64,000 bases of DNA. It comes from a virus. The notes under the pieces were generated by a model. It made no database searches. It was not told where the DNA came from and saw only the letters and a program-made list of their open reading frames with translations. The stretch covers positions 1 to 64,000 of the IMG/VR virus record IMGVR_UViG_3300042691_044682; one strand, written 5' to 3'. Shown piece after piece: positions 1-64,000 of this stretch (within the stretch, counting starts at the first letter, position 1; the number at the start of each line of letters is the position of its first letter). The position numbers and the translations under genes are program-made.

Positions 1-2671
1 CCAGCGAACGCTCGGCCTCCGAGGTCGCGGGGGGCGAAGGCACAGGGGAGGCGGCAGCTTCGTCGGGCTCAAGGTCACGCGGCCAGGATCCATCGTCGGG
101 GGAATCGGTGGGGTCAGTCGGGGCAGCTTTCCTAAGCCGCGGGCGCAGAAGATTGCGGGCGATGCGCCACGCCGTCTCGGTCGGCCGATAGGTCGAGCTG
201 TAGGCCTCCGGGTGCACCGTGCGGTTCACGGCATCCCGGGTCAGGCCGACATCGGCATCACGCGGCGGACGGTTGTTGCCGACGCGCGATGCGAAGAAGT
301 CCATCCGGTGGGCGTAGTTCTGCGCCGTCTCGTTCGGCGGCAGGCGCAGTCGCCCGCGCAGGACAGACTCCCTTCGCCCCTGATCGACCGCGTGGATCGC
401 CATGCGGTGCGAGTCGGCCATCTGCAGGTCGGCGCGAGAGAGGGGGCGCTCGTTCGGGTGGGAATGGGTCAGGAACAGCGGGCGCTTGCCGGTACGGTGC
501 CGCTCCTCGATCGGATTGTAGGCCACCATGTTCTGGCTGCCGCCGATGGCAAGGAACTGCCGCTCCCCAGGGAACACAACCGCCCCATGCTCGCGCGCCG
601 GATCAAGGCGGGCCATCTGCCGGGTGTACTTCCAGGCATCCCGGTTGCCGCCCGGTAGCCACTTCCGCTCGTCCGGGGCCAGCACCTTCCCTTCCCACCG
701 GGCCCGGGCCGCCTCGCGCCGCTGGCGCAGCTGCGCCTCGGACAGGCCAGCGTGGCGGGGGTCGTTCTTGGCGAGCTTCCCAAGCGGCCTGAGGTAGATG
801 CGCTGCACCGGGGTGCTCGGGTCGGTGCGATATGTCCGGTTCCGCATCCGGACTGGTGGTGAAGGCGCCATCTCGACACGATCCACGCGCCATTTTCCCG
901 GCGGCAGCACGACCTCGTCCTCATGCCCATGCAGGCGCTTGTTCTGCTTGATGGCGCCGCGAAGTCGTGCGCCGCGCGCCCCCTGGAACACGAGCACCTG
1001 TTCGTCGGGGCGGGCGTTGATGAACTGCGAGGTCGTCGAGGGGCGGCGGCTGGTGCTGAGGACGTGTTTCGTCTCGTAGGTCGCGCCAGGGGTGGTCGGG
1101 ACCTTGTTCTTCGGCACGGCATGGTAGGGGATGCCGCGGAAAAGCGCGCGGAACGGCTTGGCCCGCTGTTCGGCGAAGGCGCGAAGGTTATCGGCCGCGG
1201 CGGCTTCGCGCGCGTCAAGCGCAGCGCCGGCCGCGCGCTTGACGTTTGCGTCCCAAGTGAGGCCCGGCGTCGCGCCGCCATACTGCCGCGCCGCCCAGTC
1301 GGGCCTCATCGTCGCCGCCGTCGTTTCCAGTGTTCTCTTGAAGCCGGGCTGACCCGAGCGATGACCAGCCGCTCGCATGGCTGCTCGGAGAGTTCGCCAG
1401 GTCGCAGCCTTGGCGAGCCGCCACCGCTTGAACAGGTGCACCCGCCCCATCGGGATCTCGGGCGCCTGGCGCACCCACGGGATCGGCGAGGTGCGGCCGC
1501 GGCGCAGCCCGCGGGGCAGGAACTGGCGGCGGGGCCCGGCGCCGTCGGCGGCGTGCATGGCGTCGCGAATGGTGGCCACGCGCGCGGCCAGCAGGGCCGG
1601 GTTCTGCTCCGGCGCCTCGCCCAGGGTCTTCTCGCCGAGCATGCGGAAGCGCGCCCGCAGGGCCTTCTTCTGCTCAGGCGACTTGAAGGCAGTGGCGATG
1701 GTCTGGTTGAGCACGCCCTTCTGCGTGCCGCTCAGGGTGACGTTCCAGGGGATGAAGCCGCGCCGCTGCGCCCAGCGCGCGCCGGCCGTCGTCAGCCCCA
1801 GCTTGCCCTTCGGCATGGCCTTCGTGAGGCCCCAGCCCAGCCCCGCCAGCGCCCCGCCAGCGGCGGCCACAGCCATGGCGCGGCGGCCCACCTTCGGGAT
1901 CCGGCGCATCCAGCGCTGCGCGCCGCGCACGCCCTCCGCCGCGGCTTCCCCTGCCCGCTTGGCGCCCTTCTCGCGCGTCGCCGCATCGAAGTGGCGGCGC
2001 CGCACATCGACGGAATCGCGCACCTCCCGCCGCATCTCCCGGAGGTCATCCCCGGTCGGGAAGACCAGCGGCTGCCGCGCACCGAGGTGGCGGGGCTCGA
2101 CCCAACCCTGCGCCAGGCGTTCGTCCATCGAGCCCTGCAGGCGGGCCGGGATCGCGGTCCGCTTGCCGTCGCGGCGCCGGCGCTGGCCGGCCACGTAGAA
2201 GCCGCCCTCCGCCCGCCCCGTGTCGCGAACTGGCCGCGGCATCGAGGCGGCCGCCATGCGGTTGTTGAGCCGCATCCGCTCCGCTGTCAGGGCCTTCACG
2301 TCCTCAGGCGTGACAAGGCCTTCCATGCGGCGGCTGGCATCCTGGTCGAACAGGCGGCTTTCCCGCCCGAGGTGCCGCCGCCAGACGGGCAGCGGCCAGT
2401 CGGAACGCACCTGGCGCTCCACGCGGGCCGCGGCGCGCGCGTGGCGCGCGATCTTCGCCTCGGCCTTCTGGCGCGCGGCGGCGGCCTTGGTCTTTCCCTG
2501 CTCGAGCGCGCGGGCGGCCAGCGCCCGGCGGCCGACATTCATGCTCTGGGCGGCGATCACCGCGGTGGCGGCGCCGGCGGCGGCGGCCTCCGCGTGGCCC
2601 ATCCAGCGCGCACGCGCCGCCTCGACCCGCTGGCGATGCTCGGCGGGGGTCAGCTCGCGCTTCTGGTCCAT
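1..2671 (-). CDS. Large virion-type protein with ADP-ribosyltransferase and JAMM motifs (C-terminus off window)
   Basis: Minus-strand reading frame open for 890 codons from ATG at 2671 and cut by the left window edge. It starts 3 bases from the upstream stop, so it is probably translationally coupled. Residues ~1-500 are basic and Ala/Arg-rich. Around residues 508-586 I see the R-S-E pattern of ADP-ribosyltransferases: LFRGIP (R512), LSTSR (S539-T-S541) and HEDEVVLPPG (E584-D-E586). Residues 736-748 read HSHPNERPLSRAD, a JAMM/JAB zinc-metalloprotease motif. Location after portal suggests a head or ejected protein; ART fusions to phage head proteins are known. NAD transfer and proteolysis are inferred from motifs only. 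Confidence 0.7.
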   Translation of the reverse strand, partial: MDQKRELTPAEHRQRVEAARARWMGHAEAAAAGAATAVIAAQSMNVGRRALAARALEQGKTKAAAARQKAEAKIARHARAAARVERQVRSDWPLPVWRRHLGRESRLFDQDASRRMEGLVTPEDVKALTAERMRLNNRMAAASMPRPVRDTGRAEGGFYVAGQRRRRDGKRTAIPARLQGSMDERLAQGWVEPRHLGARQPLVFPTGDDLREMRREVRDSVDVRRRHFDAATREKGAKRAGEAAAEGVRGAQRWMRRIPKVGRRAMAVAAAGGALAGLGWGLTKAMPKGKLGLTTAGARWAQRRGFIPWNVTLSGTQKGVLNQTIATAFKSPEQKKALRARFRMLGEKTLGEAPEQNPALLAARVATIRDAMHAADGAGPRRQFLPRGLRRGRTSPIPWVRQAPEIPMGRVHLFKRWRLAKAATWRTLRAAMRAAGHRSGQPGFKRTLETTAATMRPDWAARQYGGATPGLTWDANVKRAAGAALDAREAAAADNLRAFAEQRAKPFRALFRGIPYHAVPKNKVPTTPGATYETKHVLSTSRRPSTTSQFINARPDEQVLVFQGARGARLRGAIKQNKRLHGHEDEVVLPPGKWRVDRVEMAPSPPVRMRNRTYRTDPSTPVQRIYLRPLGKLAKNDPRHAGLSEAQLRQRREAARARWEGKVLAPDERKWLPGGNRDAWKYTRQMARLDPAREHGAVVFPGERQFLAIGGSQNMVAYNPIEERHRTGKRPLFLTHSHPNERPLSRADLQMADSHRMAIHAVDQGRRESVLRGRLRLPPNETAQNYAHRMDFFASRVGNNRPPRDADVGLTRDAVNRTVHPEAYSSTYRPTETAWRIARNLLRPRLRKAAPTDPTDSPDDGSWPRDLEPDEAAASPVPSPPATSEAERSL

Positions 2672-2673
2672 GC

Positions 2674-4845
2674 TCAGCCCGTGCGGGTCTGCTGCTCGTG
2701 GCGGCGGCGGGCGATTCCTTCGGTGATGCGCGCCGCGCCGTAGCCGGCGAGACCTGCACCGACGAAGCTCGCGACACCGATGGCGGCGCGGCCGCGCGGC
2801 GTGCGCCACCAGTGCGAGGAGCCGGCGCCGGCGCGCTTCGCTGCGGAGGCGCGACCGGCCTCAACCCGCTGGCGGCGCTCCGCCTCGGAGAGGTCGCCGC
2901 GCGTTGCCTTGGCGTCGCGGTCCCACATGCCGAGCTCGGCGTCAGCGGCCTGCTCCGTGGGGGGCTTCTGGCCGATCGGCGTGTAGAGCTGCTCGAGGCG
3001 GCGGCGATTGGCCATCCTGGTGTCCGCGTCGGGCGTCCAGGCATCCACCTTGGTGCGCCGGGTCGCGGCCTCCTCGGAGAACTCGGCCATCCGACGCTCC
3101 CAGGCGGCCTTGAACTCGGGGTCGCGGGCCATGCGATCGATCCTGGCCTGAGCACGCTTCGAGCGGCGCACGGGGATCGCCTTCGCCAGCGTGGTCGTCC
3201 CGTAGAGGCTCTGGCGCTTCTTGCGGTTGGCCTCGTCGGCCGAGGCCTTCGCGCGGCCGATCAGCGCGGCGGTCCCGGCGACGCTTGCCGCCCCAAGGGC
3301 GAGGCCCGCGGCGCGGCGACGCGCGATGGTGCCGCGATAGGTGGCCGGGAAGGAATCCTTGCCACCCCTCACGACCACATGGCCATCCTGCACCGCGAGC
3401 TGGGGGGCAGAACCAATCCGCGCCCGGTGCGCCTGGCGGTACTCCCGCATCTGCGGCGTCCAGGCCCGCCCCTTGGCGCGGGCGAAGGTCGAGGTCTGCT
3501 CGAAGGAGGCGACGGCTCCGGCCGGGGTGTCACGCAGCGCGGCCGGCGCGCGCGCCACGCGGCGCACGTTCGCCCGCCCGGTCACCAGCCCCAGCGCCTC
3601 GTCGGCGCCGTCGCGCGGCGCGTAGCGGCGCCCGGCCAGGCCGATGGCGCGGCGCCCGGCATGGTTCACGGCGCTCCCCGCGGCGCGCGCGCGGGCGGCA
3701 TAGGGCGCGGCCTTGTGGCCAGCCCAGGCCAGCCCGCGGCCGATCAGGCCGCCCCAGGCCTTCACCAGGGTGTGGTGCTCGTAGCGGTAGAAGCGGCGCT
3801 TCTCGTCCCCGGCGCGGTGGCCGTGGGTGTCCTTCGCGTAGAACTTCGCGGGCTTGAACGGCTTGCCGAACTCGTTGCGGAACGGCGCCCAGAGGCCCGG
3901 GCCGCGGTGCGCCTCGTTCGCCTCGCGATCGCCGGCCCGGAGATCCTGCAGGCGGCGCCGGGCATAGACCATGAAGGGCACCAGCGGCTTGAGCTTCGCC
4001 TTGCCCTCCTCCGTCATCCCGAACTTGAGCTCGAACAGGCCGAAGTCGTGCAGGGCGACGTTCGCCGCGTGGTTGTAGGCGGCGCGGACGGTCTTCTCGT
4101 CGGTGCCGGCGGGGATGTAGCGGGCGCCCTTCTCGGTGATGTCGGCGCGCAGGTCGCGGGTCTGCTTCCAGGCCCAGCGGCCGATGTCCTTCCACTTCTC
4201 CTCGCCGATTGCCTTGGGCACCTGGGGGCGGCGCTCGAGGGTGGCGTAGATCCCGCTCTCCGGAAGGTCCTTCGGCGGCGCCAGGGCGGCGCGCGGTGCG
4301 GCCTTCGGCGCCTCCGGCGGCGCGCGGTCGAGATCCTCGCGGTAGCGCTGGTAGGCCTGGCGCAGCGCGTAGGGCATGCGCTCGACCTCCTTCTTGCGGC
4401 CGACGGCACGCGCCGGGTCGTAGGCGGGCTGGTCCTCACGGTCCTCCCAAGGCTTGCCGCGGCTGTAGATGGAGGCGACGTGGCGCGGGCGCGGCGCGCC
4501 GGCGGCCATGCGTGACGTGCCCTTGGGGGCGAACTGGCCGTCGTCGTCGCGGCGGACCTTGCTCTCGTCGAAGAACTTGGCGAGGCCCCAGGCCCCGATG
4601 CCCTTCACGTAGGGCTGCAGTTCGGCCGGCGCGGCGGGTGGGCGCGGCGGCTTCGTCCACGACGAGCCGCCCATGCCGAACAGCCCGCTCTTCTTCCAGC
4701 GCCGCTGCGCCGTGCGCCAGCGATCCATGCGCGCCTGGTAGGGCTGCGCACGCATCTTCCGGGCCCGGTCCCACCGCGGGTCCTGCGCCTGCGACGAGAA
4801 GGTCGTCAGCGCGCCGGTCGGCGCCGTGGGGGCGGTCCCGCTCAT
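2674..4845 (-). CDS. Large basic virion-associated protein, unknown function
   Basis: A 723-residue, strongly basic Ala/Arg-rich protein directly after the portal gene (4 bases between them). Near residue 105 it has DDDGQFAPKGT, a short motif I know from phage proteins next to portals. Two hydrophobic Gly/Ala helices are visible near the C-terminus (RRAAGLALGAASVAGTAALI; GVASFVGAGLAGYGA). Position, charge and helices suggest an internal or ejected virion protein. No catalytic motif was seen. It may work with the next gene, which has a similar composition. Confidence 0.75.
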   Translation of the reverse strand: MSGTAPTAPTGALTTFSSQAQDPRWDRARKMRAQPYQARMDRWRTAQRRWKKSGLFGMGGSSWTKPPRPPAAPAELQPYVKGIGAWGLAKFFDESKVRRDDDGQFAPKGTSRMAAGAPRPRHVASIYSRGKPWEDREDQPAYDPARAVGRKKEVERMPYALRQAYQRYREDLDRAPPEAPKAAPRAALAPPKDLPESGIYATLERRPQVPKAIGEEKWKDIGRWAWKQTRDLRADITEKGARYIPAGTDEKTVRAAYNHAANVALHDFGLFELKFGMTEEGKAKLKPLVPFMVYARRRLQDLRAGDREANEAHRGPGLWAPFRNEFGKPFKPAKFYAKDTHGHRAGDEKRRFYRYEHHTLVKAWGGLIGRGLAWAGHKAAPYAARARAAGSAVNHAGRRAIGLAGRRYAPRDGADEALGLVTGRANVRRVARAPAALRDTPAGAVASFEQTSTFARAKGRAWTPQMREYRQAHRARIGSAPQLAVQDGHVVVRGGKDSFPATYRGTIARRRAAGLALGAASVAGTAALIGRAKASADEANRKKRQSLYGTTTLAKAIPVRRSKRAQARIDRMARDPEFKAAWERRMAEFSEEAATRRTKVDAWTPDADTRMANRRRLEQLYTPIGQKPPTEQAADAELGMWDRDAKATRGDLSEAERRQRVEAGRASAAKRAGAGSSHWWRTPRGRAAIGVASFVGAGLAGYGAARITEGIARRRHEQQTRTG

Positions 4846-4849
4846 CGTC

Positions 4850-6745
4850 TCAGCGCCGCCCGCTCAGGCGCCGCTCGAACGAGCGCACCGTCGCGCTCGC
4901 CTTCGGGTGCCCGGGGAGGCGGCTCAGCATCGCCGCGAGGGAGACGGGCGGGGAGGGCTGCACGGCCATGGCGGTCTCCCCCGAGCCCGCCATGTCACCT
5001 CCCTCCCCGCCCTCCTCCGGCCCCCCGACCGGAGTGCCTGGGGGCGCCGGCAGCGCCGGTCGCGGCGGCGCCCCACCTGTCCCCTGAGCTCCGGGCGAGA
5101 GACCGAACTGCGCCATCAGGCCGGGATCGGCGCCGGCGAGCGGATCCGCTCCCGGCGGCATGCCCATGCCGTCCATCGGCATCGGCGCCTGCGGCATGTC
5201 GAGCCCCTGTTCGATCGCCTTCTTCACCGACTTCACGGACATGAAGCCCAGCGGCCCCACCCCCCAGAAGATCGGCTCGCTGAGGCCAACGGGCTCGTCG
5301 CCGCGCTCCGTCCGCACGTCATCCACGCTCTTCACGCCGCGCTGCATGTCGGCGTGATCCATCGAGTGCTTCTCGGTGGGATCGAGCTTGCGGATGTCGT
5401 CCCAGACCAGCTCGTAGCTGGCCTCGCCGCAGAAGTCGGCGATCTCCTCGTCCACCAGGTTCTTCAGCCAGTCGAGCATCGGCTCGAGGCCTTCCTCGAG
5501 CGCCGTGTCGTAGGCGCTCTCGGCGGTGGCGCGGTTCATCTGCCGCACGAAGGGCGTGGGCGGCAGGCTGAAGGCGTAGGCGATGATACGGGCCAGCCAT
5601 TCGTCGAACTGGTCGATCAGCTGCGCGCCGCCCTCGCCATGCACCGGCCAGTAGCTCACGCCCGGCGGGACGAACTTCGCCCGGCGGCGGTGCGCCGGGT
5701 TCTCCATGATCCGGTCCCAGTACTCCTGGAGCATCGAGATCTGCTCGAGCGTCCAGCCCTCGGGGGTGGAGATCAGCGCCTCGGGGATGTTCCCTTCGGT
5801 GTAGTGGCTCAGCTGACCGGCCATGCGACGCAGGCCGATGTTGACGTAGGTGATGCACTGCTCGACGGGGCTGAGGCCGTAGACCTTGTTCGAGCGCGGG
5901 TTGCGCACCGAGTAGGTCAGCTCCTCGCAGGTGAAGTCGACCGCCGGCATGCCCTTCAGGACCTGCTGGTAGGCGGGGTTCGGCGGCAGCGGCCGGCGGC
6001 CCGTCTGGTCGATCAGGAGGCTGATCGTGGCCGGGTCGACGTACTCGATGGCGAAGGGGCTGCGGTCGAGGCGACGGCGGCGGTAGAGCGCCACGGCATC
6101 GAGCACGAGGGCGTCCTCGGCGATCGCGCGCACCCATTCCGTCCAGTTGTGGACCCCGTCCGGCCGGCGCCAGAACTTCTCAAGGTCGCGGCAGTTGTCG
6201 TCGGCTTTGGTCTTGTGGCGCTGCCCCGGCGGCTTCTTGGGCAGGATGGTCCACTTCACGCGGGCGAGCTGGTCCTTGCGGGTCTCGATCGCCAGCCGGA
6301 TGAGGTCGTAGGACGCCAGTCCGCGCAGCGTGTCGAAGGAGATCCCCTCGAAGCGCCGCGGCGTGGTGCTGAGGTTGTAGCCGGCGGGGAAGTCGAACTG
6401 GCGGCCGGCCACGTCGGCGCGCGGCACGACGGGCTGCATCGCCTGGCCGGGGCCGAACCATCCGTCCTGCAGGTTGCCGGGCGTGATGGCCGGGCGGATC
6501 ACCTCGGACGGGCCGACCGGGCGCTCGGATTCCTGGCCGCGCGGGGCCACGGCGCCGATCGACGGCTCGACGCGCCGCGCCATCTCGGCCTGGCGCATGC
6601 GCTCGGCCTCGGCGCCGAAGCCGATCATGCGGCGCACGAAGCCGGCGGCGCGCGAGATCATCCCGTCGTCGATCCGCGACATCCGTGCGCCTGGGATGGC
6701 GCCATGCGGATTCGCGCCCTGCTTGGGAAAGGGCTGATCGGCCAC
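4850..6745 (-). CDS. Phage portal protein
   Basis: A 631-residue protein with the body of HK97-like phage portal proteins: an N-terminal strand-rich region, a central stretch SPVEQCITYVNIGLRRMAG, then LIDQFDEWLARIIAYAF with the FSLPPTPFV segment typical of portals that contact DNA. The C-terminal ~110 residues are Pro/Gly/Met-rich and probably flexible. Portals form the dodecameric ring that is the DNA entry and exit vertex. It lies 1.4 kb downstream of the large terminase on the same strand, the usual order with small genes in between. Confidence 0.88.
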   Translation of the reverse strand: MADQPFPKQGANPHGAIPGARMSRIDDGMISRAAGFVRRMIGFGAEAERMRQAEMARRVEPSIGAVAPRGQESERPVGPSEVIRPAITPGNLQDGWFGPGQAMQPVVPRADVAGRQFDFPAGYNLSTTPRRFEGISFDTLRGLASYDLIRLAIETRKDQLARVKWTILPKKPPGQRHKTKADDNCRDLEKFWRRPDGVHNWTEWVRAIAEDALVLDAVALYRRRRLDRSPFAIEYVDPATISLLIDQTGRRPLPPNPAYQQVLKGMPAVDFTCEELTYSVRNPRSNKVYGLSPVEQCITYVNIGLRRMAGQLSHYTEGNIPEALISTPEGWTLEQISMLQEYWDRIMENPAHRRRAKFVPPGVSYWPVHGEGGAQLIDQFDEWLARIIAYAFSLPPTPFVRQMNRATAESAYDTALEEGLEPMLDWLKNLVDEEIADFCGEASYELVWDDIRKLDPTEKHSMDHADMQRGVKSVDDVRTERGDEPVGLSEPIFWGVGPLGFMSVKSVKKAIEQGLDMPQAPMPMDGMGMPPGADPLAGADPGLMAQFGLSPGAQGTGGAPPRPALPAPPGTPVGGPEEGGEGGDMAGSGETAMAVQPSPPVSLAAMLSRLPGHPKASATVRSFERRLSGRR

Positions 6746-6752
6746 GGATGTC

Positions 6753-7013
6753 TTACCAGAGCGCGATCAGGCCGGACGCGGAGCCGCCGGCGCGCACGCG
6801 GCGCAGCCGAAGCGGGTAGATCTGCCCGGCCACGAGGCCGGTGAACTGGAGCTCGACGCCGTCGGGCATGGTGGCATTCAGGGTGCCGCCGGTACCGACG
6901 TAGACGGCGCGTGTGTCCTGGGCGAAGTCTTCGGCGCTGTTGGGCGTGATGGTGGCAGCGCGATGGTAGGCGTACTGGTGCAGCAGGCCGCCCTGGAAGA
7001 TGTCATTGGCCAT
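6753..7013 (-). CDS. Small phage virion protein, spike/decoration-like
   Basis: An 86-residue all-beta-looking protein with TRAVYVGTGGTLNATMPDG, a hydrophobic strand, IYPLRLRRV and a C-terminal IALW. I recognise this pattern (potential decoration or spike proteins, often located by portal or tail genes) from many alphaproteobacterial phages, but its role is not established. It lies 7 bases before the portal start and belongs to the same minus-strand transcript. Confidence 0.65.
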   Translation of the reverse strand: MANDIFQGGLLHQYAYHRAATITPNSAEDFAQDTRAVYVGTGGTLNATMPDGVELQFTGLVAGQIYPLRLRRVRAGGSASGLIALW

Positions 7014-7040
7014 GGCAGTGCTCCTGGTTCGCGGCGCGGA

Positions 7041-7445
7041 TCAGCCGACGGCTTCGTTGAGCGCGTTGATGACGCGGTTGAGTCGGGCGAGCGTCTCGTC
7101 GCTGTCGGCGAGCAGGTCCTCGACCTGGGCCAGCTTCGCGAGGGTCGCTGGGCGCACGCGGTTCTCGGCCGGCGCCGGGTCCAGCATGCGGCCGGCGATG
7201 GCGGTCACGAGCTCCTCGAGGCGAAGCACATGACCGACCAGGTCACCCTGCTGGTGCTTCATGGCTGAGATGGCGCGGTCGAGGCGGGAGCCGTCGCCGG
7301 GAGCCGTCGGCGTCATCCGATCGGCCTGGGGATCCGGTGACCAGCCCGCGGCCGGCCCCACGACGCTCCCGGTCACCACGCCCCCTTGCAGGGCAGGGTC
7401 GGCACGCCGGCGCGCGGCGAGGCGGATGCTCGAGACATCGCTCAT
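7041..7445 (-). CDS. Hypothetical phage protein with coiled-coil C-terminus
   Basis: 134 residues. The N-terminal ~50 residues are Pro/Gly-rich. The C-terminal half has leucine-spaced helices (LVGHVLRLEELVTAIAG; LAQVEDLLADSDETLARL) that could oligomerise. It sits between small virion-type genes ahead of the portal, so a structural or assembly role is possible. Family not recognised. Confidence 0.6.
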   Translation of the reverse strand: MSDVSSIRLAARRRADPALQGGVVTGSVVGPAAGWSPDPQADRMTPTAPGDGSRLDRAISAMKHQQGDLVGHVLRLEELVTAIAGRMLDPAPAENRVRPATLAKLAQVEDLLADSDETLARLNRVINALNEAVG

Positions 7446-7457
7446 GGGGGAGGTCCT

Positions 7458-7715
7458 TCAGCGGAGGATGGTGGCGCCGGCGGCGACGTGGGGCAGGTCG
7501 CGGTGGTGGCGGACCCAGAACTCGTAGTTCGCGCGGGCGAGCGTGCGGTCTTCGACCTGGGCGAGGTTCGCCAGCAGGAAGTCGCCGAGGACGTCGGCCG
7601 GCACGCTGAGCAGGACGTGCGCGATGTCGCGGTAGAGGTCGGCGGCGCGGACGTCGAAGGCCGCATGGGCGAGCGCGCGGCGAACGGGGGCCGGAAAACG
7701 ATCGAAGGCTGCCAT
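7458..7715 (-). CDS. Small hypothetical phage protein
   Basis: 85 residues from ATG 7715 (MAAFDRFPAPVRRALAHAAF...). A longer frame exists upstream, but its N-terminus is Arg/Pro-rich shadow sequence and would overlap the next gene, so I chose the internal ATG. The opening FDRFPAPVRRAL resembles small proteins found near terminase genes of alphaproteobacterial phages. Helical; no motif of known function. Confidence 0.55.
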   Translation of the reverse strand: MAAFDRFPAPVRRALAHAAFDVRAADLYRDIAHVLLSVPADVLGDFLLANLAQVEDRTLARANYEFWVRHHRDLPHVAAGATILR

Positions 7716-7786
7716 CTCGCGACGGCAGCCTTCGTTCGGGGGGGCTTCGGTCGCCGCTGCGCGCGGCGTGTGAAGCGGCGACGGCG

Positions 7787-8026
7787 CTACGAAAGCGCCA
7801 CGGCGCCTCCGCGGTGCGCCGCCACGCGCGAGGCGGTGGCGGAGTGGCATACGACCTCTTCGAGGGGGACGGCGAGGAAGCCGTGAATGGGGTGATCGAT
7901 CATGGCGAGCGGCCCACCGTCGGCCTCGACGCGACCGCGATACCGCACGACGGCTGGCTCGCCGGCCGCCGGGCTGTGGATGACGGTCGTCGCAAGCACG
8001 CCCTTGATCATTTCGGCCAGGTCCAA
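7787..8026 (-). CDS. Small hypothetical protein
   Basis: 79 residues from a TTG at 8026, or 74 from an internal ATG at 8011; neither has a strong ribosome site. The sequence is strand-rich with VRYRGRVEADGG and MIDHPIHGFLAVPLEEVV, which reads like a genuine small beta protein rather than shadow. It lies between the terminase and the 7458-7715 gene in the late transcript. Confidence 0.45.
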   Translation of the reverse strand: MDLAEMIKGVLATTVIHSPAAGEPAVVRYRGRVEADGGPLAMIDHPIHGFLAVPLEEVVCHSATASRVAAHRGGAVALS

Positions 8027-8141
8027 CGGCTGGTGGGGGGATGGCGAGGTGTCAACCTAGGTGAACGGCGGCCGTCCATGAAGTTATCGTTACTTTAGCG
8101 TTCGATGATCCTGGAGTTTTCACGGGATTTTCACGGTCCCG
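8027..8141. promoter_or_regulatory. AT-richer spacer after terminase with TTCACGG direct repeat
   Basis: 115 bases without a gene inside the late block, clearly less GC-rich than its surroundings. It contains two TTTTCACGG-type direct repeats about 12 bases apart (around 8119-8137) and an A/T-rich stretch around 8083-8102. It could hold an internal late promoter or a processing site for the genes downstream on the minus strand. This is inference; no clear -35/-10 pair was identified. Confidence 0.3.
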
Positions 8142-9683
8142 TCAGCCGAGGGCGGCCTGCACCTGGCTCTGCATGAACTCGAAGAAGCCGAGGTTGCCGC
8201 CGTAGAGGGCGTTGAAGGCGCCGGCGGCCGCGTCGAGCTGGTCGTCGTGCGATCCGTTGGGGAAGGCGCAGAGCTCGTCGATGAACTCCTCGTTCCAGGA
8301 GCCGCGCACCAGGAAGACCTGGCCGGCCTGCATCATGGAGGCGAGGCCGCGGGCGCGGGTCGCCTTGTCGCCGGACTCCTTCTCGATCTTCACCGTGTAG
8401 GGGGCGAGGAAGCGCACCATGGCCTGGGCCTGTGCGACGCCGGCCTGGCCGGGGTCCTGCGGGATCCAGATCGGCACCGCCATGCCGTCGGCCTGGGCGG
8501 TGGCCTTGATGGCTGAATCCACCTGCGCCGGCGTGTCGCGCAGGCGCAGCGCGTGCTCGATATAGACGCGGCCGATCTTGTCCTTGGAGGCGCGGACGCC
8601 GGCGGTCCAGTCGGGGTCCTTGCCCGGCTCGGGGACGGTGGCGGCGAGGTCCCAGCGGCGCAGGCGCCCCATGGCGTCGGCCGGGACGGCATCGACGAAC
8701 TGGAACCAGCCCCGCTTGAACAGGCCGCCATCGCGCGGGCCGGGGCGCTGCTGCAGCTGGCCGGCGACGGCGTATTGCCCGAGCGCACGCTCGAGGCTCT
8801 TGAGGGCGTCCTCGCTGATGCGGGTCTTGTGGAGGATCTCGCCCGGCTCGGTGCGAGGGTCCTTCGCGTGGCGGTCCGGATGATCCGGCTCGAACCGCAT
8901 GGGCAGGACCACCTTGTGGTAGCCCCGCTTCATGCACCAGCCCGCGAGGTCCTCGGCGTGGACGCGCTGCTGGATGACCATCTTCACGCCGCGGTCGGGC
9001 TCGTTGAGGCGTGATGGAATGGCCTCGCCCCACCAGAGCAGCACGGAGTTGCGCTCGGCCTCGCTCTCCGCCTTCTGGGCGGGGTGGGGGTCGTCGACCA
9101 TGACGTAGTCGCCGCCGTGGCCGGTGACGTTGCTGCCGGGGGTGCAGGCGAAGCGGTGACCGCCTGCGGTGGTCTCGTAGTAGGTCTTGTTGTCCTGGTC
9201 CTTGACGATGGTGACGCCTGGGTGGCGCATGCCATCGGACAGGATGGTCGCGGCGACGTAGGCGGAACCGGCGCCCCAGCGCTTCTGGTACCAGGTGCTC
9301 TTCACGAGCCGGCGGCACTTCACGGCGTCCCTGGTGGCCAGGGTCATTTCGTTGGAGCCGCAGAGGAACTTGGCGGAGGGGTGCCAGGTCCAGACCCAGG
9401 CCGGGAAGGCCACGGACATGATCTGGGACTTGAGGGAGCGCGGCGGGATGCAGAAGACCGCCTCGCGGTGCTGCCGGCGGGCGACGGCCTCCATTTCCTC
9501 GCAGAGGAGGTCGATGTGCCAGTTCCACAGCAGGTGGGCCGGGTCCATGAAGCGCCAGGCCATGCGCAGGAAGGCGCCGAAGCGGCGCGGGCCGAGGGTG
9601 GCCTCGAGGGCGATGCGCTCGGGGCTATCGAGGGAAGCCAGACGGCGCGTTCGCGGGGGAACGATCGCGGCGATCTGGTTCAT
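8142..9683 (-). CDS. terL: Terminase large subunit
   Basis: 513 residues from ATG 9683, which overlaps the stop of the upstream tiny gene (ATGA). ATPase part: Walker A-like PPRSLKSQIMS, and VMVDDPHP as Walker B with following acidic residues. Nuclease part: RRWDLAAT, and the C-terminal HDDQLDAAAGAF that closes the RNase H-like nuclease of TerL proteins. TerL pumps DNA into proheads through the portal and cuts the concatemer. A longer upstream extension of the frame is Arg-rich shadow and was rejected. Confidence 0.93.
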   Translation of the reverse strand: MNQIAAIVPPRTRRLASLDSPERIALEATLGPRRFGAFLRMAWRFMDPAHLLWNWHIDLLCEEMEAVARRQHREAVFCIPPRSLKSQIMSVAFPAWVWTWHPSAKFLCGSNEMTLATRDAVKCRRLVKSTWYQKRWGAGSAYVAATILSDGMRHPGVTIVKDQDNKTYYETTAGGHRFACTPGSNVTGHGGDYVMVDDPHPAQKAESEAERNSVLLWWGEAIPSRLNEPDRGVKMVIQQRVHAEDLAGWCMKRGYHKVVLPMRFEPDHPDRHAKDPRTEPGEILHKTRISEDALKSLERALGQYAVAGQLQQRPGPRDGGLFKRGWFQFVDAVPADAMGRLRRWDLAATVPEPGKDPDWTAGVRASKDKIGRVYIEHALRLRDTPAQVDSAIKATAQADGMAVPIWIPQDPGQAGVAQAQAMVRFLAPYTVKIEKESGDKATRARGLASMMQAGQVFLVRGSWNEEFIDELCAFPNGSHDDQLDAAAGAFNALYGGNLGFFEFMQSQVQAALG

Positions 9684-9811
9684 CCGGAGTTTTTCGTACG
9701 CCCCCAGATGGCGTGGTGGGCGAGGGCGCCGAGGCCGAAGCCGCTGAGGAAGATCACCCCGGCGATCAGCGCGAGCTCCCAGAGCATGTCGGCAAGGATC
9801 GCGTTGGGCAT
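9680..9811 (-). CDS. Tiny single-pass membrane protein before terminase
   Basis: 43 residues: a short N-terminus, one hydrophobic segment (LALIAGVIFLSGFGLGALA) and a short basic tail ending KNSG. GGAG lies 11 bases before ATG 9811. The stop overlaps the terminase start by ATGA, so translation is probably coupled. The reading was made by translating the minus strand directly. Function unknown; a small holin-like or envelope role is conceivable. Confidence 0.6.
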   Translation of the reverse strand: MPNAILADMLWELALIAGVIFLSGFGLGALAHHAIWGRTKNSG

Positions 9812-9878
9812 CGCGTCGGAAGCTCCGGACGCAGAAGGGGCGGCCGGACAATCAAGTAGCCCGGCCGAACCCTGGGGG

Positions 9879-9900
9879 TCACATCACAACGATGTGAACG
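9879..9900. promoter_or_regulatory. Perfect inverted repeat, TCACATC-N5-GATGTGA
   Basis: Seven-base perfect arms separated by ACAAC (9879-9897), followed a few bases on by a third GATGTGG half-site at about 9911. It lies between the stop of the 9903-10070 gene and the genes leading to terminase, just where a regulator of the late genes could bind. Size and symmetry fit a dimeric operator. Confidence 0.45.
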
Positions 9901-9902
9901 CC

Positions 9903-10070
9903 CTATTTCGATGTGGACCGCGAACGCAGAGCTGCCGCCGCCGCCTGCCCCGCCCCATAGACCATCGCCGCCGGCAGCATCACCACCAGGACGAAGCCGA
10001 CGAAGGCCACGGTGAAGGCGGTCTCCGCCACGCGCTCGGCGGCCGACTGGCGAGGCGGCGGCTGCGTCAT
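9903..10070 (-). CDS. Tiny membrane protein
   Basis: 55 residues, start ATG 10070 overlapping the stop of the preceding gene (ATGA). After a Pro/Gln N-terminus comes one hydrophobic segment (AFTVAFVGFVLVVMLPAAMV), an Ala-rich stretch and a basic end. Coupling and clean hydrophobic pattern support a real gene. The stop codon region abuts the inverted repeat at 9879. Function unknown. Confidence 0.58.
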   Translation of the reverse strand: MTQPPPRQSAAERVAETAFTVAFVGFVLVVMLPAAMVYGAGQAAAAALRSRSTSK

Positions 10071-10459
10071 CGCCGCGCCCTCTTCTTCGCCGCCGGCTTC
10101 TTCCGTGCCCGGGGCTCTGCCGCCATGGCTAGGTCGTAGGCCGCCTGGGCCGCGGCCGCCATCGCGGGCGTGACACCGGAGATCTCCAGCGCCAGGCGGT
10201 CCTTCTCGACGAACGCGTCGAAGTCTTTCACCGCGAAGAGGAGGTTCTCCAGCACGACCTTCGCCCGCGGCTCGCCACGGCCGCGCGCGTCAATCGAGAA
10301 CTCGATCGCGACCACGCCGCGCAGCGGCACCCAGCCGGCAGGCTCGCCGCACCAGACCAAGACGGCGCTGTTAAACGCAGCACGCCCCCCGACCACGCGG
10401 ATGTCGCCCCGCTCGGGCGGCGGCGAGGGACGGGACGGGTCAAGGATGGTCGGGCTCAT
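10067..10459 (-). CDS. Hypothetical protein
   Basis: 130 residues. Middle part is beta-rich (VLVWCGEPAGWVPLRGVVAIEF), then an Ala-rich helix and a Lys/Arg tail (RARKKPAAKKRARR) that may bind nucleic acid. Coupled with neighbours on both sides: 3 bases from the Acb2-like gene stop and ATGA overlap with the tiny membrane gene downstream. Family not recognised. Confidence 0.6.
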   Translation of the reverse strand: MSPTILDPSRPSPPPERGDIRVVGGRAAFNSAVLVWCGEPAGWVPLRGVVAIEFSIDARGRGEPRAKVVLENLLFAVKDFDAFVEKDRLALEISGVTPAMAAAAQAAYDLAMAAEPRARKKPAAKKRARR

Positions 10460-10462
10460 GGC

Positions 10463-10744
10463 TCAGCCCTCCGTCCGCGGGAACCACGGCGAGACCGGGT
10501 TCGCGATCGCGCGCACCAGGCGGATGGTGGCGTCCTCGTAGGCGGTGCGCGCCATGGCAAGGTCGCGGGCCTGCTGCGGGAAGAGATGCCCCACGGCGCG
10601 CAGGGCGGCTTCGACGCGCCCGTGCAGCTCCGCCGCCTTCGCCTCGAAGGCCTTGGCCTCGTTCATGAGTCGGCGGCAGAGCGCGTCGATCTCGGCCTGG
10701 GTCAGATCCCGGTAGCCGGTGATCTTGGTGTGCTGGTCCTTCAC
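10463..10744 (-). CDS. acb2: Acb2-like anti-CBASS protein
   Basis: 93 residues with the hallmarks of the Acb2/Tad1-hairpin family: an N-terminal KITGYRDLTQAEID, two long helices, and a C-terminal ARTAYEDATIRLVRAIANP. Acb2 proteins of phages form hexamers that sequester cyclic di- and trinucleotide messengers made by CBASS immunity. That this copy does so is inferred from family resemblance; length (~90-100) also fits. It sits in an operon of small unknown genes on the minus strand, a plausible anti-defence patch. Confidence 0.75.
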   Translation of the reverse strand: MKDQHTKITGYRDLTQAEIDALCRRLMNEAKAFEAKAAELHGRVEAALRAVGHLFPQQARDLAMARTAYEDATIRLVRAIANPVSPWFPRTEG

Positions 10745-10746
10745 GC

Positions 10747-11241
10747 TCAGCCCTCCTTTGCCTTGGTGACGGCGACGGCCGCATCATCCACCGACACGAC
10801 CCCCAGGTTTTTCGCCAGCCCACCCCGAATGGCGCGCGGCGTGTCGCGGCGGGGGCAGATGCCCTGCCGGCAGATAACCTCGTACCCGTCCGGGCACGCG
10901 CAGTTGCCCCCAACCCGCGATATGGCCTGGGCAGAAGGCGGGCGCAGCAGGGCGCCGACCTGGATCTCGTCCCGCATGAGCCAGATGGCGTCGGCGGCGT
11001 GCTTCAGCGCACGCGCCACGGCCTCGGCCCGGCGGCCGTTCTCACCGCGCAGGGGCCGAAGCGGCTGCAGATCAGCCCGGATGGCGTCGATCAGGTGGGC
11101 GGCGTCGCCGAGCGCACAGCGCATCGCCACGGGGTCGTGGCCGACCTTCTCGCGGTACGCCCGCATGGCGGCCAGCGCCTGCTGCTCACGCTGGCCCACT
11201 TGGCGCTCGGCGGGAATCGGATCGTTCGGGTCGTCGCTCAT
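10747..11241 (-). CDS. Hypothetical protein with C-terminal Cys cluster
   Basis: 164 residues from ATG 11241, which overlaps the upstream stop (ATGA); the longer frame upstream is shadow. The first 100 residues are helical. Then CACPDGYEVICRQGICPRR gives four cysteines in 16 residues, a possible metal or disulphide knot. Ends in KAKEG two bases before the Acb2-like gene. No family recognised. Confidence 0.62.
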   Translation of the reverse strand: MSDDPNDPIPAERQVGQREQQALAAMRAYREKVGHDPVAMRCALGDAAHLIDAIRADLQPLRPLRGENGRRAEAVARALKHAADAIWLMRDEIQVGALLRPPSAQAISRVGGNCACPDGYEVICRQGICPRRDTPRAIRGGLAKNLGVVSVDDAAVAVTKAKEG

Positions 11242-11714
11242 CGCACCCCGAACCTCTGCTTCGCCGCGGCGAGCACCCCGTCCCTGGACGACGCGACGGC
11301 GCGATCGATCGTCACCAGCGAGGCCGGACGACGCGCCCAGGCCGGCAGCCTGATCAGCACCGCGGTCTTGCCCTGCAGCTTCGTCTCCACGGCTTCGGCG
11401 GCCTTGGTCTGCGTCACCTCCATCCAGGGAAAGAGCGGCGTGACGAGCCGCGCCGCCGCGGTGTGCAGGACGTCGCGCAGCTTGCGCCCCTGCGCATCCA
11501 TCTCCGTGGCGGCGCGGATCCGCAGCCAGCCCTCCTGCTCGCCCATGCCCTCCTCCACGACCACGCGCGTTTCGGCGGTCCAGCCGAGCGTGGTGAGGAT
11601 CATCCCCGTGAACAGGATCGAGACGCCGAAGCCCTTGTCCTTCTTCACAATGGACAGGCGCACCTGGTCCTGCGCCCGCCCGGGCAGTGGGAACTCGATC
11701 GGCGCCCAGGTCAT
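11238..11714 (-). CDS. Hypothetical protein
   Basis: 158 residues, mixed alpha/beta. The N-terminal half has several beta strands (VRLSIVKKDKGFGVSILFTG) and the C-terminal half is helical and basic. ATG 11714 overlaps the upstream stop and its own stop overlaps the next start, so it is firmly embedded in the operon. Family not recognised. Confidence 0.62.
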   Translation of the reverse strand: MTWAPIEFPLPGRAQDQVRLSIVKKDKGFGVSILFTGMILTTLGWTAETRVVVEEGMGEQEGWLRIRAATEMDAQGRKLRDVLHTAAARLVTPLFPWMEVTQTKAAEAVETKLQGKTAVLIRLPAWARRPASLVTIDRAVASSRDGVLAAAKQRFGVR

Positions 11715-12142
11715 GCCACCACCGCCGCCGCATAGGTCGCCGGGGCCCGCTTATCCACCGCGAAGCCTCGCGCGCGCAGCCACTCGATGACGTCCTCCTC
11801 GCGGTCCGACGAGAGGCGGTCGAAGAGCGCCAGCACCTGACCCAGCCGGCGATGAACGGCCGGGTAGTTGATATCGACGGACTCCCGCAGGCGGATCAGC
11901 TGCAAGAGGCGGTCGGTTTCCTTCTGGCGGTCCTGCATGCCCCGGCGATAGCCATCGGCTTGGCCACGATAACGCCGGGCTTCGTTTTCGGCCGCCTCCA
12001 GCGCGGCCCGAAGATCGGCCACCAGCACCCCGAGCGCCGTGATCCGCTCCGCCGCCCAGGCGGCGGCCTCGATCACGTCGTCGGAACCGCTCGCGACCCG
12101 CCCAGCGTCACAGAGCAGTTCCATCCTCATGTCGTCGGTCAT
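11711..12142 (-). CDS. Hypothetical coiled-coil protein
   Basis: 143 residues. A long helix (LRAALEAAENEARRYRGQAD through RQKETDRLLQLI) suggests a coiled coil, followed by a compact end with DREEDVIEWLRARGFAVDK. Overlaps both neighbours by a few bases (34 with the upstream frame). No recognised family. Confidence 0.58.
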   Translation of the reverse strand: MTDDMRMELLCDAGRVASGSDDVIEAAAWAAERITALGVLVADLRAALEAAENEARRYRGQADGYRRGMQDRQKETDRLLQLIRLRESVDINYPAVHRRLGQVLALFDRLSSDREEDVIEWLRARGFAVDKRAPATYAAAVVA

Positions 12143-12413
12143 GTTCAGGATCCTCCTCGCTCGTTTCCTCTCCCGGCCCCGGCGCCTCGCCGAGGTCGAA
12201 GGTGATGGTCACCAGGACGCGGCGCCGCCAGCGCATGACGCCCGCCTGGCCGCCGCCGGCGACGACGTCGCCAAGGGTGCGCCAGCCGAGCGCCGGGCCG
12301 CACCAGACGTCGATGCCGGCGCCCAGGCCCTCGAGGTCGCCGCGGATGGTGCCCACGGGGCGCTCGACGTCCTCGCTGGGCGGCTGGAGCGGGGCGAACA
12401 GGTCATCGATCAC
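12108..12413 (-). CDS. Hypothetical protein after a pentanucleotide array
   Basis: 101 residues starting at ATG 12413, the first gene downstream of the 12414-12784 array. It has a beta-rich core (IDVWCGPALGWRTLGDVV; RRRVLVTITFDLGEA) and an acidic tail that overlaps the next gene by 34 bases. Function unknown. Its leader would carry the repeat RNA. Confidence 0.5.
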   Translation of the reverse strand: MIDDLFAPLQPPSEDVERPVGTIRGDLEGLGAGIDVWCGPALGWRTLGDVVAGGGQAGVMRWRRRVLVTITFDLGEAPGPGEETSEEDPEHDRRHEDGTAL

Positions 12414-12784
12414 TGCTCACCCCGCTCCCTGCCGGCGTTGCGGTGCCTTGCCCTGCGAAGCCCTGCCTTGCCTGCGATGCCTTGCGATGCCCAGCCTCGC
12501 CTCGCCTTGCCTTGCCTGCCCTGCCCGGCCACGCCAGACCCAGCCCCGCCAGGCCATGCCTGCCGTGCCCCGCCATGCCCGGCCACGCCGTGCGCCGCGG
12601 TGCCTCGCCTTGCCTGCGCTGCCATGCCCCGCCAAGCCCCGCCATGACTAGCCATGCCTGCGGTGCCCTGCCCCGCCACGCCAGACCCAGCGACGCCTTG
12701 CCTTGCCTGCCCTGCCCGGCCACGCCAGACCGTGCCGTGCCATGCCTTGCCTGCCATGCGGTGGCACGCCTCGCCTAGCCTCGC
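12414..12784. repeat. Pentanucleotide (NNGCC) array 1
   Basis: 371 bases without a credible gene. The plus strand is built of units ending GCC at 5-base spacing (CTTGCC, CACGCC, CATGCC, CTAGCC and so on), with changing first two bases. A roughly 38-base block occurs twice (about 12502-12540 and 12692-12730). A 23-base stretch at 12645-12667 (TGACTAGCCATGCC...) recurs exactly in array 2 at 14204-14226. Frames through it encode only Arg/Ala/Gly/Trp low-complexity peptide, so I treat it as non-coding repeat. Confidence 0.85.
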
Positions 12785-13237
12785 CTAGCCCGGCGCCGCC
12801 TGCGTCGGACCTTCCACCAGCGCCCCCATTGCCGCCTCGATGTGCGGCGCCAGGGACGCGTAGCGGCGGTACCGCTCGAGGACGCGATCGACATCGAGCC
12901 GCATCCGCCGCAGGAGCACCTCCATGTCATCCTCGTCCTGCAGGACGGCGGTGATGGTCCGGTAGGTGTTCCTGGCGACGGTCACGTAGGCGCGGACGGG
13001 CACCAACGCATCGTCCGGCCGCGGCAGCATCGTCACCGCGGCGCGGATCACCCGCCCGGCCTCGATCAGCAGCAGCTTCGCCTGCGCGTCGTCCGCATCC
13101 CAGGTGAAGGCCGCGTGGAGCGCCGTGTTGGAGCTCCGCGCGAAGTCGATCACAGCCTCCTTGGTGAGGACGCCGCCGTTCATCTGGCGGACGACCTCGA
13201 GCTCGGCGAGCTGCGACTGGGTCAGCATCCTGCTCAC
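12785..13237 (-). CDS. Conserved phage protein, unknown function
   Basis: 150 residues from GTG 13237, chosen because GTGA overlaps the upstream stop and AGGAG lies 5 bases before it; ATG 13228 is the alternative. It carries MNGGVLTKEAVIDFAR, an ALHAAFTWDADDAQAK stretch and a C-terminal RRYASLAPHIEAAMG. I recognise this motif set from many siphophage genomes, next to the gene type found upstream here. Function is not known. Confidence 0.7.
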   Translation of the reverse strand: MSRMLTQSQLAELEVVRQMNGGVLTKEAVIDFARSSNTALHAAFTWDADDAQAKLLLIEAGRVIRAAVTMLPRPDDALVPVRAYVTVARNTYRTITAVLQDEDDMEVLLRRMRLDVDRVLERYRRYASLAPHIEAAMGALVEGPTQAAPG

Positions 13238-13926
13238 GGCCGCTCCTGGATCCGGAAGCTGCCCCAGCCGACGCCGGCGCTGTTCTTGCTGTCCGCCCGG
13301 CCCTCGCCGATGCCGACCTGCTCGCCCACCCGCGACATCAGGTTCGCGATGTCGGTGGCGGTGAACTGGTCGGCGTCGAAGCGGACCGTCACGTCCATCT
13401 CCCACTCGCGCCACATGGGCCGGGTGCGGATGTCGATGACCCCCGTCGCGTTGCGGGTGGGCAGGTCGCTGCGGATGGGCTCGGGGCCGAGGATGCGCAC
13501 CAGCGGCGTGCCGTCGATCCGGTCGAAGCCGTGCGGCTCCACGAAGACCGACATCTTCGCCAGCGTCATCTTGAAGTTCACGAGCCGGCAGGCGGAGATC
13601 ATGCCGCTGCGGAAGGCCCCGGCATGGACGCCGTCCCAGCCATCGGTGGAGATGTGCCGGGCCTCGTTGAAGGCGGCGTCGAAGTCCTTCGCGTCGCGCT
13701 TCTTCTTGCCGCGGGCGGTGGACCCGGCGGCCTGCTTCTCCATCATCGCCTGCATGGCCTTCGCGGGGAACCGCGAGATCACCAGCGGCGCGGTGCCGAT
13801 GATGTGGAAGGTCACCATGCGCATGTTGGGCGCGGTGATGGTGATCGGCTGGGCGCCGTCGCCCAGCTCGTCGCCGCGCCCCTTGGCCGATCGCTTGGCC
13901 TTGGCGCCGGCAGTCATCCCATCCAT
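13234..13926 (-). CDS. Conserved phage protein, possible RAMP-like fold
   Basis: 230 residues from ATG 13926 (AAGGA 8 bases upstream). Recognised as a family seen in phages of Proteobacteria: DGWDGVHAGAFRSGMISACR, AKMSVFVEPHGFDR, TRPMWREWEMDV and the C-terminal GIGEGRADSKNSAGVGWG. The Gly-rich loop resembles the loop of RAMP/Cas7 folds, but that link is my inference. It is paired with the 12785-13237 gene by a GTGA overlap, an association known from other phages. Confidence 0.7.
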   Translation of the reverse strand: MDGMTAGAKAKRSAKGRGDELGDGAQPITITAPNMRMVTFHIIGTAPLVISRFPAKAMQAMMEKQAAGSTARGKKKRDAKDFDAAFNEARHISTDGWDGVHAGAFRSGMISACRLVNFKMTLAKMSVFVEPHGFDRIDGTPLVRILGPEPIRSDLPTRNATGVIDIRTRPMWREWEMDVTVRFDADQFTATDIANLMSRVGEQVGIGEGRADSKNSAGVGWGSFRIQERP

Positions 13927-14384
13927 GATGTCGATCCTTCGTTCAGAAGATCCCCGGGCGGCCAATCCGCCTGGGGTGGTACGGGGAGCGGGTTCCAGGC
14001 CCGCTCCCCGTTTTCGTGCCGGCCTCGACCGGCCTGGCCTTGCCTCGCCGAGCCGAGCGAAGCCCGACCGCGCCTAGCCACGCCTGCCGTGCCCGGCCGT
14101 GCCTTGCCAGTCCACGCCCTGCCTGCCGTGCCCGGCCGCGCCAGTCCTCGCCCTTCCAGTCCTAGCCAAGCCTGCCGCGCCATGCCGAGCCCCGCCTGTC
14201 CGTGACTAGCCATGCCTGCGGTGCCTCGCCACGCCCTGCCACGCCTAACCAGGCCTCTACACGCCTCGCCTGCCGTGCCACGCCCGGCCTAGCCCCGCGA
14301 AACGCAGCCAGGCCCCGACACGGCTCAATGAAAGACATTTCAATGTGATCCTGTCCAGCGGAAAAATACATCTAGATGTGTTTT
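13927..14384. repeat. Pentanucleotide array 2 with flanking hairpins
   Basis: 458-base gap. From about 14020 to 14310 the plus strand repeats NNGCC units as in array 1 and shares an exact 23-base stretch with it (14204-14226). Next to the gene at 13926 lie a strong hairpin (13981-14011) and a nested hairpin CCCC-GGCGG...CCGCC-GGGG (about 13954-13980). The far end holds AT-rich palindromes (14328-14385). No credible gene seen. Confidence 0.8.
13981..14014 (+). terminator. Hairpin with T-run, terminator-like
   Basis: Twelve-base arms ACGGGGAGCGGG / CCCGCTCCCCGT around TTCCAGG, followed on the plus strand by TTTTC. The orientation would stop plus-strand transcription entering the minus-strand operon. 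Read on the minus strand it is simply a strong leader hairpin before the 13926 gene. Confidence 0.5.
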
Positions 14385-14385
14385 T
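14362..14385 (-). terminator. AT-rich palindrome after the 14385-15233 gene
   Basis: Centre ACATCTAGATGT is a perfect palindrome flanked by A5 on the left and T5 on the right with one mismatch. On the minus strand it follows the stop codon and ends in TTTTT, as an intrinsic terminator would. A second palindrome ACATT-TC-AATGT lies at about 14335. Both stand out in very GC-rich DNA and could also be protein-binding sites. Confidence 0.5.
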
Positions 14386-15233
14386 CACGCAGGGTCGATC
14401 GGATCCTCCGGCGGCGCCGGCACAGGCGGACGCTCCGTCCCGCCCTCCATGAACTCCACCAAGCGCTGGTACGCCTCCAGCTCCGCCGTCGGCATCTTCG
14501 CGAAGTCCAGCACCAGCTTCCGCTCCGTCTGGGTCACCTCGTGCTGGTGCTCGATCGGCGCCCCATCGACCCCCGACAGCTCCACCCGCTTCGGCCGATC
14601 CTCCATCCCCAGCGCCTTGCGCCGCTGCACCTGGATGCTCTCGGCCAGCCGCGTCAGCGCCGTGATCTTCGACGCGATCGCGTCCTTCCCATCCGCCAGC
14701 ACCTCCAGCACCTCGAGGTCGGGGTCCTTGTGGTCGGTCATCACGAACAGGAGCTTCGTCACGTGCCGGTGCAGCTGGTCGAACGTCTCGGACAGCTGGT
14801 CGATCCGCCGGAGGTCGCGCAGCACCCCCACCTTCATCACCTCGGCCACCCGGTCGATCGTCAGCTCCCGCGCCTCGGCCACCAGCGAGGTGGGCTGATT
14901 ATTTTCCTGATCTTCTGGGTCCGAGGGGTCCGAAAAATCGGACGAATGGTCCGAGCGCTCCTTGGGAGCCAGCTTTTCCCTGCGGTCCGAGGGGTCCGAG
15001 GGCTCGGACTTTGGGCGGCTGGCCTCGTCGTGTTCGAGGACGGCGCGGGCGACGGCGGCTGACTGTGCGGCGGCGAGGGCGGCGGGGGAACGGGCCCAGC
15101 CTTCGCTCACGGCGCGCTTGCGGATGGCCTTTTCGGAGACGTTGAACTTGGCGGCGAGAGCGAGGTTGGAGACTGTCCCCATCTCCCACTCGGCCCGGAG
15201 GGCGAGCCATTCCTCGGGGCTGAGGGCGGGCAT
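14385..15233 (-). CDS. HTH protein, candidate small terminase subunit
   Basis: 282 residues. N-terminal helix-turn-helix (residues ~5-45: WEMGTVSNLALAAKFNVSEK, then AIRKRAVSEGW), a Ser/Asp/Pro-rich linker (~75-112), then long helices. DNA-binding head plus oligomerising helices fit a small terminase, but it lies 4.7 kb upstream of terL rather than adjacent, so a regulator is the alternative. AAGGG sits 7 bases before ATG. A terminator-like palindrome follows. Confidence 0.55.
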   Translation of the reverse strand: MPALSPEEWLALRAEWEMGTVSNLALAAKFNVSEKAIRKRAVSEGWARSPAALAAAQSAAVARAVLEHDEASRPKSEPSDPSDRREKLAPKERSDHSSDFSDPSDPEDQENNQPTSLVAEARELTIDRVAEVMKVGVLRDLRRIDQLSETFDQLHRHVTKLLFVMTDHKDPDLEVLEVLADGKDAIASKITALTRLAESIQVQRRKALGMEDRPKRVELSGVDGAPIEHQHEVTQTERKLVLDFAKMPTAELEAYQRLVEFMEGGTERPPVPAPPEDPIDPA

Positions 15234-15236
15234 GTG

Positions 15237-15455
15237 TCAGCCCTTCTGCGGGACGACCCGGATGGGCGCGACCTCGAACTGCATGCCGCAGTGCTCGCAG
15301 AGGGGGAAGCGGGCTTCGGCCAGCGCGACGTAGGCGCCGCTGCGGGCTTCGTGCCAGTCATCACATGCCAGGATGTGCGGGCGCTGGCAGCATGGGCAGA
15401 GCACCTCCATCTCGACGGGGCGCAGGGGCGAACGGGGCAGAGGGAGGGTGGTCAT
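15237..15455 (-). CDS. Small zinc-ribbon protein
   Basis: 72 residues from ATG 15455. Two Cys pairs, CPCC and CEHCG, about 35 residues apart, make a zinc ribbon. The start overlaps the upstream stop (ATGA). The longer frame upstream is Arg/Ser/Pro shadow. Role unknown; such small ribbons are common in phage early or middle operons. Confidence 0.65.
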   Translation of the reverse strand: MTTLPLPRSPLRPVEMEVLCPCCQRPHILACDDWHEARSGAYVALAEARFPLCEHCGMQFEVAPIRVVPQKG

Positions 15456-15610
15456 ACCCCTCCTCCCCCGGCGAGGCCGCAGAACCCGCGCCGCGCCGCG
15501 CCGAGGGTCCGGCGCCAGACCCGGGATTGGCCGTCGGAGATCTCGTAGGACGGCACCCTGGCGAAGGGGCACCAGCGCTCGCGGGCGTCGGCTTCGGTGA
15601 GAGCGGTCAT
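15452..15610 (-). CDS. Tiny phage protein with WCPFARV motif
   Basis: 52 residues. Starts MTALTEADARERWCPFARV, a beginning I know from many short phage proteins (acidic helix then W-C-P-F-x-R). It overlaps genes on both sides by ATGA. Too short to assign a fold; two more cysteines would be needed for a metal site and only one other (C45) is present. Confidence 0.65.
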   Translation of the reverse strand: MTALTEADARERWCPFARVPSYEISDGQSRVWRRTLGAARRGFCGLAGGGGV

Positions 15611-15960
15611 GCGTCGGTATCCTCGTCGACGGAGGCGGGCTTCTTCTGCGGCACCGGGCGCGCACGCCAGCCGGGGATCTCGGCGAAGCGCTCCTCCTGG
15701 CCGGGAACCGGCTCGATGGCGAAGGCCACCCCCGCGGCGAGTTGGACCTCGATGACGCGGCCGACGATCGCCTCAATGGTTTCTGAGACCGCGGTGATGG
15801 CACCCCCCACGGGCGGCGGGCCGAAGCGCGGCGGCATCATCCAGCGGATCTGCATGTCGCGGCGCAGATCGGCGGGCGGGATGCTGTGCGGCACCCAGCC
15901 CAGGTGGACATAGACGCGCCGCTCGGCGTCCCAGCGGTAGACGGGAAGCGTGGTGGTCAT
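15607..15960 (-). CDS. Hypothetical protein
   Basis: 117 residues from ATG 15960. The first half is aromatic and beta-like (LPVYRWDAERRVYVHLGWVPH), the middle a hydrophobic helix (AVSETIEAIVGRVIEVQLAAG), the end Pro/Lys-rich. ATGA overlaps with both neighbours. No family recognised. Confidence 0.6.
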   Translation of the reverse strand: MTTTLPVYRWDAERRVYVHLGWVPHSIPPADLRRDMQIRWMMPPRFGPPPVGGAITAVSETIEAIVGRVIEVQLAAGVAFAIEPVPGQEERFAEIPGWRARPVPQKKPASVDEDTDA

Positions 15961-16514
15961 GCGTCGGTTTCCCCGAAGATCTGCTTCTTGAGCTGCGCGG
16001 CCAAATCCCGCTCGGCCCTTTCGTCGGCCACGCTGATCCGGGCCGCGACATGCGCGCGGATGATGGCGGCGTAGCACTCGCGCGCGCCGTCCTCTGCGGC
16101 GGTGCCGTGGAGCCGATCGCCGACCAGCTTCGCTATCTCCGCCGCCTCCCGCATCCCTTCGGCTCGCGCCGCCGCGATGCGCCCGGCCAGCGCAGACGCG
16201 CCCGCTGGCGGTGGCAGCGCCTCCAGCGGCAATTCCGGCCGCAGCGTGCAGCCGTCGCGCCGACCGCGCAATTCGGCGGCGGCCTCGCGCGCGGCGACCT
16301 CGTCGGGGATGGGGCATGGGCCGAGGTAACACCAGCCTGCCCGGTTCATGTCCTCGACGCTGCCGCGCTCCAGCCACGTCTTGGTGCGCGGGTTCCAAAG
16401 GCACGGGCGCACAAAGGCGCGCGGGCTTTTCAGCCAATGCCACCCATCCCGCTCCGGATTGAGCGGCACGCCGGGGCGCGCCGGATCGGGCCAGCCGCTC
16501 GGGTCGGCGCTCAC
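15957..16514 (-). CDS. Hypothetical protein
   Basis: 185 residues from GTG 16514, chosen because GTGA overlaps the upstream stop. The N-terminal 75 residues contain several Trp and Pro (DGWHWLKSPRAFVRPCLWNP), the C-terminal part is a long Ala/Arg/Glu helix. No catalytic motif seen and no family recognised. Confidence 0.6.
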   Translation of the reverse strand: MSADPSGWPDPARPGVPLNPERDGWHWLKSPRAFVRPCLWNPRTKTWLERGSVEDMNRAGWCYLGPCPIPDEVAAREAAAELRGRRDGCTLRPELPLEALPPPAGASALAGRIAAARAEGMREAAEIAKLVGDRLHGTAAEDGARECYAAIIRAHVAARISVADERAERDLAAQLKKQIFGETDA

Positions 16515-17308
16515 GTCCGGCGCTCCCGCCCAGGCGGCGCCGGCGGCGCGGGATCGAACGGGCGCCTGGTCGCCCAGTCCGGCGGGACGTCGGTGCCGTA
16601 GGAGCCCAGGGCGCGGATGCAGGCGGCGAGGCTCGCAATCGCGGACGAGCTGCCCTGCAGGCTGACCATCCAGGGCAGCTCGTCGCCGGTGAGGAAGCCG
16701 ATCTCCATGGCCAGCCCGCGCCGGAAGGCCGCCTCCCAGGAGGTCATGGTCTCGTCGTCGATCACCCACCGCAGCTCGGGGCCGTTGGGCTGCGCACGCG
16801 CGTGCCAGGAAGTCGCCCCGATGGCGATGCGGACCCGGATGTCAGCCCCGGCCGGCAGAGCCCAGCCGCGGCGGCTGAGCCGAACCCACAGGACGCGCTC
16901 GCCGGCATAGTGCTGGACCAGCACCATGCGCTGGGCAGGACCCGGCAGGGAGGTGCCCGCCGCACAGGTGCGCTGGCCGCGCTCGGTGGTGCCGCCGAAG
17001 ACCTCCCAGGCGCCGGTGCGGCCCAGGCTGAAAAGCTCGGCACGCGCCGGGGCTGCAGAGCCGAACAGGAGAAGGATCGCGAGCACCAGGCCGCCCAGGG
17101 CCGCCCAGGCGAGCCAGCGGATACCACCCAGGCGGTGCAGGATGCGGTCGGAGAGACTCGGGCGCGCCCTGGCCCGCTCGAAGTCCAACATCGCAGCGCG
17201 CGCCAGCACCACCACGTCCTCGGTCACGACGGACGCCTCGCTCATCTTGGCAAGCATCTGCCGCTCGGCCCGCTCGCGCAGGCGATCTGTTGCTTTATGT
17301 TCAAGCAT
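16511..17308 (-). CDS. Membrane-anchored periplasmic protein, IalB-like pattern
   Basis: 265 residues. A cytoplasmic helix (1-60), one transmembrane segment (~64-82) and APARA, then a secreted part beginning ELFSLGRTGAWEVFGGTTERGQ. The GW/AW-x-VFGGT and AGERVLWVRLSRRGWALPAG pattern recalls invasion-associated-locus-B-type periplasmic proteins of alphaproteobacteria (inference). GGGGAGG lies just before ATG 17308. A phage-encoded envelope protein of this type could alter the lysogen surface. Confidence 0.6.
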   Translation of the reverse strand: MLEHKATDRLRERAERQMLAKMSEASVVTEDVVVLARAAMLDFERARARPSLSDRILHRLGGIRWLAWAALGGLVLAILLLFGSAAPARAELFSLGRTGAWEVFGGTTERGQRTCAAGTSLPGPAQRMVLVQHYAGERVLWVRLSRRGWALPAGADIRVRIAIGATSWHARAQPNGPELRWVIDDETMTSWEAAFRRGLAMEIGFLTGDELPWMVSLQGSSSAIASLAACIRALGSYGTDVPPDWATRRPFDPAPPAPPGRERRT

Positions 17309-17521
17309 CTATGCGCCTCCCCTCATCTTGTCTGCCAGCACAGCGCCCGCCTCGGTGGCCGCATAGCGGGTGGTCTCGCCCGAGCGCCGCAGCAGGCCCG
17401 CGGCCACCAGGGCAACGATCGAAGGCATGTGCAGGTGCTGCGGCGCCGTCGTCGGCCGCGAGCTGGCGGCGAAGTAGAGCAGCGCCTCCCTCTGCCGCGG
17501 GGTGAGCTGGCGCGCGCTCAC
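17309..17521 (-). CDS. Small winged-helix-like protein
   Basis: 70 residues from GTG 17521 (GTGA overlap with the upstream stop). LTPRQREALLYFAASSRPTT, then a helix IVALVAAGLLRRSGETTRYAATEAG reads like a helix-turn-helix followed by a small wing, as in MarR/PadR domains. Probably DNA-binding; target unknown. Confidence 0.55.
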   Translation of the reverse strand: MSARQLTPRQREALLYFAASSRPTTAPQHLHMPSIVALVAAGLLRRSGETTRYAATEAGAVLADKMRGGA

Positions 17522-17748
17522 GCGACCACCTCGTAACCCAGGCGCTCGGCATAGGCGGCCGCCCGCTCGCGCGTCTGCGCCCCGCCGAGATAGCACGATT
17601 TTTCAGTTACTTGCAGCGTTTCGCTCCGACGATATGGCATGCAATACGCGCCTCGCAGCCCGCAGCCCGGGCGACACCGGATCGCCCACCAGGGCTCGCC
17701 ATTCGGGATGAGCTCGATCGCCACGGTGCGACGCGCCGCCTCGCTCAC
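17518..17748 (-). CDS. Hypothetical protein with Cys residues
   Basis: 76 residues from GTG 17748, again with a GTGA overlap. Strand-rich N-terminus (TVAIELIPNGEPWWAIRCRPGCG) with CRPGC and further cysteines (YC, CYLGG), then a helix AAAYAERLGYEVV. Four cysteines could bind a metal. Unknown family. Confidence 0.58.
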   Translation of the reverse strand: MSEAARRTVAIELIPNGEPWWAIRCRPGCGLRGAYCMPYRRSETLQVTEKSCYLGGAQTRERAAAYAERLGYEVVA

Positions 17749-18179
17749 GACGCCACCGCCCGCCACGCCTCGGCACGCAGCAGCGCCGCCACCAGGGCCG
17801 CCGCCGGCGCCCCCGCCCGCCCCGCGAACGCCCGCCCCTTGTAGGCCGGCGTCCAGCAGCACCCCTCGTAGCGCCGCGGCGCGCCGATCCCCTGCACCTT
17901 CACCGACGGCAGCCAGCCCAGCCGCTCGCACTCCGTCCAGGCGCGCCCGAGATCCTCGGCATAGCGCGGCGGCACATCGCCCGACGCCGTCCAACTCATG
18001 TCGCCGCGACGCCAGGCCACGCGCGCCTGCCAGACGAGCAGGCTCGTCTCGATCGGGCGCAGCTGGCTCTCCCAGCCCAGCGCCAGGGCGACGGCATCGC
18101 ACAGCTGGTCGACATCAGCACCGTCGGCCTCGAGCTGCTTGGCCAGCCGGAGGAGGTCAGCAGAGCGCGCCTCGCTCAT
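17745..18179 (-). CDS. Hypothetical protein
   Basis: 144 residues from ATG 18179, whose A is the last base of the upstream stop (TGATG). Helical N-terminus (SADLLRLAKQLEADGADVDQ), a Trp/Tyr-rich middle (DMSWTASGDVPPRYAEDLG) and an Ala-rich end. No family recognised; the long upstream extension of the frame is shadow. Confidence 0.6.
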   Translation of the reverse strand: MSEARSADLLRLAKQLEADGADVDQLCDAVALALGWESQLRPIETSLLVWQARVAWRRGDMSWTASGDVPPRYAEDLGRAWTECERLGWLPSVKVQGIGAPRRYEGCCWTPAYKGRAFAGRAGAPAAALVAALLRAEAWRAVAS

Positions 18180-18520
18180 CACGCCACCACGCCGAACGAG
18201 ACGCGGATCTCGCCGCGCTTGAAGACCAGGGTGTCGCCCGGCGCGATGGCGGGCAGGTTGAACAGCGGCACGGTCGACAGCAGCGGCGCGGTCCGCCCCT
18301 CGGCCAGGAAGGCCTCCATGGAGATCGGCACATGCGCGGCGCGGCAGAGCGGCGGCGCCGGCCACTCCACGATGGCAAGGTTCTCGAAGCCGCGCTCGGC
18401 CGGCCCGAAGGTCACGGCCTTGCGCTCGGCGTAGGGGACCAGGCCATCCGTCCCCGGCGGCACCCAGGCCGGCGCCAGCCAGAGGACGAACATCTCGCTC
18501 GCGGGCGGAAGATCGCTCAT
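18179..18520 (-). CDS. Hypothetical protein
   Basis: 113 residues, beta-rich and proline-rich (MFVLWLAPAWVPPGTDGLVP; PAIAPGDTLVFKRGEIRVSF). ATGA overlap with the gene upstream. Possibly a small beta-barrel. No recognised family. Confidence 0.58.
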   Translation of the reverse strand: MSDLPPASEMFVLWLAPAWVPPGTDGLVPYAERKAVTFGPAERGFENLAIVEWPAPPLCRAAHVPISMEAFLAEGRTAPLLSTVPLFNLPAIAPGDTLVFKRGEIRVSFGVVA

Positions 18521-18792
18521 GCCCGCCCCACCGCCGCGCTCTCGGCCAGCTCGACGAGCTGCGCGGCTTCGATGAGGCGCGCGGCCACGGCGCGAGCCTC
18601 ATGCGCGCCCAACGGCAGCGAGGTGGCCAGCGCGCCCATGACATTGATCGCGACGACCACCTGGTAGACCGGGTGCGCCTCGCTCCCGAAGCGCGCAGAG
18701 GCGATGCGGAGGACGAACGGACGGCCTTCGGTGAGAGGCCACGCCTCCGCGCCATCAGGCTCGCCACCCGGCTCGCGCACGTCCTCGCTCAT
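18517..18792 (-). CDS. Hypothetical protein, first gene of the minus-strand block
   Basis: 91 residues from ATG 18792 (GGAGGG just upstream on the minus strand); two earlier in-frame starts lack a ribosome site. Contains a beta stretch (RPFVLRIASARFGSEAHPVY) and a helix (EARAVAARLIEAAQLVELAE). It opens the long minus-strand block opposite the plus-strand early genes. Confidence 0.6.
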   Translation of the reverse strand: MSEDVREPGGEPDGAEAWPLTEGRPFVLRIASARFGSEAHPVYQVVVAINVMGALATSLPLGAHEARAVAARLIEAAQLVELAESAAVGRA

Positions 18793-18948
18793 AGGCCCTC
18801 CAGCCACCATATGCGGCTGGCAATCTACCACAGTTTTCTGTTATTCTGCCAAGCGCGATGTTGATACCGTTGCGAACACGCACCATATTACCTGGGACGC
18901 GCGCCTTGCCGGCCGCGTCATCCCCCAACATCGCCAAGGAAGACCGCC
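18793..18948. promoter_or_regulatory. Divergent promoter region
   Basis: 156 bases between divergent genes, AT-richer than average. It holds an inverted repeat CCAGCC-N9-GGCTGG (18801-18821) and an operator-like CACA-GTTTTC-TGTT at 18829-18842, followed by TTATTCTG and TTGATACC. Likely promoters for the minus-strand block and the plus-strand early genes. Exact -35/-10 boxes are not certain. Confidence 0.6.
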
Positions 18949-19503
18949 ATGCCCTCCGGACATGACGCGCCCACGCACCCGAACTGCTGGGTCCTCATCG
19001 GACTCCCCGCATCGGGCAAGACCACCTGGCGGCGAGCCCAGATCGAGCGCCGCGCGCGCCTCGATCGCAGCCTGACCGTCATCAGCACCGACGACCTCAT
19101 CGAGCAGATCGCCGGCGCCATCGGCGTCACCTACTCCGACGCCTTCCGCATGATCGAGCACCAGGCGCTTCTCGCTCACGTGAAGCGCCAGTTCCGCGAC
19201 GCCGCCGACCGGCGCGATGACCTGATCATCGATCGGACCAACCTCTACCCGACCTCACGCGCCACCTGGCTCGGCCGGCTCGCCGGCTACCGCAAGATCG
19301 CCGTGGTGTTCGAGGTGAGCGAGGCCGAGCACACCGAACGCCTGGCCATGGCCGGCTGGAACGGGAAAGTCATCCCGCCCGCCGTGCTCGACGACATGCG
19401 CTCGAAGTTCGTCCGCCCCATGAAGGACGAAGGCTTCGACATGGTCTGGACCTACCGGGACGGGGTGCCCGTCACCCCCTCCCCCGTCGCCGTCGCCGCA
19501 TGA
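18949..19503 (+). CDS. P-loop kinase of the AAA_33/polynucleotide-kinase type
   Basis: 184 residues. Walker A GLPASGKTTW at residues ~18-27, ISTDD at ~50 as the acidic strand of the substrate-binding region, LIIDRTNLY as the conserved D-x-T-N motif, and a lid-like basic helix near the end. These are features of zeta-toxin/polynucleotide-kinase-like phosphotransferases; phage members repair RNA or DNA ends. Substrate cannot be told from sequence. First gene of the early plus-strand block. Confidence 0.75.
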   Translation: MPSGHDAPTHPNCWVLIGLPASGKTTWRRAQIERRARLDRSLTVISTDDLIEQIAGAIGVTYSDAFRMIEHQALLAHVKRQFRDAADRRDDLIIDRTNLYPTSRATWLGRLAGYRKIAVVFEVSEAEHTERLAMAGWNGKVIPPAVLDDMRSKFVRPMKDEGFDMVWTYRDGVPVTPSPVAVAA

Positions 19504-19595
19504 CCCCCGGCGCCTCCACCCGAGGCGCCGGCCCTCGCCCGCCACCCGGCGGGCCCGCTGAGCCCGGCCGGTCCGCCGGGCAGAAAGGGAACACT
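19504..19595 (+). promoter_or_regulatory. Structured leader, type B
   Basis: Perfect hairpin GGCGCCTC/GAGGCGCC (19509-19529), then CCCGCC/GGCGGG (19538-19553), the linker CCCGCTGAG, a third hairpin CCCGGC/GCCGGG (19563-19580), and AAGGGA before ATG 19596. Confidence 0.7.
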
Positions 19596-20036
19596 ATGAG
19601 CCGCAGGCCCATCCCCGCCCGACACCCCGACCAGCACCTGGTCGTCGCCGGGTGGGATCCTCCGCTCAACACCTTTTTCGCCGTCGTCCAGTTGCGGGCC
19701 CACCTCCGCGACCCCGACGACGAGGAAGACGGCGTCATCCTCTCCCTCGGGGACGATGGCACCACCATCGACACCCCGAAGGACCTCGCCGAGCGCATCA
19801 AGGCCTACGCCGAGCTCGACGAGATGACCCTCCTCCGCCTCGCCGCGGACCGGGTCATCAACGACGGACGGACGCCGAACTACATCGCCGACGGCCGCGC
19901 CGCCCAGGCCTTCACCGCCCTGGGCTTCGAGACCGCCTACGAAGGCCTCATGAGCCAGCAGCCGGCGCCCCGGCACCAGCATCCGAGGATCGCCGAATTC
20001 GTGGCGAACCTGCGTGCTTCGCTGACCGATCCCTGA
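19596..20036 (+). CDS. Hypothetical early protein
   Basis: 146 residues from ATG 19596 behind AAGGGA. The fold looks mixed: a beta start (HLVVAGWDPPLNTFFAVVQL), DGTTIDTPKDLAERIKAYAE and several helices. I know this N-terminal pattern (HLVVGWDPPLGTFF) from alphaproteobacterial plasmid and phage proteins but not its function. Confidence 0.62.
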   Translation: MSRRPIPARHPDQHLVVAGWDPPLNTFFAVVQLRAHLRDPDDEEDGVILSLGDDGTTIDTPKDLAERIKAYAELDEMTLLRLAADRVINDGRTPNYIADGRAAQAFTALGFETAYEGLMSQQPAPRHQHPRIAEFVANLRASLTDP

Positions 20037-20134
20037 CCCGAACGCCATCGGCGCCCCCGCGCGCCGATGCGCAAGCTGACCCGCCCGCTCCCCGGGCAGC
20101 CCGTCGTGGCCACAGGGAGCGATGGAATCCCACC
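20037..20134 (+). promoter_or_regulatory. Structured leader, type A
   Basis: Hairpin CATCGGCGC/GCGCCGATG (20046-20069), then outer stem CGCTCCC/GGGAGCG (20086-20092 with 20115-20121) around CGGG-CAG-CCCG and a TCGTGGCCACA bulge. Here the outer stem covaries away from the usual C/G run. Confidence 0.75.
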
Positions 20135-20389
20135 ATGCCGAAGATGAACCCCGCCGAACGCATCGCCATCCGCCTGGAGGTGCTCGAGGAGATCCTCTCG
20201 CTCGCCCAGGATGGCGAGAACCTCCGCTTCGTCGATGTCGCCCTCATCGAGGCGCGCATCAGCGCGCTGAAGATGGTCGCCTCCGACATCGCCGCCACCA
20301 CGCGCGCCCCGAAGCGCGCCGACGGCGAGTATCCCCACCTGCCCGCCGCCAGGGCCGCGAAGGCGGCCAAGCGCGCCGGCAACGCCTGA
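20135..20389 (+). CDS. Small helical early protein
   Basis: 84 residues, helical and basic at the end (AARAAKAAKRAGNA). A central segment ERIAIRLEVLEEILSLAQDG, then VALIEARISALKMVASDI suggests a helical hairpin. Unknown family; flanked on both sides by structured leaders. Confidence 0.6.
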   Translation: MPKMNPAERIAIRLEVLEEILSLAQDGENLRFVDVALIEARISALKMVASDIAATTRAPKRADGEYPHLPAARAAKAAKRAGNA

Positions 20390-20505
20390 GCCGAATGCCC
20401 GCCGCCAGCAACCCTTTAGCCCCGCTTAATGGTTGCTGGTGCGCATGCAGTACCGCCCGCCCCCGGGCTGCCCGCCGTGGCTGTAGGGGCGCATGGACAC
20501 CACCC
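20390..20505 (+). promoter_or_regulatory. Structured leader, type A
   Basis: Hairpin CCAGCAACC/GGTTGCTGG (20405-20413, 20431-20439), then outer stem CGCCCC/GGGGCG (20458-20463, 20486-20491) around CGGGC-T-GCCCG and GCCGTGGCTGTA. The start ATG 20506 follows 14 bases after the stem. Confidence 0.72.
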
Positions 20506-21183
20506 ATGAACACCGACCCCGCGGCCCTGCGCGAGACCCTCGCGAAGTGCCGCGACATGATCGCGACGGAACTCGACGCGCTGCTCAACTGCTGCTGCGT
20601 GCTCGACTACCCGGACGGCAACGACGGCCAGCCCGTCCCGCGCCGAGACACCCTCGACGAGGGCGCCAAGCCCGAGGTCGAGGCCATGGAAGCCGTCCTG
20701 GCCGACATGCGCGCCATCGCCAGCTTCACCATCGGCGAGCGCGTCCAGCTGGCCCGCGACGTCGAGATCTTCGACCTCGGCGTCTGGCGCGCCGGCACCA
20801 CCGGCACCGTCACCTGGGCCGCCCCGCCCACCGGCAAGCTCGATGACGGCCTCCTCGCCACCATCGAGCTCGACGGCGACCACCCCGCCCTGGCGGAGTG
20901 GGACGGCTGCCTGCAGGTGTACCTCAACGCGGACGACGACTGCCCCTGGTGGAAGTGGATGCCGGCCTCGGCCGCGCAGCCACACGCCTCGTACGATCTC
21001 GAGCCGCACAGCTGGGTCTGGTGCACCGTGGAGACGCCCAGCGTCTTCAAGGATCACCGCCTGCCCGACGACCCCAGCCGCAAGGCATGGACCGACGAGC
21101 ACAAGGCCGCCTGGGCCGAACTCGAGGCGCTGGCCGAACAGCACGGCACCTCGATCCGGACATCATCATACCGCCGCGGCTGA
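20506..21183 (+). CDS. Hypothetical early protein
   Basis: 225 residues. N-terminal helices with a CCC triplet (LDALLNCCCVLDYPDGNDG), a central small beta-barrel-like part (GERVQLARDVEIFDLGVWRA, GTTGTVTW), and an aromatic region (DDDCPWWKWMPASA). Unknown; the barrel might bind nucleic acid or protein. Confidence 0.6.
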   Translation: MNTDPAALRETLAKCRDMIATELDALLNCCCVLDYPDGNDGQPVPRRDTLDEGAKPEVEAMEAVLADMRAIASFTIGERVQLARDVEIFDLGVWRAGTTGTVTWAAPPTGKLDDGLLATIELDGDHPALAEWDGCLQVYLNADDDCPWWKWMPASAAQPHASYDLEPHSWVWCTVETPSVFKDHRLPDDPSRKAWTDEHKAAWAELEALAEQHGTSIRTSSYRRG

Positions 21184-21303
21184 CCGCCGCATCGCGGGCC
21201 GCCGGGAACCTTCAAGCGAAACACGAAGGTTCCCGGCGCGCCAACGGATCGCCGCCGCCCTCCCGGCACCGTCCTTCGAGACGGAGGGCATAGGAGACAC
21301 CGC
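21184..21303 (+). promoter_or_regulatory. Structured leader, type A2
   Basis: Fourteen-base perfect hairpin CGCCGGGAACCTTC/GAAGGTTCCCGGCG (21200-21238), then stem GCCCTCC/GGAGGGC (21257-21263, 21283-21289) enclosing CGGCACCG and TCCTTCGAGAC. CCGTC/GACGG inside offers an alternative pairing. Confidence 0.75.
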
Positions 21304-21876
21304 ATGGGCAACCGTGCACACGTCCAGTTCCAGACCAGGGAAGAGCGGGCGACAGCCCAGACCTACTTGCACTGGAATGGCTCCATTGACAGCGTGGCCG
21401 CCTTCATGGTCATCGCCACCGAGCTCGGCGGCCACCCGGCCCTGCCGAGCGCGTTCACCGCGCGCTTCATCGCCGCGGCGACGCTCTTCGCTGCCACCCG
21501 CGACCACCTCACGGTCTACGTGCAGGAGCCGGATCGGTACCCGATCAAGGGTCCGACCCAGCAATCCGACAACGGCCGGATGCACTGGACCTGGACCCGC
21601 CCGGAGATCCCGGGCGATGAGGAGGTCGTGATGGTGGACACGCCATCCGGTCCCTTGATCCACCCGAGCCATCAGCTGCGCGGGTTCGAGCTCACCTGGG
21701 ACCACGACGGCAAGATCGATCGCCTCTCGTGGGCGCAGGTCTTGGACCTCGTGAAGGCGGACCGCTACTGGGCGCCGGACCGCCACATCCTGCCGACCGC
21801 CCGGAAGCTCTTCCACCCCGACGCGCTCTATCCGCCCCTGCCGGAACTGGCCTTCAGCCATCCGGCCGTGGCGTAG
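21304..21876 (+). CDS. Conserved YLHWNG-type early protein
   Basis: 190 residues. The start MGNRAHVQFQT and YLHWNGSIDSVAAFM match a conserved plasmid/phage family of unknown role in Proteobacteria, usually beginning MGNRA and carrying YLHWNGG. The C-terminal half includes LSWAQVLDLVKADRYWAPD. No catalytic motif evident. Confidence 0.68.
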   Translation: MGNRAHVQFQTREERATAQTYLHWNGSIDSVAAFMVIATELGGHPALPSAFTARFIAAATLFAATRDHLTVYVQEPDRYPIKGPTQQSDNGRMHWTWTRPEIPGDEEVVMVDTPSGPLIHPSHQLRGFELTWDHDGKIDRLSWAQVLDLVKADRYWAPDRHILPTARKLFHPDALYPPLPELAFSHPAVA

Positions 21877-21976
21877 CGCGCCACCCCACCGCAAGCCGGC
21901 CGTCGCAAGGCGGCCGGTCTTGCCGGTCCTCAGCCCCCGGGCCCGGCCCGTCGCGAATGGGGGCAGGAGCATTCAA
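21877..21976 (+). promoter_or_regulatory. Structured leader, type A
   Basis: Hairpin CCGGCCG/CGGCCGG (21896-21917), then CCCCC/GGGGG (21934-21938, 21959-21963) around GGGCCCGGCCC and GTCGCGAAT; CAGGAG follows the stem. Confidence 0.75.
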
Positions 21977-22258
21977 ATGCCCGACGAATACATCGCGCAG
22001 GACCTCGACGCGCCGCCCTTCGTGCCTGGCAGCCCGGCCCACACGGTCGCGCTGGCGGGCGCGCTGGCGGCCGGACAGGCGGCCGGAGCCCTTCGCAAGT
22101 CCGGCCTCTACCTGCCCCACGCCAGCCCGCCCGGCATGCACGGAAACCCCGAGGATTTCGGGGCGTTCCAGTGGGCCGAGGCGGCCGGCTACGGGCACCC
22201 GAGCCTGCGCAGCGTGTTCACCCACGGCTTCCTGTCCATCTTGGGCAAGGAGTCCTGA
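21977..22258 (+). CDS. Small hypothetical early protein
   Basis: 93 residues, with a helix rich in Ala/Gly (AHTVALAGALAAGQAAGALR), then an aromatic C-terminus (FGAFQWAEAAGYGHPSLRSV). Two bases separate its stop from the next ATG, so the two genes share one leader. Confidence 0.58.
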   Translation: MPDEYIAQDLDAPPFVPGSPAHTVALAGALAAGQAAGALRKSGLYLPHASPPGMHGNPEDFGAFQWAEAAGYGHPSLRSVFTHGFLSILGKES

Positions 22259-22260
22259 CC

Positions 22261-22542
22261 ATGGCCGAGATCTTCTTCCTCGCCATGGATCTCGGCAACG
22301 ACGCGTTCGGGCACCAGCCCGATCGCGCCGCGACCGCCGACGACATGCGGCCCGAAGTGGTGCGCATCCTGAAGAACCTGGCCGATCGCGTCGAAGCCGG
22401 CGGCCCCATCCAGACGGATGGGTCCTACCGGCTGATCGACAGCAACGGCAACACGGTCGGCTACGCCGGCGTGAAGGAGGACGGACCGCGGCGCTCCCCC
22501 CTCATTTGGGAGGGCCTCGCCCGCCTCGTCGACGGCGAATGA
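22261..22542 (+). CDS. Small hypothetical early protein
   Basis: 93 residues. MAEIFFLAMDLGNDAF then a helix MRPEVVRILKNLADRVEAGG and a beta hairpin GSYRLIDSNGNTVGYAGVKE. It has no leader of its own and is probably co-translated with the gene before it. Unknown family. Confidence 0.6.
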   Translation: MAEIFFLAMDLGNDAFGHQPDRAATADDMRPEVVRILKNLADRVEAGGPIQTDGSYRLIDSNGNTVGYAGVKEDGPRRSPLIWEGLARLVDGE

Positions 22543-22632
22543 GCCTGCCGCCGCCAGGGCAACCTGGCGGCGCGCAAGCTGCGCCTCGCCCCCGGGCACA
22601 GCCCGTCGATCACAGGGGGCACGGAGACCGCA
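22543..22632 (+). promoter_or_regulatory. Structured leader, type A
   Basis: Hairpin GCCGCCAGG/CCTGGCGGC (22550-22571), CGCGCAAGC spacer, then CCCCC/GGGGG (22589-22593, 22615-22619) around GGGCACAGCCC and GTCGATCACA, then CACGGAG before ATG 22633. Confidence 0.75.
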
Positions 22633-23082
22633 ATGCGGGATTTCGTCGACATCGGGGGCACGCCTCATGACGAGGAGTGCGCCCAGATCGGGGACAGCTT
22701 TCCCCATGGCCAGGAGCTCAACAAGCTCGAGTGCCGCGCCTACATCCTTGCGCTGCGCCGCCACTACGGGCCCGAGCCCGACGGCGCCTCGCTGGTGATC
22801 AAGGCCAACCCCCACGACTTCGGGACCTGGCGGGAGGTGCGCTGCACCTTCGAGCGGGAGAACGAAGCCGCGCGCGAGTACGCCTACAAGGTCGAGAACG
22901 GACTGCGCTTCTGGGCGCACGGCTGCCTATCGGCCCCGGTGGTGTACGACGACAGGGGGCGACCGAAGACCATCCGCACCAAGGATGGCGACGTGCCCTT
23001 CACCGAGGACGCGATCGCCCAGGCGTCGGCCGATGCCTGCTGCTGGCCGGAGGAACAGCCATTACCAGCCCCGATCGCATGA
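22633..23082 (+). CDS. Hypothetical early protein
   Basis: 149 residues. Contains HDFGTWREVRCTFERENEAA, REYAYKVENGLRFW and a Trp/Cys end (ADACCWPEE). The HDFG-x-Y/W-x-EV pattern occurs in alphaproteobacterial plasmid and phage proteins that I cannot name. Stop overlaps the next start (ATGA). Confidence 0.62.
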   Translation: MRDFVDIGGTPHDEECAQIGDSFPHGQELNKLECRAYILALRRHYGPEPDGASLVIKANPHDFGTWREVRCTFERENEAAREYAYKVENGLRFWAHGCLSAPVVYDDRGRPKTIRTKDGDVPFTEDAIAQASADACCWPEEQPLPAPIA

Positions 23083-23414
23083 CCGCCCTGCCCGAGCTGC
23101 TCGGCCTCGCCGAGCACGCCCGCAAGAGCCACGCCTACTGGCTGCGCTGCGCCCGTGAGGGCGGCAACGGCCAGTACGGCCGGGCCTACTGCCTCGACGG
23201 CGCCGCAACGTGGCGCCGTCGCCTCGGCCAGCTGCTCGCAGAGATCCGCGCGCGGCCGGACGAGCTCGCCGCCCTGCGGCGCCGCCAGGCGCTCAAGGCC
23301 CAGCGGGACAAGCTGCACCAGCAGCAGGCCAAGCTCGCCAAGTCCTACGCGAGCCGGATGAAGAAGCTCGAGGGACGGCTCGTCGCCGTCGATCGCGAGC
23401 TCGGCAGGACCTGA
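23079..23414 (+). CDS. Small coiled-coil early protein
   Basis: 111 residues from ATG 23079 (ATGA overlap). Mostly helical: LGLAEHARKSHAYWLRCARE, then ALRRRQALKAQRDKLHQQQA and a Lys-rich helix, a probable coiled coil. Strong positive charge suggests nucleic-acid contact. Unknown family. Confidence 0.6.
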   Translation: MTALPELLGLAEHARKSHAYWLRCAREGGNGQYGRAYCLDGAATWRRRLGQLLAEIRARPDELAALRRRQALKAQRDKLHQQQAKLAKSYASRMKKLEGRLVAVDRELGRT

Positions 23415-23501
23415 GAGTCCGGCGCCCCTCCGGGGGCGCCGGCGCTAGTGGCACCACGCCCCCGGGTGCCGCCCTTCGAGGGAGGGGGCAGGAGCATTCA
23501 C
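23415..23501 (+). promoter_or_regulatory. Structured leader, type A
   Basis: Hairpin CCGGCGCCCC/GGGGGCGCCGG, spacer CGCTAGTGG, then CCCCC/GGGGG around GGGTGCCGCCC and TTCGAGGGA; CAGGAG precedes ATG 23502 by 8 bases. Confidence 0.75.
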
Positions 23502-23915
23502 ATGCCCGAGAAGACCGTCGAATTCAGCAAGGAGGGCCTCAAGCGCTCCGGCTTCGACGACGACGTGAAGGCCGCCCTGCAGCCGATCTGCGACGCCTAT
23601 GGCGTCGAGGTCGAGCTGCGCGGCGGCATCATCGACCGCCCGGTCGCCTACACGATGAAGGTCCACTTCACGAAGGCCGACCCGGCCGCGGAGCGCACGG
23701 CCTTCGAGCGGTGGTGCCGCAGCTTCGGCGTCATGCCGGAGCAATACGGCCACCGCTTCACCAACGGCGGCGTGGAGTTCGAGCTCATCGGATTCGAGCC
23801 GGGCCGGCCCAAGTTCCCCCTCAAGGGACGGCGGGTCCAGGACGGCAAGGTCCTGCTCTTCACCAGGGCGTCGGCGAAGCACCTGACGCCCCCGCCCCAG
23901 GCCGCCGCGGCCTGA
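23502..23915 (+). CDS. Hypothetical early protein
   Basis: 137 residues, alternating strands and helices (TMKVHFTKADPAAERTAFER; EFELIGFEPGRPKFPLKGRR). Length and alternating pattern suggest a small alpha/beta domain. Family not recognised. Confidence 0.6.
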   Translation: MPEKTVEFSKEGLKRSGFDDDVKAALQPICDAYGVEVELRGGIIDRPVAYTMKVHFTKADPAAERTAFERWCRSFGVMPEQYGHRFTNGGVEFELIGFEPGRPKFPLKGRRVQDGKVLLFTRASAKHLTPPPQAAAA

Positions 23916-24012
23916 GCGAACGCCTGGCGCCCTGAAAGGGGCGCCAGTGCAAGCGGCGCCTACGCCCCCCGGGCTCCGCCCGTCGAGAATGGGGGGCAAG
24001 GAGACCATCACC
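23916..24012 (+). promoter_or_regulatory. Structured leader, type A
   Basis: Hairpin CTGGCGCCC/GGGGCGCCAG, TGCAAGCGG spacer, six-base stem CCCCCC/GGGGGG around GGGCTCCGCCC and GTCGAGAAT, then CAAGGAG. The stem is one pair longer than usual on both sides. Confidence 0.75.
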
Positions 24013-24459
24013 ATGGCCTTCGAATACGCGCTCGCCCGGCTCAAGCCGAGACCGAGCGCCTGGAACCTGTTCCATACCCGCGAGGAGGCGGAAGCCTCCC
24101 TGCCCGCGCTCAATGCCAGGCCCAAAGAGCCGGATGAGGATGCCTACCGGGTCATGACCCGGCAGGAATTCCAGACGGCCCAGGAGGCCTACTGGCTGGG
24201 CGACGGCGGGCTCACCGAGATCACGGCCGAGCGGTACGACGAGATGCTCAACGTCCTGCCGCCGGTCGCCTGGGAGCGCCAGGAGGGAGTGGAGCGGTTC
24301 CTGATGAGCGAGTTCACCATCGGCAACCTCACCGAGCAGTACGCCCAGGCCCATGGGCGCTTCTTCTGCCGGATCGTGAACGCGCACGACCGCTCGACCT
24401 GGATTACCGGCGCCGAGATCGCCCGGCACGTCCAGGCCGAGCAGACGGTGGGGGCATGA
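24013..24459 (+). CDS. DUF1419-type early protein
   Basis: 148 residues. YDEMLNVLPPVAWERQEGVE, then RFLMSEFTIGNLTEQYAQ matches the core of the DUF1419 family, known mainly from rhizobial and other alphaproteobacterial plasmids. No function is established. Its stop overlaps the next start (ATGA). Confidence 0.68.
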   Translation: MAFEYALARLKPRPSAWNLFHTREEAEASLPALNARPKEPDEDAYRVMTRQEFQTAQEAYWLGDGGLTEITAERYDEMLNVLPPVAWERQEGVERFLMSEFTIGNLTEQYAQAHGRFFCRIVNAHDRSTWITGAEIARHVQAEQTVGA

Positions 24460-24797
24460 CAGCCCTCCCCCGCTTCAAGATCGGCACGAACCGCGGCCGC
24501 CGGCGCATCTGGCTGGACGGCCGGCGGCTGGCCGATGCGGGCTTCGTAGGCGGCACCGTCTACGAGTGCCTGGTGCGCCGGGGGGAGATCGTCTGCACGA
24601 TCCCCGAACCCGGCGACCGCGAGCCGATCGCGCCCCCGCCCGCGGGGGCGACGGTCGGCCAGCGGAAGGTGACCGGCCGGCCCGACGGCAAGCCGATCAT
24701 CGACATCTCCGGGAAGGCGGTGGAGACCGCCTTCCCCGCCGCCGAGACGGTGAAGGTCCGGTTCGAACCGGGCCGCATTACCATCACGAGCGGCTGA
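24456..24797 (+). CDS. Small beta-rich early protein, AbrB/SymE-like pattern
   Basis: 113 residues. RRRIWLDGRRLADAGFVGGT then IVCTIPEPGD, and a second half with KPIIDISGKAV and ETVKVRFEPGRITITSG. The strand-turn-strand halves with F-x-x-G-x-x-Y and V-x-V-x-F-x-x-G-x-I resemble the AbrB/SymE swapped-hairpin folds; this is an inference. Could be a regulator or toxin-like protein. Confidence 0.55.
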   Translation: MTALPRFKIGTNRGRRRIWLDGRRLADAGFVGGTVYECLVRRGEIVCTIPEPGDREPIAPPPAGATVGQRKVTGRPDGKPIIDISGKAVETAFPAAETVKVRFEPGRITITSG

Positions 24798-24887
24798 CCG
24801 AACGCCGCCGGCGCCCCCGCGCGCCGGCGCGCATGCATCCCTCCGCCCCCAGGGGATGCCCGTCGCGAACGGGGGCAAGGAGTTCCC
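24798..24887 (+). promoter_or_regulatory. Structured leader, type A
   Basis: Hairpin GCCGGCGC/GCGCCGGC, GCGCATGC spacer, then CCCCC/GGGGG around AGGGGATGCCC and GTCGCGAAC, then CAAGGAG before ATG 24888. Confidence 0.72.
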
Positions 24888-25121
24888 ATGGAACACGAGA
24901 CCAAAGTGCCGCTCCCGCTCACCATCGGCGAAAGCTACATCGGTGACGGGGTCTATGCCCGGTTCGACGGATACCAGATCTGGATCCACGCCGATCGCGA
25001 TGGCAGGCGGCACGAGATCGCCCTCGAGTGGCGCACGCTCGAGGGCCTTAACCACTATGCGGCCCGCCTGGCCGAAGCCCTGAAGACCCAGCATACGGCC
25101 GCGGCAAAGCCGCCGGCCTGA
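24888..25121 (+). CDS. Small conserved GDGVYARFDGYQIW protein
   Basis: 77 residues. IGESYIGDGVYARFDGYQIW is a conserved core I recognise from small plasmid and phage proteins in Proteobacteria, followed by an acidic stretch and an amphipathic helix. Function unknown. Shares one base with the next start (TGATG). Confidence 0.68.
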   Translation: MEHETKVPLPLTIGESYIGDGVYARFDGYQIWIHADRDGRRHEIALEWRTLEGLNHYAARLAEALKTQHTAAAKPPA

Positions 25122-25417
25122 TGACGCTCCAGGAGGTCAAGCGCCTGCTCCGCCATGGCCCATGGGCCTGGCCGGGCGGGTACCCGCTCTACCTGGTCTG
25201 CGACGATGGCGGAGCCCTGTGCTTCACCTGCGCCCGCAAGGAGTGGCGCCAGGTGGTCAGCGCGCACCTGCGCCCTTGGGCGCAGAATGCCGAGATCGAC
25301 CAGTGGCGCATCGCTACCTACGACACGAACTGGGAAGACCCCGAGCTGCAGTGCGAGCACTGCGGCAAGCGGATCCAGAGCGCGTACGCCGAAGACGAGG
25401 CCGTCCAGGCCTCGTGA
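25121..25417 (+). CDS. WPGGYPLY-type zinc-ribbon protein
   Basis: 98 residues. WAWPGGYPLYLVCDDGGALC, then FTC and a C-terminal CEHCGKRIQSAY: two Cys pairs that fit a zinc ribbon. The WPGGYPLY family is widespread on plasmids and phages next to the preceding gene type; no function is known. Confidence 0.7.
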   Translation: MTLQEVKRLLRHGPWAWPGGYPLYLVCDDGGALCFTCARKEWRQVVSAHLRPWAQNAEIDQWRIATYDTNWEDPELQCEHCGKRIQSAYAEDEAVQAS

Positions 25418-25509
25418 CCCGACTGCCTGGCGCCCTCCGGGGCGCCAGCGCAAGCGACGCCTACGCCCCCGGGCTTCGCCCGTCGAGACAGGGGGCAAGG
25501 AGTTTCCTC
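25418..25509 (+). promoter_or_regulatory. Structured leader, type A
   Basis: Hairpin CTGGCGCCC/GGGGCGCCAG, CGCAAGCGACGCC spacer, then CCCCC/GGGGG around GGGCTTCGCCC and GTCGAGACA, then CAAGGAG 8 bases before a TTG. Confidence 0.75.
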
Positions 25510-25983
25510 TTGGAAAGCCCACCGAATTCCGACGACACCGTCGTCCAGCTCGCAATGGAGGCGGCCACCAACGCCGCCGCCAAGGTCGTCCAGGATCATC
25601 TCGGCGTCACCACCGGCGACTATGCCGCCCAGTGGTGGAGCGGCGCCGATGAACGCTATCCCGGCATCGAAAACCGCCATGGCTTCCTGGGCGCGCTGCG
25701 CGACTACCTGCGTGACCAGCGCGAGCGGGTCGAGGCGGACAACGATTCGGTCGAGGCCGCCCTGCAGTACGCGATCTACGTGCTGCGGGAGCAGACTGGA
25801 CCGATCCCCGAGCGGGCCACCGCGGCCATCAAATGGCTCGAGGACATCCTGGCCCAGCGCGACTGCGCGAACTGGGGCTACGTCGACCTCCAGCCCGACG
25901 ACAAGGGCGTCGTCCGGATCACGACCCGCGGTGAAGGCTGCGATCGGCTCACCAGCCTGATCAGCACCATCATCCGCGGCTGA
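25510..25983 (+). CDS. Hypothetical early protein with TTG start
   Basis: 157 residues from TTG 25510, chosen because CAAGGAG of the leader lies the usual distance before it and no ATG is near. Helical N-terminus, SGADERYPGIENRHGFLGAL, then YAIYVLREQTGPIPERATAA and a beta end. Unknown family. Confidence 0.6.
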   Translation: MESPPNSDDTVVQLAMEAATNAAAKVVQDHLGVTTGDYAAQWWSGADERYPGIENRHGFLGALRDYLRDQRERVEADNDSVEAALQYAIYVLREQTGPIPERATAAIKWLEDILAQRDCANWGYVDLQPDDKGVVRITTRGEGCDRLTSLISTIIRG

Positions 25984-26104
25984 GAAGGCCGGGCGACCGT
26001 CAAGGAGATTTTCCCGCCGAAAATCGCCCCAGCGGTCGCCCGCCACCAGCAATGCCTACGCCCCCGGGCCTTGCCCGTCGATCACAGGGGGCGGGAGAAA
26101 ACCC
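25984..26104 (+). promoter_or_regulatory. Structured leader, type A, with long first hairpin
   Basis: First element GGGCGACCG/CGGTCGCCC closes a long loop holding GATTTTC/GAAAATC. Then CCCCC/GGGGG around GGGCCTTGCCC and GTCGATCACA, then CGGGAG. A GTG at 26105 follows, but the next gene more likely starts at 26159. Confidence 0.68.
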
Positions 26105-26158
26105 GTGAAACAACACTCGCCTGTGATAGCGTCGAAGCCCCGTCCATGGAGGCCCTCG

Positions 26159-26392
26159 ATGCGGATCCTGCCCCTCGCCACCCTTCTGGCGCTCGGCGCC
26201 TGCGCCCTCGAGACCACCTACGTGCCCGTCGGCCAGACCAATGGGCCGATGGAGCAGGCGCGGGCGCGCTGCCAGTTCCAGACCGCGAGCTCGCCCGCCC
26301 TCATCGTGAACGGCGGGCTCAGCACCTCGTTCTCCCTCATGGAGACGTGCATGCGCGGCGAGGGCTACGCGACGGTGGTGGTTCGCCGCTGA
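26159..26392 (+). CDS. Small lipoprotein
   Basis: 77 residues from ATG 26159 (GGAGG 7 bases before). MRILPLATLLALGAC is a short signal peptide with a lipobox (L-G-A-C), so the protein is probably lipidated at that Cys and exported. The mature part has two more cysteines (CQFQ; METCMRGEGY). A GTG at 26105 would add 18 residues and spoil the signal. Phage lipoproteins can act in superinfection exclusion; that role is speculation here. Confidence 0.65.
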   Translation: MRILPLATLLALGACALETTYVPVGQTNGPMEQARARCQFQTASSPALIVNGGLSTSFSLMETCMRGEGYATVVVRR

Positions 26393-26440
26393 GCAAGCGG
26401 TTTCTGCCGCCGAAAATGGCGATCAAAACCCGATCAAGAC

Positions 26441-26470
26441 GAAAAATGGCGGATTTCTGCCGTTTTTCTT
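26441..26470 (+). terminator. Intrinsic terminator after the lipoprotein gene
   Basis: Arms GAAAAATGGC and GCCGTTTTTC (26441-26450, 26459-26468) pair with one G-U, followed by TT. It lies 50 bases after the lipoprotein stop. Downstream comes GTTGTTTTCCTAGCC, probably a new promoter for the next gene. Confidence 0.6.
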
Positions 26471-26560
26471 CGTGTTTGGGGTTGTTTTCCTAGCCGCAAT
26501 CACCATTTCTCTATCGTGACAGACAGGCATCCCGCCTGCTGCACGATGGAGAACGAACCC

Positions 26561-26719
26561 ATGCTCAACCTGGCTTTCATCCCCATCCGCCTCGTCCCCT
26601 ACCTCCTGGTGGGCGCCGGCGCCGTCATCGGCGTCGCCGGCACGCTGCTCACCGAACACCGTCTTTTGCCCTGGCTGGCCAAGGACGGTGACGAGAAGGG
26701 CAAGAAGGCGGAAGCCTGA
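26561..26719 (+). CDS. Tiny single-pass membrane protein
   Basis: 52 residues from ATG 26561 (GGAG 9 bases upstream). One hydrophobic span (VPYLLVGAGAVIGVAGTLL) and a charged C-terminus (KDGDEKGKKAEA). Follows an apparent terminator-promoter unit rather than the usual leader. Function unknown. Confidence 0.6.
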   Translation: MLNLAFIPIRLVPYLLVGAGAVIGVAGTLLTEHRLLPWLAKDGDEKGKKAEA

Positions 26720-26939
26720 GCCACAAAGCGAGCCCCCGGCGCCGAAACGCCGGGGGCCGCTGGAGCCTTGCAGTGCCGAGCCCAGCCAAGCCATGCGCTA
26801 CCCCGCCTGGCCTGCCGCACCGGCCACGAGAATCACACAGAACTAGGTTCCTCTCAAGTCGAACGTGCATCCGCACCAACGGATCGCCGCCGCCTCCCCG
26901 GCACCGTCCTTCGAGACGGGAGGCATGGAGAACTGCCCT
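26720..26939 (+). promoter_or_regulatory. Hairpin, short pentanucleotide array and type A2 leader
   Basis: Strong hairpin GCCCCCGGCG/CGCCGGGGGC (about 26733-26758). Then ~55 bases of NNGCC repeats like those at 12.4 and 14.1 kb (26765-26822), CACACAGAACTAGG at 26846, and a type A2 leader with CCTCCC/GGGAGG around CGGCACCG and TCCTTCGAGAC. This is the only place where repeat and leader types meet. Confidence 0.7.
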
Positions 26940-27209
26940 ATGGCCGTCCCCCAGATCGTCATCGCCGCAGCCCCCTACGCGGGCGCGCTCGCCTTCACCA
27001 CCCTGCGGCTCGCCGCCGCCGGGTTCGGCCTGGTCGCCGGCCTCTGGGCCGCCGACAAGGCCTTCGGCTTCAGCCGGAAGGCGGACGCCCAGCAGCAGGC
27101 GCTGCTCGACATGATCAACAAGCAGCCCACCGCGGAAGGCGGCGACCCCGTCGCCGCCCCGCCCCCGACGCCGAACGGCCTGGACCCCCACCCCGCGGGC
27201 CAGGCCTGA
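26940..27209 (+). CDS. Small membrane protein
   Basis: 89 residues. Two hydrophobic stretches (IVIAAAPYAGALAFTTLRLA; GFGLVAGLWAADKAFGF) and a hydrophilic Pro-rich tail. Probably inserted in the inner membrane. ATG 26940 follows the A2 leader. A strong terminator-like hairpin follows the gene. Confidence 0.6.
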   Translation: MAVPQIVIAAAPYAGALAFTTLRLAAAGFGLVAGLWAADKAFGFSRKADAQQQALLDMINKQPTAEGGDPVAAPPPTPNGLDPHPAGQA

Positions 27210-27216
27210 CGGCCAG

Positions 27217-27256
27217 AAGCCCCCCGGTGCCCCCGCGCCGGGGGGCTTCGTCGTTC
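27217..27256 (+). terminator. Intrinsic terminator-like hairpin
   Basis: Arms AAGCCCCCCGG (27217-27227) and CCGGGGGGCTT (27238-27248) followed by CGTCGTTCC. The U-run is weak, but arm symmetry and position after a stop codon fit a terminator. An A/T-richer stretch (ATTGAAATCTAGGAACAAAT) follows, possibly a promoter. Confidence 0.55.
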
Positions 27257-27346
27257 CTGCATCCCATTGAAATCTAGGAACAAATCCCCATGTAACTGGT
27301 ACGCCGCGGCATCCCGCCCGGCGCCCCCCCCACATGGAGAACCACC

Positions 27347-27739
27347 ATGCAGGAGCAGCTCGTCGAGCTGCCCCACAGCCCTTATGCGGCGCTGTGGGCG
27401 ACGCTCGACAAGGACGCGCTCGCCATCGCCGAAACCAGAGGCTGGCATGAGCTCAAGCCCAACCAGGAACCGCCTTACGAGGAGTGGCTAGGCCACATCA
27501 TCCTCGCCGGCGGTCACTTCATGCTCCGTCGCGACGCCTTCGAGCTCGCGACGTGGCTGGGCGACAACGAGCTCATGGGACGCCTCTTCGACGCCCTCCC
27601 ATGGGCCGGTGACACCCTCGCCCCCCTCACGCTCGAGGAGGTCAAGGCAGACCTGCGCGCCTTCATCGCCCCCATCCAGGAGACCATCGCGGACGAGAAC
27701 CAGTCCGAAATCCCCTGGCACGCGGCACAAGCCGCCTAG
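27347..27739 (+). CDS. Hypothetical early protein
   Basis: 130 residues, helical with several Trp (TRGWHELKPNQEPPYEEWLG). Acidic. ATGGAGAACCACC precedes the ATG, but the leader before it has lost the G-side of the usual stem. Family not recognised. Confidence 0.6.
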   Translation: MQEQLVELPHSPYAALWATLDKDALAIAETRGWHELKPNQEPPYEEWLGHIILAGGHFMLRRDAFELATWLGDNELMGRLFDALPWAGDTLAPLTLEEVKADLRAFIAPIQETIADENQSEIPWHAAQAA

Positions 27740-27837
27740 CCGATACGCCGCCGCCGGCCCCACGCCGGCGGCGCGCGCGCCGGCCCGCCCGCCCCTCGGG
27801 CCGCCCGTCGAGGCAAGCAGGGGCCATGGAGAACACC
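27740..27837 (+). promoter_or_regulatory. Structured leader, type A
   Basis: Hairpin GCCGCCGGC/GCCGGCGGC, then GCCCC/GGGGC around TCGGGCCGCCC and GTCGAGGCAAGCA, then CATGGAG before ATG 27838. Confidence 0.7.
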
Positions 27838-28167
27838 ATGAAGACCTTCGCCGATCGCGCCCTCGAGGCGCTGATGGCGCCCGAGAACCAGGGCGTCATG
27901 CAGCGCTTCGAGCGCGCCTTCAACAATGCCGCCGTCGACGCGTTCGGCGACGGCACCGTGGTCCCGGCCGAACTCGTGACCGGCCTGGTCGCGGGTGTCA
28001 TCGTGACGATGTGCCTGAACCTGGCTGCGGCGAACCCGCAGGAGGGTTGCACCGACACCGACACCGCGATCGCGTTCGCCCACGAGGTGGTCCTCGCCGC
28101 CGGCACGCTCCTGAACAATCGGGAGCGCCGCATGGAGGCGGCGCCCGCCACCGTCACCACCCACTGA
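27838..28167 (+). CDS. Hypothetical early protein
   Basis: 109 residues. Helical: DRALEALMAPENQGVMQRFE, a hydrophobic helix ELVTGLVAGVIVTMCLNLAA that might be membrane-inserted, and a basic end. ATG 27838 has GGAG 6 bases before; an ATG 12 bases earlier lies in the ribosome site itself. Confidence 0.58.
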   Translation: MKTFADRALEALMAPENQGVMQRFERAFNNAAVDAFGDGTVVPAELVTGLVAGVIVTMCLNLAAANPQEGCTDTDTAIAFAHEVVLAAGTLLNNRERRMEAAPATVTTH

Positions 28168-28268
28168 CCAACGCCCCCGGCCTCGCGCCGGGGGCGCTCG
28201 TCCCCACCCGCCGGATCGCCCGGCGGGTCCGTCGAGCCCGCCGGATCGCGGGCGAAGGGACACTCACC
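28168..28268 (+). promoter_or_regulatory. Structured leader, type B
   Basis: Hairpin GCCCCCGGC/GCCGGGGGC; then CCCGCC/GGCGGG, TCCGTCGAG, CCCGC-CGGATC-GCGGG and CGAAGGGACAC before ATG 28269. Nearly identical to the next copy. Confidence 0.75.
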
Positions 28269-28577
28269 ATGCACATCGCAGTCTTCATCAAAGAGGCGGG
28301 CTACGACACGGATGGGAACGAGGGCCCGGTAGATGGAGTGATTTCCTGTCTCGACCGGCGCGCGGCCGAAAGCCTCGCGGCGGGCGGACAGGCCTGGATC
28401 GCCCACAAGGACACGATCCTGCTCCCCATCACCGCCGCCCAGTACGACCGCATCCGTGTCGTAGCCGCGCGTGACAAGTCCGATCTCCTGTATTTGGACG
28501 AAGACGCGCCGAGCGACCTCAAAGACGAAATCTACGACCTGGTGGCCAACCACGAAGCCCGCGAGCTGATTGGCTGA
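28269..28577 (+). CDS. Hypothetical early protein
   Basis: 102 residues, alpha/beta: MHIAVFIKEAGYDTDGNEGP, AWIAHKDTILLPITAAQYDR and an acidic C-terminus. Less GC-rich codons than its neighbours in the middle third, perhaps a recent arrival. No family recognised. Confidence 0.6.
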   Translation: MHIAVFIKEAGYDTDGNEGPVDGVISCLDRRAAESLAAGGQAWIAHKDTILLPITAAQYDRIRVVAARDKSDLLYLDEDAPSDLKDEIYDLVANHEARELIG

Positions 28578-28680
28578 CCCCTGACCAAGCGCCCCCGGCT
28601 TCGGCCGGGGGCAGTCCCCACCCGCCGGATCGCCCGGCGGGTCCGTCGAGCCCGCCGGATCGCGGGCGAAGGGACACCCG
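28578..28680 (+). promoter_or_regulatory. Structured leader, type B
   Basis: Hairpin GCCCCCGGC-TTCG-GCCGGGGGC, then the same CCCGCC/GGCGGG, TCCGTCGAG, CCCGC/GCGGG and AAGGGACAC series as at 28168. The two copies agree over about 70 bases, suggesting recent duplication. Confidence 0.75.
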
Positions 28681-28842
28681 ATGAACACCACCATCACCGT
28701 CCTGCAGGCCCTCGGCACCGCCGGCGGCCTGCTCTTCCTGCTGAAGGTCGGCCTGGTCCTCGGAGAAGACATCTCCGAGTGGCTGCACCGCCGCCGCGCC
28801 GCCAGCCGCGCCATCATCACCTACGATTCCCGGAGGCGCTGA
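28681..28842 (+). CDS. Tiny membrane protein
   Basis: 53 residues: MNTTITVLQALGTAG, one hydrophobic span (GGLLFLLKVGLVLGEDI), then a basic helix (EWLHRRRAASRAI). Start follows a type B leader. The last base of the stop is the first of the next start (TGATG). Confidence 0.6.
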   Translation: MNTTITVLQALGTAGGLLFLLKVGLVLGEDISEWLHRRRAASRAIITYDSRRR

Positions 28843-29096
28843 TGGTCCTGGGCTGGCTCGCCAGCGTCGCGGGCGCCTGCGCCCGCATGACGCTCACCCG
28901 GCCGGATCAGTGGTACCACCCGAGCAACGAGCCGCCCGACACCTCGCGCGGCGTCTGGCTCCAGGGCCCCAGAGGGCTGTCCGCCTTCTGCCTGCCCGAG
29001 GACGCCTGCGCCTCGATCGTGTCGGTGGTCTCGCCCACCGGGTCCATGATCCACCAGGAACGGCACATCGCCGACCTGGCCAACCAGCAGACCTGA
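28842..29096 (+). CDS. Small hypothetical early protein
   Basis: 84 residues. Compact alpha/beta sequence with PDQWYHPSNEPPDTSRGVWL and three cysteines. Coupled to the tiny membrane gene (TGATG). Family not recognised. Confidence 0.58.
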   Translation: MVLGWLASVAGACARMTLTRPDQWYHPSNEPPDTSRGVWLQGPRGLSAFCLPEDACASIVSVVSPTGSMIHQERHIADLANQQT

Positions 29097-29194
29097 CCGA
29101 TGAGCCATGGCCCGCCCAGCGGGCCATGCGCTAACGGAACGCCGCACCCCGCCGGCACCGTCCTTCGAGACGCGGGGTCATGGAGACATCCCCC
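29097..29194 (+). promoter_or_regulatory. Structured leader, type A2
   Basis: Hairpin ATGGCCCGC/GCGGGCCAT, CGCTAACGGAACGCCGC spacer, then CCCCGC/GCGGGG around CGGCACCG and TCCTTCGAGAC. The stem covaries as C-C-C-C-G-C with G-C-G-G-G-G. Confidence 0.75.
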
Positions 29195-29971
29195 ATGCCC
29201 AACCACGTCACCAGCAAGATCACCGTCTCCGGCCCCGCCGAGGACGTCGCCGCCTTCAAGGCGCTGATGATCCGCGAGGAGCCGACGCTCTACGGCCAGT
29301 TCCACGCTGATCCCGCGCTGCGGGGCCAGCCGACGGGCGAAACCGAGACGATCTTTGACTTCGGCCGCATCATCCCCCGCCCCGAGATTCTCGAGCGGAC
29401 GGAGGAGAGCGGCGATTCCGCCCTCGGGCTCTTTGCCCTCGGCGTGGAGAATTCGGAGACCACTTTCGGCTTCCCCGCCCCGAATCCGCTCACCTATCCG
29501 TGGGTGAAGGATCTCGGCATCGAGACGCGCGAGCAGATGCTCGCATGGCTCGAGAAGGAGCGGCCCGAGGCCATCGCGGCGGCCAAGACCGCCATCGAGG
29601 CCAAGAAGCTGACGGGGCACACAAGCTGGTACCCCTGGTCCATCGCCAACTGGGGCACGAAGTGGAACGCCTACTCGTTCCAGCTTCACGAGGAAGCGCC
29701 GGGACGGCTCGTGTACACGCACGACACCGCCTGGTCCTTCCCCGAGCCCGTCTACGACGCGCTCTCCGAGCGCTTCCCCACCCTCCGGATCTGCATCGCG
29801 TGCTTCGACGAATGCAGCTGCTTTGCCGGCCGCGGGGCTTACAACGCCGGGCCCGACGACCAGCCCTTCGAAATCGTCGACGCGACGGACAGCATCTACG
29901 AGGAGGTCTATGGCCACCCGCCCGAGCGCTTCGACGACGAAGAGCCCGAGGCGGGGCCGGCCACCGCCTGA
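29195..29971 (+). CDS. DUF1281/YubB ferredoxin-like domain protein (Api92 type)
   Basis: 258 residues. MPNHVTSKITVSG, FDFGRIIPRP, NWGTKWNAYSFQL and DTAWSFPEPVYDALSERFP are the signature blocks of the DUF1281/Api92-like family, whose N-terminal part has a ferredoxin-like fold. Members occur on plasmids, ICEs and phages; function unknown. The family name comes from memory of motifs. Confidence 0.75.
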   Translation: MPNHVTSKITVSGPAEDVAAFKALMIREEPTLYGQFHADPALRGQPTGETETIFDFGRIIPRPEILERTEESGDSALGLFALGVENSETTFGFPAPNPLTYPWVKDLGIETREQMLAWLEKERPEAIAAAKTAIEAKKLTGHTSWYPWSIANWGTKWNAYSFQLHEEAPGRLVYTHDTAWSFPEPVYDALSERFPTLRICIACFDECSCFAGRGAYNAGPDDQPFEIVDATDSIYEEVYGHPPERFDDEEPEAGPATA

Positions 29972-30069
29972 CCTGCGCCCCCGGCTTCGGCCGGGGGCGT
30001 TCGTCCCTGTCGGCCCGTCCTGGGCCGGCCCGTCGAGCCCCGCCGGATCGCGGGGCGAAGGGACACCAC
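29972..30069 (+). promoter_or_regulatory. Structured leader, type B
   Basis: Hairpin GCCCCCGGC-TTCG-GCCGGGGGC, then CGGCCC/GGGCCG, CCCGTCGAG, CCCCGC-CGGATC-GCGGGG and AAGGGACACC. Compared with other type B copies both stems change on both sides. Confidence 0.75.
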
Positions 30070-30408
30070 ATGCCCCGCTTCCACGTCACCATCGAGCGCA
30101 AGCGCGCCGAGTACCTGACCGTGCGCGTCACGGCCGAGAACGAGGAGGAGGCCCGCAACCTCGCGCTCAAGCGCGACGGCGAGGGCCGCTACGACCTCCG
30201 CGACTGGGACGCCGGCGACGTGATCGAGGATTCGTCCGTGGTCACGCACGTCGAGCTCCCGAACTACGAGGAGCTCGCCGTGGAACTCGGCTTCGTCCTC
30301 GTCCAGAGCGCTGACAAGCACGGCGACGAGGAGCACCTCTGGGAAAGCCCCAACGGGGTGGACCTCTATCGCACCGCCCGCGAGGCGGTGGAGAGCGCGA
30401 GCGCATGA
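30070..30408 (+). CDS. Hypothetical early protein
   Basis: 112 residues. MPRFHVTIERKRAEYLTVRV, TAENEEEARNLALKRDGEG and a long acidic second half. The first 60 residues resemble small DpnD/PcfM-like ferredoxin folds known from mobile elements (weak inference). ATGA overlap with the next gene. Confidence 0.6.
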   Translation: MPRFHVTIERKRAEYLTVRVTAENEEEARNLALKRDGEGRYDLRDWDAGDVIEDSSVVTHVELPNYEELAVELGFVLVQSADKHGDEEHLWESPNGVDLYRTAREAVESASA

Positions 30409-30638
30409 TCGGCTGGCACCCCTGCGAATGGATGCCCGCCATCGGGCGCTCCGCCAAGCGCCGCGCCATCGCCTGGTCCTGCCAGACCGATGCGCGGCTG
30501 CGGGTGCGCCACTGCGGCCATCCGACCGCGCTCCGCCCCTACTACGTCGAGATCGACGGGACGTCGCAGCTCCACGAGCTCGGCACCTTCCGCCTTCTCG
30601 ACGAGGCCCAGGCCGCCGCCATGCGCGCGGTCGGCTGA
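30405..30638 (+). CDS. Small hypothetical early protein
   Basis: 77 residues. WHPCEWMPAIGRSAKRRAIA, then CGHPTALRPYYVEIDGTSQL and a C-terminal helix. Last gene of this early block; a terminator follows within 10 bases. Function unknown. Confidence 0.6.
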   Translation: MIGWHPCEWMPAIGRSAKRRAIAWSCQTDARLRVRHCGHPTALRPYYVEIDGTSQLHELGTFRLLDEAQAAAMRAVG

Positions 30639-30644
30639 CCGAAC

Positions 30645-30677
30645 CGCCCCGCTGGCTCCGGCCGGCGGGGCGTTTCT
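30645..30677 (+). terminator. Intrinsic terminator of the first early block
   Basis: Arms CGCCCCGC (30645-30652) and GCGGGGCG (30665-30672) with a 12-base loop, followed by TTTCTCG, directly after the stop at 30638. Confidence 0.65.
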
Positions 30678-31381
30678 CGTGGCACCTTCATCGATTGCCC
30701 CGGCGCCTGACCCTCCGGGGTTCAGGAATTGTGCATCGGCCGAACCCGCCGCCTTGTTTATTCGTGATCCGTAACCATATAAGCTTCACGAGGGCAGCCC
30801 AGCCGGGCTGGTACCCTGCTCCCCCATTCAGCAACGTCAGTTTCGGGGGTGAGCAAAGGCCCGCCGCTTCTGCGCTGCGCCGTTTGGGCCGGCGCGCCGG
30901 CCGGGCAGTCCTCGAGGATCCATCCTTCATTCCCGCGTCCCCTCCTCGTGAGGGGCCAGACCGCGAAGACCAGCCGCGCCGGGAGGCGCGGGGGAACGGG
31001 ATCCGGCACGCTGCCCGCACGGCAGCGCTGCCGCCGAGCCTGCCGCGAGTGATGCCGCGGCGGGAGGAATCGGCCCACGCATCCGACCATTCTCCCCGCT
31101 GCTTCAGAGCCATGGGGTCTGGCCTGCTACGATATTCCCGAACGCCGCCCTTCGAGACGGCGCCCCCGAGGCAAGCTCCGCCGATCGGCGCTGACCAGCG
31201 CCACCGGGCGGAAAGCGCCGGCACGGTATGCCGGCCGGCTCGCCCGACGGGGTATTGGACCTGGAGCCCCGGCCGCAAGGCCGGCCCCCTGCTGAAGCGC
31301 ATGGGGGGCAGTAGGACCAATGGAACGCAAAGGTACCGCCGAACGACGCGCCTCCAGCGCGGCGGCCACCATGTGCAGAGA
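30678..31381. other. Gene-poor, palindrome-rich region
   Basis: About 700 bases without a credible gene on either strand; open frames here are Arg/Pro-rich without ribosome sites. It holds an A/T-rich patch (TTGTTTATTCG..., about 30755-30785), perfect palindromes GGCCGGCGCGCCGGCC (near 30888) and CGGCAGCGCTGCCG (near 31019), and a stray leader-like CCGCCCTTCGAGACGG (near 31145). It could be non-coding RNA, a replication or centromere-like site, or a decayed gene. Confidence 0.5.
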
Positions 31382-31417
31382 GAAACCCCCCACCGGCACG
31401 GTCCGGTGGGGGGTTTC
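31382..31417. terminator. Bidirectional terminator
   Basis: Perfect 15-base arms GAAACCCCCCACCGG (31382-31396) and CCGGTGGGGGGTTTC (31403-31417). It stops minus-strand transcription after the 31424 gene and plus-strand read-through from the early block. Confidence 0.7.
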
Positions 31418-31423
31418 GTCGTT

Positions 31424-32215
31424 TCAGGGCGTCATCGCCGGCATGAGCTGCAGCTGGTCGGCGAGCAGGTCGAGCGCCTTGGGCACGCCCGCGAAGCGCG
31501 CCCGCCACTCGGCCTGGCGCCGCGGCAGGTCGGCCTGCACCCGCGCGCAGTGCGCCCGCCAGGCGCGCAGGTCGCTCTCGTGCGCCTCGGCCAGCCGCGC
31601 CAGGCGCCGCCCATACTCCTCCGCGCTCTCGTCGTGCCGCTGCGGCGGCGGCTCGCGCTCCGGCGGCGCCGGCGGCAGGCCCGGATAGGGCGCCACCTCA
31701 AGCTCGAACAGCACCAAGTCCAGCAACACGCCCAGCACCGGCCAGCTCAGCCGCCCGGCCAGGAGCGTGATGACCCGCCGTGCGCGCGTCACCCGCGGCG
31801 GCTCGAGCGCCTCATGGTTCCGGCCCGGCGCGCCGACGTCGTAGCGCCCCGACCAGCGCCGCTGCACGCCCGCCCGGGTGGCGTACTCGCGCAGGTCCGC
31901 CGCGGCCTGCAGGCGCCGGCGCAGCACGTCGCCCGTGTCGCCGAGCGCGCCACCAATCAGCAGCACCTCGATCGGACCGGGCAGCGCGGCATAGGCGGGG
32001 CCGAGGAGGGCGTAGATCTTGTCGCGGGCCAGCTGCAGGCCGCCGCGCTGGCGTTGCCGCTCCGGGGTGCCGCGATCGGCGCCCCATTTCTGCAGGATCA
32101 GGCCGGTGTCACGGTCCCGGTAGACCTCGACCTGCTCGCGCCGCCGGGTCGCCTCATGGCGAGTTCCCTTGGCCAGCCGCTTGAACCTGGACTTCCACCG
32201 CTTCGCCAACCGCAT
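31424..32215 (-). CDS. Hypothetical protein downstream of the repressor
   Basis: 263 residues from ATG 32215 (GGAGG 4 bases before). Basic N-terminus (MRLAKRWKSRFKRLAKG), an alpha/beta middle (GPIEVLLIGGALGDTGDVLR), a hydrophobic stretch SWPVLGVLLDLVLFELEV and a Pro/Glu linker with a helical end. An operator-like CCACA-N6-TGTGG at 32234-32249 is just upstream. Position beside the repressor suggests a lysogenic gene. Family not recognised. Confidence 0.6.
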   Translation of the reverse strand: MRLAKRWKSRFKRLAKGTRHEATRRREQVEVYRDRDTGLILQKWGADRGTPERQRQRGGLQLARDKIYALLGPAYAALPGPIEVLLIGGALGDTGDVLRRRLQAAADLREYATRAGVQRRWSGRYDVGAPGRNHEALEPPRVTRARRVITLLAGRLSWPVLGVLLDLVLFELEVAPYPGLPPAPPEREPPPQRHDESAEEYGRRLARLAEAHESDLRAWRAHCARVQADLPRRQAEWRARFAGVPKALDLLADQLQLMPAMTP

Positions 32216-32233
32216 CGCGCCTCCGCACAGGCG

Positions 32234-32274
32234 CCACACTTCTATGTGGTCCGGGCGAGGCTAGGCAAGGCTAT
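32234..32274 (-). promoter_or_regulatory. Operator-like palindrome and mini GGCNN array
   Basis: CCACA-CTTCTA-TGTGG (32234-32249) has the same half-site as the operators at 33014 and 34089. Next to it, four GGCNN units (GGCGA GGCTA GGCAA GGCTA, about 32255-32274) are a tiny version of the pentanucleotide arrays in opposite orientation. Confidence 0.5.
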
Positions 32275-33002
32275 ACGTCGTCGGCCAGCAGCACCATGAG
32301 CGCGACCCGCCCGCGGATCTGGAAACTGTCGCCATCCACGCGCCAGACCTCGCCGCGATAGGGCCACGGCAGCTCGACCCGAACGCGCTGCATCGTGCCC
32401 GAATTGCGGAACACGAGAACCGCGCGCGCCGCCTCCCCCTCGCCCTCCACCGCCACGCTGCGGACGGTGACCTCATGGCGCCCCTCGCGGATCCGGTGCA
32501 CGAGCACCAGGTCGCCATCGCGCAGCGGGCGGGTCATCGAAGCGAAGGCCTGCACGCCGATGTAGCTGCCGGCAGGGTAGATGGCGTTCGCATGGCCATC
32601 GAGCAGAACCGCCGCCTCGTCGGCCGCAAGGCCGGGCGGCAGCGCCAGGTGCTGCGGCGGGGCGATGTCGGCCTCATAGGTCGGCCGCCACATGCCGTCG
32701 GCCGCCGCAACCCGGACCGGCACGGTCGCCGCCTTCACGCCGGTCGCCGGCGTCTCGCCGATGATCTCGGTCACCGTGGCGCCGGGGATTGCGCGCGCCA
32801 GCCGCTCGAGCGTCTCCTGGCTCAGCGTCTTCGAGTGGCCGTTCATGAAGTTGTAGATGGCATTGGCCGAGCGCAGGCCGGCCGCGCGCGCCCAGTCCGC
32901 CGCACGGAGGTCGTGCCGCTGCATGAAGGCCTCGAGGGCGCCGCGGCGGCGTCGGTACAGCCGATCGCCGCCCCGAGGCCCGTCTAATGGCTGCGTCATC
33001 AT
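32271..33002 (-). CDS. CI-type repressor with LexA/S24-like C-terminal part
   Basis: 243 residues. HTH at ~22-65 (RHDLRAADWARAAGLRSANA, then IYNFMNGHSKTLSQETLERLA). The C-terminal domain has DGHANAIYPAGSYIGVQAF and RPLRDGDLVLVHRI, which align with the S24 peptidase pattern, but the usual Ser (in GDSM) is replaced and I see no clear Lys partner. So it may repress without self-cleavage. It is divergent from the Cro-like gene with an operator between, the classical lysogeny switch arrangement. Confidence 0.8.
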   Translation of the reverse strand: MMTQPLDGPRGGDRLYRRRRGALEAFMQRHDLRAADWARAAGLRSANAIYNFMNGHSKTLSQETLERLARAIPGATVTEIIGETPATGVKAATVPVRVAAADGMWRPTYEADIAPPQHLALPPGLAADEAAVLLDGHANAIYPAGSYIGVQAFASMTRPLRDGDLVLVHRIREGRHEVTVRSVAVEGEGEAARAVLVFRNSGTMQRVRVELPWPYRGEVWRVDGDSFQIRGRVALMVLLADDV

Positions 33003-33043
33003 AGGACTAGCATCACAGAGTGCTGTGGTTCATATTCCGCCCC
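33003..33043. promoter_or_regulatory. Central operator between repressor and Cro-like gene
   Basis: CACAG-AGTG-CTGTG (33014-33027) is a perfect 5-base inverted repeat in the 41-base gap between the divergent repressor and Cro-like genes. The same CACA-N6-TGTG pattern recurs at 32235 and 34089, with one-base variants at 18829, 42663 and 42791. It is the best candidate for the repressor's own binding site. Confidence 0.7.
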
Positions 33044-33298
33044 ATGAATGGCACCCGCATCGAGGCGCTGCTCGACGAGCTCGAGAAGGCAGCTCGCAAG
33101 AAGCGCCTGACGAAGAAGCAGCTCGCCGAGATGGTCGGCCTGCATCAGAACACCCTCCGGAACTTCCGTGGCTACCGCGCTCGGGAGAAGCCCGACGACT
33201 GTCGCTGGACCCCATCGGTCGAGACCATCGCCCGACTGGAGCCCGTCCTGCTGCCACGCCGGGCACGCGACTCCGCGAAACCTCAGGTTTTCACATAA
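33044..33298 (+). CDS. Cro-like HTH protein
   Basis: 84 residues from ATG 33044; upstream in-frame starts would overlap the operator. HTH: KKRLTKKQLAEMVGLHQNTL then RNFRGY. Divergent from the CI-like gene, so probably the opposing regulator of the switch. Short C-terminal arm, as in Cro-type proteins. Confidence 0.72.
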   Translation: MNGTRIEALLDELEKAARKKRLTKKQLAEMVGLHQNTLRNFRGYRAREKPDDCRWTPSVETIARLEPVLLPRRARDSAKPQVFT

Positions 33299-33302
33299 CC
33301 CG

Positions 33303-33752
33303 GTGTTCGCGTCCTCTGTCAAGCGAAAGCGCCCCGCCTCACCGGAGCACAAGCTCCAGGCGTCGCTGGTGGCCTGGCATGAACAGTGCGTGGCGCGGAA
33401 CAGCTGCGAGCTCATCGCCATCCCGAATGGCGGCTTCCGCCGCAAGTCCGTGGCCGGGAAGATGAAGGCCGAGGGTCAGCGCAAGGGCGCCACCGACCTC
33501 GTCCTCGCCCTGCCGGAAGGCCGCAGCCTGTGGATCGAGGTGAAGCTCGACGACACCCCCACCACCAAGCGCACGGACCTCTCGGCCGAGCAGCGCGCGT
33601 TCCGGACGAAGATCCTATCCCTGGGGCATTCTCACCGGGTGGTGCGCTCGATCGAGCAGTACCGCGCCGTGATCGAGGAGTTCGGCGTCCCGCACCTCGA
33701 GCGCGCGCCGCTCAGGCGAGCGGGCGAGCCTCGGCGGTCAGCTCCCGAATGA
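33303..33752 (+). CDS. VRR-NUC family nuclease
   Basis: 149 residues from GTG 33303, 4 bases after the Cro-like stop. AIPNGGFRR, KGATDLVLALPEG, SLWIEVKL and LSAEQRAFR are the VRR-NUC signature, with the D..ExK core of PD-(D/E)XK nucleases (D of ATDLV, E-x-K of IEVK). Phage members cleave branched or replication DNA. The last 41 bases overlap the convergent Xre gene. The start lacks a clear ribosome site. Confidence 0.8.
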   Translation: MFASSVKRKRPASPEHKLQASLVAWHEQCVARNSCELIAIPNGGFRRKSVAGKMKAEGQRKGATDLVLALPEGRSLWIEVKLDDTPTTKRTDLSAEQRAFRTKILSLGHSHRVVRSIEQYRAVIEEFGVPHLERAPLRRAGEPRRSAPE

Positions 33753-34059
33753 CGCGGCTGGCCTGGCGGAAGCTCTTCGCCGGCAGCTGACGCAGCTTCT
33801 CGACGAGCTCCCGGATCGCCTGGTCGCGCTCATGGGCCGGCGCCGCTGGCTCCGCGCCCGTCAGCCCCAGCGCCTCGTCGGCCGCCAGCCCCATCGCCTG
33901 GCACGCCCGCGCGAGCTGCTCGGCCGTGATGCGGTCCTCGTCGCGCTCGAACTTCGACCACTGCACGCCGCTCACGCCGATGACGGCGCCCGCCGCCGTC
34001 TGCGTCCACCCCAGCTCGACGCGCCGCCGGCGCAGCGCCGCCGCTATGCGCTCCCGCAT
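33712..34059 (-). CDS. Xre-family HTH regulator
   Basis: 115 residues from ATG 34059 (GGGGGAUC just before). HTH_3 domain at ~2-60: ERIAAALRRRRVELGWTQTA, then GVSGVQWSKFERDEDRITAE. The C-terminal half is helical. CACA-CGAAGC-TGTG lies 30 bases upstream, so it may be auto-regulated or under the CI-like repressor. It ends convergently inside the VRR-NUC gene. Confidence 0.75.
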   Translation of the reverse strand: MRERIAAALRRRRVELGWTQTAAGAVIGVSGVQWSKFERDEDRITAEQLARACQAMGLAADEALGLTGAEPAAPAHERDQAIRELVEKLRQLPAKSFRQASRVIRELTAEARPLA

Positions 34060-34088
34060 GATCCCCCGTCCCACCGATCCGCCATCAT

Positions 34089-34102
34089 CACACGAAGCTG
34101 TG
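34089..34102. promoter_or_regulatory. Operator-like CACA-N6-TGTG
   Basis: CACA-CGAAGC-TGTG, same half-sites and spacing as the central operator at 33014. It sits upstream of the Xre gene on the minus strand and just after the stop of the 34105-34659 gene. Confidence 0.6.
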
Positions 34103-34104
34103 CT

Positions 34105-34659
34105 TCATGCCACTGCCTCGGCCAGCCGCGCCTCGATCTGCGCCACCCGCAGCCGCGCGGCCCCGGCCGCCGGCCCGCCGCTCGCCGCCAGCTTGCGGTA
34201 GTACTCGAGCAGCGCGCCGTCGCTGAGGTGGCCGGACGGTCGCGCCACCTTCGGCCCGGCCGCCTCCCGCTGGCGGGCCGGCGCGATGACCTCCTCCGCG
34301 TAGCGCGCCCGGAAGGCGGCCGCGATCGCGGCGCGCGCCTCCGGCGCCAGGGCATCGACGGGGTCGCGCGGCGGCGCCAGCAGGGGCGCGCCGCCGGCGT
34401 TCGCGATGGCGCGGCTGTGCGCCTGCGCGCGCCAGTCCTCGGCCACCAGGGCGCTGATTTCCTCGACCGAGGGCCAGAAGGCGAAGCGGCGGCAGGCCTC
34501 GCGCTGGAGCCGCTCGCTCAGCGCGGCCGTGGGGACGCTGAGCGCGAAGGCCAGCGCCCCGGCCCGGGCCTTGGCGTCGGCGGCGGTCGGCGGGTTCCGC
34601 ACGGCGGCGGCGAGCGGGCGCAGGAAGCGCAGCCAGTCCTCGATGGCGGCGGGGGTCAT
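34105..34659 (-). CDS. Hypothetical replication-associated protein
   Basis: 184 residues, helical. EDWLRFLRPLAAAVRNPPTA, LSERLQREACRRFAFWPSVE and EYYRKLAA. Proteins with a domain like W-P-S-V-x-E-I follow DUF1376-type replication genes in other phages and may act with the helicase or loader (inference). ATG overlaps the stop of the upstream replication gene (ATGA). Confidence 0.55.
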   Translation of the reverse strand: MTPAAIEDWLRFLRPLAAAVRNPPTAADAKARAGALAFALSVPTAALSERLQREACRRFAFWPSVEEISALVAEDWRAQAHSRAIANAGGAPLLAPPRDPVDALAPEARAAIAAAFRARYAEEVIAPARQREAAGPKVARPSGHLSDGALLEYYRKLAASGGPAAGAARLRVAQIEARLAEAVA

Positions 34660-35786
34660 GAGATCCTCCTCGTTGCGAAGGTGACGTCTATCGGCTCGCC
34701 CGGGCCCTCGGCCTCGCGGCGCATGTCGTCCATCAGCCAGTCGAGCTTGCCCGGCCGGTCGCGGTAGACCTCGCCGCCGTGGCGGGTCGTCTCGGTCTTG
34801 TCGGGGAACAGCCCGGTCCAGCCGTTGGCGATGGATTGCTCGATGACGAGGCGCGGGTCCTGGCCCTTGGCGCGAAGGCGGTCGAGGGCCTTGAGCGACA
34901 ACTCGGCCGCCCGCTGCGTCCAGCGCGCCTTGGCGACCTCGGCGCGGTAGCGCGACCAGTCGTCCCAGGCGTCGGCCGGCAGCCAGTCAGGCAGCGCTAC
35001 GGCGATTTCCGGACGCGGCTTCGTGCGCCCCGCTCCCCCCCTGGGGGGGGACCCGTCCGAAGGACGGGGGGGGGATTCTTTCTTCTTCTCTACTACCTTC
35101 TCCTTCTCTATGGCATTTTCCGGCATGGCATCAGCATGGTTCGCGGAGTCCGAGGTTTTCTGCGGCTTTGCGGGAAAATGTAACGCGGCACTGGAAGTTA
35201 CCGGCGGCGTTACAGGCGTTACTGCGGGCGTTACGGTAACGCTGGTAACGGCGTTACGCGTTACACCCTCCGACGGCGTTACAGCCCCCGCCGCCGCACG
35301 ACGGCGCGCCCGCAGCGCCGCCACCCGCTGGCGGGTCTTCTCGCGCCTCTCGTCCTCCTCGCTGACCCGCCCCCACCGCGCCGCCGCACCCGCATGCGCG
35401 CTCCGCCGCCGCGCCGATCGCCGCTCCCACGCATGCAGGACCGCCTCTGCCACGACCGGGTGGTACAGCCGCCCATCCGAGCATCGGACCCAATGTCGCA
35501 GCGCGACCCCCCGCACCTCCGGCCACAGCGCGCCCGCGCCCGAGAGGTGCTGCAGCACCCTGTCATCGTCCGGCAGGCTGCCCGCCGGCACCTGGTTCCA
35601 CGACTTCGCCCACAGCGTCACGCCAGCCTTGAACTCAGCCCCGTTCGCCAGCGCGTAGAAGTCGCTGTCCAGCAGGCGCATCACGTCGAGAGGCATGAAG
35701 CGCAGCCCGCGCAGGTCGGCCTCCGCCGGCACCAGGGGGTCCGGAAGGCCCTCCTCCCCATCCCGCAGGCGGACCACTCTTGCCAT
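34656..35786 (-). CDS. DUF1376 replication-type protein
   Basis: 376 residues from ATG 35786 (GGAGG 5 bases upstream). Residues ~15-115 match DUF1376: LRFMPLDVMRLLDSDFYALA, LWAKSWNQVPAGSLPDDDRV and WVRCSDGRLYHPVVAEAVL. A Val/Thr/Pro linker follows, then a C-terminal PDWLPADAWDDWSRYR domain common in phage replication initiators. The Val-Thr linker is encoded by DNA with ten GTTAC/GTAAC motifs, perhaps the origin. An O-like role is inferred. Confidence 0.72.
   Translation of the reverse strand: MARVVRLRDGEEGLPDPLVPAEADLRGLRFMPLDVMRLLDSDFYALANGAEFKAGVTLWAKSWNQVPAGSLPDDDRVLQHLSGAGALWPEVRGVALRHWVRCSDGRLYHPVVAEAVLHAWERRSARRRSAHAGAAARWGRVSEEDERREKTRQRVAALRARRRAAAGAVTPSEGVTRNAVTSVTVTPAVTPVTPPVTSSAALHFPAKPQKTSDSANHADAMPENAIEKEKVVEKKKESPPRPSDGSPPRGGAGRTKPRPEIAVALPDWLPADAWDDWSRYRAEVAKARWTQRAAELSLKALDRLRAKGQDPRLVIEQSIANGWTGLFPDKTETTRHGGEVYRDRPGKLDWLMDDMRREAEGPGEPIDVTFATRRIS
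35180..35282. repeat. Iteron-like GTTAC/GTAAC cluster inside the replication gene
   Basis: Ten GTTAC or GTAAC pentamers in 103 bases (starts 35180, 35197, 35209, 35218, 35230, 35236, 35245, 35253, 35260, 35278), several extended to GGCGTTAC. The stretch is A/T-richer than its surroundings. Location within a replication gene recalls lambda ori in gene O. The protein repeat (Val-Thr) could be an effect of, or the reason for, the DNA repeat. Confidence 0.55.
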
Positions 35787-36038
35787 ACGCCCCTCCGCAC
35801 TTCCTGTGATCCTGAGCGATGCCGCAGCGCGCCCATTCGGCACGCGTGCGCATCAACCACACGGCAGGCTAATCCGCGATATGGTTCGGACGCAAGGCGA
35901 GTCTTTTCTCCTATCGTTCTGTGGTTGTCGGATTGATTTCCTTCCGTAGCATCCCCATATCCACCACATCACCCGTCGCTCGCGCCGGACGCACCGCGGA
36001 TCCGCCGCGGCGCCGCCGCCGCCAGCCGAGGCACCATC
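35787..36038. promoter_or_regulatory. Divergent intergenic region
   Basis: 252 bases between the replication gene (minus) and the second early block (plus). It includes an A/T-rich stretch TCTTTTCTCCTATCGTTCTGTGG (35905-35927) that resembles the promoter-like stretch at 53147-53167, so probably a promoter. Closer to ATG 36039 are GC-rich inverted repeats (CCGCGG...CCGCGG), perhaps a decayed leader. Confidence 0.5.
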
Positions 36039-36581
36039 ATGCCGAAAGCGACCATCACGATCGGCGGCCCCATGAATTCCGAGGGGTTCGCCATGCTTGC
36101 CGCCGCCATGGCCGACGACGGCCTGCCGACGCGCGATCCCGACGACGACGCGGGCCCGGGCCAGCAGCCCACCCTCACCGCCGCCGGCACCGCCGACCCG
36201 GCCTTCTACCGCCAGGCGCTCATCGACGCCCAGGCCGCCAACGAGCCCATCTCGCTCGGCACCTGGGACAACGACGACGACGTCACCGACGCCGGCAAGT
36301 ACACCCTGCGCTGCGCCGACCAGCTCGCCCTGGTCGTGCGCACCTACCAGCCCGGCGGCTTCGATCCCGACTATGGCGAAGACCGCGACGCCTACATCGC
36401 CATCTCAGGACGCCTCGCCCCCGTGCGCGGCTCCGCCTGGATCGGCAGCGACGGCGAGCCGATGCTCCCCATCGCGCGCGCCGACATCGCGTCCTCGGAC
36501 GCATTCAGGGCCCGCTACGACGACGCCAGGAAAGCCTGGGCCGTCATCGACGCCAAGGTCCCGCCGATCGACATCCTCTGA
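36039..36581 (+). CDS. Hypothetical early protein
   Basis: 180 residues, acidic. MPKATITIGGPMNSEGFAML, then QPGGFDPDYGEDRDAYIAIS and a helical end. Opens the second early block. Family not recognised. Confidence 0.58.
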   Translation: MPKATITIGGPMNSEGFAMLAAAMADDGLPTRDPDDDAGPGQQPTLTAAGTADPAFYRQALIDAQAANEPISLGTWDNDDDVTDAGKYTLRCADQLALVVRTYQPGGFDPDYGEDRDAYIAISGRLAPVRGSAWIGSDGEPMLPIARADIASSDAFRARYDDARKAWAVIDAKVPPIDIL

Positions 36582-36664
36582 CCGCAAGCACGGCGCCCCT
36601 CCCGGGGCGCCGGCGCTTGCCGCGGCACTCCCGCCGCGGCCCGTTGAGCAAGAGGAACCACCCC
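36582..36664 (+). promoter_or_regulatory. Structured leader, degenerate type B
   Basis: Hairpin CGGCGCCCC/GGGGCGCCG, then CCGCGGC/GCCGCGG, CCCGTTGAG and AAGAGGAACC. The third hairpin of type B is missing. Confidence 0.6.
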
Positions 36665-37222
36665 ATGCCCGACTGCTTCGTGTGCCCGCTTGGCGGGAAC
36701 GCGAAAGCCATGTCCTTCGCCGAGTTCTTCCGGCGCTTCCCCCACCGCCTCGTCCCCGAGGCATGGGAGGCGCTCGCAATCGCCGCCATGACCGACCAGA
36801 TCATCGAGTTCCGCGACGATCGGCACGACCCCATGAAGGCCGTGTCGACCAACTTCGTCACCACGAACCCGACGGTGCCCGACGGCGCGCCGTACTGGTC
36901 GATATCCGCCAGGACGCTGAAGCTCGCCACCGCGCGCACGCTGCTTCACCAGCCGCAAGCGCGCGTCGTGACGCCGACGAAGCTCCTCACCGACGATCGT
37001 GGTCCGAAGACCACCTATCGCCTCGGCCTGCGTGCCTCGGTGACCGTGGACTCAGACGTCCTCGTCGACGCGCATTCGCCCGACGACGCGATCGCGCTCT
37101 TCGAAGCGTCCCCCGATCGCTACCACGGCGAAGCCATGGACGTGCTCGAGAACTCCTGGGACTGGCACGAGCTGACGCCCATGCAATGGATCGTCGTCTC
37201 CGCCATCCCCACGGACGACTGA
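36665..37222 (+). CDS. Hypothetical early protein
   Basis: 185 residues. CFVCPLGGNAKAMSFAEFF, then a region rich in Asp/Asn/Thr and a Trp-rich end (ENSWDWHELTPMQWIVVSA). No known motif. Flanked by leaders. Confidence 0.58.
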   Translation: MPDCFVCPLGGNAKAMSFAEFFRRFPHRLVPEAWEALAIAAMTDQIIEFRDDRHDPMKAVSTNFVTTNPTVPDGAPYWSISARTLKLATARTLLHQPQARVVTPTKLLTDDRGPKTTYRLGLRASVTVDSDVLVDAHSPDDAIALFEASPDRYHGEAMDVLENSWDWHELTPMQWIVVSAIPTDD

Positions 37223-37320
37223 CATGCCGCATGCCGCCGGCGCCCCGTGCGCCGGCGTGCAAGCCGGCCCGCCCGCTGCCGGGCCTGCCCGTCGTGGCAC
37301 TAGCAGCGCAGGAGACAGCC
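37223..37320 (+). promoter_or_regulatory. Structured leader, type A
   Basis: Hairpin GCCGGCGC/GCGCCGGC, GTGCAAGCCGG spacer, then CGCTG/CAGCG around CGGGC-CT-GCCCG and TCGTGGCACTAG, then CAGGAG. The outer stem differs in sequence from other copies but keeps pairing. Confidence 0.75.
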
Positions 37321-37965
37321 ATGAGCTTCCCCTTGCCGAGCGTGCGCTCCGTCTCCGGAGTGGCGCTCAAGGCGGCACTCGATGTGATCGCGACCGTGGC
37401 CCGCTGGCGGGACGCCCTGCCGAACGACCCCGACACGATCCGCGACGCCGCCATCAAGGCTCTGGCCGCGCTCGAGCTCATCCGCGAAGCCCCCACCGCC
37501 ACCGCGGCGCGGGGCTTCAAGACCGACGCCCTTTCCGAAGACGAGATCCTCGCCCTCTACGCCGCCCGCAACGCCTGGTTTCGAGCCGGCTGGCGCGCAA
37601 TCGACCGGGCGATGGCCGTCTACGGCCCCGACTGGGGGAAGGTGCCCGGCAACCGTGTCTATGCCACGGTGCCGCGCAACCTGCGCTTCCGCTACAACCG
37701 GCACACCCGCAAGGTGACCCTCGATGCCGCCCAGCAGATCATCGCCGCCCCGGTCTTCTGGGTCGACGGCGACCTGCCGGCCGAGGTGACGATCGGCGGA
37801 GTGGTGCCGTCCCCCTGGCAACCCGACCTCGCCAGGCTCTCCCGCGAGGGCGAGATCTGGTCGAGCGGGAAGTGGGCGAAGACCTTCGAGATGAGGGTCG
37901 ACTACGAGCTCTGGCGCGCGAAGTACCCGGACCAGTACCGGAACACTTCGGCCACCAGGTCATAG
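37321..37965 (+). CDS. Hypothetical early protein
   Basis: 214 residues. Helical first half (ALKAALDVIATVARWRDALP), then YNRHTRKVTLDAAQQIIAAP and Trp-rich strands. No recognised family or motif. Confidence 0.58.
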   Translation: MSFPLPSVRSVSGVALKAALDVIATVARWRDALPNDPDTIRDAAIKALAALELIREAPTATAARGFKTDALSEDEILALYAARNAWFRAGWRAIDRAMAVYGPDWGKVPGNRVYATVPRNLRFRYNRHTRKVTLDAAQQIIAAPVFWVDGDLPAEVTIGGVVPSPWQPDLARLSREGEIWSSGKWAKTFEMRVDYELWRAKYPDQYRNTSATRS

Positions 37966-38062
37966 CCGATGGGCCATGCCACCCCTCGCGGGAGGCATGC
38001 GCCAACGGACCGCCGCGCCCCCCCGGCACCGTCCTCCGAGGCGGGGGGCCATGGAGACCACC
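37966..38062 (+). promoter_or_regulatory. Structured leader, type A2
   Basis: Hairpin CATGCC/GGCATG with inner CCC/GGG, then CCCCCC/GGGGGG around CGGCACCG and TCCTCCGAGGC. The variant GAGGC keeps G-U or G-C pairing to CCGTC. Confidence 0.72.
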
Positions 38063-38800
38063 ATGACCGACTTCACCCTCGCCGGCTCCGATGTCGGCGT
38101 GCGGCGCGTCGACTTCGCCGGGCTCGTCGCTGAGCTCGGCGACGACGCCGCGCTGGACGCCATCGCCGCCACCGAAAATGGCGGCGTGCATCGCGCGCCC
38201 GGCACGCCGGTTCGCCTGGTCCGCCGCTTCAAGAGCGGCGACGAGGCGCTCGGCTTCGACTACTTCGCCCGCAAGGCCGGCGTCTCCCCCGAGGAGCGCG
38301 CCACGCCGGAGGGCGAGCCCGCCGACGACGACAAAAACGACGAGACCAACCGCAACGCTCCCCTCGAAGGGGAGGCGCTCGCACCCTCGTATCAGCACCT
38401 CTACACGACGTTCCAGCAGGACCCTGAGTCGGTCCAGCTGAAGCGCGTGACCGTGCGCTTCTCCCTAACGGTGCCCGTCAGCCTGGCTGTGCGGGCGCCC
38501 GACGAGAAGGCCGCGCGCGAGGTGGTTCGCCGCTACATCACCGGCGAGGAATTCGACACCGACACGGCCATCCTGATGAGCCCGGTGGACATCCTCGCCG
38601 CCGCGGCGCGCCGCCTGGAGAATGCCGAGAACCTGGCCGAGGCCGAATGGTCGGCCTCCACCTTGCGCGTCGAAGACGTGACCAAGGAGGAGGTCGAGAA
38701 GCTGCTGCGGCGCCTGCTCGCGGAGGAACTCCGCGCCTACCAGGAGACCGTCGTCAGCAACGTCGACGCACTCGCCGCCATCTTCGAGCGCGGTGGTTGA
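38063..38800 (+). CDS. Hypothetical early protein
   Basis: 245 residues from ATG 38063 behind GGAGACCACC. A mostly charged protein with an acidic linker (GEPADDDKNDETNRNAPLEG) between two folded parts; the second is alpha/beta (RVTVRFSLTVPVSLAVRAPD) with long helices. Family not recognised. Confidence 0.6.
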   Translation: MTDFTLAGSDVGVRRVDFAGLVAELGDDAALDAIAATENGGVHRAPGTPVRLVRRFKSGDEALGFDYFARKAGVSPEERATPEGEPADDDKNDETNRNAPLEGEALAPSYQHLYTTFQQDPESVQLKRVTVRFSLTVPVSLAVRAPDEKAAREVVRRYITGEEFDTDTAILMSPVDILAAAARRLENAENLAEAEWSASTLRVEDVTKEEVEKLLRRLLAEELRAYQETVVSNVDALAAIFERGG

Positions 38801-38890
38801 TCGCATGCCCGCCCGGCCCCGCGTCGGGCGGGACATGCGATGCCTCGCCCCCGGGCATCGCCCGTCGCGAATGGGGGCCGGAGACACCAT
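38801..38890 (+). promoter_or_regulatory. Structured leader, type A
   Basis: Long hairpin CGCATG-CCCGCCCG / CGGGCGGG-CATGCG, then CCCCC/GGGGG around GGGCATCGCCC and GTCGCGAAT, then CCGGAG before ATG 38891. Confidence 0.75.
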
Positions 38891-39508
38891 ATGTCCTCCA
38901 TCCAGATGCCGCCCCCCAATCGCGGGGACCGGCGCCGCCTCGAGCGCAAGCAGCGCAAGAGGAACCGGAAGTATCCCATCTTCGGAATGATGGCCCACGG
39001 GACCTCCCGTGACCACGAAGAGCTCGCCCGCACCCCCGAACAGTCCGCCGATCACCACATGAAGATGATGAAGGACCTGTTCGAGAAGGCTGGCGCCAAC
39101 TCGACGCCGCACCTGATCACATTCGGCCCGTCGGGCTCGATGTTCATCCTCGGCGACCCCGAGGAACACGACAACGCGACCTCGGTCGCGCCTTCGCAAG
39201 CGAAGGTGGTCGCCTGGACGGCGGCCTGGGCCAAGCGCCGCAACGCCGACAGGTACGTCCTCGGCGTCGGTGCCTGGGTCATGCCGAACGCCCTGGCGAA
39301 CGACCGGCAGCCGCGCCGTTGCATCCTCGTCGTCGTGGACGATCGCGAAGCCGGCCTAACCATCAAGGCCAGCGAGGTGGTGCACGATCCGAAGACGGAC
39401 TCCATCGTCGGGTTCAACGACCACGCCCCGATCGACCTGGGGATCCAGAAGGTCCTCTTCCGCAACCTGCTGCCGGCCAAGTCGGTCGGCGCAGAACTCG
39501 CCGCATGA
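38891..39508 (+). CDS. Hypothetical early protein
   Basis: 205 residues. Basic N-terminus (RGDRRRLERKQRKRNRKYP), alpha/beta middle (TPHLITFGPSGSMFILGDPE), then LGVGAWVMPNALANDRQPRR. It may bind nucleic acid through the N-terminal tail. Family not recognised. Confidence 0.6.
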   Translation: MSSIQMPPPNRGDRRRLERKQRKRNRKYPIFGMMAHGTSRDHEELARTPEQSADHHMKMMKDLFEKAGANSTPHLITFGPSGSMFILGDPEEHDNATSVAPSQAKVVAWTAAWAKRRNADRYVLGVGAWVMPNALANDRQPRRCILVVVDDREAGLTIKASEVVHDPKTDSIVGFNDHAPIDLGIQKVLFRNLLPAKSVGAELAA

Positions 39509-39601
39509 GAGTCCGGCGCCCCTTCCCGGGGCGCCGGCGCTAGCGGCGTCTCCCCCCGGGCGCCGCCCTTCGATCACGGGGGATCATGGAGAACCACTAC
39601 C
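39509..39601 (+). promoter_or_regulatory. Structured leader, type A
   Basis: Hairpin CCGGCGCCCC/GGGGCGCCGG, CGCTAGCGG spacer, then CCCCC/GGGGG around GGGCGCCGCCC and TTCGATCAC, then ATCATGGAG. Confidence 0.75.
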
Positions 39602-39901
39602 ATGACGACCAACGCTGCGCGCCGCGACCCGGCGCGCATCGAGCAGGCCATCGAGTGCCTGCGCCACGCCCGCCGCCTCCTCCGCAAGGCGGGCTGCAAG
39701 CGCGCCGCCCAGCGCGTCCGCGGCGCCCTCAAGAGCGCCGAGGGCGCGCACCGGCACGCCGAGAACCTGGTGGTCCGGCACGGCGACTACGGCCCGCCGG
39801 CGCCCGCCATCACCACCGACCTACTGCAGCCGCCGCCCGACCTCGCCCAGAAGTGGGAGGCCGAGGCGCGCCGGCTGACCGCGGCGGCGGGAGCCTCGTG
39901 A
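39602..39901 (+). CDS. Small basic helical early protein
   Basis: 99 residues. Helical and Arg/Ala-rich (RIEQAIECLRHARRLLRKAG), then HGDYGPPAPAITTDLLQPPP. Stop overlaps next start (TGATG). Unknown family; could bind nucleic acid. Confidence 0.58.
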   Translation: MTTNAARRDPARIEQAIECLRHARRLLRKAGCKRAAQRVRGALKSAEGAHRHAENLVVRHGDYGPPAPAITTDLLQPPPDLAQKWEAEARRLTAAAGAS

Positions 39902-40197
39902 TGAACACGCCGCTCCCGCCGCCGGTCGGCTTCGTCGTCTACCGCAGCGCCGCGAAAGCGGCGGTGCAGTGGAGCCGCACCGTGAAGCTCGCCGAGACCA
40001 AGACCTTCGTCGAGGCCTGCATCAAGGCCGTCGCGCACTCCAAGAAGATCAACGGGGAGACCCGCGTCTTCCCGGTCGGTGCCGACCCCCGCAATGGCGC
40101 AAATGCCTGGGCGGTGGCCTGGTACGGCGAGACCATCCACCTGCGGCACGGCCCGTCGATGCGCGACATCATCGCGCGCGCCGCGGCCGCGACCTGA
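39901..40197 (+). CDS. Small hypothetical early protein
   Basis: 98 residues, compact: VGFVVYRSAAKAAVQWSRTV, KKINGETRVFPVGADP and a WYGETIHLRHG strand. Coupled to the gene before it. No family recognised. Confidence 0.58.
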   Translation: MNTPLPPPVGFVVYRSAAKAAVQWSRTVKLAETKTFVEACIKAVAHSKKINGETRVFPVGADPRNGANAWAVAWYGETIHLRHGPSMRDIIARAAAAT

Positions 40198-40290
40198 TCG
40201 TCTGCCACCGCCGGCTTCGGCCGGCGGTGCGCAAGCGATGCCACGCCCCCGGGCATTGCCCGTCGCGAACAGGGGGCCATGGAGACCACC
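40198..40290 (+). promoter_or_regulatory. Structured leader, type A
   Basis: Hairpin CACCGCCGGC-TTCG-GCCGGCGGTG, CGCAAGCGATGCC spacer, then CCCCC/GGGGG around GGGCATTGCCC and GTCGCGAACA, then CCATGGAG. Confidence 0.75.
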
Positions 40291-40617
40291 ATGACCATCT
40301 CACTCGAATTCCAGCGCGTCGTGATGCTCAGCACCGGGCACATCACGAAGGACGACAACGAGCGCCTGCACGAAATGGCGCTCGCCGACCTTGAGGACGG
40401 CGCGCAGCCGTTCCTGGTCGCGTCCTATTATGGGGGCTTCCTCATCCGAGTGCTCGGGGAGCCCATCTTCCCCGAAACGCTTCATCAGCGCGAGAATGCC
40501 GGCCTGTCCGATGCCTTCCTTGCCCTGATGAAGTTGGCGGCCGAGCACAAGGCGGACTGGCTTCGCCTCGACACGGACGGCCTCACCTCCGATGAGTTGC
40601 CCACTTTCGAGTGGTGA
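40291..40617 (+). CDS. DUF5983-like early protein
   Basis: 108 residues from ATG 40291. RVVMLSTGHITKDDNERLHE matches the start of the DUF5983 family (V-x-S-T-x-H-I-T), common on plasmids and mobile elements. The rest is a small alpha/beta domain. Function unknown; the family call is from motif memory. Confidence 0.6.
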   Translation: MTISLEFQRVVMLSTGHITKDDNERLHEMALADLEDGAQPFLVASYYGGFLIRVLGEPIFPETLHQRENAGLSDAFLALMKLAAEHKADWLRLDTDGLTSDELPTFEW

Positions 40618-40721
40618 CCAAGCCGCATGCCGCCACCGGCCCGTCCGGTGGTGCGCATGCCTTCCGTCCCGCCCGCGCGGGAGGCCCGTCGTGGCCATAG
40701 CGGGCGAGGAGACCTCCCCCC
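40618..40721 (+). promoter_or_regulatory. Structured leader, type A
   Basis: Hairpin CCACCGG/CCGGTGG, TGCGCATGCC spacer, then CGCCCG/CGGGCG around CGGG-AGG-CCCG and TCGTGGCCATAG, ending at GAGGAG. Another covarying outer stem. Confidence 0.7.
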
Positions 40722-42113
40722 ATGGGGAAGAACCCTTTTCCTCCGGCGACGCCAGACGACCTGGCGCGCGTCGCGCCCATGCTCAGCTTCATGTCGAGCA
40801 TGGAAGGCAGCTCGCGCTTCGCATCGGCGCTCCTCGAGGCCTTCAACCTCGTGAAGCTCGATGCGGAGACGCGCGCCTGGCTCGAAGGCCCCGTGGTGGT
40901 GCATTCCACCTCGACCTGGCCGATCGAGCACGGCGATACCCCCCGCTGGATGCTGGACCGGATCCCGGCCGAGAGGCTGGAGATCGTCATGGGCCAGCAT
41001 CCGGGGATGATCGTCGGCCCGTGCGAGATCGCAGCGGTGATGCAAAGCGCCATCCATACGGCGCCCCTCACCATGCAAGGCAATGGCCTGTATCTCTGGG
41101 CCACGGCCCGCGCGCTGCAGCATCGCACGCACGAAGACGGCACCCCGAATCCGCTGTCGGTGGAGGAAGCCGAGCGCATGCTCGGATCCCGGCTCCCACA
41201 GGACGCCGAGATCCTCAGCGCGGCCGGCATGTACCACCAGGACTACCGCTCCCTCTGCGCCGAGATCCGGCGCAAGGTGGCGGCAGGCGGGGGCAAGCGC
41301 ATCGCGCCTGGTCTCAGGCCGCGGCCTGCTCCCCTGACGGCGCCCATCGCGGCGCCGCCCAAGACCGTCCCGGTCCCTTCCGAGGTCGCGGCCGTCCTGG
41401 CCACGTCGACCTGCGAGGGGAACGTCCTCAAGCTCCCGCAGCAGCTCGATCGCCCGACCTACGAGGCGACCGATGCGGTGCTGAAGGCGCTGGGAGGGAA
41501 GTGGAATCGCCACAAGGGCGGGCACGTCTTCGCCGAAGACCCCGCCCCGCTGATCGCCAATGCCCTTGGCGACGGCGCGGTCATCGACCGCAAGAAGACC
41601 TTCGAGATCTTCGAGACGCCGCCCGAGGTGGCCGCGCGCATGGTGGGGATGCTCCCCGCCAGCGAGCGGCTCCTCGAGCCATCGGCCGGTACGGGCCGAC
41701 TGGTGAAGGCAGCACTCCTCGCGGGCACGGCGCAGTCCATCCACGCCATCGAGGTTGACCCGCGCAACGTGGGCGAGCTGCGAGCGATCGCAGATCCCCG
41801 CGTCGCGGTGATCCATGGCGACTTCCTTTCCATCGCCGGAGACACCACATATGACGCCTGCGCGATGAACCCGCCGTTCCGAAACGGCGCCGACATTGCG
41901 CATGTGCGTCGTGCCTACGAGCTGCTTCGGCCAGGCGGCACCCTCGTCGCCATCATGAGCGAGGGCGCGTTCCACCAGCAGCAGCGCCGGGCCAAGGAGT
42001 TCCGCTCCTGGCTCCGCGACCTCAAGACCGAGACGGAGAAACTGCCCGCCGGGACCTTCCGCCAGGAAGGCACCGACGTGGTTACGCGGCTCATCCAGAT
42101 CCGGAAGCCGTGA
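40722..42113 (+). CDS. DNA methyltransferase-type protein with an unknown N-terminal half
   Basis: 463 residues. C-terminal half: LLEPSAGTGRL (~320-328, SAM motif I), acidic HAIEVDPRN, and MNPPF (~382, the N-P-P-F motif of amino-methyltransferases). Before it lies GGKWNRHKGGHVFAED, a conserved block in plasmid methylase-type proteins. Residues 1-190 match nothing I know. Likely methylates adenine or cytosine in DNA, perhaps to evade restriction; the site is unknown. Confidence 0.72.
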   Translation: MGKNPFPPATPDDLARVAPMLSFMSSMEGSSRFASALLEAFNLVKLDAETRAWLEGPVVVHSTSTWPIEHGDTPRWMLDRIPAERLEIVMGQHPGMIVGPCEIAAVMQSAIHTAPLTMQGNGLYLWATARALQHRTHEDGTPNPLSVEEAERMLGSRLPQDAEILSAAGMYHQDYRSLCAEIRRKVAAGGGKRIAPGLRPRPAPLTAPIAAPPKTVPVPSEVAAVLATSTCEGNVLKLPQQLDRPTYEATDAVLKALGGKWNRHKGGHVFAEDPAPLIANALGDGAVIDRKKTFEIFETPPEVAARMVGMLPASERLLEPSAGTGRLVKAALLAGTAQSIHAIEVDPRNVGELRAIADPRVAVIHGDFLSIAGDTTYDACAMNPPFRNGADIAHVRRAYELLRPGGTLVAIMSEGAFHQQQRRAKEFRSWLRDLKTETEKLPAGTFRQEGTDVVTRLIQIRKP

Positions 42114-42206
42114 TCGCATGCCGCCGCCTGGGCAACCGGGCGGCGCGCAAGCGTCTCAGCCGCCCCCCATGGGACGCCCGTCGTGAACGGGGGGAAGGAG
42201 ATACCC
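42114..42206 (+). promoter_or_regulatory. Structured leader, type A
   Basis: Hairpin GCCGCC/GGCGGC, GCGCAAGCGTC spacer, then CCCCCC/GGGGGG around ATGGGACGCCC and GTCGTGAAC, then AAGGAG before ATG 42207. Confidence 0.72.
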
Positions 42207-42335
42207 ATGATCGCTCAGCTGCTCGAACTCGTCGGGAAATTCATGCTGGCGATGGCGAACACGGTCGCCGCCTTGATGGTGGTGGTCGATATGATTCGCC
42301 GTCGCAGCGCCCCGGCGCAGGTCGGGAGCTACTGA
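42207..42335 (+). CDS. Tiny membrane protein
   Basis: 42 residues: MIAQLLELVGKFMLAMANTV then ALMVVVDMIRRRSAP. One hydrophobic helix with a basic cytoplasmic-type tail. Has its own leader and ribosome site (AAGGAG), so I judge it real. Function unknown. Confidence 0.6.
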   Translation: MIAQLLELVGKFMLAMANTVAALMVVVDMIRRRSAPAQVGSY

Positions 42336-42433
42336 CCGCGTGCCGCCGGCCTCCGCTCAGGGGGCCGGCGTGCAAGCCGGTCCGCGCCCCAGGGACCGGC
42401 CCTTCGAGGAAATGGGGCGAAGGAAGAGAGAGC
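42336..42433 (+). promoter_or_regulatory. Structured leader, type A
   Basis: Hairpin GCCGGCC/GGCCGGC, GTGCAAGCCGG spacer, then GCCCC/GGGGC around AGGGACCGGCCC and TTCGAGGAAAT, then GAAGGAAG. Confidence 0.7.
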
Positions 42434-42589
42434 ATGACCGGAACATTCGCGTTGGACCTCAGGACCATCGCGCACGCCCTCCTGCCGGAGGGGCTGCGCC
42501 GCTGGCTGGCCCACCTCCTCGAGCGCTTCGGGGAGGTGGCCGCCTTCGGCACGGCGATCATCGCTCTGGTGGTCGGCATTCTGCGCTGA
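42434..42589 (+). CDS. Tiny membrane protein
   Basis: 51 residues with a C-terminal hydrophobic span (GEVAAFGTAIIALVVGILR) after a helical N-terminus. Last gene of the second early block; a strong terminator follows 25 bases later. Function unknown. Confidence 0.6.
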   Translation: MTGTFALDLRTIAHALLPEGLRRWLAHLLERFGEVAAFGTAIIALVVGILR

Positions 42590-42613
42590 CCACCGCACTG
42601 GCCCATCTGGGCG

Positions 42614-42647
42614 ACGCCGCTTCGGGAGACCGGGGCGGCGTTTTTTC
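42614..42647 (+). terminator. Intrinsic terminator of the second early block
   Basis: Arms ACGCCGC (42614-42620) and GCGGCGT (42635-42641) followed by six T. Clean rho-independent terminator. Confidence 0.75.
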
Positions 42648-42836
42648 TGTTGCGCCGCGAATCGCAGTATGCTGTGAACCACATCGAGCCGCCTCCCCGG
42701 CGGCTCGACATTCTTGGACGTTTCCTCCCTAGACTCGGCCGCTGGCGGACCACCCGCCGGCGGCCTTTCTTTTTTCCGCTTGACGCAAACCACAGGATCG
42801 TGTTGTTTTCCTCTCGTCGTTATGACGGAGGCGAGA
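42648..42836 (+). promoter_or_regulatory. Promoter and operator region of the recombination block
   Basis: Holds operator-like CGCA-GTATGC-TGTG (42663-42676), a GAGCCGCC/GGCGGCTC hairpin (42686-42707), a second terminator-like hairpin with T-rich tail (GGCCGCTGGCGG, 42737-42776), then TTGACG (42780) spaced 17 bases from TTGTTT (42803). CACA-GGATCG-TGTT at 42791-42804 lies between these boxes, well placed for repression. Confidence 0.6.
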
Positions 42837-43700
42837 GTGAGCGACGCGATAGATGTGGCCGAGGCCCCGGCGGTTCCGGCGAGGCCCACACCCCGGGAGC
42901 CGGGGCTCCATTTCAATGTGCCGGAGGCCGAGTACCACTCGGGGCCGGAAGTCTCCGTCTCGAAGCTCAAGCGCCTGGCCGTCGCGCCCGCGAAGGTCCT
43001 GGTGCCGCAGAAGGAGACCGAGGCCCTCGCCGCCGGGACCCTGCGCCACATGGCGCTGCTCCAGCCCCATCTGCTCGAGGCGACCTACTTCGTGACCGAC
43101 CTCGAGCGGATCTCCGCCCGCGAGAAGGCCACCCAGGCCGAGATCGAGCGCGCCGGCGGCCGCGAGCTGGTGAAGCGCGCGGAGTGGGAGGCCGCCCTGC
43201 GCCTGCGCGACGCCGTCCACACCCACCCCACGCTGCGCGACATGCTCGCCCCCGAGGGCCTCGCCTGCGAGGCCAGCTTCTACTGGATCGACGCCGTGAC
43301 GGGCCTGCGCTGCCGCGGCCGCGCCGACGCGCTGCGGCTCGACTGGGGGGTGGCGATCGACCTCAAGACCACCGAGGACGCCAGCCCCGCCGGCTTCGCG
43401 CGGGCCGTCGCGAACTACAAGTGGCACTGGCAGAACGCCTTCTATGCCCAGGGCCTGACCGCGACGTGGCAGGACCCGCAGGCGTTCTTCTTCGTCGCGG
43501 TCGAGAAGGAGCCGCCCTTCCTGCCGGCGATCTACGAGCTCGACCAGCGCGCCGTGGATCTCGGCCGGCGCGATGTCGCCGCCCAGCTCGAAATCTGGGC
43601 CCGCTGCGAGCGGGCCGGGATCTGGCCCGGATACGACGAGCGGCCCGTGCGCCTCGATCTGCCCGGTTGGGCCTACGCGCAGGCCGGGGAGTACGCCTGA
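42837..43700 (+). CDS. RecE-like exonuclease
   Basis: 287 residues from GTG 42837, chosen for GGAGG 5 bases upstream; ATG 42822 lacks a ribosome site. Matches phage RecE/exodeoxyribonuclease VIII-type proteins: HFNVPEAEYHSGPEVSVSKL, LAAGTLRHMALLQP, CRGRADAL and VAIDLKTTEDA (R-x-D ... D-x-K of the PD-(D/E)XK core), then FFFVAVEKEPPF. It chews one strand of DNA ends to give the substrate for RecT, encoded 408 bases on. Confidence 0.85.
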   Translation: MSDAIDVAEAPAVPARPTPREPGLHFNVPEAEYHSGPEVSVSKLKRLAVAPAKVLVPQKETEALAAGTLRHMALLQPHLLEATYFVTDLERISAREKATQAEIERAGGRELVKRAEWEAALRLRDAVHTHPTLRDMLAPEGLACEASFYWIDAVTGLRCRGRADALRLDWGVAIDLKTTEDASPAGFARAVANYKWHWQNAFYAQGLTATWQDPQAFFFVAVEKEPPFLPAIYELDQRAVDLGRRDVAAQLEIWARCERAGIWPGYDERPVRLDLPGWAYAQAGEYA

Positions 43701-44104
43701 TGTCCAGCGCCGCCACCATTCCCGCCGGCCTGGTCGCGCTCGGCCTGACCGACGGCCAGCGCCCCTTCGTGCTGGCCCAGGCCGAGATCGCCCAGTGCAT
43801 GCATGACCTCGGGCTGGTCATGCTGGCCCCGCCCTCCGAGGCGGCCGTCGCCCGCCTCGCCGGCGTCGCCGCCGGCCTGGACCGGGCCGCGAACAGGCTG
43901 CGCCGGGAGATCCTGCGCCAGGCGCCCGAGGCGGCGCCCGAACCCGCCGTCGTGACCCAGGAGATGTGCGAGGCCGCACATGCGGCCCTCGAGCAGCAGG
44001 CCAAGGGCGAGCTCTGGGACGACGCCGATGAGGTCCTCGAGGGCATCGAATGGCCGCCCATCCTGAGCGCCGCGCTCGCCGCCCCCACCCAGCAGAAGGC
44101 ATGA
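43700..44104 (+). CDS. Hypothetical protein between RecE-like and RecT
   Basis: 134 residues, helical, acidic at the end (AKGELWDDADEVLEGIEWPP). Start shares a base with the RecE stop (TGATG). Genes in this position are common in recET-type phage operons; function unknown. Confidence 0.6.
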   Translation: MSSAATIPAGLVALGLTDGQRPFVLAQAEIAQCMHDLGLVMLAPPSEAAVARLAGVAAGLDRAANRLRREILRQAPEAAPEPAVVTQEMCEAAHAALEQQAKGELWDDADEVLEGIEWPPILSAALAAPTQQKA

Positions 44105-44108
44105 CGCC

Positions 44109-45311
44109 ATGAGCCAGAACAGCAAGCCCCCCACGGGCGCCCCCACCCGCGATCTCGCCACCATCCGCGCCGCCGGCAAGCAGGTGGCCAAGGACGCCGG
44201 CGGCGACCTCGTGAAGAGCTTCTTCGAGGCCCACAAGGACACCATCGCCGCCGTGCTGCCCCGGCACATGACGCCGGAGCGCATGCTCAACCTCGGGCTG
44301 CGCGCCCTGCGAGTCACGCCCCGCCTCATGGAGGCGAACCTCGCCAGCCTGTTCGGCGCGACCGTGACGGTCGCGCAGATGGGCCTCGAGCCGAACACCC
44401 CGCTGCGCCACGTCCACCTCATCCCCTACCGGAACACCAAGGCGAACCGGACGGACGTGCAGGTCATCATCGGCTACCAGGGCTACATCGAGCTCGCCCG
44501 CCGCTCGGGCCAGATCGAGACGCTGGCCGCGCGCGCCGTCTTCGCCCGCGACAAGTTCCGGATCAGCTACGGCATCGAGGACACCATCGAGCACGAGCCG
44601 GCGCTGAACGGCGAGCGCGGCGAGTTCATCGGCGCCTACGCCGTCGCGAAGATGAAGGGCGGCGGCTACCAATTCGAGTGGATGGCGAAGGGCGAGATCG
44701 ACCGCATCCGGGACGGCTCCTCGAACGTGAAGGAGGCGCTCCGGGCGGCCGAGAAGTACAAGCGGGCGCCCCAGGGCCCCTGGTTCGAGCACTACGACGA
44801 GATGGCCCGCAAGACCGTCATCCGGCGGCTGGCCAAGTACCTGCCGCTCTCGGTCGAGCTCGCCTCGGCCATCGAGCTGGACGAGAAGGCCGAGCGCGGC
44901 GCCCCCGTGAACTTCGGCAAGGTCCTCGACAACGTCGACTACGCCGAGGTCGTGGCGGCGGAGGAGGAGGACGGCGAGCCGGAGGCCACGGAGCAGGCGG
45001 AACGGGCGGAGCCGGCCGCGGCCGTGCTCCCCCTGCGCGGGGCGCGCCAGGTGGATGGCGAGGCGGGCCGGCCCCCTGTCGCCCAGGAGGGCGTGGTGGA
45101 GCTCGCGGCAGCCTACCGCTCGACCGTCGAGGCCATCCTGGGCGACGAGCCGCGCTTCACGGTCAGGGTCCTGGTCATGCCGAACGGCGCCAAGCCGGCC
45201 TGCTTCCTCGACCACAAGGGGCACGTCCATGCCTACCTCGAGGAGGCCCAGGCCCGGGCGGCGGCGGCGCGCATGGTCGACGCCGATGACTTTCCCGGGG
45301 CGGGCGCCTGA
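44109..45311 (+). CDS. recT: RecT single-strand annealing protein
   Basis: 400 residues. Core residues ~30-290 match RecT: ITAVLPRHMTPER-type opening (AAVLPRHMTPERMLNLGLRA), FGATVTVAQMGLEPNTPLRH, VIIGYQGYIELARRSG, YDEMARKTVIRRLAKYLPL. It binds single strands made by the exonuclease and anneals homologous DNA. The C-terminal ~100 residues are acidic and end with a small extra domain (VEAILGDEPRFTVRVLVMP), longer than a typical ~270-330-residue RecT. Confidence 0.92.
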   Translation: MSQNSKPPTGAPTRDLATIRAAGKQVAKDAGGDLVKSFFEAHKDTIAAVLPRHMTPERMLNLGLRALRVTPRLMEANLASLFGATVTVAQMGLEPNTPLRHVHLIPYRNTKANRTDVQVIIGYQGYIELARRSGQIETLAARAVFARDKFRISYGIEDTIEHEPALNGERGEFIGAYAVAKMKGGGYQFEWMAKGEIDRIRDGSSNVKEALRAAEKYKRAPQGPWFEHYDEMARKTVIRRLAKYLPLSVELASAIELDEKAERGAPVNFGKVLDNVDYAEVVAAEEEDGEPEATEQAERAEPAAAVLPLRGARQVDGEAGRPPVAQEGVVELAAAYRSTVEAILGDEPRFTVRVLVMPNGAKPACFLDHKGHVHAYLEEAQARAAAARMVDADDFPGAGA

Positions 45312-45353
45312 CCAAACGCCCGCTCCATTCACCCCAGCACAAGGTAGATCCCA

Positions 45354-45653
45354 ATGAGCCAGTCCCATCTGCTGCCCGACGAGGCCGAGATCGCCCGCGC
45401 CCAGGCGCAGGTGACCGAGGAGGCGCGTGAGGGCGAGCAGACCTTCGCCACCCTCGTCGCCTCCGCCTCCGGCGCCGTGGTGTCGGTCGAGGTGTTCCAG
45501 ACGAAGCGCGGCCCGCAGCTGCACGTCGTCGCGACCGGCAACGGCCGCCGCATGCAGCCCCTCATCTTCGACCGCTTCCAGATGGCCGCCCTGCTCGGCG
45601 CCATGGAGGGCGCTCGCCAGACGGCGATCAACGGGGCGGCGGATCCCTTCTGA
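45354..45653 (+). CDS. Hypothetical protein
   Basis: 99 residues. Acidic helix then two beta strands (AVVSVEVFQTKRGPQLHVVA) and a C-terminal helix. AAGGTAGATCCCA precedes ATG; the stop overlaps the next start (TGATG). In the recombination operon; family not recognised. Confidence 0.6.
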   Translation: MSQSHLLPDEAEIARAQAQVTEEAREGEQTFATLVASASGAVVSVEVFQTKRGPQLHVVATGNGRRMQPLIFDRFQMAALLGAMEGARQTAINGAADPF

Positions 45654-46015
45654 TGATCCCCCTCAACGGCATGCGGGTCCGTCACGATGGCCCCTGGCTG
45701 TGCCACGACGCACGGCTGAAGACGCTCTACCCGGCGGACCACCCGGCCCGCCGGCCGACCAAGCTGACGCACTTCGCCGATGCCGTGAGCGCCACCAATG
45801 CTCTCAGCATCGACCACGGCCACCTGCTCGACCTGGTGTGGAAGATCCGCTCGGCCGAGTCGTTGGCGATGCATGTGCGCGAGCACACCGGCTGCGAGAG
45901 GACCCGGGCGATCGCCATCGAGCTGTCGACCGGCTTCTTCGCGGACGTGCTGTCCGACATCGACGCCCTCCTCGCCCGCAAGGCCGAGGCGGAGCTCTGG
46001 GCCGAGGGGGACTGA
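45653..46015 (+). CDS. Hypothetical protein
   Basis: 120 residues. GPWLCHDARLKTLYPADHPA, then HFADAVSATNALSIDHGHLL and long helices. No motif of known role. 3 bases to the MarR gene. Confidence 0.58.
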   Translation: MIPLNGMRVRHDGPWLCHDARLKTLYPADHPARRPTKLTHFADAVSATNALSIDHGHLLDLVWKIRSAESLAMHVREHTGCERTRAIAIELSTGFFADVLSDIDALLARKAEAELWAEGD

Positions 46016-46018
46016 GCC

Positions 46019-46384
46019 ATGACCGACCTGCTGCCGCTCTTCCTGCGGCTGGTGCGCCAGGAGGAGCGCGAGCGCGACTTCACCGTGCGCCAGCTCTCGG
46101 TGCTGCTGCTGATCAACGCCCGCGGCGCCATGACCGTGCGGGCCATGGCGGCCGAGATGGGCATCCCGAAGCCTTCGGTGGTGCGCGCGATCGACGCGCT
46201 CCAGCGCATCGAGTTCGTCCGCCGGCGGGAGGATCCGAACGACCGGCGTAGCGTCCTGGTCTCGCTGCGCGCCGCCGGCCAGCGGTTCGTGGACGGCATC
46301 CGGCAAGAACCGGAGGGCAGGACCGTTCGCGTCGCCGAGCCCGTGGGGCTCAAGCTCGCGCGCCCGACAGCCGCCCAGGCATAA
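46019..46384 (+). CDS. MarR-family regulator
   Basis: 121 residues. Winged helix: LRQ-like VRQLSVLLLINARGAMTV, AAEMGIPKPSVVRAIDALQR and the wing DPNDRRSVLVSLRAAGQR are MarR hallmarks. It is short and lacks part of the N-terminal dimerisation helices. May regulate the operon around it, perhaps at the palindrome 10 bases downstream of its stop. Confidence 0.75.
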   Translation: MTDLLPLFLRLVRQEERERDFTVRQLSVLLLINARGAMTVRAMAAEMGIPKPSVVRAIDALQRIEFVRRREDPNDRRSVLVSLRAAGQRFVDGIRQEPEGRTVRVAEPVGLKLARPTAAQA

Positions 46385-46393
46385 GCCGGTAAT

Positions 46394-46427
46394 CACATTT
46401 TCCTGTTGTTATGCGCGGGAAAATGTG
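46394..46427. promoter_or_regulatory. Large inverted repeat, CACATTTTCC-N14-GGAAAATGTG
   Basis: Ten-base perfect arms (46394-46403, 46418-46427) with 14 bases between, A/T-rich, just before the HTH gene at 46452 and after the MarR gene. A good operator for either regulator. It could also fold as an mRNA hairpin. Confidence 0.65.
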
Positions 46428-46451
46428 CTGACTTCTGGGAGGGAGAAGCGG

Positions 46452-46673
46452 ATGAGCCAATTGCTGAAAGCGGTCGACGTCTATGGGCTGCTGCGCGAGC
46501 GGATCGCCGCCGCAGGCAGCCAGCGGGCCTACGCCACGCGCGTCGGCATCAGCCCTCAGTTCCTCTCCGACGTCCTCATGGCGCGCTCCGAGCCCTCGGC
46601 CGCCATCCTGGCCGACCTCGGCCTGCAGCGGGTGGTCCGCTACATCAGGAAGGATACGGTGAATGCCGGATAA
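46452..46673 (+). CDS. Small HTH regulator
   Basis: 73 residues from ATG 46452 (GGAGGGAG 6 bases before). Contains a helix-turn-helix (GSQRAYATRVGISPQFLSDV, then LMARSEPSAAILADLGLQRV) ending VVRYIRK, a pattern I know from short phage DNA-binding proteins. Overlaps the GapR gene by 11 bases. Probably acts on the palindrome upstream. Confidence 0.72.
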   Translation: MSQLLKAVDVYGLLRERIAAAGSQRAYATRVGISPQFLSDVLMARSEPSAAILADLGLQRVVRYIRKDTVNAG

Positions 46674-46941
46674 CAAGGCGACCAAGCAGACATCCGACGA
46701 GGCCGAGGTCGGCGGCATCGCCGCCGAGCGGCTTCGTTCGATCATTGAGCGCATCGAACGCCTCGAGGAGGAGAAGAAGGCGCTCTCGTCCGACATCAAG
46801 GACATCATGGCCGAGGCCAAGTCCGCCGCCTTCGACGTGAAGGTCCTGCGCCAGATCCTCAAGATCCGGAAGGCCGAGCCCGCCGAGGTGGAGGAGCAAG
46901 AAACCTTGCTCGACCTCTACCGCCGCGCGCTCGGGATGTGA
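46663..46941 (+). CDS. gapR: GapR-family (DUF2312) nucleoid protein
   Basis: 92 residues. ERLRSIIERIERLEEEKKAL, SSDIKDIMAEAKSAAFDVKV, LRQILKIRK and LLDLYRRALGM match DUF2312/GapR. Chromosomal GapR of alphaproteobacteria is a dimeric-to-tetrameric clamp on overtwisted DNA ahead of replication and transcription. A phage copy may manage its own supercoiling or interfere with the host. GTGA overlap with the GcrA-like gene. Confidence 0.9.
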   Translation: MPDNKATKQTSDEAEVGGIAAERLRSIIERIERLEEEKKALSSDIKDIMAEAKSAAFDVKVLRQILKIRKAEPAEVEEQETLLDLYRRALGM

Positions 46942-47522
46942 GCGCCATGGCCTTCAGGGATCCTCCCCAGGATTGGCCGCCCGAGGACATCGCGCGGCTG
47001 CGCGAGCTCTGGGCGACCGGCATGTCCACGGCGAAGATCGGCCAGGCGATGGGCCGCACGAAAAGCGCGGTCGTGGGCAAGGCGCACCGCCTCGATCTGC
47101 CCGGGCGGAAGTCGCCGATCAAGAAGGCCGCCGCGCCGGCGCCGAAGCCGGCAACCAGGCCGGCCGCCGCGGCCCCCAAGATCCAGCCCGAGAAGGCTCC
47201 TCTTCAACGCATCCCCCTTCTGCGGGGCGGGGCCGCGGCGTTCCAGCACATCATGGCGCGCAACGCGCAGGCCCGCGCCGCTGACCAGGCCCCGACGCCG
47301 GAGCCGCAACGCGAGCTCCGCGAGGCTCCTCCGCCCGCCGTCTCCGCCGCGGTGCGGGAGTCGGGGCGCGCGTGCCGCTACTGCCTGCCCTCGGGCCAGG
47401 ACTTCCCGCGCTGGCGCTACTGCGACGCCCCGATCCAGGCCGACGGGCGCCGCTACCCCTACTGCGACGAGCACTATTACCGCTGCATCCAGCAGCGGGC
47501 CGAGAAGCAGGATGCGGCGTGA
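46938..47522 (+). CDS. gcrA: GcrA-type cell-cycle regulator
   Basis: 194 residues from GTG 46938 (overlaps GapR stop); ATG 46947 is the alternative. N-terminal DWPPEDIARLRELWATGMST, AKIGQAMGRTKSAVVGKAHR, LDLPGRKSPI is the GcrA DNA-binding head; the C-terminal region has CRYCLPSG, RYCDAP and YCDEH, the sigma-70-interaction/zinc-like part. GcrA activates host sigma70 promoters, many with methylated GANTC. A phage copy could redirect cell-cycle transcription; target sites unknown. Confidence 0.88.
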   Translation: MSAMAFRDPPQDWPPEDIARLRELWATGMSTAKIGQAMGRTKSAVVGKAHRLDLPGRKSPIKKAAAPAPKPATRPAAAAPKIQPEKAPLQRIPLLRGGAAAFQHIMARNAQARAADQAPTPEPQRELREAPPPAVSAAVRESGRACRYCLPSGQDFPRWRYCDAPIQADGRRYPYCDEHYYRCIQQRAEKQDAA

Positions 47523-47713
47523 TGGGCGACCTGTTCGGCGGCTCTCTCCCCATCCCGCTCGAAGCGCAGATCAAGGAGGTCGAGCGGGAGATCGCGCAGC
47601 GCGAGCGCGTCTACCCCCGGTGGGTCGAGGCTGGAAAGCTCCCGCGCGCCACGGCCGACCGGCAGATCGCAGTCATGCGCGCCGTCCTCCACACACTGAA
47701 AGGGCTTTGCTGA
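47522..47713 (+). CDS. Small phage protein with RERVYPRWVEAG motif
   Basis: 63 residues. KEVEREIAQRERVYPRWVEA is a core I know from many short phage proteins, with a basic helix after it (ADRQIAVMRAVLHTLKG). Overlaps both neighbours by one base. No function established. Confidence 0.72.
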   Translation: MGDLFGGSLPIPLEAQIKEVEREIAQRERVYPRWVEAGKLPRATADRQIAVMRAVLHTLKGLC

Positions 47714-48183
47714 TGCGCCCCGCCCCCTGGCTGCACCTCGAGCCGCATCGCCTGGGCGGGCTGTATGCCTCGCCCTACGGCTCGCCCTACGGCGCCTTCG
47801 AGGTCCTGCACAAGCCGACCGCGACGACGCTCCGCATCATCGCCTCCTCCGATGTCTTTGAGCACGTCTCGGTCAGCACGGCCCGCCGCACGCCAAACTG
47901 GGCGGAAATGGAGTTCGCCTGCCGCCTGTTCTGGGACGAGGAGGAGGCGGTGATGCAGCTGCACCCGCCGCGCAGCCAGTGGGTGAGCAACCACCCCTAC
48001 GTGCTGCACCTCTGGAAGCCGGCCGACCCGGCGACGCCGATCCCGCTGCCGCCGCAGCTGATGGTTGGCATCCCTGGGGTGGAATTCGACCCGAACAACC
48101 CGAGGGACCGCGACGCGGCAGCGGCCGTGCATGCCGCCCTCTCCCAGAAGCTCGATGCGCACCTGCGCTCGGGAGGCCGCTGA
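47713..48183 (+). CDS. DUF7694-like protein
   Basis: 156 residues. VFEHVSVSTARRTPNWAEME, CRLFWDEEEAVMQLHPP, YVLHLWKP match a phage/plasmid domain family (W-x-x-M ... FW-x-x-EE-x-V-x-Q ... LHLW) that I believe is DUF7694. Function unknown. TGATG links to neighbours. Confidence 0.65.
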   Translation: MRPAPWLHLEPHRLGGLYASPYGSPYGAFEVLHKPTATTLRIIASSDVFEHVSVSTARRTPNWAEMEFACRLFWDEEEAVMQLHPPRSQWVSNHPYVLHLWKPADPATPIPLPPQLMVGIPGVEFDPNNPRDRDAAAAVHAALSQKLDAHLRSGGR

Positions 48184-48437
48184 TGCCGCTGTTCATCTCG
48201 GTCGCGATGCTCCGCGACCCCGTGCGGAATCGCGTCTTCAACCACACCCTGGTGACCATCGCCCCCAACGAGGCGAAGGCCATCGAGGCCGCCAAGGCGG
48301 ACCTGGCGCGCATCCATCCCACGATGGAGCTGCGGGACGGTTCCATTCTCATGGTCGAGCCGGCCGCGATCCGCGCCGCCTATGCCGAGCTTGCCGGCAC
48401 CAAGCCCGCCGCGTCCGGCGAAGGCCGGATGCAATGA
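48183..48437 (+). CDS. Hypothetical protein
   Basis: 84 residues. Alpha/beta, LFISVAMLRDPVRNRVFNHT, EAKAIEAAKADLARIHP. Coupled to both neighbours by short overlaps (TGATG, ATGA). Unknown. Confidence 0.58.
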   Translation: MPLFISVAMLRDPVRNRVFNHTLVTIAPNEAKAIEAAKADLARIHPTMELRDGSILMVEPAAIRAAYAELAGTKPAASGEGRMQ

Positions 48438-48613
48438 GCGCGCCCGGGGCCGACCGCAAACCGATGGTCGTGCATTGCGGCGACTGCAAGCACGTCTGGA
48501 CGGCCTGTTGGCTGCCGATGGACGCGCTCAAGGTCGCGCGTCTGGTGAAAGGGCTCTGCTGCCCGTCCTGCGGCGCGACGCCGAAGCGGATCTTCATGGG
48601 AGACGGCACATGA
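48434..48613 (+). CDS. Small zinc-ribbon protein
   Basis: 59 residues with HCGDCKHVW and CCPSCGA: two Cys pairs 34 residues apart, a likely zinc ribbon. I know the shape V-x-C-x-x-C-x-H-x-W from small phage proteins. Function unknown. Confidence 0.68.
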   Translation: MSAPGADRKPMVVHCGDCKHVWTACWLPMDALKVARLVKGLCCPSCGATPKRIFMGDGT

Positions 48614-48849
48614 CCCGCGCCCCCAAGCGCGTGCGCGAGATCCTCGGCGCCCTGGGCGATGCGTGGGTGTGGGACGGCTTCACCGGCGGCCACCACCTCC
48701 GGTTCCGCCACAGGGCCAGCGGTGCAGCCCTGTTCGCCGCCAGCACATGCAGCGGTCATCCCCGCCGCGATCTGCAGAACACCCTGGCCATGGCCCGGCG
48801 CCTCGAGCGCCAGACGACGCCAGACGGAGTGCGCGCATGCAAACGTTGA
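48610..48849 (+). CDS. HicA-like small protein
   Basis: 79 residues from ATG 48610 (ATGA overlap). FTGGHHLRFRHRASGAALFA, then STCSGHPRRDLQNTLAMARR recalls the dsRBD-like fold of HicA-type RNases, with G-G-H-H at the usual catalytic His position. No HicB partner is next to it. RNase activity is inferred only. Confidence 0.58.
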   Translation: MTRAPKRVREILGALGDAWVWDGFTGGHHLRFRHRASGAALFAASTCSGHPRRDLQNTLAMARRLERQTTPDGVRACKR

Positions 48850-49070
48850 GCCTCGCGATCATCGTGCTCGCCGGCGCGGTCATCCCTTCGTTCTTCCTGT
48901 ACGCCGTCGTCTATGAGCTGCGGACCGGGAAGAGCTTTGCCCTGGGCGGCCCATCCACGCCGCTCTCCGAGAAGGGCCCGTTCGCGGCGGCGATGGTCGT
49001 CCTCATGGTGCTGAGCAATCTCATCCTGGTGATCGCCGGCATCGCCCTCTTCGCGGAGAAGAACCTGTGA
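48837..49070 (+). CDS. Small two-span membrane protein
   Basis: 77 residues. Two hydrophobic segments (LSLAIIVLAGAVIPSFFLYA; AAAMVVLMVLSNLILVIAGI) flank a charged loop. Overlaps the preceding gene by 13 bases and the next by GTGA. Function unknown. Confidence 0.62.
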   Translation: MQTLSLAIIVLAGAVIPSFFLYAVVYELRTGKSFALGGPSTPLSEKGPFAAAMVVLMVLSNLILVIAGIALFAEKNL

Positions 49071-49426
49071 CCAAGCAACCCAGTCTCGACATGCCGGCGG
49101 CCGTACCGGCGGACGGGCGCGTCGTTCCCATCGCCGACCCGAAGTTGCGCGTCCTCGTGCTCGCGATGCTGGGCCTCCGGGCGGCGAGGAGCGTGCTCGA
49201 GCAGGAAGGCAAGTTCGCCCACGGCCTCGCGGGCATGCAGGTCGCCAGGACGCTCATCGAGCGCGAGTACTTCCAGACGGAGGCGGAGGTGCACCGCCGC
49301 CTGCCCAAGGTGATGGCGGCCGCCGGCGTCGACCTGAGCGCGTGGCAGGCCTGGGCGTTCAAGGATGGCGGCGAGGCCGTTGTGTGCCGCCCGTTCGCGG
49401 ACGCGATCGAGGAGGTGAAGGGATGA
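49067..49426 (+). CDS. Hypothetical protein
   Basis: 119 residues from GTG 49067 (GTGA overlap). Mostly helical, LRVLVLAMLGLRAARSVLEQ then AEVHRRLPKVMAAAGVDLSA. No known motif. Confidence 0.58.
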   Translation: MTKQPSLDMPAAVPADGRVVPIADPKLRVLVLAMLGLRAARSVLEQEGKFAHGLAGMQVARTLIEREYFQTEAEVHRRLPKVMAAAGVDLSAWQAWAFKDGGEAVVCRPFADAIEEVKG

Positions 49427-49950
49427 CCGACGCCCCCGACATGCAAGCTGCCGTGCCGGGTCCGGCTGCCGAAGCATGGATCCCCACCGACTATTCGGAC
49501 GAGATCATCTACCACACCACCGACCACCCCTCGGAATGGCTCATCCCCCGCGGCTCCGGGCATGTCCTCGGCGATGAGCACGGAGAGGAGCCGCATGACG
49601 ACGTGCCGCTACTCAAGGACGGCGACATCATCAGCTTCGATCGGCGGACGCAGCACGGCACCGGCACCCTCACCGTGCATCACCTCCCCGACGAGGACGA
49701 GGATGATAGCGGCTGGAGCCGCTGGACGATCGACCCGCCGATGCCGGCGGCCCCGTCAGGGGCGGACATGCATCTCTGCCTGGCCGACGACCCGGAAATC
49801 TACGGCGTCGAGCCCGGCGAGGTGGCTGACGAGCTGGACCCCGGCACCTACACGGTGCGCTTCTACGCCTGGGTCTCCGTGCCGTTCCGCTACGACGCCA
49901 AGGCCGGCGAACTGGTGCGCCTGGTCGCGGGCAAAAGGGCGCCGGCATGA
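49423..49950 (+). CDS. Acidic hypothetical protein
   Basis: 175 residues. Low-complexity acidic stretch (HHLPDEDEDDSGWSRWTIDP) and aromatic strands (TYTVRFYAWVSVPFRYDAKA). Overlaps its neighbours by ATGA. Could mimic DNA because of its strong negative charge; this is speculation. Confidence 0.58.
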   Translation: MTDAPDMQAAVPGPAAEAWIPTDYSDEIIYHTTDHPSEWLIPRGSGHVLGDEHGEEPHDDVPLLKDGDIISFDRRTQHGTGTLTVHHLPDEDEDDSGWSRWTIDPPMPAAPSGADMHLCLADDPEIYGVEPGEVADELDPGTYTVRFYAWVSVPFRYDAKAGELVRLVAGKRAPA

Positions 49951-50609
49951 CCGACCGCCCCATAATCTTTTCAGGCAGCATGGTCAGGGCGCTGCTCGAC
50001 GGACGCAAGACCCAGACGCGGCGGATCCTGAAGCCGCAGCCGAAGACCTTCCGCATCACTGAGGACGGGGTCGAGCAGGACGCCCCGGTGATCCTGCATC
50101 ATACCGAGAGCGAGCCCTGGCCCAAGGTAGCGATCGGGCGCGTCATCACCCGCCAGGAGGTGCGTTACCGCCCCGGCATGCGCCTGTGGGTGCGGGAGGC
50201 GCACGCGACCAGCGCGAATCCAGATCTCAAGCCGTGGTATCGCCTCGATCATCCTGAGGCCACGGCCGCAGGCCCCCGGGTGGACGTCAAATGGCGCCCC
50301 TCCATCCACATGCCGCGCTGGGCCAGCCGCTTCACCCTGAACGTGACCGCGGTGCGCGTGGAGCGGCTGCAGCAGATCAGCGAGGCGGATGCGATGGCGG
50401 AGGGGATGATCAATCTCGGCGGCCGCGGTGTGCCTGACTGCTGGTGGCACAGCCACGACGGCCTCTCTCGCGCAGGCGCCACGGCGCGAGCTGCGTTCGG
50501 GATGCTCTGGGATGATCTCCACGGCGCCGGCGCCTGGGACGCGAACCCCTGGGTGGTCGCCATCACCTTCGGCGTGGCCAAGAGGAACATCGACGAGGCT
50601 GCGCCATGA
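49947..50609 (+). CDS. ASCH-domain phage protein
   Basis: 220 residues. PIIFSGSMVRALLDGRKTQT, RRILKPQP and SIHMPRWASRFTLNVTAVRV, RVERLQQISEADAMAEG are the conserved blocks of the widespread phage ASCH-type protein. ASCH domains resemble PUA domains and can bind RNA or modified nucleosides. Role in the phage is unknown. Confidence 0.78.
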   Translation: MTDRPIIFSGSMVRALLDGRKTQTRRILKPQPKTFRITEDGVEQDAPVILHHTESEPWPKVAIGRVITRQEVRYRPGMRLWVREAHATSANPDLKPWYRLDHPEATAAGPRVDVKWRPSIHMPRWASRFTLNVTAVRVERLQQISEADAMAEGMINLGGRGVPDCWWHSHDGLSRAGATARAAFGMLWDDLHGAGAWDANPWVVAITFGVAKRNIDEAAP

Positions 50610-50764
50610 CCGGGCACTACGAGCGGCACGCCGCCTATCAGATCCTCGCTGGCTGGATCCGCCTCGAGCACGCCGGCGCGCGGCGCCGCGAGGCGGTCAG
50701 CTTCCGCGCCGCCGACGACATGCAGGACCTCTGGACCTGGATCCTGCGGGAGGGGCTGGCATGA
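50606..50764 (+). CDS. Tiny hypothetical protein
   Basis: 52 residues (MTGHYERHAAYQILAGWIRL ... DMQDLWTWILREGLA), overlapping both neighbours by ATGA. Basic N-terminal half and aromatic C-terminus. Read by direct translation; coupling supports it. Confidence 0.52.
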   Translation: MTGHYERHAAYQILAGWIRLEHAGARRREAVSFRAADDMQDLWTWILREGLA

Positions 50765-51153
50765 CCGCCCGCGCCCTCCGCATGCTCTACCGCGAGGTCC
50801 CCGAGGTGAAAGGCTGCCTGACCGGCTGCGGCAAGTGCTGCGGCCCGGTGCCCTGGTCGCCGGCGGAGCTCGAGCGGGTGGCATCGCGCATCCCGCCGGG
50901 AACGCTGTCGAGGCCGGCGCCATCCGGCCCCACCGAGATGGTGATGCTCATCAACCCCGTGACGGGCGGCTGCGCCATGCTCGACGCCGAGAAGCGCTGC
51001 ACGGTCTACGAGGCGCGCCCGCTGATGTGCCGCATGTTCGGCGCCGTGGCCGGTCCTGGGCTCGAATGTCCCTTCGGCGCCCGTGCCGGCCGCCCGCTGT
51101 CCGATCGGAAGGCCGGCGCCCTGGCGCAGCGCTACAAGCGCGAGGCGCCATGA
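50761..51153 (+). CDS. YkgJ-type cysteine-cluster protein
   Basis: 130 residues. KGCLTGCGKCCGPVPW and later GGCAMLDAEKRCTVYEARPL, MCRMFG match the YkgJ/CxxCxxCC family, proposed to chelate zinc or iron. Often found near ASCH-type genes in phages. ATGA overlaps on both sides. Function unknown. Confidence 0.78.
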   Translation: MTARALRMLYREVPEVKGCLTGCGKCCGPVPWSPAELERVASRIPPGTLSRPAPSGPTEMVMLINPVTGGCAMLDAEKRCTVYEARPLMCRMFGAVAGPGLECPFGARAGRPLSDRKAGALAQRYKREAP

Positions 51154-51542
51154 CGCAGCTCGGGCTGTTCGACACGGCCGACGGCTCCGACCGGCACGGC
51201 GGCATGGCCATGCCGGACTGGCTGCACGACGAGCTATGGGGCGAACGGAAGGTCGCTGCCACCGTGTCGCGCGGCAAGGGCGCCCAATGGGTGATCGAGG
51301 TGGTGCAGGCGCCCGACCGCTCCTGCTGGTTCGCCGCCTACGCCTACGACTTCTGGGACGCGCCGGACGGCACGGCCTGCGGCGGCGGCACGCCCCTGTG
51401 CCACCGCGGGGAGACGCGCGAGGCGGCGATCGCCGCGGCGGCGCGCGCGCTCATGGCCCGGTTGCCCGACCCCGACAAGCTCAAGGGCAAGGCCCGGGCG
51501 CACGTCCGCGCCTTCCTCGAGGGCCTGGAGCGCGTCGCATGA
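51150..51542 (+). CDS. Hypothetical protein
   Basis: 130 residues. Basic to neutral, beta-rich (QWVIEVVQAPDRSCWFAAYA) with helical end. Overlaps both neighbours by ATGA. Family not recognised. Confidence 0.58.
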   Translation: MTQLGLFDTADGSDRHGGMAMPDWLHDELWGERKVAATVSRGKGAQWVIEVVQAPDRSCWFAAYAYDFWDAPDGTACGGGTPLCHRGETREAAIAAAARALMARLPDPDKLKGKARAHVRAFLEGLERVA

Positions 51543-51898
51543 CGGCGCTCCGCCTGCCCGACTGGCCGCTCCTGATGGACCAGCCGACGCTGCAGCGCTA
51601 CCTGAGCCTGACGCGTCGCCAGCTGAAGGCCTATCTGGCCGCCGGCCTGGTTCCCCCGGCGCGCGAGCACCTGCCCGGCCAGCTGCGCTGGCACCGCGGC
51701 GAGGTGGATGCTTCGATCGCCCGCGCATGGGGGATGCGCCAGGCGGAGGAGCCAGGGGATGCGATCAGGGAAGCGAAGCAGCGCCTTGAGGGGCTCGCCG
51801 GCCCGGCCCGCCTACGTCCAGGCCGTGCAGGCGGCCAGCGGCGCGACCTACCTCTACTACCGCCGCAACGGCCGGCGAATCCCCCTTCCCGGCCCTGA
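51539..51898 (+). CDS. AlpA/excisionase-like protein
   Basis: 119 residues. WPLLMDQPTLQRYLSLTRRQ, then LKAYLAAGLVPPAREHLPGQ, LRWHRGEVDASIARAWG resembles the small winged helix of AlpA/MerR-like excisionases, usually placed just before the integrase. Its last 140 bases overlap the integrase start. It probably directs excision; inferred from fold pattern and position. Confidence 0.65.
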   Translation: MTALRLPDWPLLMDQPTLQRYLSLTRRQLKAYLAAGLVPPAREHLPGQLRWHRGEVDASIARAWGMRQAEEPGDAIREAKQRLEGLAGPARLRPGRAGGQRRDLPLLPPQRPANPPSRP

Positions 51899-52982
51899 GG
51901 GGTCGGAAGCCTTCCGGATCGCCTACCAGCAGGCTGAGAGGTTCTTCGAGGGCGCCTTCGCTCCCCCTGGCTCTGGGCGCCACACCGTCGAGGACGTCAT
52001 CACCGCCTACCTCGACAGCGCCGACTATCGCCAGCTCGCGCCCAAGACCCGCGCCGACTACCGCCGTGTGCTGGACGGCTTCCGGACCCACTTCGGCGAC
52101 CTCCCGGCGGCTGCGCTCACCGAGCCCTGGATCGAGGAACTGCGGGCCAGGTACGCTCCCGACCACAGCCGCGGCGATGCCGGCCACGCGATCGAGTGGA
52201 ACGCGCTGCGCGCGCGCATGATCAGCGCCATGCGCCACTACCGGCGGGTTCACCCCGAGGCCGGTCTGGCGAACCCATGGGAGGCGTCCCGCCGCCTCAA
52301 GCCGCCGGTCAGCACCGCGCACCGGCCCTGGCCGCCGGAGGTGCTCCTGGCCGCGCTGCGCGCGGCGACGCCGGAGTTCCGCGCGCTGCTGGTCGGCTAC
52401 CTCCTCACGGCGCAGCGCGGCGGCGACGTGACCCGCTTCGGGCCGGAGCAGTACGACGCCGCCAGCCGGACGCTCACGCTGAGCCAGGGCAAGACCGAGG
52501 TGCCGCTGCGGATCCATGTGCCGGCGCCACTGGCGACCGCGATCGAGGCGATGCGCGGCCGCGGCGCGACCAGGCTATTCGTCACCCCGCGCGGCCGACC
52601 ATGGACGACAGCCAACGCGCAGGAGACGCTGGCGCGGCTGCTCGAGCAACTCGGCCTGGCGCGCTACACGCTGCACGGGCTCCGGGCGACAGGCCCGGTG
52701 GCGCTGAAGATGCTCGGCTTCGAGAACCGCGCCATCCGGGCGCTGACCGGGCACACCTCCGACCGCAACCTCGAGGTCTACCTGCGCGGCGTGGAGCACT
52801 ACCCGCTCGCGCGCGAGGCGCAGGAAGCGCTCGCCGGCGTCTTCGGGCCAGTGATCGAGGACGCGCTCGCCGGATCCAACGAGCGCCGATTCAGCGGTGT
52901 GACCGGGCGCGCGGCCCGCGCAGGTGGCAAATCAGTGGCAAATGACAAATCTGGGCGGCGGGAGAAGGCTCTAAGTGATTGA
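51759..52982 (+). CDS. int: Tyrosine-recombinase integrase
   Basis: 407 residues from ATG 51759 (GGAGGAG 7 bases before). Catalytic set visible: LLTAQRGGDVTR (Arg), SQGKTEVPL (Lys), YTLHGLRATG (H-x-x-R), LTGHTSDRNLEVYLRG (His and the Tyr nucleophile). An N-terminal core-binding domain precedes it. It would recombine phage attP with a host tRNA gene; the tRNA-end segment right after its stop is the likely site. Confidence 0.92.
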   Translation: MRSGKRSSALRGSPARPAYVQAVQAASGATYLYYRRNGRRIPLPGPEGSEAFRIAYQQAERFFEGAFAPPGSGRHTVEDVITAYLDSADYRQLAPKTRADYRRVLDGFRTHFGDLPAAALTEPWIEELRARYAPDHSRGDAGHAIEWNALRARMISAMRHYRRVHPEAGLANPWEASRRLKPPVSTAHRPWPPEVLLAALRAATPEFRALLVGYLLTAQRGGDVTRFGPEQYDAASRTLTLSQGKTEVPLRIHVPAPLATAIEAMRGRGATRLFVTPRGRPWTTANAQETLARLLEQLGLARYTLHGLRATGPVALKMLGFENRAIRALTGHTSDRNLEVYLRGVEHYPLAREAQEALAGVFGPVIEDALAGSNERRFSGVTGRAARAGGKSVANDKSGRREKALSD

Positions 52983-52990
52983 TTTTACTC

Positions 52991-53018
52991 TGGCATCCCG
53001 TACGGGATTCGAACCCGT
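52991..53018 (-). other. Probable attP: 3'-end segment of a tRNA gene
   Basis: On the minus strand 53018 to 52991 reads a perfect T arm (ACGGG-TTCGAAT-CCCGT) followed by a 7-base acceptor strand, discriminator G and CCA. The matching 5' acceptor, D arm and a well-paired anticodon stem are absent, so this is not a full tRNA gene. Located 8 bases after the integrase stop. Tyrosine integrases often use such tRNA ends as their crossover identity block. Confidence 0.7.
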
Positions 53019-53237
53019 GTTACCAACGTGGACACCACGATTTGCGCTAGATCAATGCCTTGAACCGGCAAATTTTCCAGGGCGCCGCCTGGTGCACCAC
53101 ATCGCCAGCACATCACTTCACATCGGCTTCATACGATCGGTAGGTTTTTTTCCTATTCTCCTGTGATACGGTGGAGCGATGACAACCACCTCGGCGGCGC
53201 TGGTCCGCCTGCCCTCCTGCATTGCCGTCGAGACCGC
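53019..53237. promoter_or_regulatory. Arm-site or promoter region after attP
   Basis: 219 bases between attP and the next gene. Contains GGCAAATTTTCC, repeated TCACATC-like words (about 53112-53127), and TTTTTTTCCTATTCTCCTGTG (53147-53167), an A/T-rich promoter-like stretch resembling that at 35905. A 20-codon leader reading frame at 53179-53241 overlaps the next start. It could carry integrase arm sites and a plus-strand promoter. Confidence 0.45.
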
Positions 53238-53651
53238 ATGAGCGAATCGCCGGCGAGCGACACGCCCATCCTGTCGCCGGACGCGGTCTTCCGGATCTGG
53301 AACGCCTGCTTCTTCGTCGACGCGATGGACCGCCCCGAGGACCTGGTGCGCGTCGACGGCATCATCACCAGCGTGCCCTTCAGCCGCACGCGCGTGGGCA
53401 ACCATGCCGCCGAGATCAAGGTCCTTCTGCTGGAATTACCGGAGCAGTTTCGACGCAGCGCCGGTGGCGGGTGGACCTTCCTCAACGCCTGCACGGACCG
53501 CCGCGGCCGGTTCTGGACGGGCGAGCACACGGCCATGGAGCAGCTGGTGCTCCTGGGCGTGGCGGCGGGGCTGGTGAGCTGGACGCTGCCGCGGGACCTC
53601 TGGTCGATCCTGCCCGGCGGGATGCCCTACCTGCGGGTGGAGGACCAATGA
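53238..53651 (+). CDS. Hypothetical protein next to attP
   Basis: 137 residues from ATG 53238. LSPDAVFRIWNACFFVDAMD, then SVPFSRTRVGNHAAEIKVLL, then EHTAMEQLVLLGVAAGLVSW. Alpha/beta. Stop overlaps the next start (ATGA). No recognised family. Confidence 0.58.
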   Translation: MSESPASDTPILSPDAVFRIWNACFFVDAMDRPEDLVRVDGIITSVPFSRTRVGNHAAEIKVLLLELPEQFRRSAGGGWTFLNACTDRRGRFWTGEHTAMEQLVLLGVAAGLVSWTLPRDLWSILPGGMPYLRVEDQ

Positions 53652-53860
53652 CCGACGCCGAGCTGCTGAGCGCGATGAATGCGATCTGCCACCACCAGGT
53701 GGCGCGAAGCGTCCATCCGCTCACCTGCGGGAACGACAGCAACCACCCTCCCCTGTTCCCGCTCGTGCATGCGCAGCGCATCGTGCTGCGCTGCGCGCAT
53801 TGCGACTACCGCCAGACCTACCTGCCCGACATCGTCAGACCTACCTGCCCGACATCGTGA
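53648..53860 (+). CDS. Small Cys/His protein, C-terminus shifted by a tandem duplication
   Basis: 70 residues. HPLTCGNDSNHPPLFPLV and LRCAHCDYRQTY give Cys pairs resembling a known small phage zinc-type protein. A 23-base unit is exactly duplicated in tandem (53813-53835, 53836-53858), which shifts the frame and ends the protein with RPTCPTS. Without it, the frame would run on to KSAAACTRA and stop overlapping the next ATG (ATGA), as is usual here. Confidence 0.62.
   Translation: MTDAELLSAMNAICHHQVARSVHPLTCGNDSNHPPLFPLVHAQRIVLRCAHCDYRQTYLPDIVRPTCPTS
53813..53858 (+). repeat. 23-base exact tandem duplication
   Basis: CAGACCTACCTGCCCGACAT plus CGT, twice in direct succession. Twenty-three is not a multiple of three, so the duplication changes the reading frame of the gene it lies in. 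Confidence 0.9.
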
Positions 53861-53885
53861 AGAGCGCTGCCGCCTGCACCCGGGC

Positions 53886-54104
53886 ATGAGCCAAGAGGAC
53901 GTCGGCCACAGGTTTGACGTGAAGGGCGGCCGGGTGTCGGAGGTCTTGCACGGCCACTACGACCCGGGCGGATCGAAGTGGGACAAGATGATGACCAGGG
54001 TGAGGCGGGATATCGGGAGACGGTCCGCGCCGCGGGCGTCTACACCGGCATCGAGTTCATCTGATCCACGAACGACGAAAGGCCCGCCGGGCCCCAGGGA
54101 GTGA
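53886..54104 (+). CDS. Small HTH-like protein, 3' end possibly frameshifted
   Basis: 72 residues. MSQEDVGHRFDVKGGRVSEV, LHGHYDPGG reads as a helix-turn-helix. The last third is Ser/Pro-rich and runs into the terminator hairpin. In another frame TVRAAGVYTGIEFI with a stop at 54063 looks like a more natural ending, so a one- or two-base shift near 53998 is possible. Confidence 0.5.
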   Translation: MSQEDVGHRFDVKGGRVSEVLHGHYDPGGSKWDKMMTRVRRDIGRRSAPRASTPASSSSDPRTTKGPPGPRE

Positions 54105-54128
54105 TCCCCAGGGCCCGGCGGGCCTTCG
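54076..54128. terminator. Bidirectional terminator between convergent blocks
   Basis: Seventeen-base arms (CGAAAGGCCCGCCGGGCCC and its complement, 54076-54128) around a 15-base loop. It separates the plus-strand genes from the minus-strand lysis and tail genes. Confidence 0.75.
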
Positions 54129-54244
54129 TGCGTCACAATTCGACGGCCGGGGGACCACCCCCCGGCCGCCCTCGCCTGTCCAGACGGCGCTGGATCCTCT
54201 CGATTGGGGATGAGTGGTTCCGCCAGGCGCGCCGCCCGGCGAGC

Positions 54245-54562
54245 TCAGACGTAGCGGATGAGCAGGATCGCCGCCGCCTGGGCGTGCGCTACCAGCGCCG
54301 GCCAGCCAGCTTGGCGGATGAGCCGCTGGCGCTCCTCGACGGAGGCGCGCAGCCGCCAGGTCTTCCAGCCCCAGTGCGGCTCGATCTGCGCGATCTCGCG
54401 TGCCAGGAACCACACCGAGGCGATGCCGGCGCCGTAGAAGGCGCCGATCGCGCCGTCGCGCAGCAGGTAGCCGGAGGCCAGCGCGCCGAGCCCGGTCACC
54501 AGCATCGCGCCGGCCACATGCAGCAGGGAGGGGCCGAGGCCCCGCTTGGTCGCCATGTCCAT
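54245..54562 (-). CDS. Holin-like membrane protein
   Basis: 105 residues from ATG 54562 (GGGAG 6 bases before). Two to three hydrophobic segments (LLHVAGAMLVTGLGALASGY; GAFYGAGIASVWFLAREIAQ; PALVAHAQAAAILLIRYV). Last gene of the minus-strand block, next to the lysozyme. Size, spans and place fit a holin or a lysis-associated membrane protein. No specific family recognised. Confidence 0.65.
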   Translation of the reverse strand: MDMATKRGLGPSLLHVAGAMLVTGLGALASGYLLRDGAIGAFYGAGIASVWFLAREIAQIEPHWGWKTWRLRASVEERQRLIRQAGWPALVAHAQAAAILLIRYV

Positions 54563-54579
54563 GGATATCTCCCTTTCGT

Positions 54580-55245
54580 TCAACGCAGCGCGGCGCGCAG
54601 CTTCGTGATGATGTCCTCGAGCGCGGCAACGCGCGCCGCGAGAGCGGGATCTGCGCCGCCGGGAACGACGGCAGGGGCGACCGGCGCCGTCGGGCGCGGC
54701 ACGGCCGGCACGGCCGGCTGGCCCGCCACGGCCGCGCAGGCGGCGGCCCAGTAGCCGCCCCAGGTCTGGCGGTGCGGCTTCCCGGGCCGCCAGTTGCGCA
54801 GATAGTACTGCCAGGCCTCCTCCTCGTTCACGGCCTCCGGAGCCGGCAACGGCCGCGGGTCGGTCAGCAGCAGCAGCCGCGCGAAGGCGGCGGCGAGCTC
54901 GTCGCCCTCGATGGTGGCGAAGTGCCGCCAGATGGCGTCCGCGTCGAACGGGACGCCGCCGGCGGCGGCGAGGTCCTGCGCGGCGGACCGGGACGCGGGG
55001 TGCCGCATGACCCCGGCCACGCCACCACCCCGCTCGAACTGCCAGAAACCCGTGGCCGGGCCGATCGCGCCCGGCACCAGGCGGCCGTTCTGCACCTCGA
55101 GCTGGTCGCGCGCCTCGAAGCCGCTCTCCTGCAGGCCGATCGCGGCCATCATGGCCATCGCCGGCGCGCCCCCGGAGGCGCCGTAGGTCGTGGCGATGTG
55201 GTCCACCGCCGGGCGGATGAGGGTGTTGAGCGGGATCGCCGCCAT
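54580..55245 (-). CDS. Phage lysozyme-like endolysin
   Basis: 221 residues. AMMAAIGLQESGFEARDQLE has the catalytic-type Glu after a helix, then GPATGFWQFERGGGVAGVMR, typical of the lysozyme-like domain in phage endolysins of Proteobacteria. A Pro/Ala linker and a C-terminal coiled coil (LAARVAALEDIITKLRAAL) follow. It would cut peptidoglycan at lysis or entry. Confidence 0.75.
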   Translation of the reverse strand: MAAIPLNTLIRPAVDHIATTYGASGGAPAMAMMAAIGLQESGFEARDQLEVQNGRLVPGAIGPATGFWQFERGGGVAGVMRHPASRSAAQDLAAAGGVPFDADAIWRHFATIEGDELAAAFARLLLLTDPRPLPAPEAVNEEEAWQYYLRNWRPGKPHRQTWGGYWAAACAAVAGQPAVPAVPRPTAPVAPAVVPGGADPALAARVAALEDIITKLRAALR

Positions 55246-55247
55246 GG

Positions 55248-55943
55248 TCAGTGCCCCCTGCCGAAAATGGAGGAGCGCGGCGATCGCTCCCCCGCGGCCA
55301 TCGCGCTGCTCGCGGCCACGGAGCGCTGCACCGCCGCCGTCGCAGCCAGCCCGCCGGCACGGCTGCCACCGACCCAGTACTGGCAGACCCCCCTGAATTC
55401 CACGACGAGAGCACCCACCAGCGCCATCAGGATGTCGCGAAAGCCGTCCTGCAGCCGCGCGACCCCGCCGATGTTCAGCAGGAGCACCGCGAGCGTCATC
55501 GTGAAGAGCGATGTGACGGCCACCGTCTGGAATGCCGGCATCCAGGCGAGGTTCGATCCGATCTTTGCCAACTCCACGGTCTGCCCCCGCGCGTTCGCGA
55601 CGTCGGCCAGTGCGACGCGCAGCTCCTCGAGGTCGGCCTGGCGCTTCCGATCCTCGGCCGCGGCGACGATCTCGGCCAGCCGCACCCGCGCCTCGAGGGC
55701 CTTCTGCGGGTCGGCGCCGAACACCGCGGCCGCCTGGACGGGGTCATCGGTGCCGGCGACCGCCTGCACGACCGTCGCCGCCTGCTGAGCCGCCTGCCCG
55801 GCGGTCTCGCCGGCCAGGGTGCGGACCAGCTCTGGCACGAGCGTGGTGGCGACACCGACGAGCGCGCCAAGCGGCCCGGCGGTGACGAACCCCGTGGCCC
55901 CGGCCGCGATGGTGCGACCGGCCACGTCTCCGATATCGGTCAT
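55248..55943 (-). CDS. Membrane protein, candidate holin or lysis regulator
   Basis: 231 residues from ATG 55943 (GGAG 7 bases upstream). Ala-rich hydrophobic N-terminus (ATGFVTAGPLGALVGVATTL), a long helix (LEARVRLAEIVAAAEDRKRQ) and two C-terminal hydrophobic spans (AVTSLFTMTLAVLLLNIGGV; DILMALVGALVVEFRGV). The layout resembles three-span holins of alphaproteobacterial phages and gene-transfer agents. Next to the endolysin. Confidence 0.62.
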   Translation of the reverse strand: MTDIGDVAGRTIAAGATGFVTAGPLGALVGVATTLVPELVRTLAGETAGQAAQQAATVVQAVAGTDDPVQAAAVFGADPQKALEARVRLAEIVAAAEDRKRQADLEELRVALADVANARGQTVELAKIGSNLAWMPAFQTVAVTSLFTMTLAVLLLNIGGVARLQDGFRDILMALVGALVVEFRGVCQYWVGGSRAGGLAATAAVQRSVAASSAMAAGERSPRSSIFGRGH

Positions 55944-56131
55944 GGGGGATCTCCGTGCGCGAGCCTCTCGAAGGCGGGCAGCTCGCGGGCCCGCACATGC
56001 ATCCTGGAGCCGTCCGGCAGCACCAGCTGGACCCACTGACCGTCCTCGACCCGGCGCACCCCGGGGTGCAGCAGGTAGGGCGTCACGCGCTTTGCGCGGA
56101 CCCGCAGCCAGGCCTCGTCGTCGGCGCTCAG
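55940..56131 (-). CDS. Small hypothetical protein, uncertain start
   Basis: About 63 residues if it starts at CTG 56131, which overlaps the upstream stop (CTGA). A small beta-rich domain: VTPYLLHPGVRRVEDGQWVQ, LVLPDGSRMHVRARELPAFE. Its stop overlaps the holin-like start (ATGA). No ATG/GTG with a ribosome site is close, so the start is open. Confidence 0.42.
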   Translation of the reverse strand: MSADDEAWLRVRAKRVTPYLLHPGVRRVEDGQWVQLVLPDGSRMHVRARELPAFERLAHGDPP

Positions 56132-56649
56132 GCCGAGACCAGGGCCGCCTGGCGGAACATCTCGTCCAGGTTCGCGTCCGTCAGGCCGAACTGGGCCGCC
56201 ATCTGCTGCACCAGCACCCCGTTCCGGGTGATCGTGTTCGCGTATTCCCACGCCTGCCATGCCGTCCCGCCCATCGCCCGCAGCGTGTCGTCGACGTCCT
56301 CGAAGAGCGTCCTGCCCTCGGCGCTGCCGGGCATGCCCATCAGCACCGCTCGAGCCTGGAAGTTCGTGATCTCCGGCGGCACGGTGCTGCCCGGCGGCAG
56401 CGGCGGCGTCGACGGCGTCCAGGCGCTCCAGGCGTCGATCGCGCTCTGAAAGCGCCCGATGTCGGTGAACCGCTCGTTCGGCGGGCGGGAGATCGGGCCG
56501 TCGCCATCATGGTCGACGAATTCGATCTCGCCCTTGGCCCCATACCACTGCACTGCATGGATGTTGGCCGCGACGTCGAGCAGCAGCGGCCCGCGCGCCT
56601 GGCCATCGATGATGACGATGCGCTGCGCGGGCAGGATGGTCATCCGCAT
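56128..56649 (-). CDS. Tail fibre-associated protein
   Basis: 173 residues. N-terminal strands RIVIIDGQARGPLLLDVA, WYGAKGEIEFVDHDGDG, a proline linker, and ITNFQARAVLMGMPGS with NGVLVQQMAAQFGLTDANLD. The NFQAR... and GLT-x-x-x-LD-x-x-F pattern is known from proteins near tail fibres (tail-fibre assembly or short-tail proteins). Role inferred from this. Confidence 0.62.
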   Translation of the reverse strand: MRMTILPAQRIVIIDGQARGPLLLDVAANIHAVQWYGAKGEIEFVDHDGDGPISRPPNERFTDIGRFQSAIDAWSAWTPSTPPLPPGSTVPPEITNFQARAVLMGMPGSAEGRTLFEDVDDTLRAMGGTAWQAWEYANTITRNGVLVQQMAAQFGLTDANLDEMFRQAALVSA

Positions 56650-56652
56650 GGG

Positions 56653-56979
56653 TCAGTTCTCCTGGGGGGGAAGCCGCCGCGGTGCGCCGACCAGCGGGCC
56701 CAGCAGGGAGGCGAGCGGCAGCATGGGTGCGTGGGCGGCGGCCTCGTTGGCGCGGACCATCTCGTTGCGGAAGCTCTCGATCGCGGCGCCGGTCTGGCGC
56801 GACTGCTGCGCGTTCTCGATCAGCAGCATCGGCAGCCAGGCCACCGCGCAGCCCCACTCGTCCACCTCCGCGCCCGTGTTCGGATTGGTGCCGCGGATCT
56901 GGGTGAACCAGGCGCAGTCGAGCTTGCGGCACGGCTCGAAGCCCGCCAGCGGGCAATTCGCCTTCGGCTCGATCTTCAT
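56653..56979 (-). CDS. Conserved phage protein CPL...CAWF
   Basis: 108 residues. ANCPLAGFEPCRKLDCAWFT, QIRGTNPNTGAEVDEWGCAV and AAIESFRNEMVRAN are strongly conserved in a phage protein group (four Cys in the first 45 residues, probably a metal site). Usually located near tail or lysis genes; role unknown. Confidence 0.72.
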   Translation of the reverse strand: MKIEPKANCPLAGFEPCRKLDCAWFTQIRGTNPNTGAEVDEWGCAVAWLPMLLIENAQQSRQTGAAIESFRNEMVRANEAAAHAPMLPLASLLGPLVGAPRRLPPQEN

Positions 56980-57027
56980 GCGGCATCCTTCGTCGAAAGG
57001 GCCTCGCTGCGAAGTTGCGACATTTCA

Positions 57028-57792
57028 CTAATCCCGGGCGGCGATGATCGCGTCGACGTACTTCACGGCCATGTCGAGGTTGTCCATCGCAAGAATGTGG
57101 TTGTGGGGCTGACTGCCACCGGTGGCGCCCGTAGTCGACGACCCAGCCGGGTATGGCGCCGCGCCACCGGGGCCGAACGAACCATCGCCCGCGATCCCGA
57201 CGACGGAGTGCCAATGGGTAGGCATCTGGCTCTCGGTCAGCGTCGTATTTTCCACCGTGCCGCTCAGCCCCCGGGCCGCAGCGAAGGCGGCGCTGAAGTC
57301 GAGCGTCCCGCCCGAGCTCACCGACCCGCTCACCACGCGCAGGGCCTTGTCGTTGTGCGCCGTGCTCTTGGTCCAGCCGGTCGGCGCCGCGCTCTGCACG
57401 AACAGCATCGTCGTGCCAGAGGGGTAGTAGGTGCCGACCTTCGCGTCGACGTAGGCCTTCCGCGCGAAGGCGTCGTCCGTCGCCGGGTCGGACGACGGAC
57501 CGACCGGCGTCTGGGTGAAGGTGCCGCCCCGCACATAGAGGTCCCACACCCCGGTCGTCGGATTGATCTCGCCGAGCTTCAGGTCGCCCAGCGCGACCGA
57601 GATGAAGATCATCAGGTCCCAGCGCGTGCCGGACACCTCCTGGATCCACATCATGCCCGGCTGCACATAGGTCGGCCTGGTGGCGCCGCGGTGCAGCGTG
57701 TGCAGCGCGTCGCGCTGGTCCATGAGGTCGTCGGCCAGCGACGGGCCCGACTTCGTGTCGGGGTCGATCGTGCCGAAGTCGAACTGCGTCAT
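57028..57792 (-). CDS. Tail fibre protein
   Basis: 254 residues. N-terminal part binds the particle or baseplate in such proteins; the C-terminal half has GTTMLFVQSAAPTGWTKSTA, LTESQMPTHWHSVVGIAGDG and SQPHNHILAMDNLDMAVKYV, the His-containing knot of T4 gp12-like/collar fibres. It probably contacts the host surface. Middle of the tail gene block. Confidence 0.75.
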   Translation of the reverse strand: MTQFDFGTIDPDTKSGPSLADDLMDQRDALHTLHRGATRPTYVQPGMMWIQEVSGTRWDLMIFISVALGDLKLGEINPTTGVWDLYVRGGTFTQTPVGPSSDPATDDAFARKAYVDAKVGTYYPSGTTMLFVQSAAPTGWTKSTAHNDKALRVVSGSVSSGGTLDFSAAFAAARGLSGTVENTTLTESQMPTHWHSVVGIAGDGSFGPGGAAPYPAGSSTTGATGGSQPHNHILAMDNLDMAVKYVDAIIAARD

Positions 57793-57802
57793 GGTGCGCT
57801 CC

Positions 57803-58171
57803 TCAATTCGGCGGCGTGCGGCTGTTGCTGCCCTGCTGCACCGCCAAGCGCCCTTCTAGCACCCGCACCGCGCCGCGCAGGTCGGCCACCGTCTCGCGCA
57901 GCGCCTTCACGGCGCCGTCGAGCTCGGTCATCACACGCACCTGGGCGATCTCGCGCGCCGCCTGGTCGCGCATGTCGGCCCGGTCGCGATCTTCGAGCGT
58001 CTTCACCCGGTCGGCAATCTCGCCGAGGCGGTAGTAGGCGATGGCCCCCCCGGAGATCAGCACGAGGGCCTGGATGGTGAGGGTGGCGATCAGGGCCAGC
58101 GGGATCCTCTTGTCGAACGACCAGTGGTTGTTCGGGTCTTCGGGCAGCGGCCGGGCGGGAATGAGCGACAT
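57803..58171 (-). CDS. Membrane-anchored coiled-coil protein
   Basis: 122 residues from ATG 58171. One transmembrane segment (IPLALIATLTIQALVLISGG), then a long coiled coil (RVKTLEDRDRADMRDQAARE; ALRETVADLRGAVRVLEGRL). Topology resembles spanin- or lysis-accessory proteins; position between tail fibre genes makes that uncertain. Confidence 0.62.
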   Translation of the reverse strand: MSLIPARPLPEDPNNHWSFDKRIPLALIATLTIQALVLISGGAIAYYRLGEIADRVKTLEDRDRADMRDQAAREIAQVRVMTELDGAVKALRETVADLRGAVRVLEGRLAVQQGSNSRTPPN

Positions 58172-58179
58172 GGAGGTTC

Positions 58180-58473
58180 TCACGCCGGCGGTGGGACGGT
58201 GCGCGCGACGACCTGGAAGGCTCCCTCGCGGGCCGCCTTGGTGCCGCTGGGGACCTCCCACCGCCAGCGCCAGACACCCGCGGTGGAGGGCGAGACCTCC
58301 GCGTAGAGCAGGTTGGCGTCGTCGGGATCGGGATTGGTCGAGATGATCTGGCCGACGTTGTCGGCCGGACCGAACAGCAACAGCCGCATGCCGGTCGGCT
58401 CGATCACGGCGTCGTCCTCGTCACGCAGCGAGGCGTCGAGCCGGATCGTCTGGCCGAGCGTGTAAATCTTCAT
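58180..58473 (-). CDS. Small Ig-like tail protein
   Basis: 97 residues, beta-rich: QTIRLDASLRDEDDAVIEPT, LLYAEVSPSTAGVWRWRWEV, resembling small immunoglobulin-like or BppU-type baseplate domains (inference). Directly downstream of the 881-residue repeat protein. Confidence 0.58.
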   Translation of the reverse strand: MKIYTLGQTIRLDASLRDEDDAVIEPTGMRLLLFGPADNVGQIISTNPDPDDANLLYAEVSPSTAGVWRWRWEVPSGTKAAREGAFQVVARTVPPPA

Positions 58474-58476
58474 GGC

Positions 58477-61122
58477 TCAGATCTCCCGCACCACGATGTT
58501 CTGCCGAGGCTGGTCTTCGGCCGCAGGCACCGAAACGACGCGCTCGCGCGCAGCGATCGTGGGGGAGCGCAGCCACACTACCGTCCCCGGCACCGGATAA
58601 GTCCCGGCCCGGATATTTTTCACGAGGAATTCACGCGCGAGCACCCGCGCGAAGCGCAGGTTGAAGATGACCTCGAGGCCCGCCTCGCCGGCCAGCAGGG
58701 CCTCGGCGAAGGCGGTCCGGTAGGCCTCGGCGAGCAGATCACCCTGGCCCAGCAGCAGCGCCTCGGCGCCGAGCAGGATGCGCGGCTCCGGCGCGACCAG
58801 GCCGCCCTGGCCGGCCAGTGCCGCAAGGGCGGCCAGATCCAGCCGGGCCAGCCCCGAGAGCCCGCCCTGCCCCGCCAGCGCCGCCGCGGCGAGCCGCTGC
58901 GCCTGGGGCGTCGCCGCAAGAGTGCCAGCGCCGGTGAGGGAGGCCAGCGCGCGCGCCCAGAGGCCCGCCTCAGCAGCCAGGGTGCCAGCGCCGGACAGCG
59001 CCACCGCGATCGAGGCGCCGCCCGTCGTGCTGGCGGCGAGGTTGCCTATACCGGAGAGGGCCGCCGCGATAGACAAACGAGCTTGTGGCTCGGCCGTGAG
59101 AGACAACGCCCCGGCCAGCGCCGCCTCGGCCAGCGCGATCCGCCGCGCGTCGGTGGCGAGGGTGCCGGCGCCGGCAAGCGCCTGGGTGGCGAACGAGGTC
59201 CGGCGAGCGTCTGCCGCGGCGGTGCCGGCGCCGGAGAAGGCGACGGCCAGGCGCAGGAGCGCGCGGGCGTCGGCTGCGAGCGTCCCGGTGCCGGTGAGGC
59301 TCGCGGTGCCGAGCTGCGTGCCTTCGGCGACGATGTAGAGGCTGCCGGCGCCCGAGAGGGAGGCGGCGAGCCGCAGCAGCGCCTTGGCGTCGGCCGAGAC
59401 CGCGCCTGCGCCGCTCAGCAGCTCCGCGACGAGCGCGATGCGGCGGCTGTCGGCGGTGGCGGTGCCGCTGCCGGCCAGCGTGGCGGCGGCGCGTACCAGG
59501 GCGACCGGGTCGGCGTAGAGCCCACCGGCGCCCGCCAGGGCAGCCAGCGCGGCGGCCCGCATCCCCGCATCGACGGCGAGGGTGCCCTGCCCCGACAGGG
59601 CGGCCGAGGCGAACTGGGTGCCTTCGGCGGTGACAGAGATGGAGCCCGCGCCGGCCAGGCTGGCGGCGAGGCGCAGATGGGCCCGGGCATCGGCCGAGAG
59701 GCCGGCGACGGCGGCCAGGGCTGCGGCGTCGCGCAGCAGAACGCCGGCGTCGGCGGCGAGCGTCCCGACCCCCGAGAGGCTCGCGGCGGCGAAGGCGGCC
59801 CTGGTGCCGTCCACCGACACCGCGCCGGAGCCGGACAGCGCGGCGGTGACCCGGATCTGTGCGGCGGGATCCGCGGCGACCGCGCCGACACCCGTGAGGG
59901 CGGCCGAGGCGCTGACGGTCGAGCCCCCGATGTCCGGCAGGATGAGGGCGGCGAAGGCGAGGCGGACCCGGCTGCCGGCGCCGCTCTGCACCGTGGCGTC
60001 GGCGGCCAGGCTGCCGGCGCCTGCGAGCGCGGCCGTGAAGCGGATCGTGGCGGCGGCATCGGTGGCGAGGGCGCCGGCGCCGGCGAGCGCCGCCGCGGCG
60101 AGAGCCTGGTTCTGCCCGGTGGCGGCCAGGGTGCCCGCCCCGGTCAGGGCGGCGGTCCCGGTAGTGATGACCCCGGCGCTCGCGACAAGGGTGCCGGCGC
60201 CCGTCAGCGCAGCGGCGGCGAGAAGCTGGTTCTGGCCCGCGCCGACGAGGCTACCCGCCCCCGTGAGCGCCGCGGTGCCGGACTGAATGCGGCGCGCCTC
60301 GCCCGCCAGCAAACCGGCGCCGGTGAGGGATGCCTCCCCCTGGTAGGTCGTACCGCCGCCCTGGACGGTGGCGTCGGCGGCCAGGCTGCCGGCGCCCGAG
60401 AGCGCCACCGCCAGGCTCAGGGACGCCTTGGCGTCGGAGGACGCGGTGCCGGCGCCGGTGAGCGAAGCCGTCGCCTGCAGCGGGATCGGCGGGCTGATCG
60501 CCAGCGTCCACGACACCCACTGCTCGGAGGCGCTGGTGAAGGTGCCGGGGTCGAGCGACGAGGCGTTGGCCTGGTACTCGGCCGTGTTGGTCGAGGCGCC
60601 GCCCGTGCCCGCCGCCGCCTGGGTCTGGAGGTCGGTGAAGGTGCCCGGCGTGGTCGGCGCGACGGTGGCGACCGTCGTGCTGTCGCCCGAGCGGGTGACG
60701 ATCCAGAGGTAGTCCTGCGCGCCGCTCGGGCCCGTGTGCTGAGGCGGGTTCGAGTTGGTCGACGAGTTGTTCGCGCTCGTGCCGGTGACCGGGTTGGTGC
60801 TGGCGTGCCCGGTGATGCGAAGCGAGGTGTGCGACGACTGCTCGGAGGCGCTGGTCGTCAGCGTGAGGGCGTCGGAGCCCTCAGCGATCTTCCAGATGAT
60901 CGCGCCCGTGACGATGGTGCCGTTCGAGGCTTGCCCGAGGATGCTCCAGTTGTCGCCCGAGACGCCCGTGTTGATTGAGACGGTCGGGTTGCCGTCCACC
61001 GAGAAGACCACCACCAGCAGGTCGCCGGCCGAGATGCTGGCGGGCAGCGTGATGGCGTGCGACGTGGTGTTCGTTGCGGTGGTGCGGTTGTTCGCCCGGG
61101 TCTGGACGCTCGGAAAGGCCAT
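58477..61122 (-). CDS. Tail protein with 29 LxGxGxLxA repeats
   Basis: 881 residues. N-terminal ~200 residues are a beta-sandwich-like domain (ISAGDLLVVVFSVDGNPTVS; SLRITGHASTNPVTGTS). Then about 29 units of ~22 residues with the core L-[TSA]-G-[AVSQ]-G-[TSA]-L-x-A, mostly spaced 20-23, and an end VIFNLRFARVLAREFLVKNI. Such regular hydrophobic/Gly repeats suggest a fibrous solenoid. Probably a long side-tail fibre. Confidence 0.78.
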   Translation of the reverse strand: MAFPSVQTRANNRTTATNTTSHAITLPASISAGDLLVVVFSVDGNPTVSINTGVSGDNWSILGQASNGTIVTGAIIWKIAEGSDALTLTTSASEQSSHTSLRITGHASTNPVTGTSANNSSTNSNPPQHTGPSGAQDYLWIVTRSGDSTTVATVAPTTPGTFTDLQTQAAAGTGGASTNTAEYQANASSLDPGTFTSASEQWVSWTLAISPPIPLQATASLTGAGTASSDAKASLSLAVALSGAGSLAADATVQGGGTTYQGEASLTGAGLLAGEARRIQSGTAALTGAGSLVGAGQNQLLAAAALTGAGTLVASAGVITTGTAALTGAGTLAATGQNQALAAAALAGAGALATDAAATIRFTAALAGAGSLAADATVQSGAGSRVRLAFAALILPDIGGSTVSASAALTGVGAVAADPAAQIRVTAALSGSGAVSVDGTRAAFAAASLSGVGTLAADAGVLLRDAAALAAVAGLSADARAHLRLAASLAGAGSISVTAEGTQFASAALSGQGTLAVDAGMRAAALAALAGAGGLYADPVALVRAAATLAGSGTATADSRRIALVAELLSGAGAVSADAKALLRLAASLSGAGSLYIVAEGTQLGTASLTGTGTLAADARALLRLAVAFSGAGTAAADARRTSFATQALAGAGTLATDARRIALAEAALAGALSLTAEPQARLSIAAALSGIGNLAASTTGGASIAVALSGAGTLAAEAGLWARALASLTGAGTLAATPQAQRLAAAALAGQGGLSGLARLDLAALAALAGQGGLVAPEPRILLGAEALLLGQGDLLAEAYRTAFAEALLAGEAGLEVIFNLRFARVLAREFLVKNIRAGTYPVPGTVVWLRSPTIAARERVVSVPAAEDQPRQNIVVREI

Positions 61123-61125
61123 GGC

Positions 61126-62673
61126 TTACGGCACCGGCACAAAGCGAAGCCTGAGGTCGGTGTAGTCCGTGATCGCGGCGCGCTCGCCCGCGCTGATCTC
61201 CTGCGTGTAGAGGGTCTCGGTGTCCGCCAGCGCCGGGTGCGACCACTCGGCGATGACGGTGGTGCCCTGCCGCAGCTGCACCGTCGCGCCAATCGTGCTG
61301 CCGTCGCGCCGCAGGGCGTAGTGCGCCTTGATCACCCCCGCCCCCGGCGCGCCGGGCAGCCCCAGTAGCATCTCGAAGGGATCCGACCCGCCGGGCGCCG
61401 ACTGCGCATAGTCGGCCCAATCGGGCGGCGGGGTCTCATCGACGCGGGACCACAGGTCCGTCGTGCCCCCGAGCTGATCCGTCCAGCCGGTCGAGGCGGT
61501 GTCGGAGGTGGGGAACATCCACGTCTCCTTCACGTTCGCGCTGTCGACCGTCCCGACGCCGGCGAGCGCGGCGCGCGCGGCGGCGATGAGCCCCGCTTCG
61601 GTCAGCGCCGTCCCCTGCCCCGCCAGCGCGGCCAGGGCATTCGCTACCATCCCCCCTTCGGCGGCGACCGCGCCAGCGCCGGACATCGCGATGGCGGCGA
61701 GCGCCGTGCGCTGCGCGGCCGCGGCGGCGGTGCCCGCGCCGGCCAGGGCCGTGGCGAGGCGGATCTCCGCGCGCGGCTCGATGATAGCGGCGCCTGCCCC
61801 GGCGAGGGCGGCATTGGCCAGGCTGGTGCGGGTTGCCGCGGCGGCCGCGCTGCCCGCGCCCGTCAGCGAGACATTCTGTCGGACCTCGGCGCGCGGCTCG
61901 GCCGCCAGGGTGCCGGCGCCCGCCAGTGCGGCGGCGGCGAACTGTGTCGAGATGCTCGAGACGGCCAGCGCGCCTTCACCGGCCAGGGCGACACTCGCCT
62001 GCAGCAGGGCGGACGGTTCCGCCGCCAGGGCGCCCGCGCCGGCCAGGGCAGCGCTGTCGCGCAGCACAACCCCGGCCTGGGCCGCGAGGGTACCGGCACC
62101 CGTCAGCGCCGCCGTGGCGGTGTAGGTCGCCGCGGTCGAGGCCTCGGCGGCAAGGGTGCCGACGCCCGAAAACGCGGCGGTGGCGAGCAGATGGTTCTGC
62201 GCAGCCGCCGCCTGGGTGCCGACCCCGGCCAGGGCAACGGTCGGACGAACATCAGCCCTCGGCTCGACCGTCAGAGTGCCTGCGCCGGAGAGCGCCGCCG
62301 CGGTGAGCAGCTGGTTCTGCCCGGCCGCAGCGAGCGAGCCCGCGCCGGCCAGGGCGATGTCGCCCGAGACGGACCGGCTGGCCGCGGCGGCTACGGTGCC
62401 GACGCCGACGAAGGCGACGGCGATGGACAGCGCGGCGCGCGGCTCGGCGGCGACCGTGCCGGCGCCCGTAAGGGCCGCCTCGGCGAACTGGACGCGCCTG
62501 GCGTCGGCGGCGAGCGCGCCCGCGCCGGAGAGAACCGCCGGGAGGCTAAGCTGCGCGGACGAACCGGCCGTCGCGACGCCAGCGCCGGTGAGCGACGCGG
62601 TGCCTTGGTAAGTCGTGCCGCCCGTCGCGTGTAGTTCGGCGCCACCTGGGACGAGAACGCCGAACGGCATCAT
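61126..62673 (-). CDS. Second tail protein with LxGxGxLxA repeats and C-terminal domain
   Basis: 515 residues. About 18 copies of the same 22-residue repeat occupy residues 15-380; then an unrelated C-terminal domain (ETWMFPTSDTASTGWTDQLG; WADYAQSAPGGSDPFEMLLG; TETLYTQEISAGERAAITDY). Adjacent to and clearly homologous with the 58477-61122 protein in its repeats, so a duplication. Likely a tail fibre or its partner. Confidence 0.75.
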   Translation of the reverse strand: MMPFGVLVPGGAELHATGGTTYQGTASLTGAGVATAGSSAQLSLPAVLSGAGALAADARRVQFAEAALTGAGTVAAEPRAALSIAVAFVGVGTVAAAASRSVSGDIALAGAGSLAAAGQNQLLTAAALSGAGTLTVEPRADVRPTVALAGVGTQAAAAQNHLLATAAFSGVGTLAAEASTAATYTATAALTGAGTLAAQAGVVLRDSAALAGAGALAAEPSALLQASVALAGEGALAVSSISTQFAAAALAGAGTLAAEPRAEVRQNVSLTGAGSAAAAATRTSLANAALAGAGAAIIEPRAEIRLATALAGAGTAAAAAQRTALAAIAMSGAGAVAAEGGMVANALAALAGQGTALTEAGLIAAARAALAGVGTVDSANVKETWMFPTSDTASTGWTDQLGGTTDLWSRVDETPPPDWADYAQSAPGGSDPFEMLLGLPGAPGAGVIKAHYALRRDGSTIGATVQLRQGTTVIAEWSHPALADTETLYTQEISAGERAAITDYTDLRLRFVPVP

Positions 62674-62677
62674 GGCG

Positions 62678-62923
62678 TTACTCCGGCGTCAGTCCGAGAT
62701 GTTGTTCCATGGTCAAGTCGAGCCGGTCGCTCATCGTCACCACCAACCAGTTGACGCCGCTGAAACGCTTGATCGTGATGCCAGTAGGCTCTTGAGGCAG
62801 ATTGTGACTGTGCAGAATGATTGACTGCAACAGCGCCAGCCCGTCCGTCACCACGGGCGCGATCACGTTCCAGCCGGCTTTCCAATTGGGCACCTGCATG
62901 ACGCGATAATCCGTCGCGGGCAT
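62678..62923 (-). CDS. Small tail-region protein
   Basis: 81 residues, beta-rich with aromatic content (VMQVPNWKAGWNVIAPVVTD; KRFSGVNWLVVTMSDRLDLT). Between tail genes on the minus strand, lower GC than neighbours. Unknown. Confidence 0.58.
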   Translation of the reverse strand: MPATDYRVMQVPNWKAGWNVIAPVVTDGLALLQSIILHSHNLPQEPTGITIKRFSGVNWLVVTMSDRLDLTMEQHLGLTPE

Positions 62924-62924
62924 G

Positions 62925-63263
62925 TCAGCTAATCCGCCGGATCGACCACGGGAAGGATCGCACCGTCCCCGTCGTCTGGCGCGCGCTCAGAGACCAGTTG
63001 TGCAGCAGGATCAGCGACGGGGAGACGATCATCGCCTCCGCCTGCGCGTTCGCCGCGGACGCCACCCAGCACACGCGATCCGTCCCGCCCGACAGCGCGC
63101 GCTCCTCGAGGCGCAGCTCGACCACGTCGCCGGCCGCCAGCGCGCCGATGTCGAAGAACACCTGGTAGATGCCGTCGTCGGCGTTGTCGGCGTCCAAGTC
63201 CGTCCATGTGGTGGACGTAGCACCCGGCGAGAACGTGCCGCTGTTGTGTTCCGTGATCGCCAT
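62925..63263 (-). CDS. Small tail-region protein
   Basis: 112 residues. ITEHNSGTFSPGATSTTWTD, DLDADNADDGIYQVFFDIG, GDVVELRLEERALSGGTDRV: a beta-sandwich-like domain. Probably a fibre-associated or accessory domain protein. Family not recognised. Confidence 0.6.
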   Translation of the reverse strand: MAITEHNSGTFSPGATSTTWTDLDADNADDGIYQVFFDIGALAAGDVVELRLEERALSGGTDRVCWVASAANAQAEAMIVSPSLILLHNWSLSARQTTGTVRSFPWSIRRIS

Positions 63264-63266
63264 GCC

Positions 63267-64000
63267 TCACCCCGCCACGCTGTAGATTGCCCAATACGTC
63301 TCGACCGCCGTGCCGCTGCACTTGCCGCGCACCTGAAGCTGCGTGCCCTCCGGCACGTCCGCGAAGATCGGGACGCTGGTATGGAACCCCAGAAGCTCGT
63401 TCGTCGTGGTATTGACGTTGGCGTGCGCCGCATCTGTGTCGCCAAGCGTCAAGGGATTATTGCCCGCTCCGATCTGGCCGTAATAGGCGAGAGAGGTCCA
63501 TGAGCCGGAATTTGGACCGGTAAACAAAAGGTTGTGGCAGAACAGGTTGGTTGGCGTCGTGCTGCCGACGGCCGTCCACGATCCCGCCCATGCGCCGGAG
63601 TTGCCCGCCGTGTGCGCCGTGCCGGAGTAGTTCGCCTCGTCCACCCCGGTCGAGACCACGCGCGACCCGCAGCGCCACGTCCCAGGCCCCTTGTAGCCGC
63701 CATAGACCGAGATCACGCCGCGATGCGTCCGGCCCGTCGTCAGGCTGCGCGCCTGAAGCCCGAGATTAGCGCCGGAAGGGATGCGAACGGGCAGCCATAG
63801 GTCTCTGGTGGCCGGATAACTGCCGCCGTGGCCAACGATAATGCCGCTAACCAAGGGGGCCGCTGCCCATGATGTCCCGCCAGCCGGGTCAATCAAGATG
63901 TCGGCAAGGCTCCGCGTGTCTGTGTTTGCCACATTTCCGCCGTAGATGCGGGCAACCAAAAGCTGCCCCTCGAACCCCAGCGCGCCGCCCCCCCAGGCGA
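63267..64000 (-). CDS. Tail-associated protein, N-terminus off window
   Basis: At least 244 residues; the frame is open through the right window edge (GGGALGFEGQLLVARIYGGN). An internal TTG at 63959 is not needed as a start. Beta-rich with repeated Thr/Gly/Ser stretches (GVISVYGGYKGPGTWRCGSR; TNLFCHNLLFTGPNSGSWTS) and LRGKCSG-like end. Likely a virion surface or tail protein. Lower GC in parts than the rest. Confidence 0.62.
   Translation of the reverse strand, partial: AWGGGALGFEGQLLVARIYGGNVANTDTRSLADILIDPAGGTSWAAAPLVSGIIVGHGGSYPATRDLWLPVRIPSGANLGLQARSLTTGRTHRGVISVYGGYKGPGTWRCGSRVVSTGVDEANYSGTAHTAGNSGAWAGSWTAVGSTTPTNLFCHNLLFTGPNSGSWTSLAYYGQIGAGNNPLTLGDTDAAHANVNTTTNELLGFHTSVPIFADVPEGTQLQVRGKCSGTAVETYWAIYSVAG

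Follow-up and report, generated by a model that had tools for sequence, protein, structure and literature searches.

The described systems closest to the locus reported here are the Acb2 sponges, which act on the cyclic nucleotides of CBASS, and VIPR. For Acb2, the available portion of one review places homologues of the PaMx41 protein in phages PaMx33, PaMx35 and PaMx43, which are naturally anti-CBASS (PMC12043709), and that of a second paper reports that the Y8A substitution in T4 Acb2 disrupts cyclic dinucleotide binding (PMC12657218). VIPR was published as a preprint in April 2026, with a second version in June; as set out in its available text, the system comprises Vipr, a RAMP protein mostly of phages, together with vap genes and vrRNAs made up of 9-16 YNNGG repeats and a structured tail (PMC13142463). 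The same text holds that VIPR reads DNA by NN pairs with one base skipped, mostly the wobble base, that its targets lie mostly in competing phages and satellites, and that it is a weapon against competing phages, not a counter-defence against the host; staggered arrays with overlapping vrRNAs are also mentioned (PMC13142463).

We analysed a stretch of 64,000 nucleotides with a G+C content of 71% (the window), taken from a virus record of 92,321 bases. Very probably, this phage carries an Acb2-type sponge gene and a VIPR locus within a single interval between its terminase genes, with one VIPR guide, V6, most likely aimed at serine recombinases. All window features given below lie on the minus strand. 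One border of the interval is the gene for the terminase small subunit at 14385-15233, which matches PHROG 1206. The other is the gene at 8142-9722, for which a start codon was chosen; from its sequence and its synteny with the small subunit gene, we take it to encode the terminase large subunit (TerL). Loci related by a TerL search hold other genes between the small and large terminase genes, for example a peptidase-like one, and we therefore regard this as an accessory interval, in which acb2 would be one accessory gene. By eye, we also noted a small ORF resembling acyl carrier protein (GLDSLDMVDI) between the terminase genes of one viral locus (L034:9719-9988), and a TerL gene apparently split by an intein-like segment and a GIY-YIG-like ORF in another (L041:8234-9924).

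The acb2 homologue occupies positions 10463-10744 and encodes a protein of 93 amino acids from a GTG start, which lies 2 bases past the stop of the upstream gene and is preceded by a strong ribosome-binding site, AAAGGAGG. An earlier sequence-only reading had proposed an Acb2-like gene here, quoting a GYRDLTQAEID opening and an LVRAIANP ending; both motifs are present as quoted, and the proposal is upheld by the open reading frame and by Pfam, PDB and tblastn matches. The Pfam family Acb2_Tad1_hairpin (PF24729) matched the protein with an E-value of 1.9e-8 and 34.8 bits, the Pfam cut-off being 27, and phmmer retrieved PDB sequences of PaMx33 Acb2 (p26) at E-values of 4.2e-6 and 9.5e-6. With tblastn at E <= 0.01, 39 of 50,697 phage records matched, 35 of them with a query coverage of at least 80%. 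The closest full-length relatives were those of MR5-kind Pseudomonas phages, at 52.9% identity, and the matches included PaMx43 ORF24 (32.6% identity, E 1e-2). An Acb2 family profile recovered PaMx33 Acb2 in the PDB at an E-value of 1.2e-32 and T4 Vs.4, the T4 Acb2 (PDB 7uq2), at 3.4e-7; the latter was missed by the window sequence on its own. Support for membership of the Acb2 family thus comes from sequence matches to the profile, to single relatives and to PDB entries, as well as from a predicted hairpin, and the gene product is a new member of this known family, with a predicted function. In MR5 (MT104468.1) and its relatives the corresponding proteins are annotated as 'NAD/FAD-utilizing enzyme apparently involved in cell division', an annotation that the sequence similarity to Acb2 does not support.

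We aligned the window protein with 19 and, separately, with 10 relatives; four relatives were shared, giving 25 distinct ones, and L020, L025 (a 17-residue open frame), the exact repeats L007 and L023, and L019 were left out. Met1, Gln4, His5, Ile8, Tyr11, Arg12 and Leu14 were invariant in both alignments, as were the Asn and Lys of MNxxK, Arg78 and Pro83. T4 Tyr8 would correspond to the window Tyr11 if the deposited chain carries one extra residue. Two features set the window protein apart and could mean that it binds no cyclic nucleotide or a different ligand: a five-residue insertion, ALCRR, between Asp20 and LMNEAK, which occurs in none of the 25 distinct aligned relatives, and a C-terminus that reads NPVSPWF in place of QPxxF. 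The insertion falls in helix 1, between Tyr11 and the conserved MNxxK, where it would rotate the helix. In addition, the T4 Acb2 residue that stacks on the ligand, Phe82, would on the same numbering align with Ala in the window protein, and the pockets are therefore not identical, although PaMx33 Acb2 has Ala instead of Phe here too. We nevertheless consider a loss or change of binding unlikely, since every invariant family position is kept, Tyr11 and the Asn and Lys of MNxxK included, the open frame is intact and hairpin length varies widely in the family; moreover, the window C-terminus resembles the ends of the MR5, MKPT02 and HHBS14_1 proteins, which also finish in PxxP(W/F). As an Acb2-type sponge, several copies of the protein would assemble and hold the cyclic di- and trinucleotides that the CBASS of the host produces, and the suicide effector of CBASS would thereby stay untriggered.

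AlphaFold2, run with 20 sequences, predicted helices at residues 16-50 and 56-81 of the window Acb2, with a mean pLDDT of 86.5 and a weak N-terminus. Foldseek returned no match for this model at E <= 0.001. In a second look it could be superposed on 8h2x (Z 7.5, rmsd 3.3, 68 aligned), 7uq2 (Z 7.8, rmsd 7.8, 82 residues) and 8h2j (Z 7.1, rmsd 7.3, 82 residues), each time with unrelated hairpins ranked alongside, in the case of 8h2x at like Z. Structure comparison of a hairpin of this type is non-specific, and we did not count it as proof. The comparison with known Acb2 structures that the sequence-only reading had suggested delivered a helical hairpin as a prediction, but neither Foldseek nor the second look gave a specific match.

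Beyond acb2 and the VIPR genes, the interval holds five small neighbouring ORFs and one ORF of 55 amino acids. The five lie at 12108-12413 (101 aa), 11711-12142 (143 aa), 11238-11714 (158 aa), 10747-11238 (163 aa, directly upstream of acb2) and 10067-10459 (130 aa, directly downstream). Gaps among the seven ORFs from 12413 to 9903 range from -35 to +3 nt, and two longer gaps, 371 and 458 nt in length and occupied by GGCNN arrays, interrupt the wider gene series. Searches of Pfam, PHROG, NCBIfam and PADLOC gave nothing for or against an inhibitor role for the five small genes, and the products of four of them (11711-12142, 11238-11714, 10747-11238 and 10067-10459) had zero tblastn matches in the 50,697 phage records. 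A weak relative of the 10067-10459 protein is encoded just upstream of TerL in L032, a related phage locus in which acb2 was not detected. The neighbours had been described beforehand as small, coupled and unknown, and small and close-packed they are, but the gaps are filled with arrays, and two of the genes together with those arrays make up VIPR. For these two, the accompanying suggestion that the neighbours are candidate inhibitors was not borne out. The suggestion can be extended to the whole of 10067-13926, which would then be an anti-defence island whose unknown genes each encode another inhibitor of host immunity; the genes are indeed close-packed and co-oriented with acb2 in their middle, and the sequence-only reading took it as a premise that anti-defence genes cluster. 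We regard such an island as quite improbable, because the only two identifiable genes belong to VIPR, which is not an inhibitor, because related phages place other genes in the same interval, and because no neighbour matched a known defence or Acb family in Pfam, NCBIfam or PADLOC (zero PADLOC matches for the eight genes scanned, in a resource that covers defence rather than anti-defence genes).

The two genes identified as VIPR are a vipr homologue at 13234-13926 (230 aa) and a partner gene at 12785-13237 (150 aa, a candidate vap), which overlap by 4 nt (a gap of -4 nt). Both had PHROG matches only of unknown function, and the partner protein had no Pfam name. A search with the 13234-13926 protein yielded 18 viral loci, and the partner is conserved next to the vipr relative, following it in 17 of the 18 by tblastn and in all 18 by profile. 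Ahead of the fold search, a GxGEGR..GxGWG motif was read as a G-loop. The AlphaFold2 model of the protein (15 sequences; mean pLDDT 79.2) has a RAMP fold of the Cas7 type as predicted, and a Foldseek search against the PDB returned five entries at E <= 0.001, all of them type III or type VII CRISPR RAMP subunits (best E 1.5e-4). Likewise, all 50 entries listed by VIA-align 2 were type III or type VII CRISPR RAMP complexes or gRAMP, the best with a Z of 9.5 and an rmsd of 4.0 over 130 aligned residues. A profile of the RAMP family matched SUSP1 Vipr (PDB 36pp) at an E-value of 9.5e-7, compared with 0.011 for the 13234-13926 sequence by itself. Given this profile match and the description in the preprint, we identify the window system as VIPR, a kind already described.

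The vipr/partner pair is flanked by GGCNN arrays, one on each side and on the same strand as the genes. The upstream GGYNN array (14020-14314), a putative set of vrRNA guides, is composed of units that end in GGCA or CGCA. Its last unit, V6 (14025-14084), which is the guide adjacent to vipr, has twelve NN pairs and is directly followed by a 12-bp hairpin at 13981-14011 (-27 kcal/mol, z -2.9), a candidate vrRNA tail. The downstream GGYNN array (12443-12795), with GGY/NN repeats, is followed by a hairpin at 12386-12428 (z -5.2), which extends into the start of 12108-12413 and has the stem core GGGAGCGGG in common with the first hairpin. Within the downstream array GGTCTGGCGTGGCCGGGCAGGGCAGGCAAGGCAAGGCG occurs twice, at 12518-12560 and 12709-12751, and two guide units therefore have ends in common. 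Runs of five GGC at 5-nt spacing, with at most one mismatch, were found 55 times in the window compared with a mean of 0.49 in shuffled sequences, and 51 of the 55 fell inside the two arrays. A short, weak GGCNN-like stretch was also seen outside the VIPR locus, at 26765-26821. Two other explanations of the arrays, recognition of GGC triplets by a TRAP-like ring and mimicry of a CRISPR array, were considered and dropped, as VIPR, even from the available part of the preprint, explains them better.

We examined the association between arrays and genes in both directions. Among loci fetched for their genes, arrays were present in 8 of 18 RAMP loci, in 1 of 70 TerL loci and in 0 of 30 Acb2 loci; the single TerL locus (L040) was also the only one of the 70 with a RAMP gene, and across these loci arrays occurred only where a RAMP gene did. 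The reverse test started from the DNA pattern alone, nine GGC at 5-nt spacing, which gave at least 120 stretches in viral contigs. A first profile found a RAMP gene in 36 of the first 80 array loci listed. An iterated profile found one in 86 of 120 array loci among the matches listed, and 84 of the 120 had a Vipr relative with E < 1e-6 and a match spanning half of the profile or more, although these E-values are optimistic because new profile members were drawn from the same array loci. As a control, 100 loci that had been fetched for other genes were searched with the iterated profile; only one had a RAMP gene, and there too an array was present. Detection followed the length of the longest array in the listed loci, with a RAMP gene in 43 of 50 loci with at least 20 matches, 26 of 35 with 12-19 and 17 of 35 with 8-11. 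In the 34 of 120 listed array loci (L120-L239) without a detected vipr relative the arrays were mostly short; seven have long arrays (L136, L144, L165, L175, L187, L195 and L211). The loci without a vipr relative may be truncated contigs, may encode Vipr proteins that are more distant, or may simply contain ordinary repeats. A search of the first 80 array loci listed with the Acb2 profile gave no acb2, no VIPR gene was found in the 30 Acb2 loci, and acb2 and VIPR are not one conserved block.

Arrays also occur in isolated phages. In Mycobacterium phage Donkeykong the array lies just upstream of the RAMP homologue gp49, and an array was present in all eleven F1-type Mycobacterium phages read (L241, L243-L252; Mycobacterium smegmatis), which were taken from 25 matching mycobacteriophage records, some being duplicates of one phage. 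The vipr-like gene and the next gene, both annotated as hypothetical proteins, are located just upstream of the excisionase gene in these phages. Past the array, the alignment blocks of the eleven phages are 97-100% identical, while the arrays differ in whole GGCA-ended units, by one unit between BobaPhett and ByChance and by two between Donkeykong and Brocalys. In some F1-type records short ORFs are annotated within the array. GGCNN arrays were also found in cyanophage Cy-LDV1, and a weak one in a Rhodoplanes plasmid record was seen by a looser test and missed by the stricter association test.

These data bear on whether the arrays could be simple-sequence DNA that slippage has multiplied in genomes of high G+C content and that has no guide role. 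The listed pattern loci without a vipr relative would fit such an origin, as would the two guides, U5 and V2, for which no target was found. Against it stand the frequency of Vipr relatives in array loci compared with other loci, the orientation of arrays (in the loci fetched, 184 of 187 arrays with a RAMP gene within 3 kb lay on the same strand as the nearest one), the variation of mycobacteriophage arrays by whole units, and the occurrence of the same repeat in the published system, as seen in the available text (PMC13142463). The spacing within 101 array segments also speaks against it: 5 nt occurred 2,665 times, 10 nt 274 times, 4 nt 223 times, 9 nt 44 times and 6 nt 10 times, so that shifts of +1 are nearly absent, the 4-nt step was GGCA in 201 of 223 cases, and the distance between 4-nt steps was 4 modulo 5 in 154 of 167. 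We therefore judge slippage highly improbable and treat the arrays as putative guides.

Finally, we searched for targets of the guides. The V6 pattern consisted of the ten inner NN pairs with one skipped base, that is, 20 fixed bases, and matched exactly in ten viral contigs. All ten matches lie in frame at YARFSS(D/E)(N/K)QR with the skipped base at the third codon position, the twelve NN pairs of V6 being codon positions 1 and 2 of VYARFSSDNQRE. YxRxS is the catalytic motif of serine recombinases. The protein encoded at one target (L254) has the Pfam domains Resolvase, Recombinase and Zn_ribbon_recom, and the other nine contigs were assigned by the motif and the surrounding sequence. Among the outer pairs, which were not part of the pattern, the first matched in 3 of 10 contigs and the last in 7 of 10, with all twelve pairs matching in three contigs. 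No match in the viral contigs was obtained with a 2-nt skip, used as a control, or with U5 (nine pairs) and V2 (ten pairs), so one of three guides matched. The V6 site was absent from the phage's own record at up to three mismatches and from the two genomes searched, and U5 (ten pairs) had no match in the phage's own record; the 12-pair site was found in none of 398 Pseudomonadota genomes at up to one mismatch. A tblastn search with the L254 enzyme revealed no convincing serine recombinase in the phage's own record. We also compared the guides of the fetched loci with the loci themselves (2.7 Mb, repetitive patterns removed). Matches of 8 pairs numbered 1, 5, 1 and 1 at skips of 0, 1, 2 and 3, with 1.7 expected, and at 7 pairs the 2-nt skip gave the most, 54 versus 36 for the 1-nt skip, with 30.8 expected; the 1-nt skip thus showed no clear excess within the loci.

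The V6 matches could be a coincidence that reflects a common protein motif. The lack of targets for U5 and V2, the use of three target patterns, and the G+C content of the target contigs (41-54%, compared with 71% in the window) would all be compatible with this, and the ten matches are related sequences and therefore not ten independent events. We give coincidence a small but real chance, bearing in mind that twenty bases were fixed, that every match fell in one motif and kept its reading frame, the wobble base being the one skipped, and that outer pairs agreed beyond the pattern while the 2-nt-skip version matched none of the viral contigs. The most likely target of V6 is the catalytic motif of large serine recombinases. 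Since the G+C content of the target contigs is unlike that of the phage, the targets would indicate an enzyme family rather than an actual rival, and as the base left unread is the wobble position of each codon, a single guide would cover many synonymous versions of the motif. By the model in the available text of the preprint, Vipr would bind vrRNAs via GGY, and the NN pairs would read double-stranded DNA with one base skipped, leading to repression of rival genomes (PMC13142463). If the V6 pairs correspond to codon positions 1 and 2 of the motif, many unrelated integrating elements could lie within reach of a single vrRNA, and synonymous change could not give escape.

Taken together, our results incline us, by a narrow balance, to the view that this VIPR guide is directed at a protein family and not at one genome, and that the phage pairs this broad weapon against rival mobile elements with an Acb2 sponge against host CBASS in a terminase-flanked interval. 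The Acb2 assignment alone would add one more sponge to a large family, and the neighbourhood matters more. VIPR was recovered here independently from raw sequence, with an array-gene association that started from the DNA pattern alone, and one guide now has a candidate natural target in the serine recombinase active site. Whole-unit array change beside a nearly identical gene in Mycobacterium smegmatis phages makes the gain and loss of units open to study in a laboratory host. In the available preprint text, GGCA-ended units and acb2 were not seen, and 'mycobacter' has no occurrence in the main text (PMC13142463). The open-licence PMC literature held no VIPR with acb2, none in the mycobacteriophages named here and no serine recombinase as a VIPR target, and the preprint supplement may list such phages and targets. 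Within the literature searched, the recombinase guide, VIPR beside acb2 in a terminase-flanked interval, and whole-unit array turnover in isolated phages are therefore new.

Compared with known Acb2 proteins, the window protein shares with those of PaMx33 (p26; PDB 8h2j, 8h2x and 8ixz) and PaMx43 (ORF24) the QHxKIxGYRDLxQxEID opening, MNxxK, the hairpin and the RAIA(Q/N)P ending, and differs from them in that it has the insertion after Asp20, its helices are joined by a shorter stretch and its terminal residues are not the QPDSF of the two PaMx proteins. The Acb2-like proteins of Pseudomonas phages MR5, MKPT02 and HHBS14_1 (52.9, 46.0 and 40.2% identity by tblastn) have an RDLAxxRTxxEDA segment and the PxxP(W/F) ending in common with it, whereas they lack the insertion and their tip is about 12 residues shorter. 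The predicted fold of the 13234-13926 protein is also that of the Csm3/Cas7 subunits of class 1 CRISPR. Unlike class 1 CRISPR-Cas, however, the window interval contains neither a cas operon nor CRISPR repeats and has only one RAMP gene, and its units of 5 nt with three fixed bases are unlike class 1 repeats. The VIPR system of Escherichia phage SUSP1 (PDB 36pp), as far as the available description extends, likewise has a RAMP protein, an adjoining partner gene, GGY/NN repeats on both sides and a structured end. The window guides are arranged in continuous arrays of GGCA-ended units, and the staggered arrays mentioned in the available text of the preprint may be the same arrangement (PMC13142463).

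What the first reader, a model, noticed from the sequence alone, without database searches (positions are those of the whole stretch)
12414..14384. Two large pentanucleotide (NNGCC) arrays between minus-strand genes
Seen: about 370 and 290 bases where GCC returns every five bases with variable first two bases, plus an exact 23-base block shared by both arrays and a ~38-base block duplicated within the first. Smaller versions occur at 26765-26822 and 32255-32274 (opposite orientation). Frames are not plausible proteins. Fixed period with variable letters suggests selection for spacing or for a repeated GGC/GCC contact, such as a protein-coated RNA, a recombination substrate or a hotspot of slippage.
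Basis: partly seen in the sequence, partly recalled or inferred. Interest (0 to 1): 0.75.

Follow-up and report, generated by a model that had tools for sequence, protein, structure and literature searches.

The report
Phage guide-RNA arrays beside CRISPR-like protein
The two odd five-base repeat blocks are very probably stores of guide RNAs for VIPR, a recently described phage weapon that works like a primitive CRISPR, and one of the guides spells out a key part of an enzyme that rival mobile DNA uses to insert itself into genomes.

Summary
On the minus strand the arrays read GGC-NN-GGC-NN (372 and 299 bases), far beyond shuffles. They flank a gene (13234-13926, minus) related to the SUSP1 Vipr protein (PDB 36pp; profile E 9.2e-7), with a Csm3/Cas7-like predicted fold, beside a conserved accessory gene (12785-13237). 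This is the anatomy of VIPR, described in one 2026 preprint (PMC13142463): phage guide RNAs of GGY/NN repeats that read DNA two bases at a time, skipping every third. Of 120 viral stretches fetched by the repeat pattern alone, 60 carry a Vipr relative; arrays and gene share a strand in 133 of 133. Seen here: a four-base mark, GGCA, divides arrays into modules (7-10 dinucleotides in the window); mycobacteriophage relatives differ by whole modules; a Quico module matches a rival phage's tape-measure gene at the one-base skip; and window module 14031-14084 matches 20 of 20 bases of the catalytic motif VYARFSS[DE][KN]Q of serine recombinases in four viral contigs, skip base at the wobble position. 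Expression, binding and targeting are inferred, not tested. Verdict: a real VIPR locus, new member of a known kind.

The parts
14016..14314 (-). vrRNA array 2 (upstream of vipr in its reading direction): six GGC-NN modules, five closed by GGCA/CGCA, the sixth by GGCC
14217..14270 (-). module g2.2, NN = GA GT GA CT TA GT AG GT GA AC; no credible target found
14031..14084 (-). module g2.6, NN = GT TA GC CG TT TC TC GA AA CA; spells VYAR[FL]SS[DE][KN][HQ], the serine-recombinase catalytic motif
13981..14011 (-). hairpin after array 2 (12-base stem GGGGAGCGGG-type), candidate 3' tail or terminator
   Evidence: fold; letters; function inferred
13234..13926 (-). vipr candidate, 230 aa RAMP homolog, phrog_4652; glycine-rich loop GIGEGRADSKNSAGVGWGSF
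12785..13237 (-). vap candidate (accessory gene), 150 aa, phrog_15946, conserved next to vipr; overlaps vipr end by 4 bases; its stop codon lies in the first repeats of array 1
12429..12800 (-). vrRNA array 1 (downstream of vap): eight modules, four closed by CGCA/CGCC variants and four by GGCA
12386..12428 (-). predicted hairpin after array 1 with the same GGGAGCGGG stem start; runs into the next gene's start
   Evidence: function inferred
26766..26822 (-). possible orphan single vrRNA module followed by a strong hairpin
   Evidence: weak

Best explanation
The arrays are guide-RNA (vrRNA) arrays of a VIPR system carried by this phage. Steps shown by sequence: GGC-NN repeats on the minus strand, a Vipr/RAMP gene and a conserved accessory gene between two arrays, GGCA-type marks that cut the arrays into modules of 7-10 dinucleotides. 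Steps inferred from the published SUSP1 and P. fulva systems: the minus strand is transcribed, Vipr subunits coat the RNA on the GGY triplets, and the free NN pairs base-pair with double-stranded DNA of a rival element with one target base skipped between pairs, blocking transcription there. For this phage one rival target is proposed: the catalytic motif of large serine recombinases (integrases) of other mobile elements, read by module g2.6. GGCA is inferred to be a boundary or 3' handle of each guide.
For: Repeat anatomy. Vipr: phmmer to 36pp 'SUSP1 Vipr protein' E 0.011, profile of 15 sequences E 9.2e-7, HHalign to SUSP1 Vipr probability 96.5, E 8.5e-10, 174 columns; AlphaFold model pLDDT 78 whose 44 Foldseek matches with E <= 0.001 are all from class 1 CRISPR complexes or subunits by title, VIA Z up to 10.7 to Csm3-type chains. 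Link of array and gene: 60 of 120 stretches fetched by DNA pattern alone hold a vipr-profile hit at E <= 0.01, 48 of 120 at E <= 1e-5; 133 of 133 arrays in loci with both lie on the gene's strand. Published positive control SUSP1 shows GGTNN repeats on both sides of its Vipr gene. Code: Quico module Q2 matches Che8 19 of 20 at skip 1 (14, 17, 15 at skips 0, 2, 3; 1000 permuted guides reach at most 17). Window module g2.6: 4 viral contigs, each 20 of 20, all in serine recombinase genes on the sense strand with the skip base at codon position 3. No window guide has a near match in its own 92,321-base record (best 13 of 16).
Against: No RNA or protein data. Window modules have 7-10 units against 9-16 published; about one unit in six has lost GGY (99 of 119 kept, counted by hand). 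One Vipr size is larger than the quoted ~20 kD (230 aa). The accessory protein shows no relation to the SUSP1 accessory. Only one window guide of 14 has a target; two others scanned gave nothing credible and 11 were not scanned in a collection. 49 of 58... no target signal in an all-against-all test of 365 guides on 2.5 Mb of both-strand locus DNA.
Confidence: 0.93

Rival explanations
1. A terminase-binding packaging (pac) site or other protein-binding DNA array: the arrays lie between a terminase-small-like gene and the large terminase gene.
For: Terminase small subunit-like gene at 14385-15233 (E 3.5e-8) and large subunit at 8142-9851.
Against: In mycobacteriophage relatives the same array and gene pair lies between Cro/antirepressor genes and excisionase and in Cyanophage Cy-LDV1 near repressor, excisionase and recombination genes. 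The constant partner is vipr, always on one strand (133 of 133). DNA sites would not need a fixed strand.
Confidence: 0.03
2. A neutral microsatellite or slippage product, or an assembly artefact.
For: Near-repeats inside array 1 show local duplication; units are partly eroded.
Against: NN letters vary while GGC stays; whole-module gain and loss among F1 mycobacteriophages; the mark stays GGCA in L136 although its units are GGT; same arrangement in isolates, metagenomes and bacterial assemblies.
Confidence: 0.02
3. A repeat protein gene: open frames run through the arrays, and some annotators call such frames genes.
For: Frames of 101-115 aa over array 1; Donkeykong gene 48 lies over its array.
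Against: The four-base marks change the frame at each module; the array is not kept in one frame; RNA-binding partner gene adjacent.
Confidence: 0.01
4. It is VIPR, but the serine-recombinase target of g2.6 is a chance match and the array is decaying.
For: Collection is huge: by my own arithmetic a random 20-base pattern is expected roughly 0.1 times in tens of billions of bases. Three of the four contigs carry nearly the same gene, so they count as about two events. The hit contigs do not share a shown host with this phage. Of 4 near matches in 684 bacterial genome searches one (L264) is not in a recombinase frame. GGY is lost in about a sixth of units.
Against: Only 18 bases were asked for, yet all 4 hits match the other two bases, lie in the sense frame with the skip at wobble, and hit the catalytic motif of a mobile-element enzyme in genes of 68 and 48 percent GC. 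Reversed pattern gave 0 matches in both genome searches.
Confidence: 0.2

Closest known systems
VIPR of Escherichia phage SUSP1 (type II; PMC13142463, main text read; PDB 36pp)
   Same: Vipr homolog by profile and HHalign; GGY/NN repeats on both sides of the gene; small accessory gene beside it; phage-borne.
   Different: SUSP1 has separate ~100-base vrRNAs with long folded tails and mainly GGT units; here modules are joined head to tail with a GGCA mark and GGC units. The accessory proteins are not detectably related.
VIPR 'staggered arrays with overlapping vrRNAs' (one phrase in the same preprint, its fig. S18; supplement not read)
   Same: Tandem guides without long spacers; the one-base register shift at GGCA could be the 'stagger'.
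F1 (Cheoctovirus) mycobacteriophage loci, e.g. Donkeykong genes 48-50, Quico, BobaPhett
   Same: Array, Vipr relative (about 31 percent identity) and accessory relative in the same order; GGCA marks.
   Different: One array, constant 5' leader and 3' hairpin tail; lies in the immunity region, not beside terminase.
Csm3/Cas7 RAMPs of type III and VII CRISPR complexes
   Same: Predicted fold and glycine-rich loop.
   Different: No CRISPR repeats or other cas genes noted; guides are gapped.

Membership tests
VIPR system | RAMP-type Vipr protein | tested here: met
   36pp profile E 9.2e-7; HHalign 96.5; Csm3-like model. Thumb domain not examined.
VIPR system | RNA-strand repeats of GGY alternating with variable NN | tested here: met
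   99 of 119 units keep GGY (hand count)
VIPR system | 9-16 repeats per vrRNA | tested here: inconclusive
   7-10 units between marks; RNA ends unknown, and a mature RNA could span a mark
VIPR system | arrays flank the vipr gene on its strand | tested here: met
   window map; 133 of 133 arrays in relatives
VIPR system | accessory vap gene | tested here: met
   12785-13237; its two-sequence profile finds relatives beside vipr in many loci. Weak winged-helix hints only, no match at E <= 0.001
VIPR system | invariant folded 3' tail | tested here: inconclusive
   hairpins follow both arrays in the window; constant tail and hairpin in 8 of 8 F1 phages read; no covariation test
VIPR system | one-base-skip targeting code | tested here: inconclusive
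   Quico Q2 and window g2.6 fit; 11 other F1 guide strings and two window guides gave no target
VIPR system | vrRNA made and bound by Vipr | not testable with these tools
   needs RNA-seq and pull-down
VIPR system | which of the seven published types | not testable with these tools
   type definitions are in a supplement that could not be read
CRISPR-Cas class 1 | identical direct repeats with long unique spacers | tested here: not met
   array letters
Simple microsatellite | constant unit letters | tested here: not met
   two of five letters are free throughout

The most novel reading that the evidence does not exclude
A phage uses the wobble-skipping code to store guides against a protein motif rather than one DNA sequence: module g2.6 reads the catalytic motif of serine recombinases and so could hit many unrelated integrases whatever their synonymous codons, a family-wide block on rival integration. 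Together with whole-module gain and loss at GGCA marks in F1 mycobacteriophages, these arrays would be modular, evolving memories of rivals without Cas1.
Probability: 0.35. Interest if true: 0.87.

Novelty: new member of a known kind. Interest (0 to 1): 0.66.

Why it matters
VIPR is proposed as an ancestor of CRISPR and rests on one preprint in the library searched. This locus and its relatives give an array grammar (GGCA marks), two testable natural targets under the one-base-skip rule, and a set of closely related, culturable mycobacteriophages whose arrays differ by whole modules. That makes the open question of how guide arrays are gained directly testable, and it gives names to two unknown phage protein families (phrog_4652, phrog_15946).

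Tried and rejected
All-against-all target test: 365 guides against 2.5 Mb (both strands, arrays masked) of fetched loci; real and shuffled guides gave the same mismatch counts at every skip. Bradyrhizobium guide from L156: 1 of 242 genomes at one mismatch, control 0, judged not significant; 0 of 2 in the host assemblies at two mismatches. Window guides g2.2 and g1.5 at 20 bases: 0 stretches each; at 18 bases g2.2 gave 1 (L226, capsid gene, skip at codon position 1, rejected as chance) and g1.5 gave 0. Guides g2.2 and g1.5 were retried without their last NN after the Quico match suggested that the last NN is part of the handle; g2.6, however, matches with its last NN (CA) too, so that rule is not general.

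F1 guides other than Q2: of 12 guide strings (variants included) on 1.10 Mb of 19 mycobacteriophages, only Q2 had a match with at most one mismatch. Against my reading: Q2 also has a 17-of-18 site at skip 2, a shared site in six stretches including Quico's own DNA, which no permuted guide reached in 1500; I take it as coincidence, and it warns that single matches are not proof. Pattern of guide D1 in 16 phage records: 0 at three mismatches.

Serine-recombinase test in bacterial genomes: 2 of 299 (family) and 2 of 385 (class) at one mismatch, none exact, reversed control 0; three sites read as recombinases (L242, L243; L265), one (L264) lies in no long frame.

Rfam: only two sub-threshold matches. 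No tRNA. Pfam: nothing for vipr or vap. Promoter scan empty, terminator scan not above shuffles. No relative of the vap gene by short peptides in viral contigs. Structure search of vap: 0 matches at E <= 0.001. 36pp was absent from the structure library's Foldseek table shown, so no structural comparison with Vipr itself was made.

Rows dropped before counts: the strand count uses only loci with both a profile hit and an array; 48 array loci without a hit (listed) are left out, and near-identical loci (L140-L144) were not merged. The GGCA count 318 of 367 is likewise not merged. Loci L001-L008 (window copies) were removed.

Full report
What is there. The window is bases 1-64000 of a 92,321-base virus record, 71 percent GC, with portal and terminase genes on the minus strand. 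Between the small-terminase-like gene (14385-15233) and the large terminase (8142-9851) lie two arrays. Read on the minus strand, the strand of the genes around them, they are runs of GGC followed by two free letters. GCC pairs at period 5 number 41 and 30; 500 dinucleotide shuffles never exceed 11 and 8.

Grammar of the arrays. The register slips by one base at four-base units. Over all arrays found by one parser, 318 of 367 four-base units are GGCA. In the window these marks (GGCA, or CGCA, CGCC, GGCC) cut the arrays into six and eight modules of 7-10 NN pairs. That GGCA is a real element, not slippage, shows best in L136, whose units are GGT while the mark stays GGCA. The NN just before the mark is less varied than average (entropy 3.52 bits against 3.91), as is the one after it (3.43), on 188 distinct boundaries.

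The partner genes. The gene between the arrays (13234-13926) gives a 230 aa protein with a glycine-rich loop near its end. It has no Pfam match and belongs to phrog_4652, of unknown function. A single-sequence search of the PDB sequences gave one match, 36pp, 'SUSP1 Vipr protein', E 0.011. A profile of 15 relatives raised this to 9.2e-7, with the next match at 0.021. HHalign against the Vipr read from phage SUSP1 DNA gave probability 96.5 over 174 columns. The AlphaFold model (pLDDT 78, pTM 0.72) matches Csm3/Cas7-type subunits. The next gene (12785-13237, phrog_15946) recurs beside vipr in relatives, including gene 50 of mycobacteriophage Donkeykong; its model is confident (pLDDT 90.9) but has no clear structural match.

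What is known. One preprint (PMC13142463; I read the whole main text, not the supplement) describes VIPR: a phage RAMP protein, an accessory gene, and RNAs of alternating GGY and NN. The NN pairs read target DNA with one base skipped; the skip usually falls on the codon wobble base; targets are rival phages and prophages. Two further searches of the library found no other paper on it. The SUSP1 locus, fetched as a control, shows the same plan with GGT units.

Association independent of the protein. Of these, 60 hold a vipr-profile hit at E <= 0.01 and 48 at E <= 1e-5; the remainder are partly short contigs or may hold other Vipr types. In loci with both, 133 of 133 arrays lie on the gene's strand, median distance 425 bases. 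Starting from the protein instead, arrays were parsed in 14 of 18 viral relatives and seen in 16 of 20 loci from bacterial assemblies; the closest of these is Roseococcus sp. SDR at 64 percent identity.

Module turnover. Eight F1 mycobacteriophages were read. All share a 5' leader and a 3' end with a hairpin. Between them whole modules are present or absent: Donkeykong has two that Brocalys, Clifton and Pippy lack; BobaPhett and Saal have one that ByChance lacks. Within modules there are also single-letter changes. This is seen directly; how modules are gained is unknown.

Does the code work in this clade? Quico's second module matches Che8 10431-10460 at 19 of 20 bases with skip 1. The same guide at skips 0, 2 and 3 reaches 14, 17 and 15, and 1000 permuted guides reach at most 17. 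The site lies antisense in the tape-measure gene, and the skip base is the third codon base throughout (letters, my reading). Without the last NN the site is exact in Che8, Squirty, Minnie and Wachhund and absent in Quico, Fruitloop, Wee, Ramsey and BigNuz: 4 of 9 records. Against it: at skip 2 the shortened guide has a 17-of-18 site elsewhere, and no other F1 guide found a target in 1.10 Mb.

A target for the window itself. Three window guides were scanned over the viral collection. g2.6, asked at 18 bases, gave four stretches. All four match all 20 bases, on the sense strand, with the skip at codon position 3, in genes that Pfam calls Resolvase plus Recombinase plus zinc ribbon, 4 of 4. The guide reads VYAR[FL]SS[DE][KN][HQ]; that this is the catalytic-serine motif of the family is recalled knowledge. 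Three contigs hold nearly one gene (48-49 percent GC), the fourth a distant one (68.5 percent GC). Other guides gave 0 or one out-of-frame match. In bacterial genomes 4 of 684 searched (299 and 385, a few shared) have a one-mismatch site, three of them in recombinases, reversed control 0. I put the odds that g2.6 is aimed at serine recombinases at about 0.8.

No guide of seven or more units comes within two mismatches of a site in the phage's own record outside the arrays (best 13 of 16), as expected for a weapon against others, though chance alone would give much the same.

Verdict. It is the guide store of a VIPR system. Novelty is that of a new member of a very recently described kind, with an array grammar and targets that I found described nowhere in the main text read.

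Noticed in passing
window 26766-26822 (-): Possible lone vrRNA module after a GGCA, followed by a strong GC hairpin; may be an orphan guide far from vipr.
   Followed up: partly
window 32247-32276 (+): Four GGC-NN units on the plus strand close to the end of a gene weakly like a phage repressor (phrog_4, E 7e-4).
   Followed up: no
L148 (Mycobacterium phage Donkeykong) 2507-2893: Annotated gene 48 lies over a vrRNA array and is probably not a protein gene; gene 49 is a Vipr relative and gene 50 an accessory relative.
   Followed up: yes
window 14330-14384: AT-rich palindromic stretch in a 71 percent GC genome, just upstream of array 2 in its reading direction; possible promoter or operator.
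   Followed up: no
L027 1119-1152: Pattern match on both strands at one place, unlike other arrays; no vipr hit there.
   Followed up: no
L136 4082-4400: Array with GGT units but unchanged GGCA marks.
   Followed up: partly
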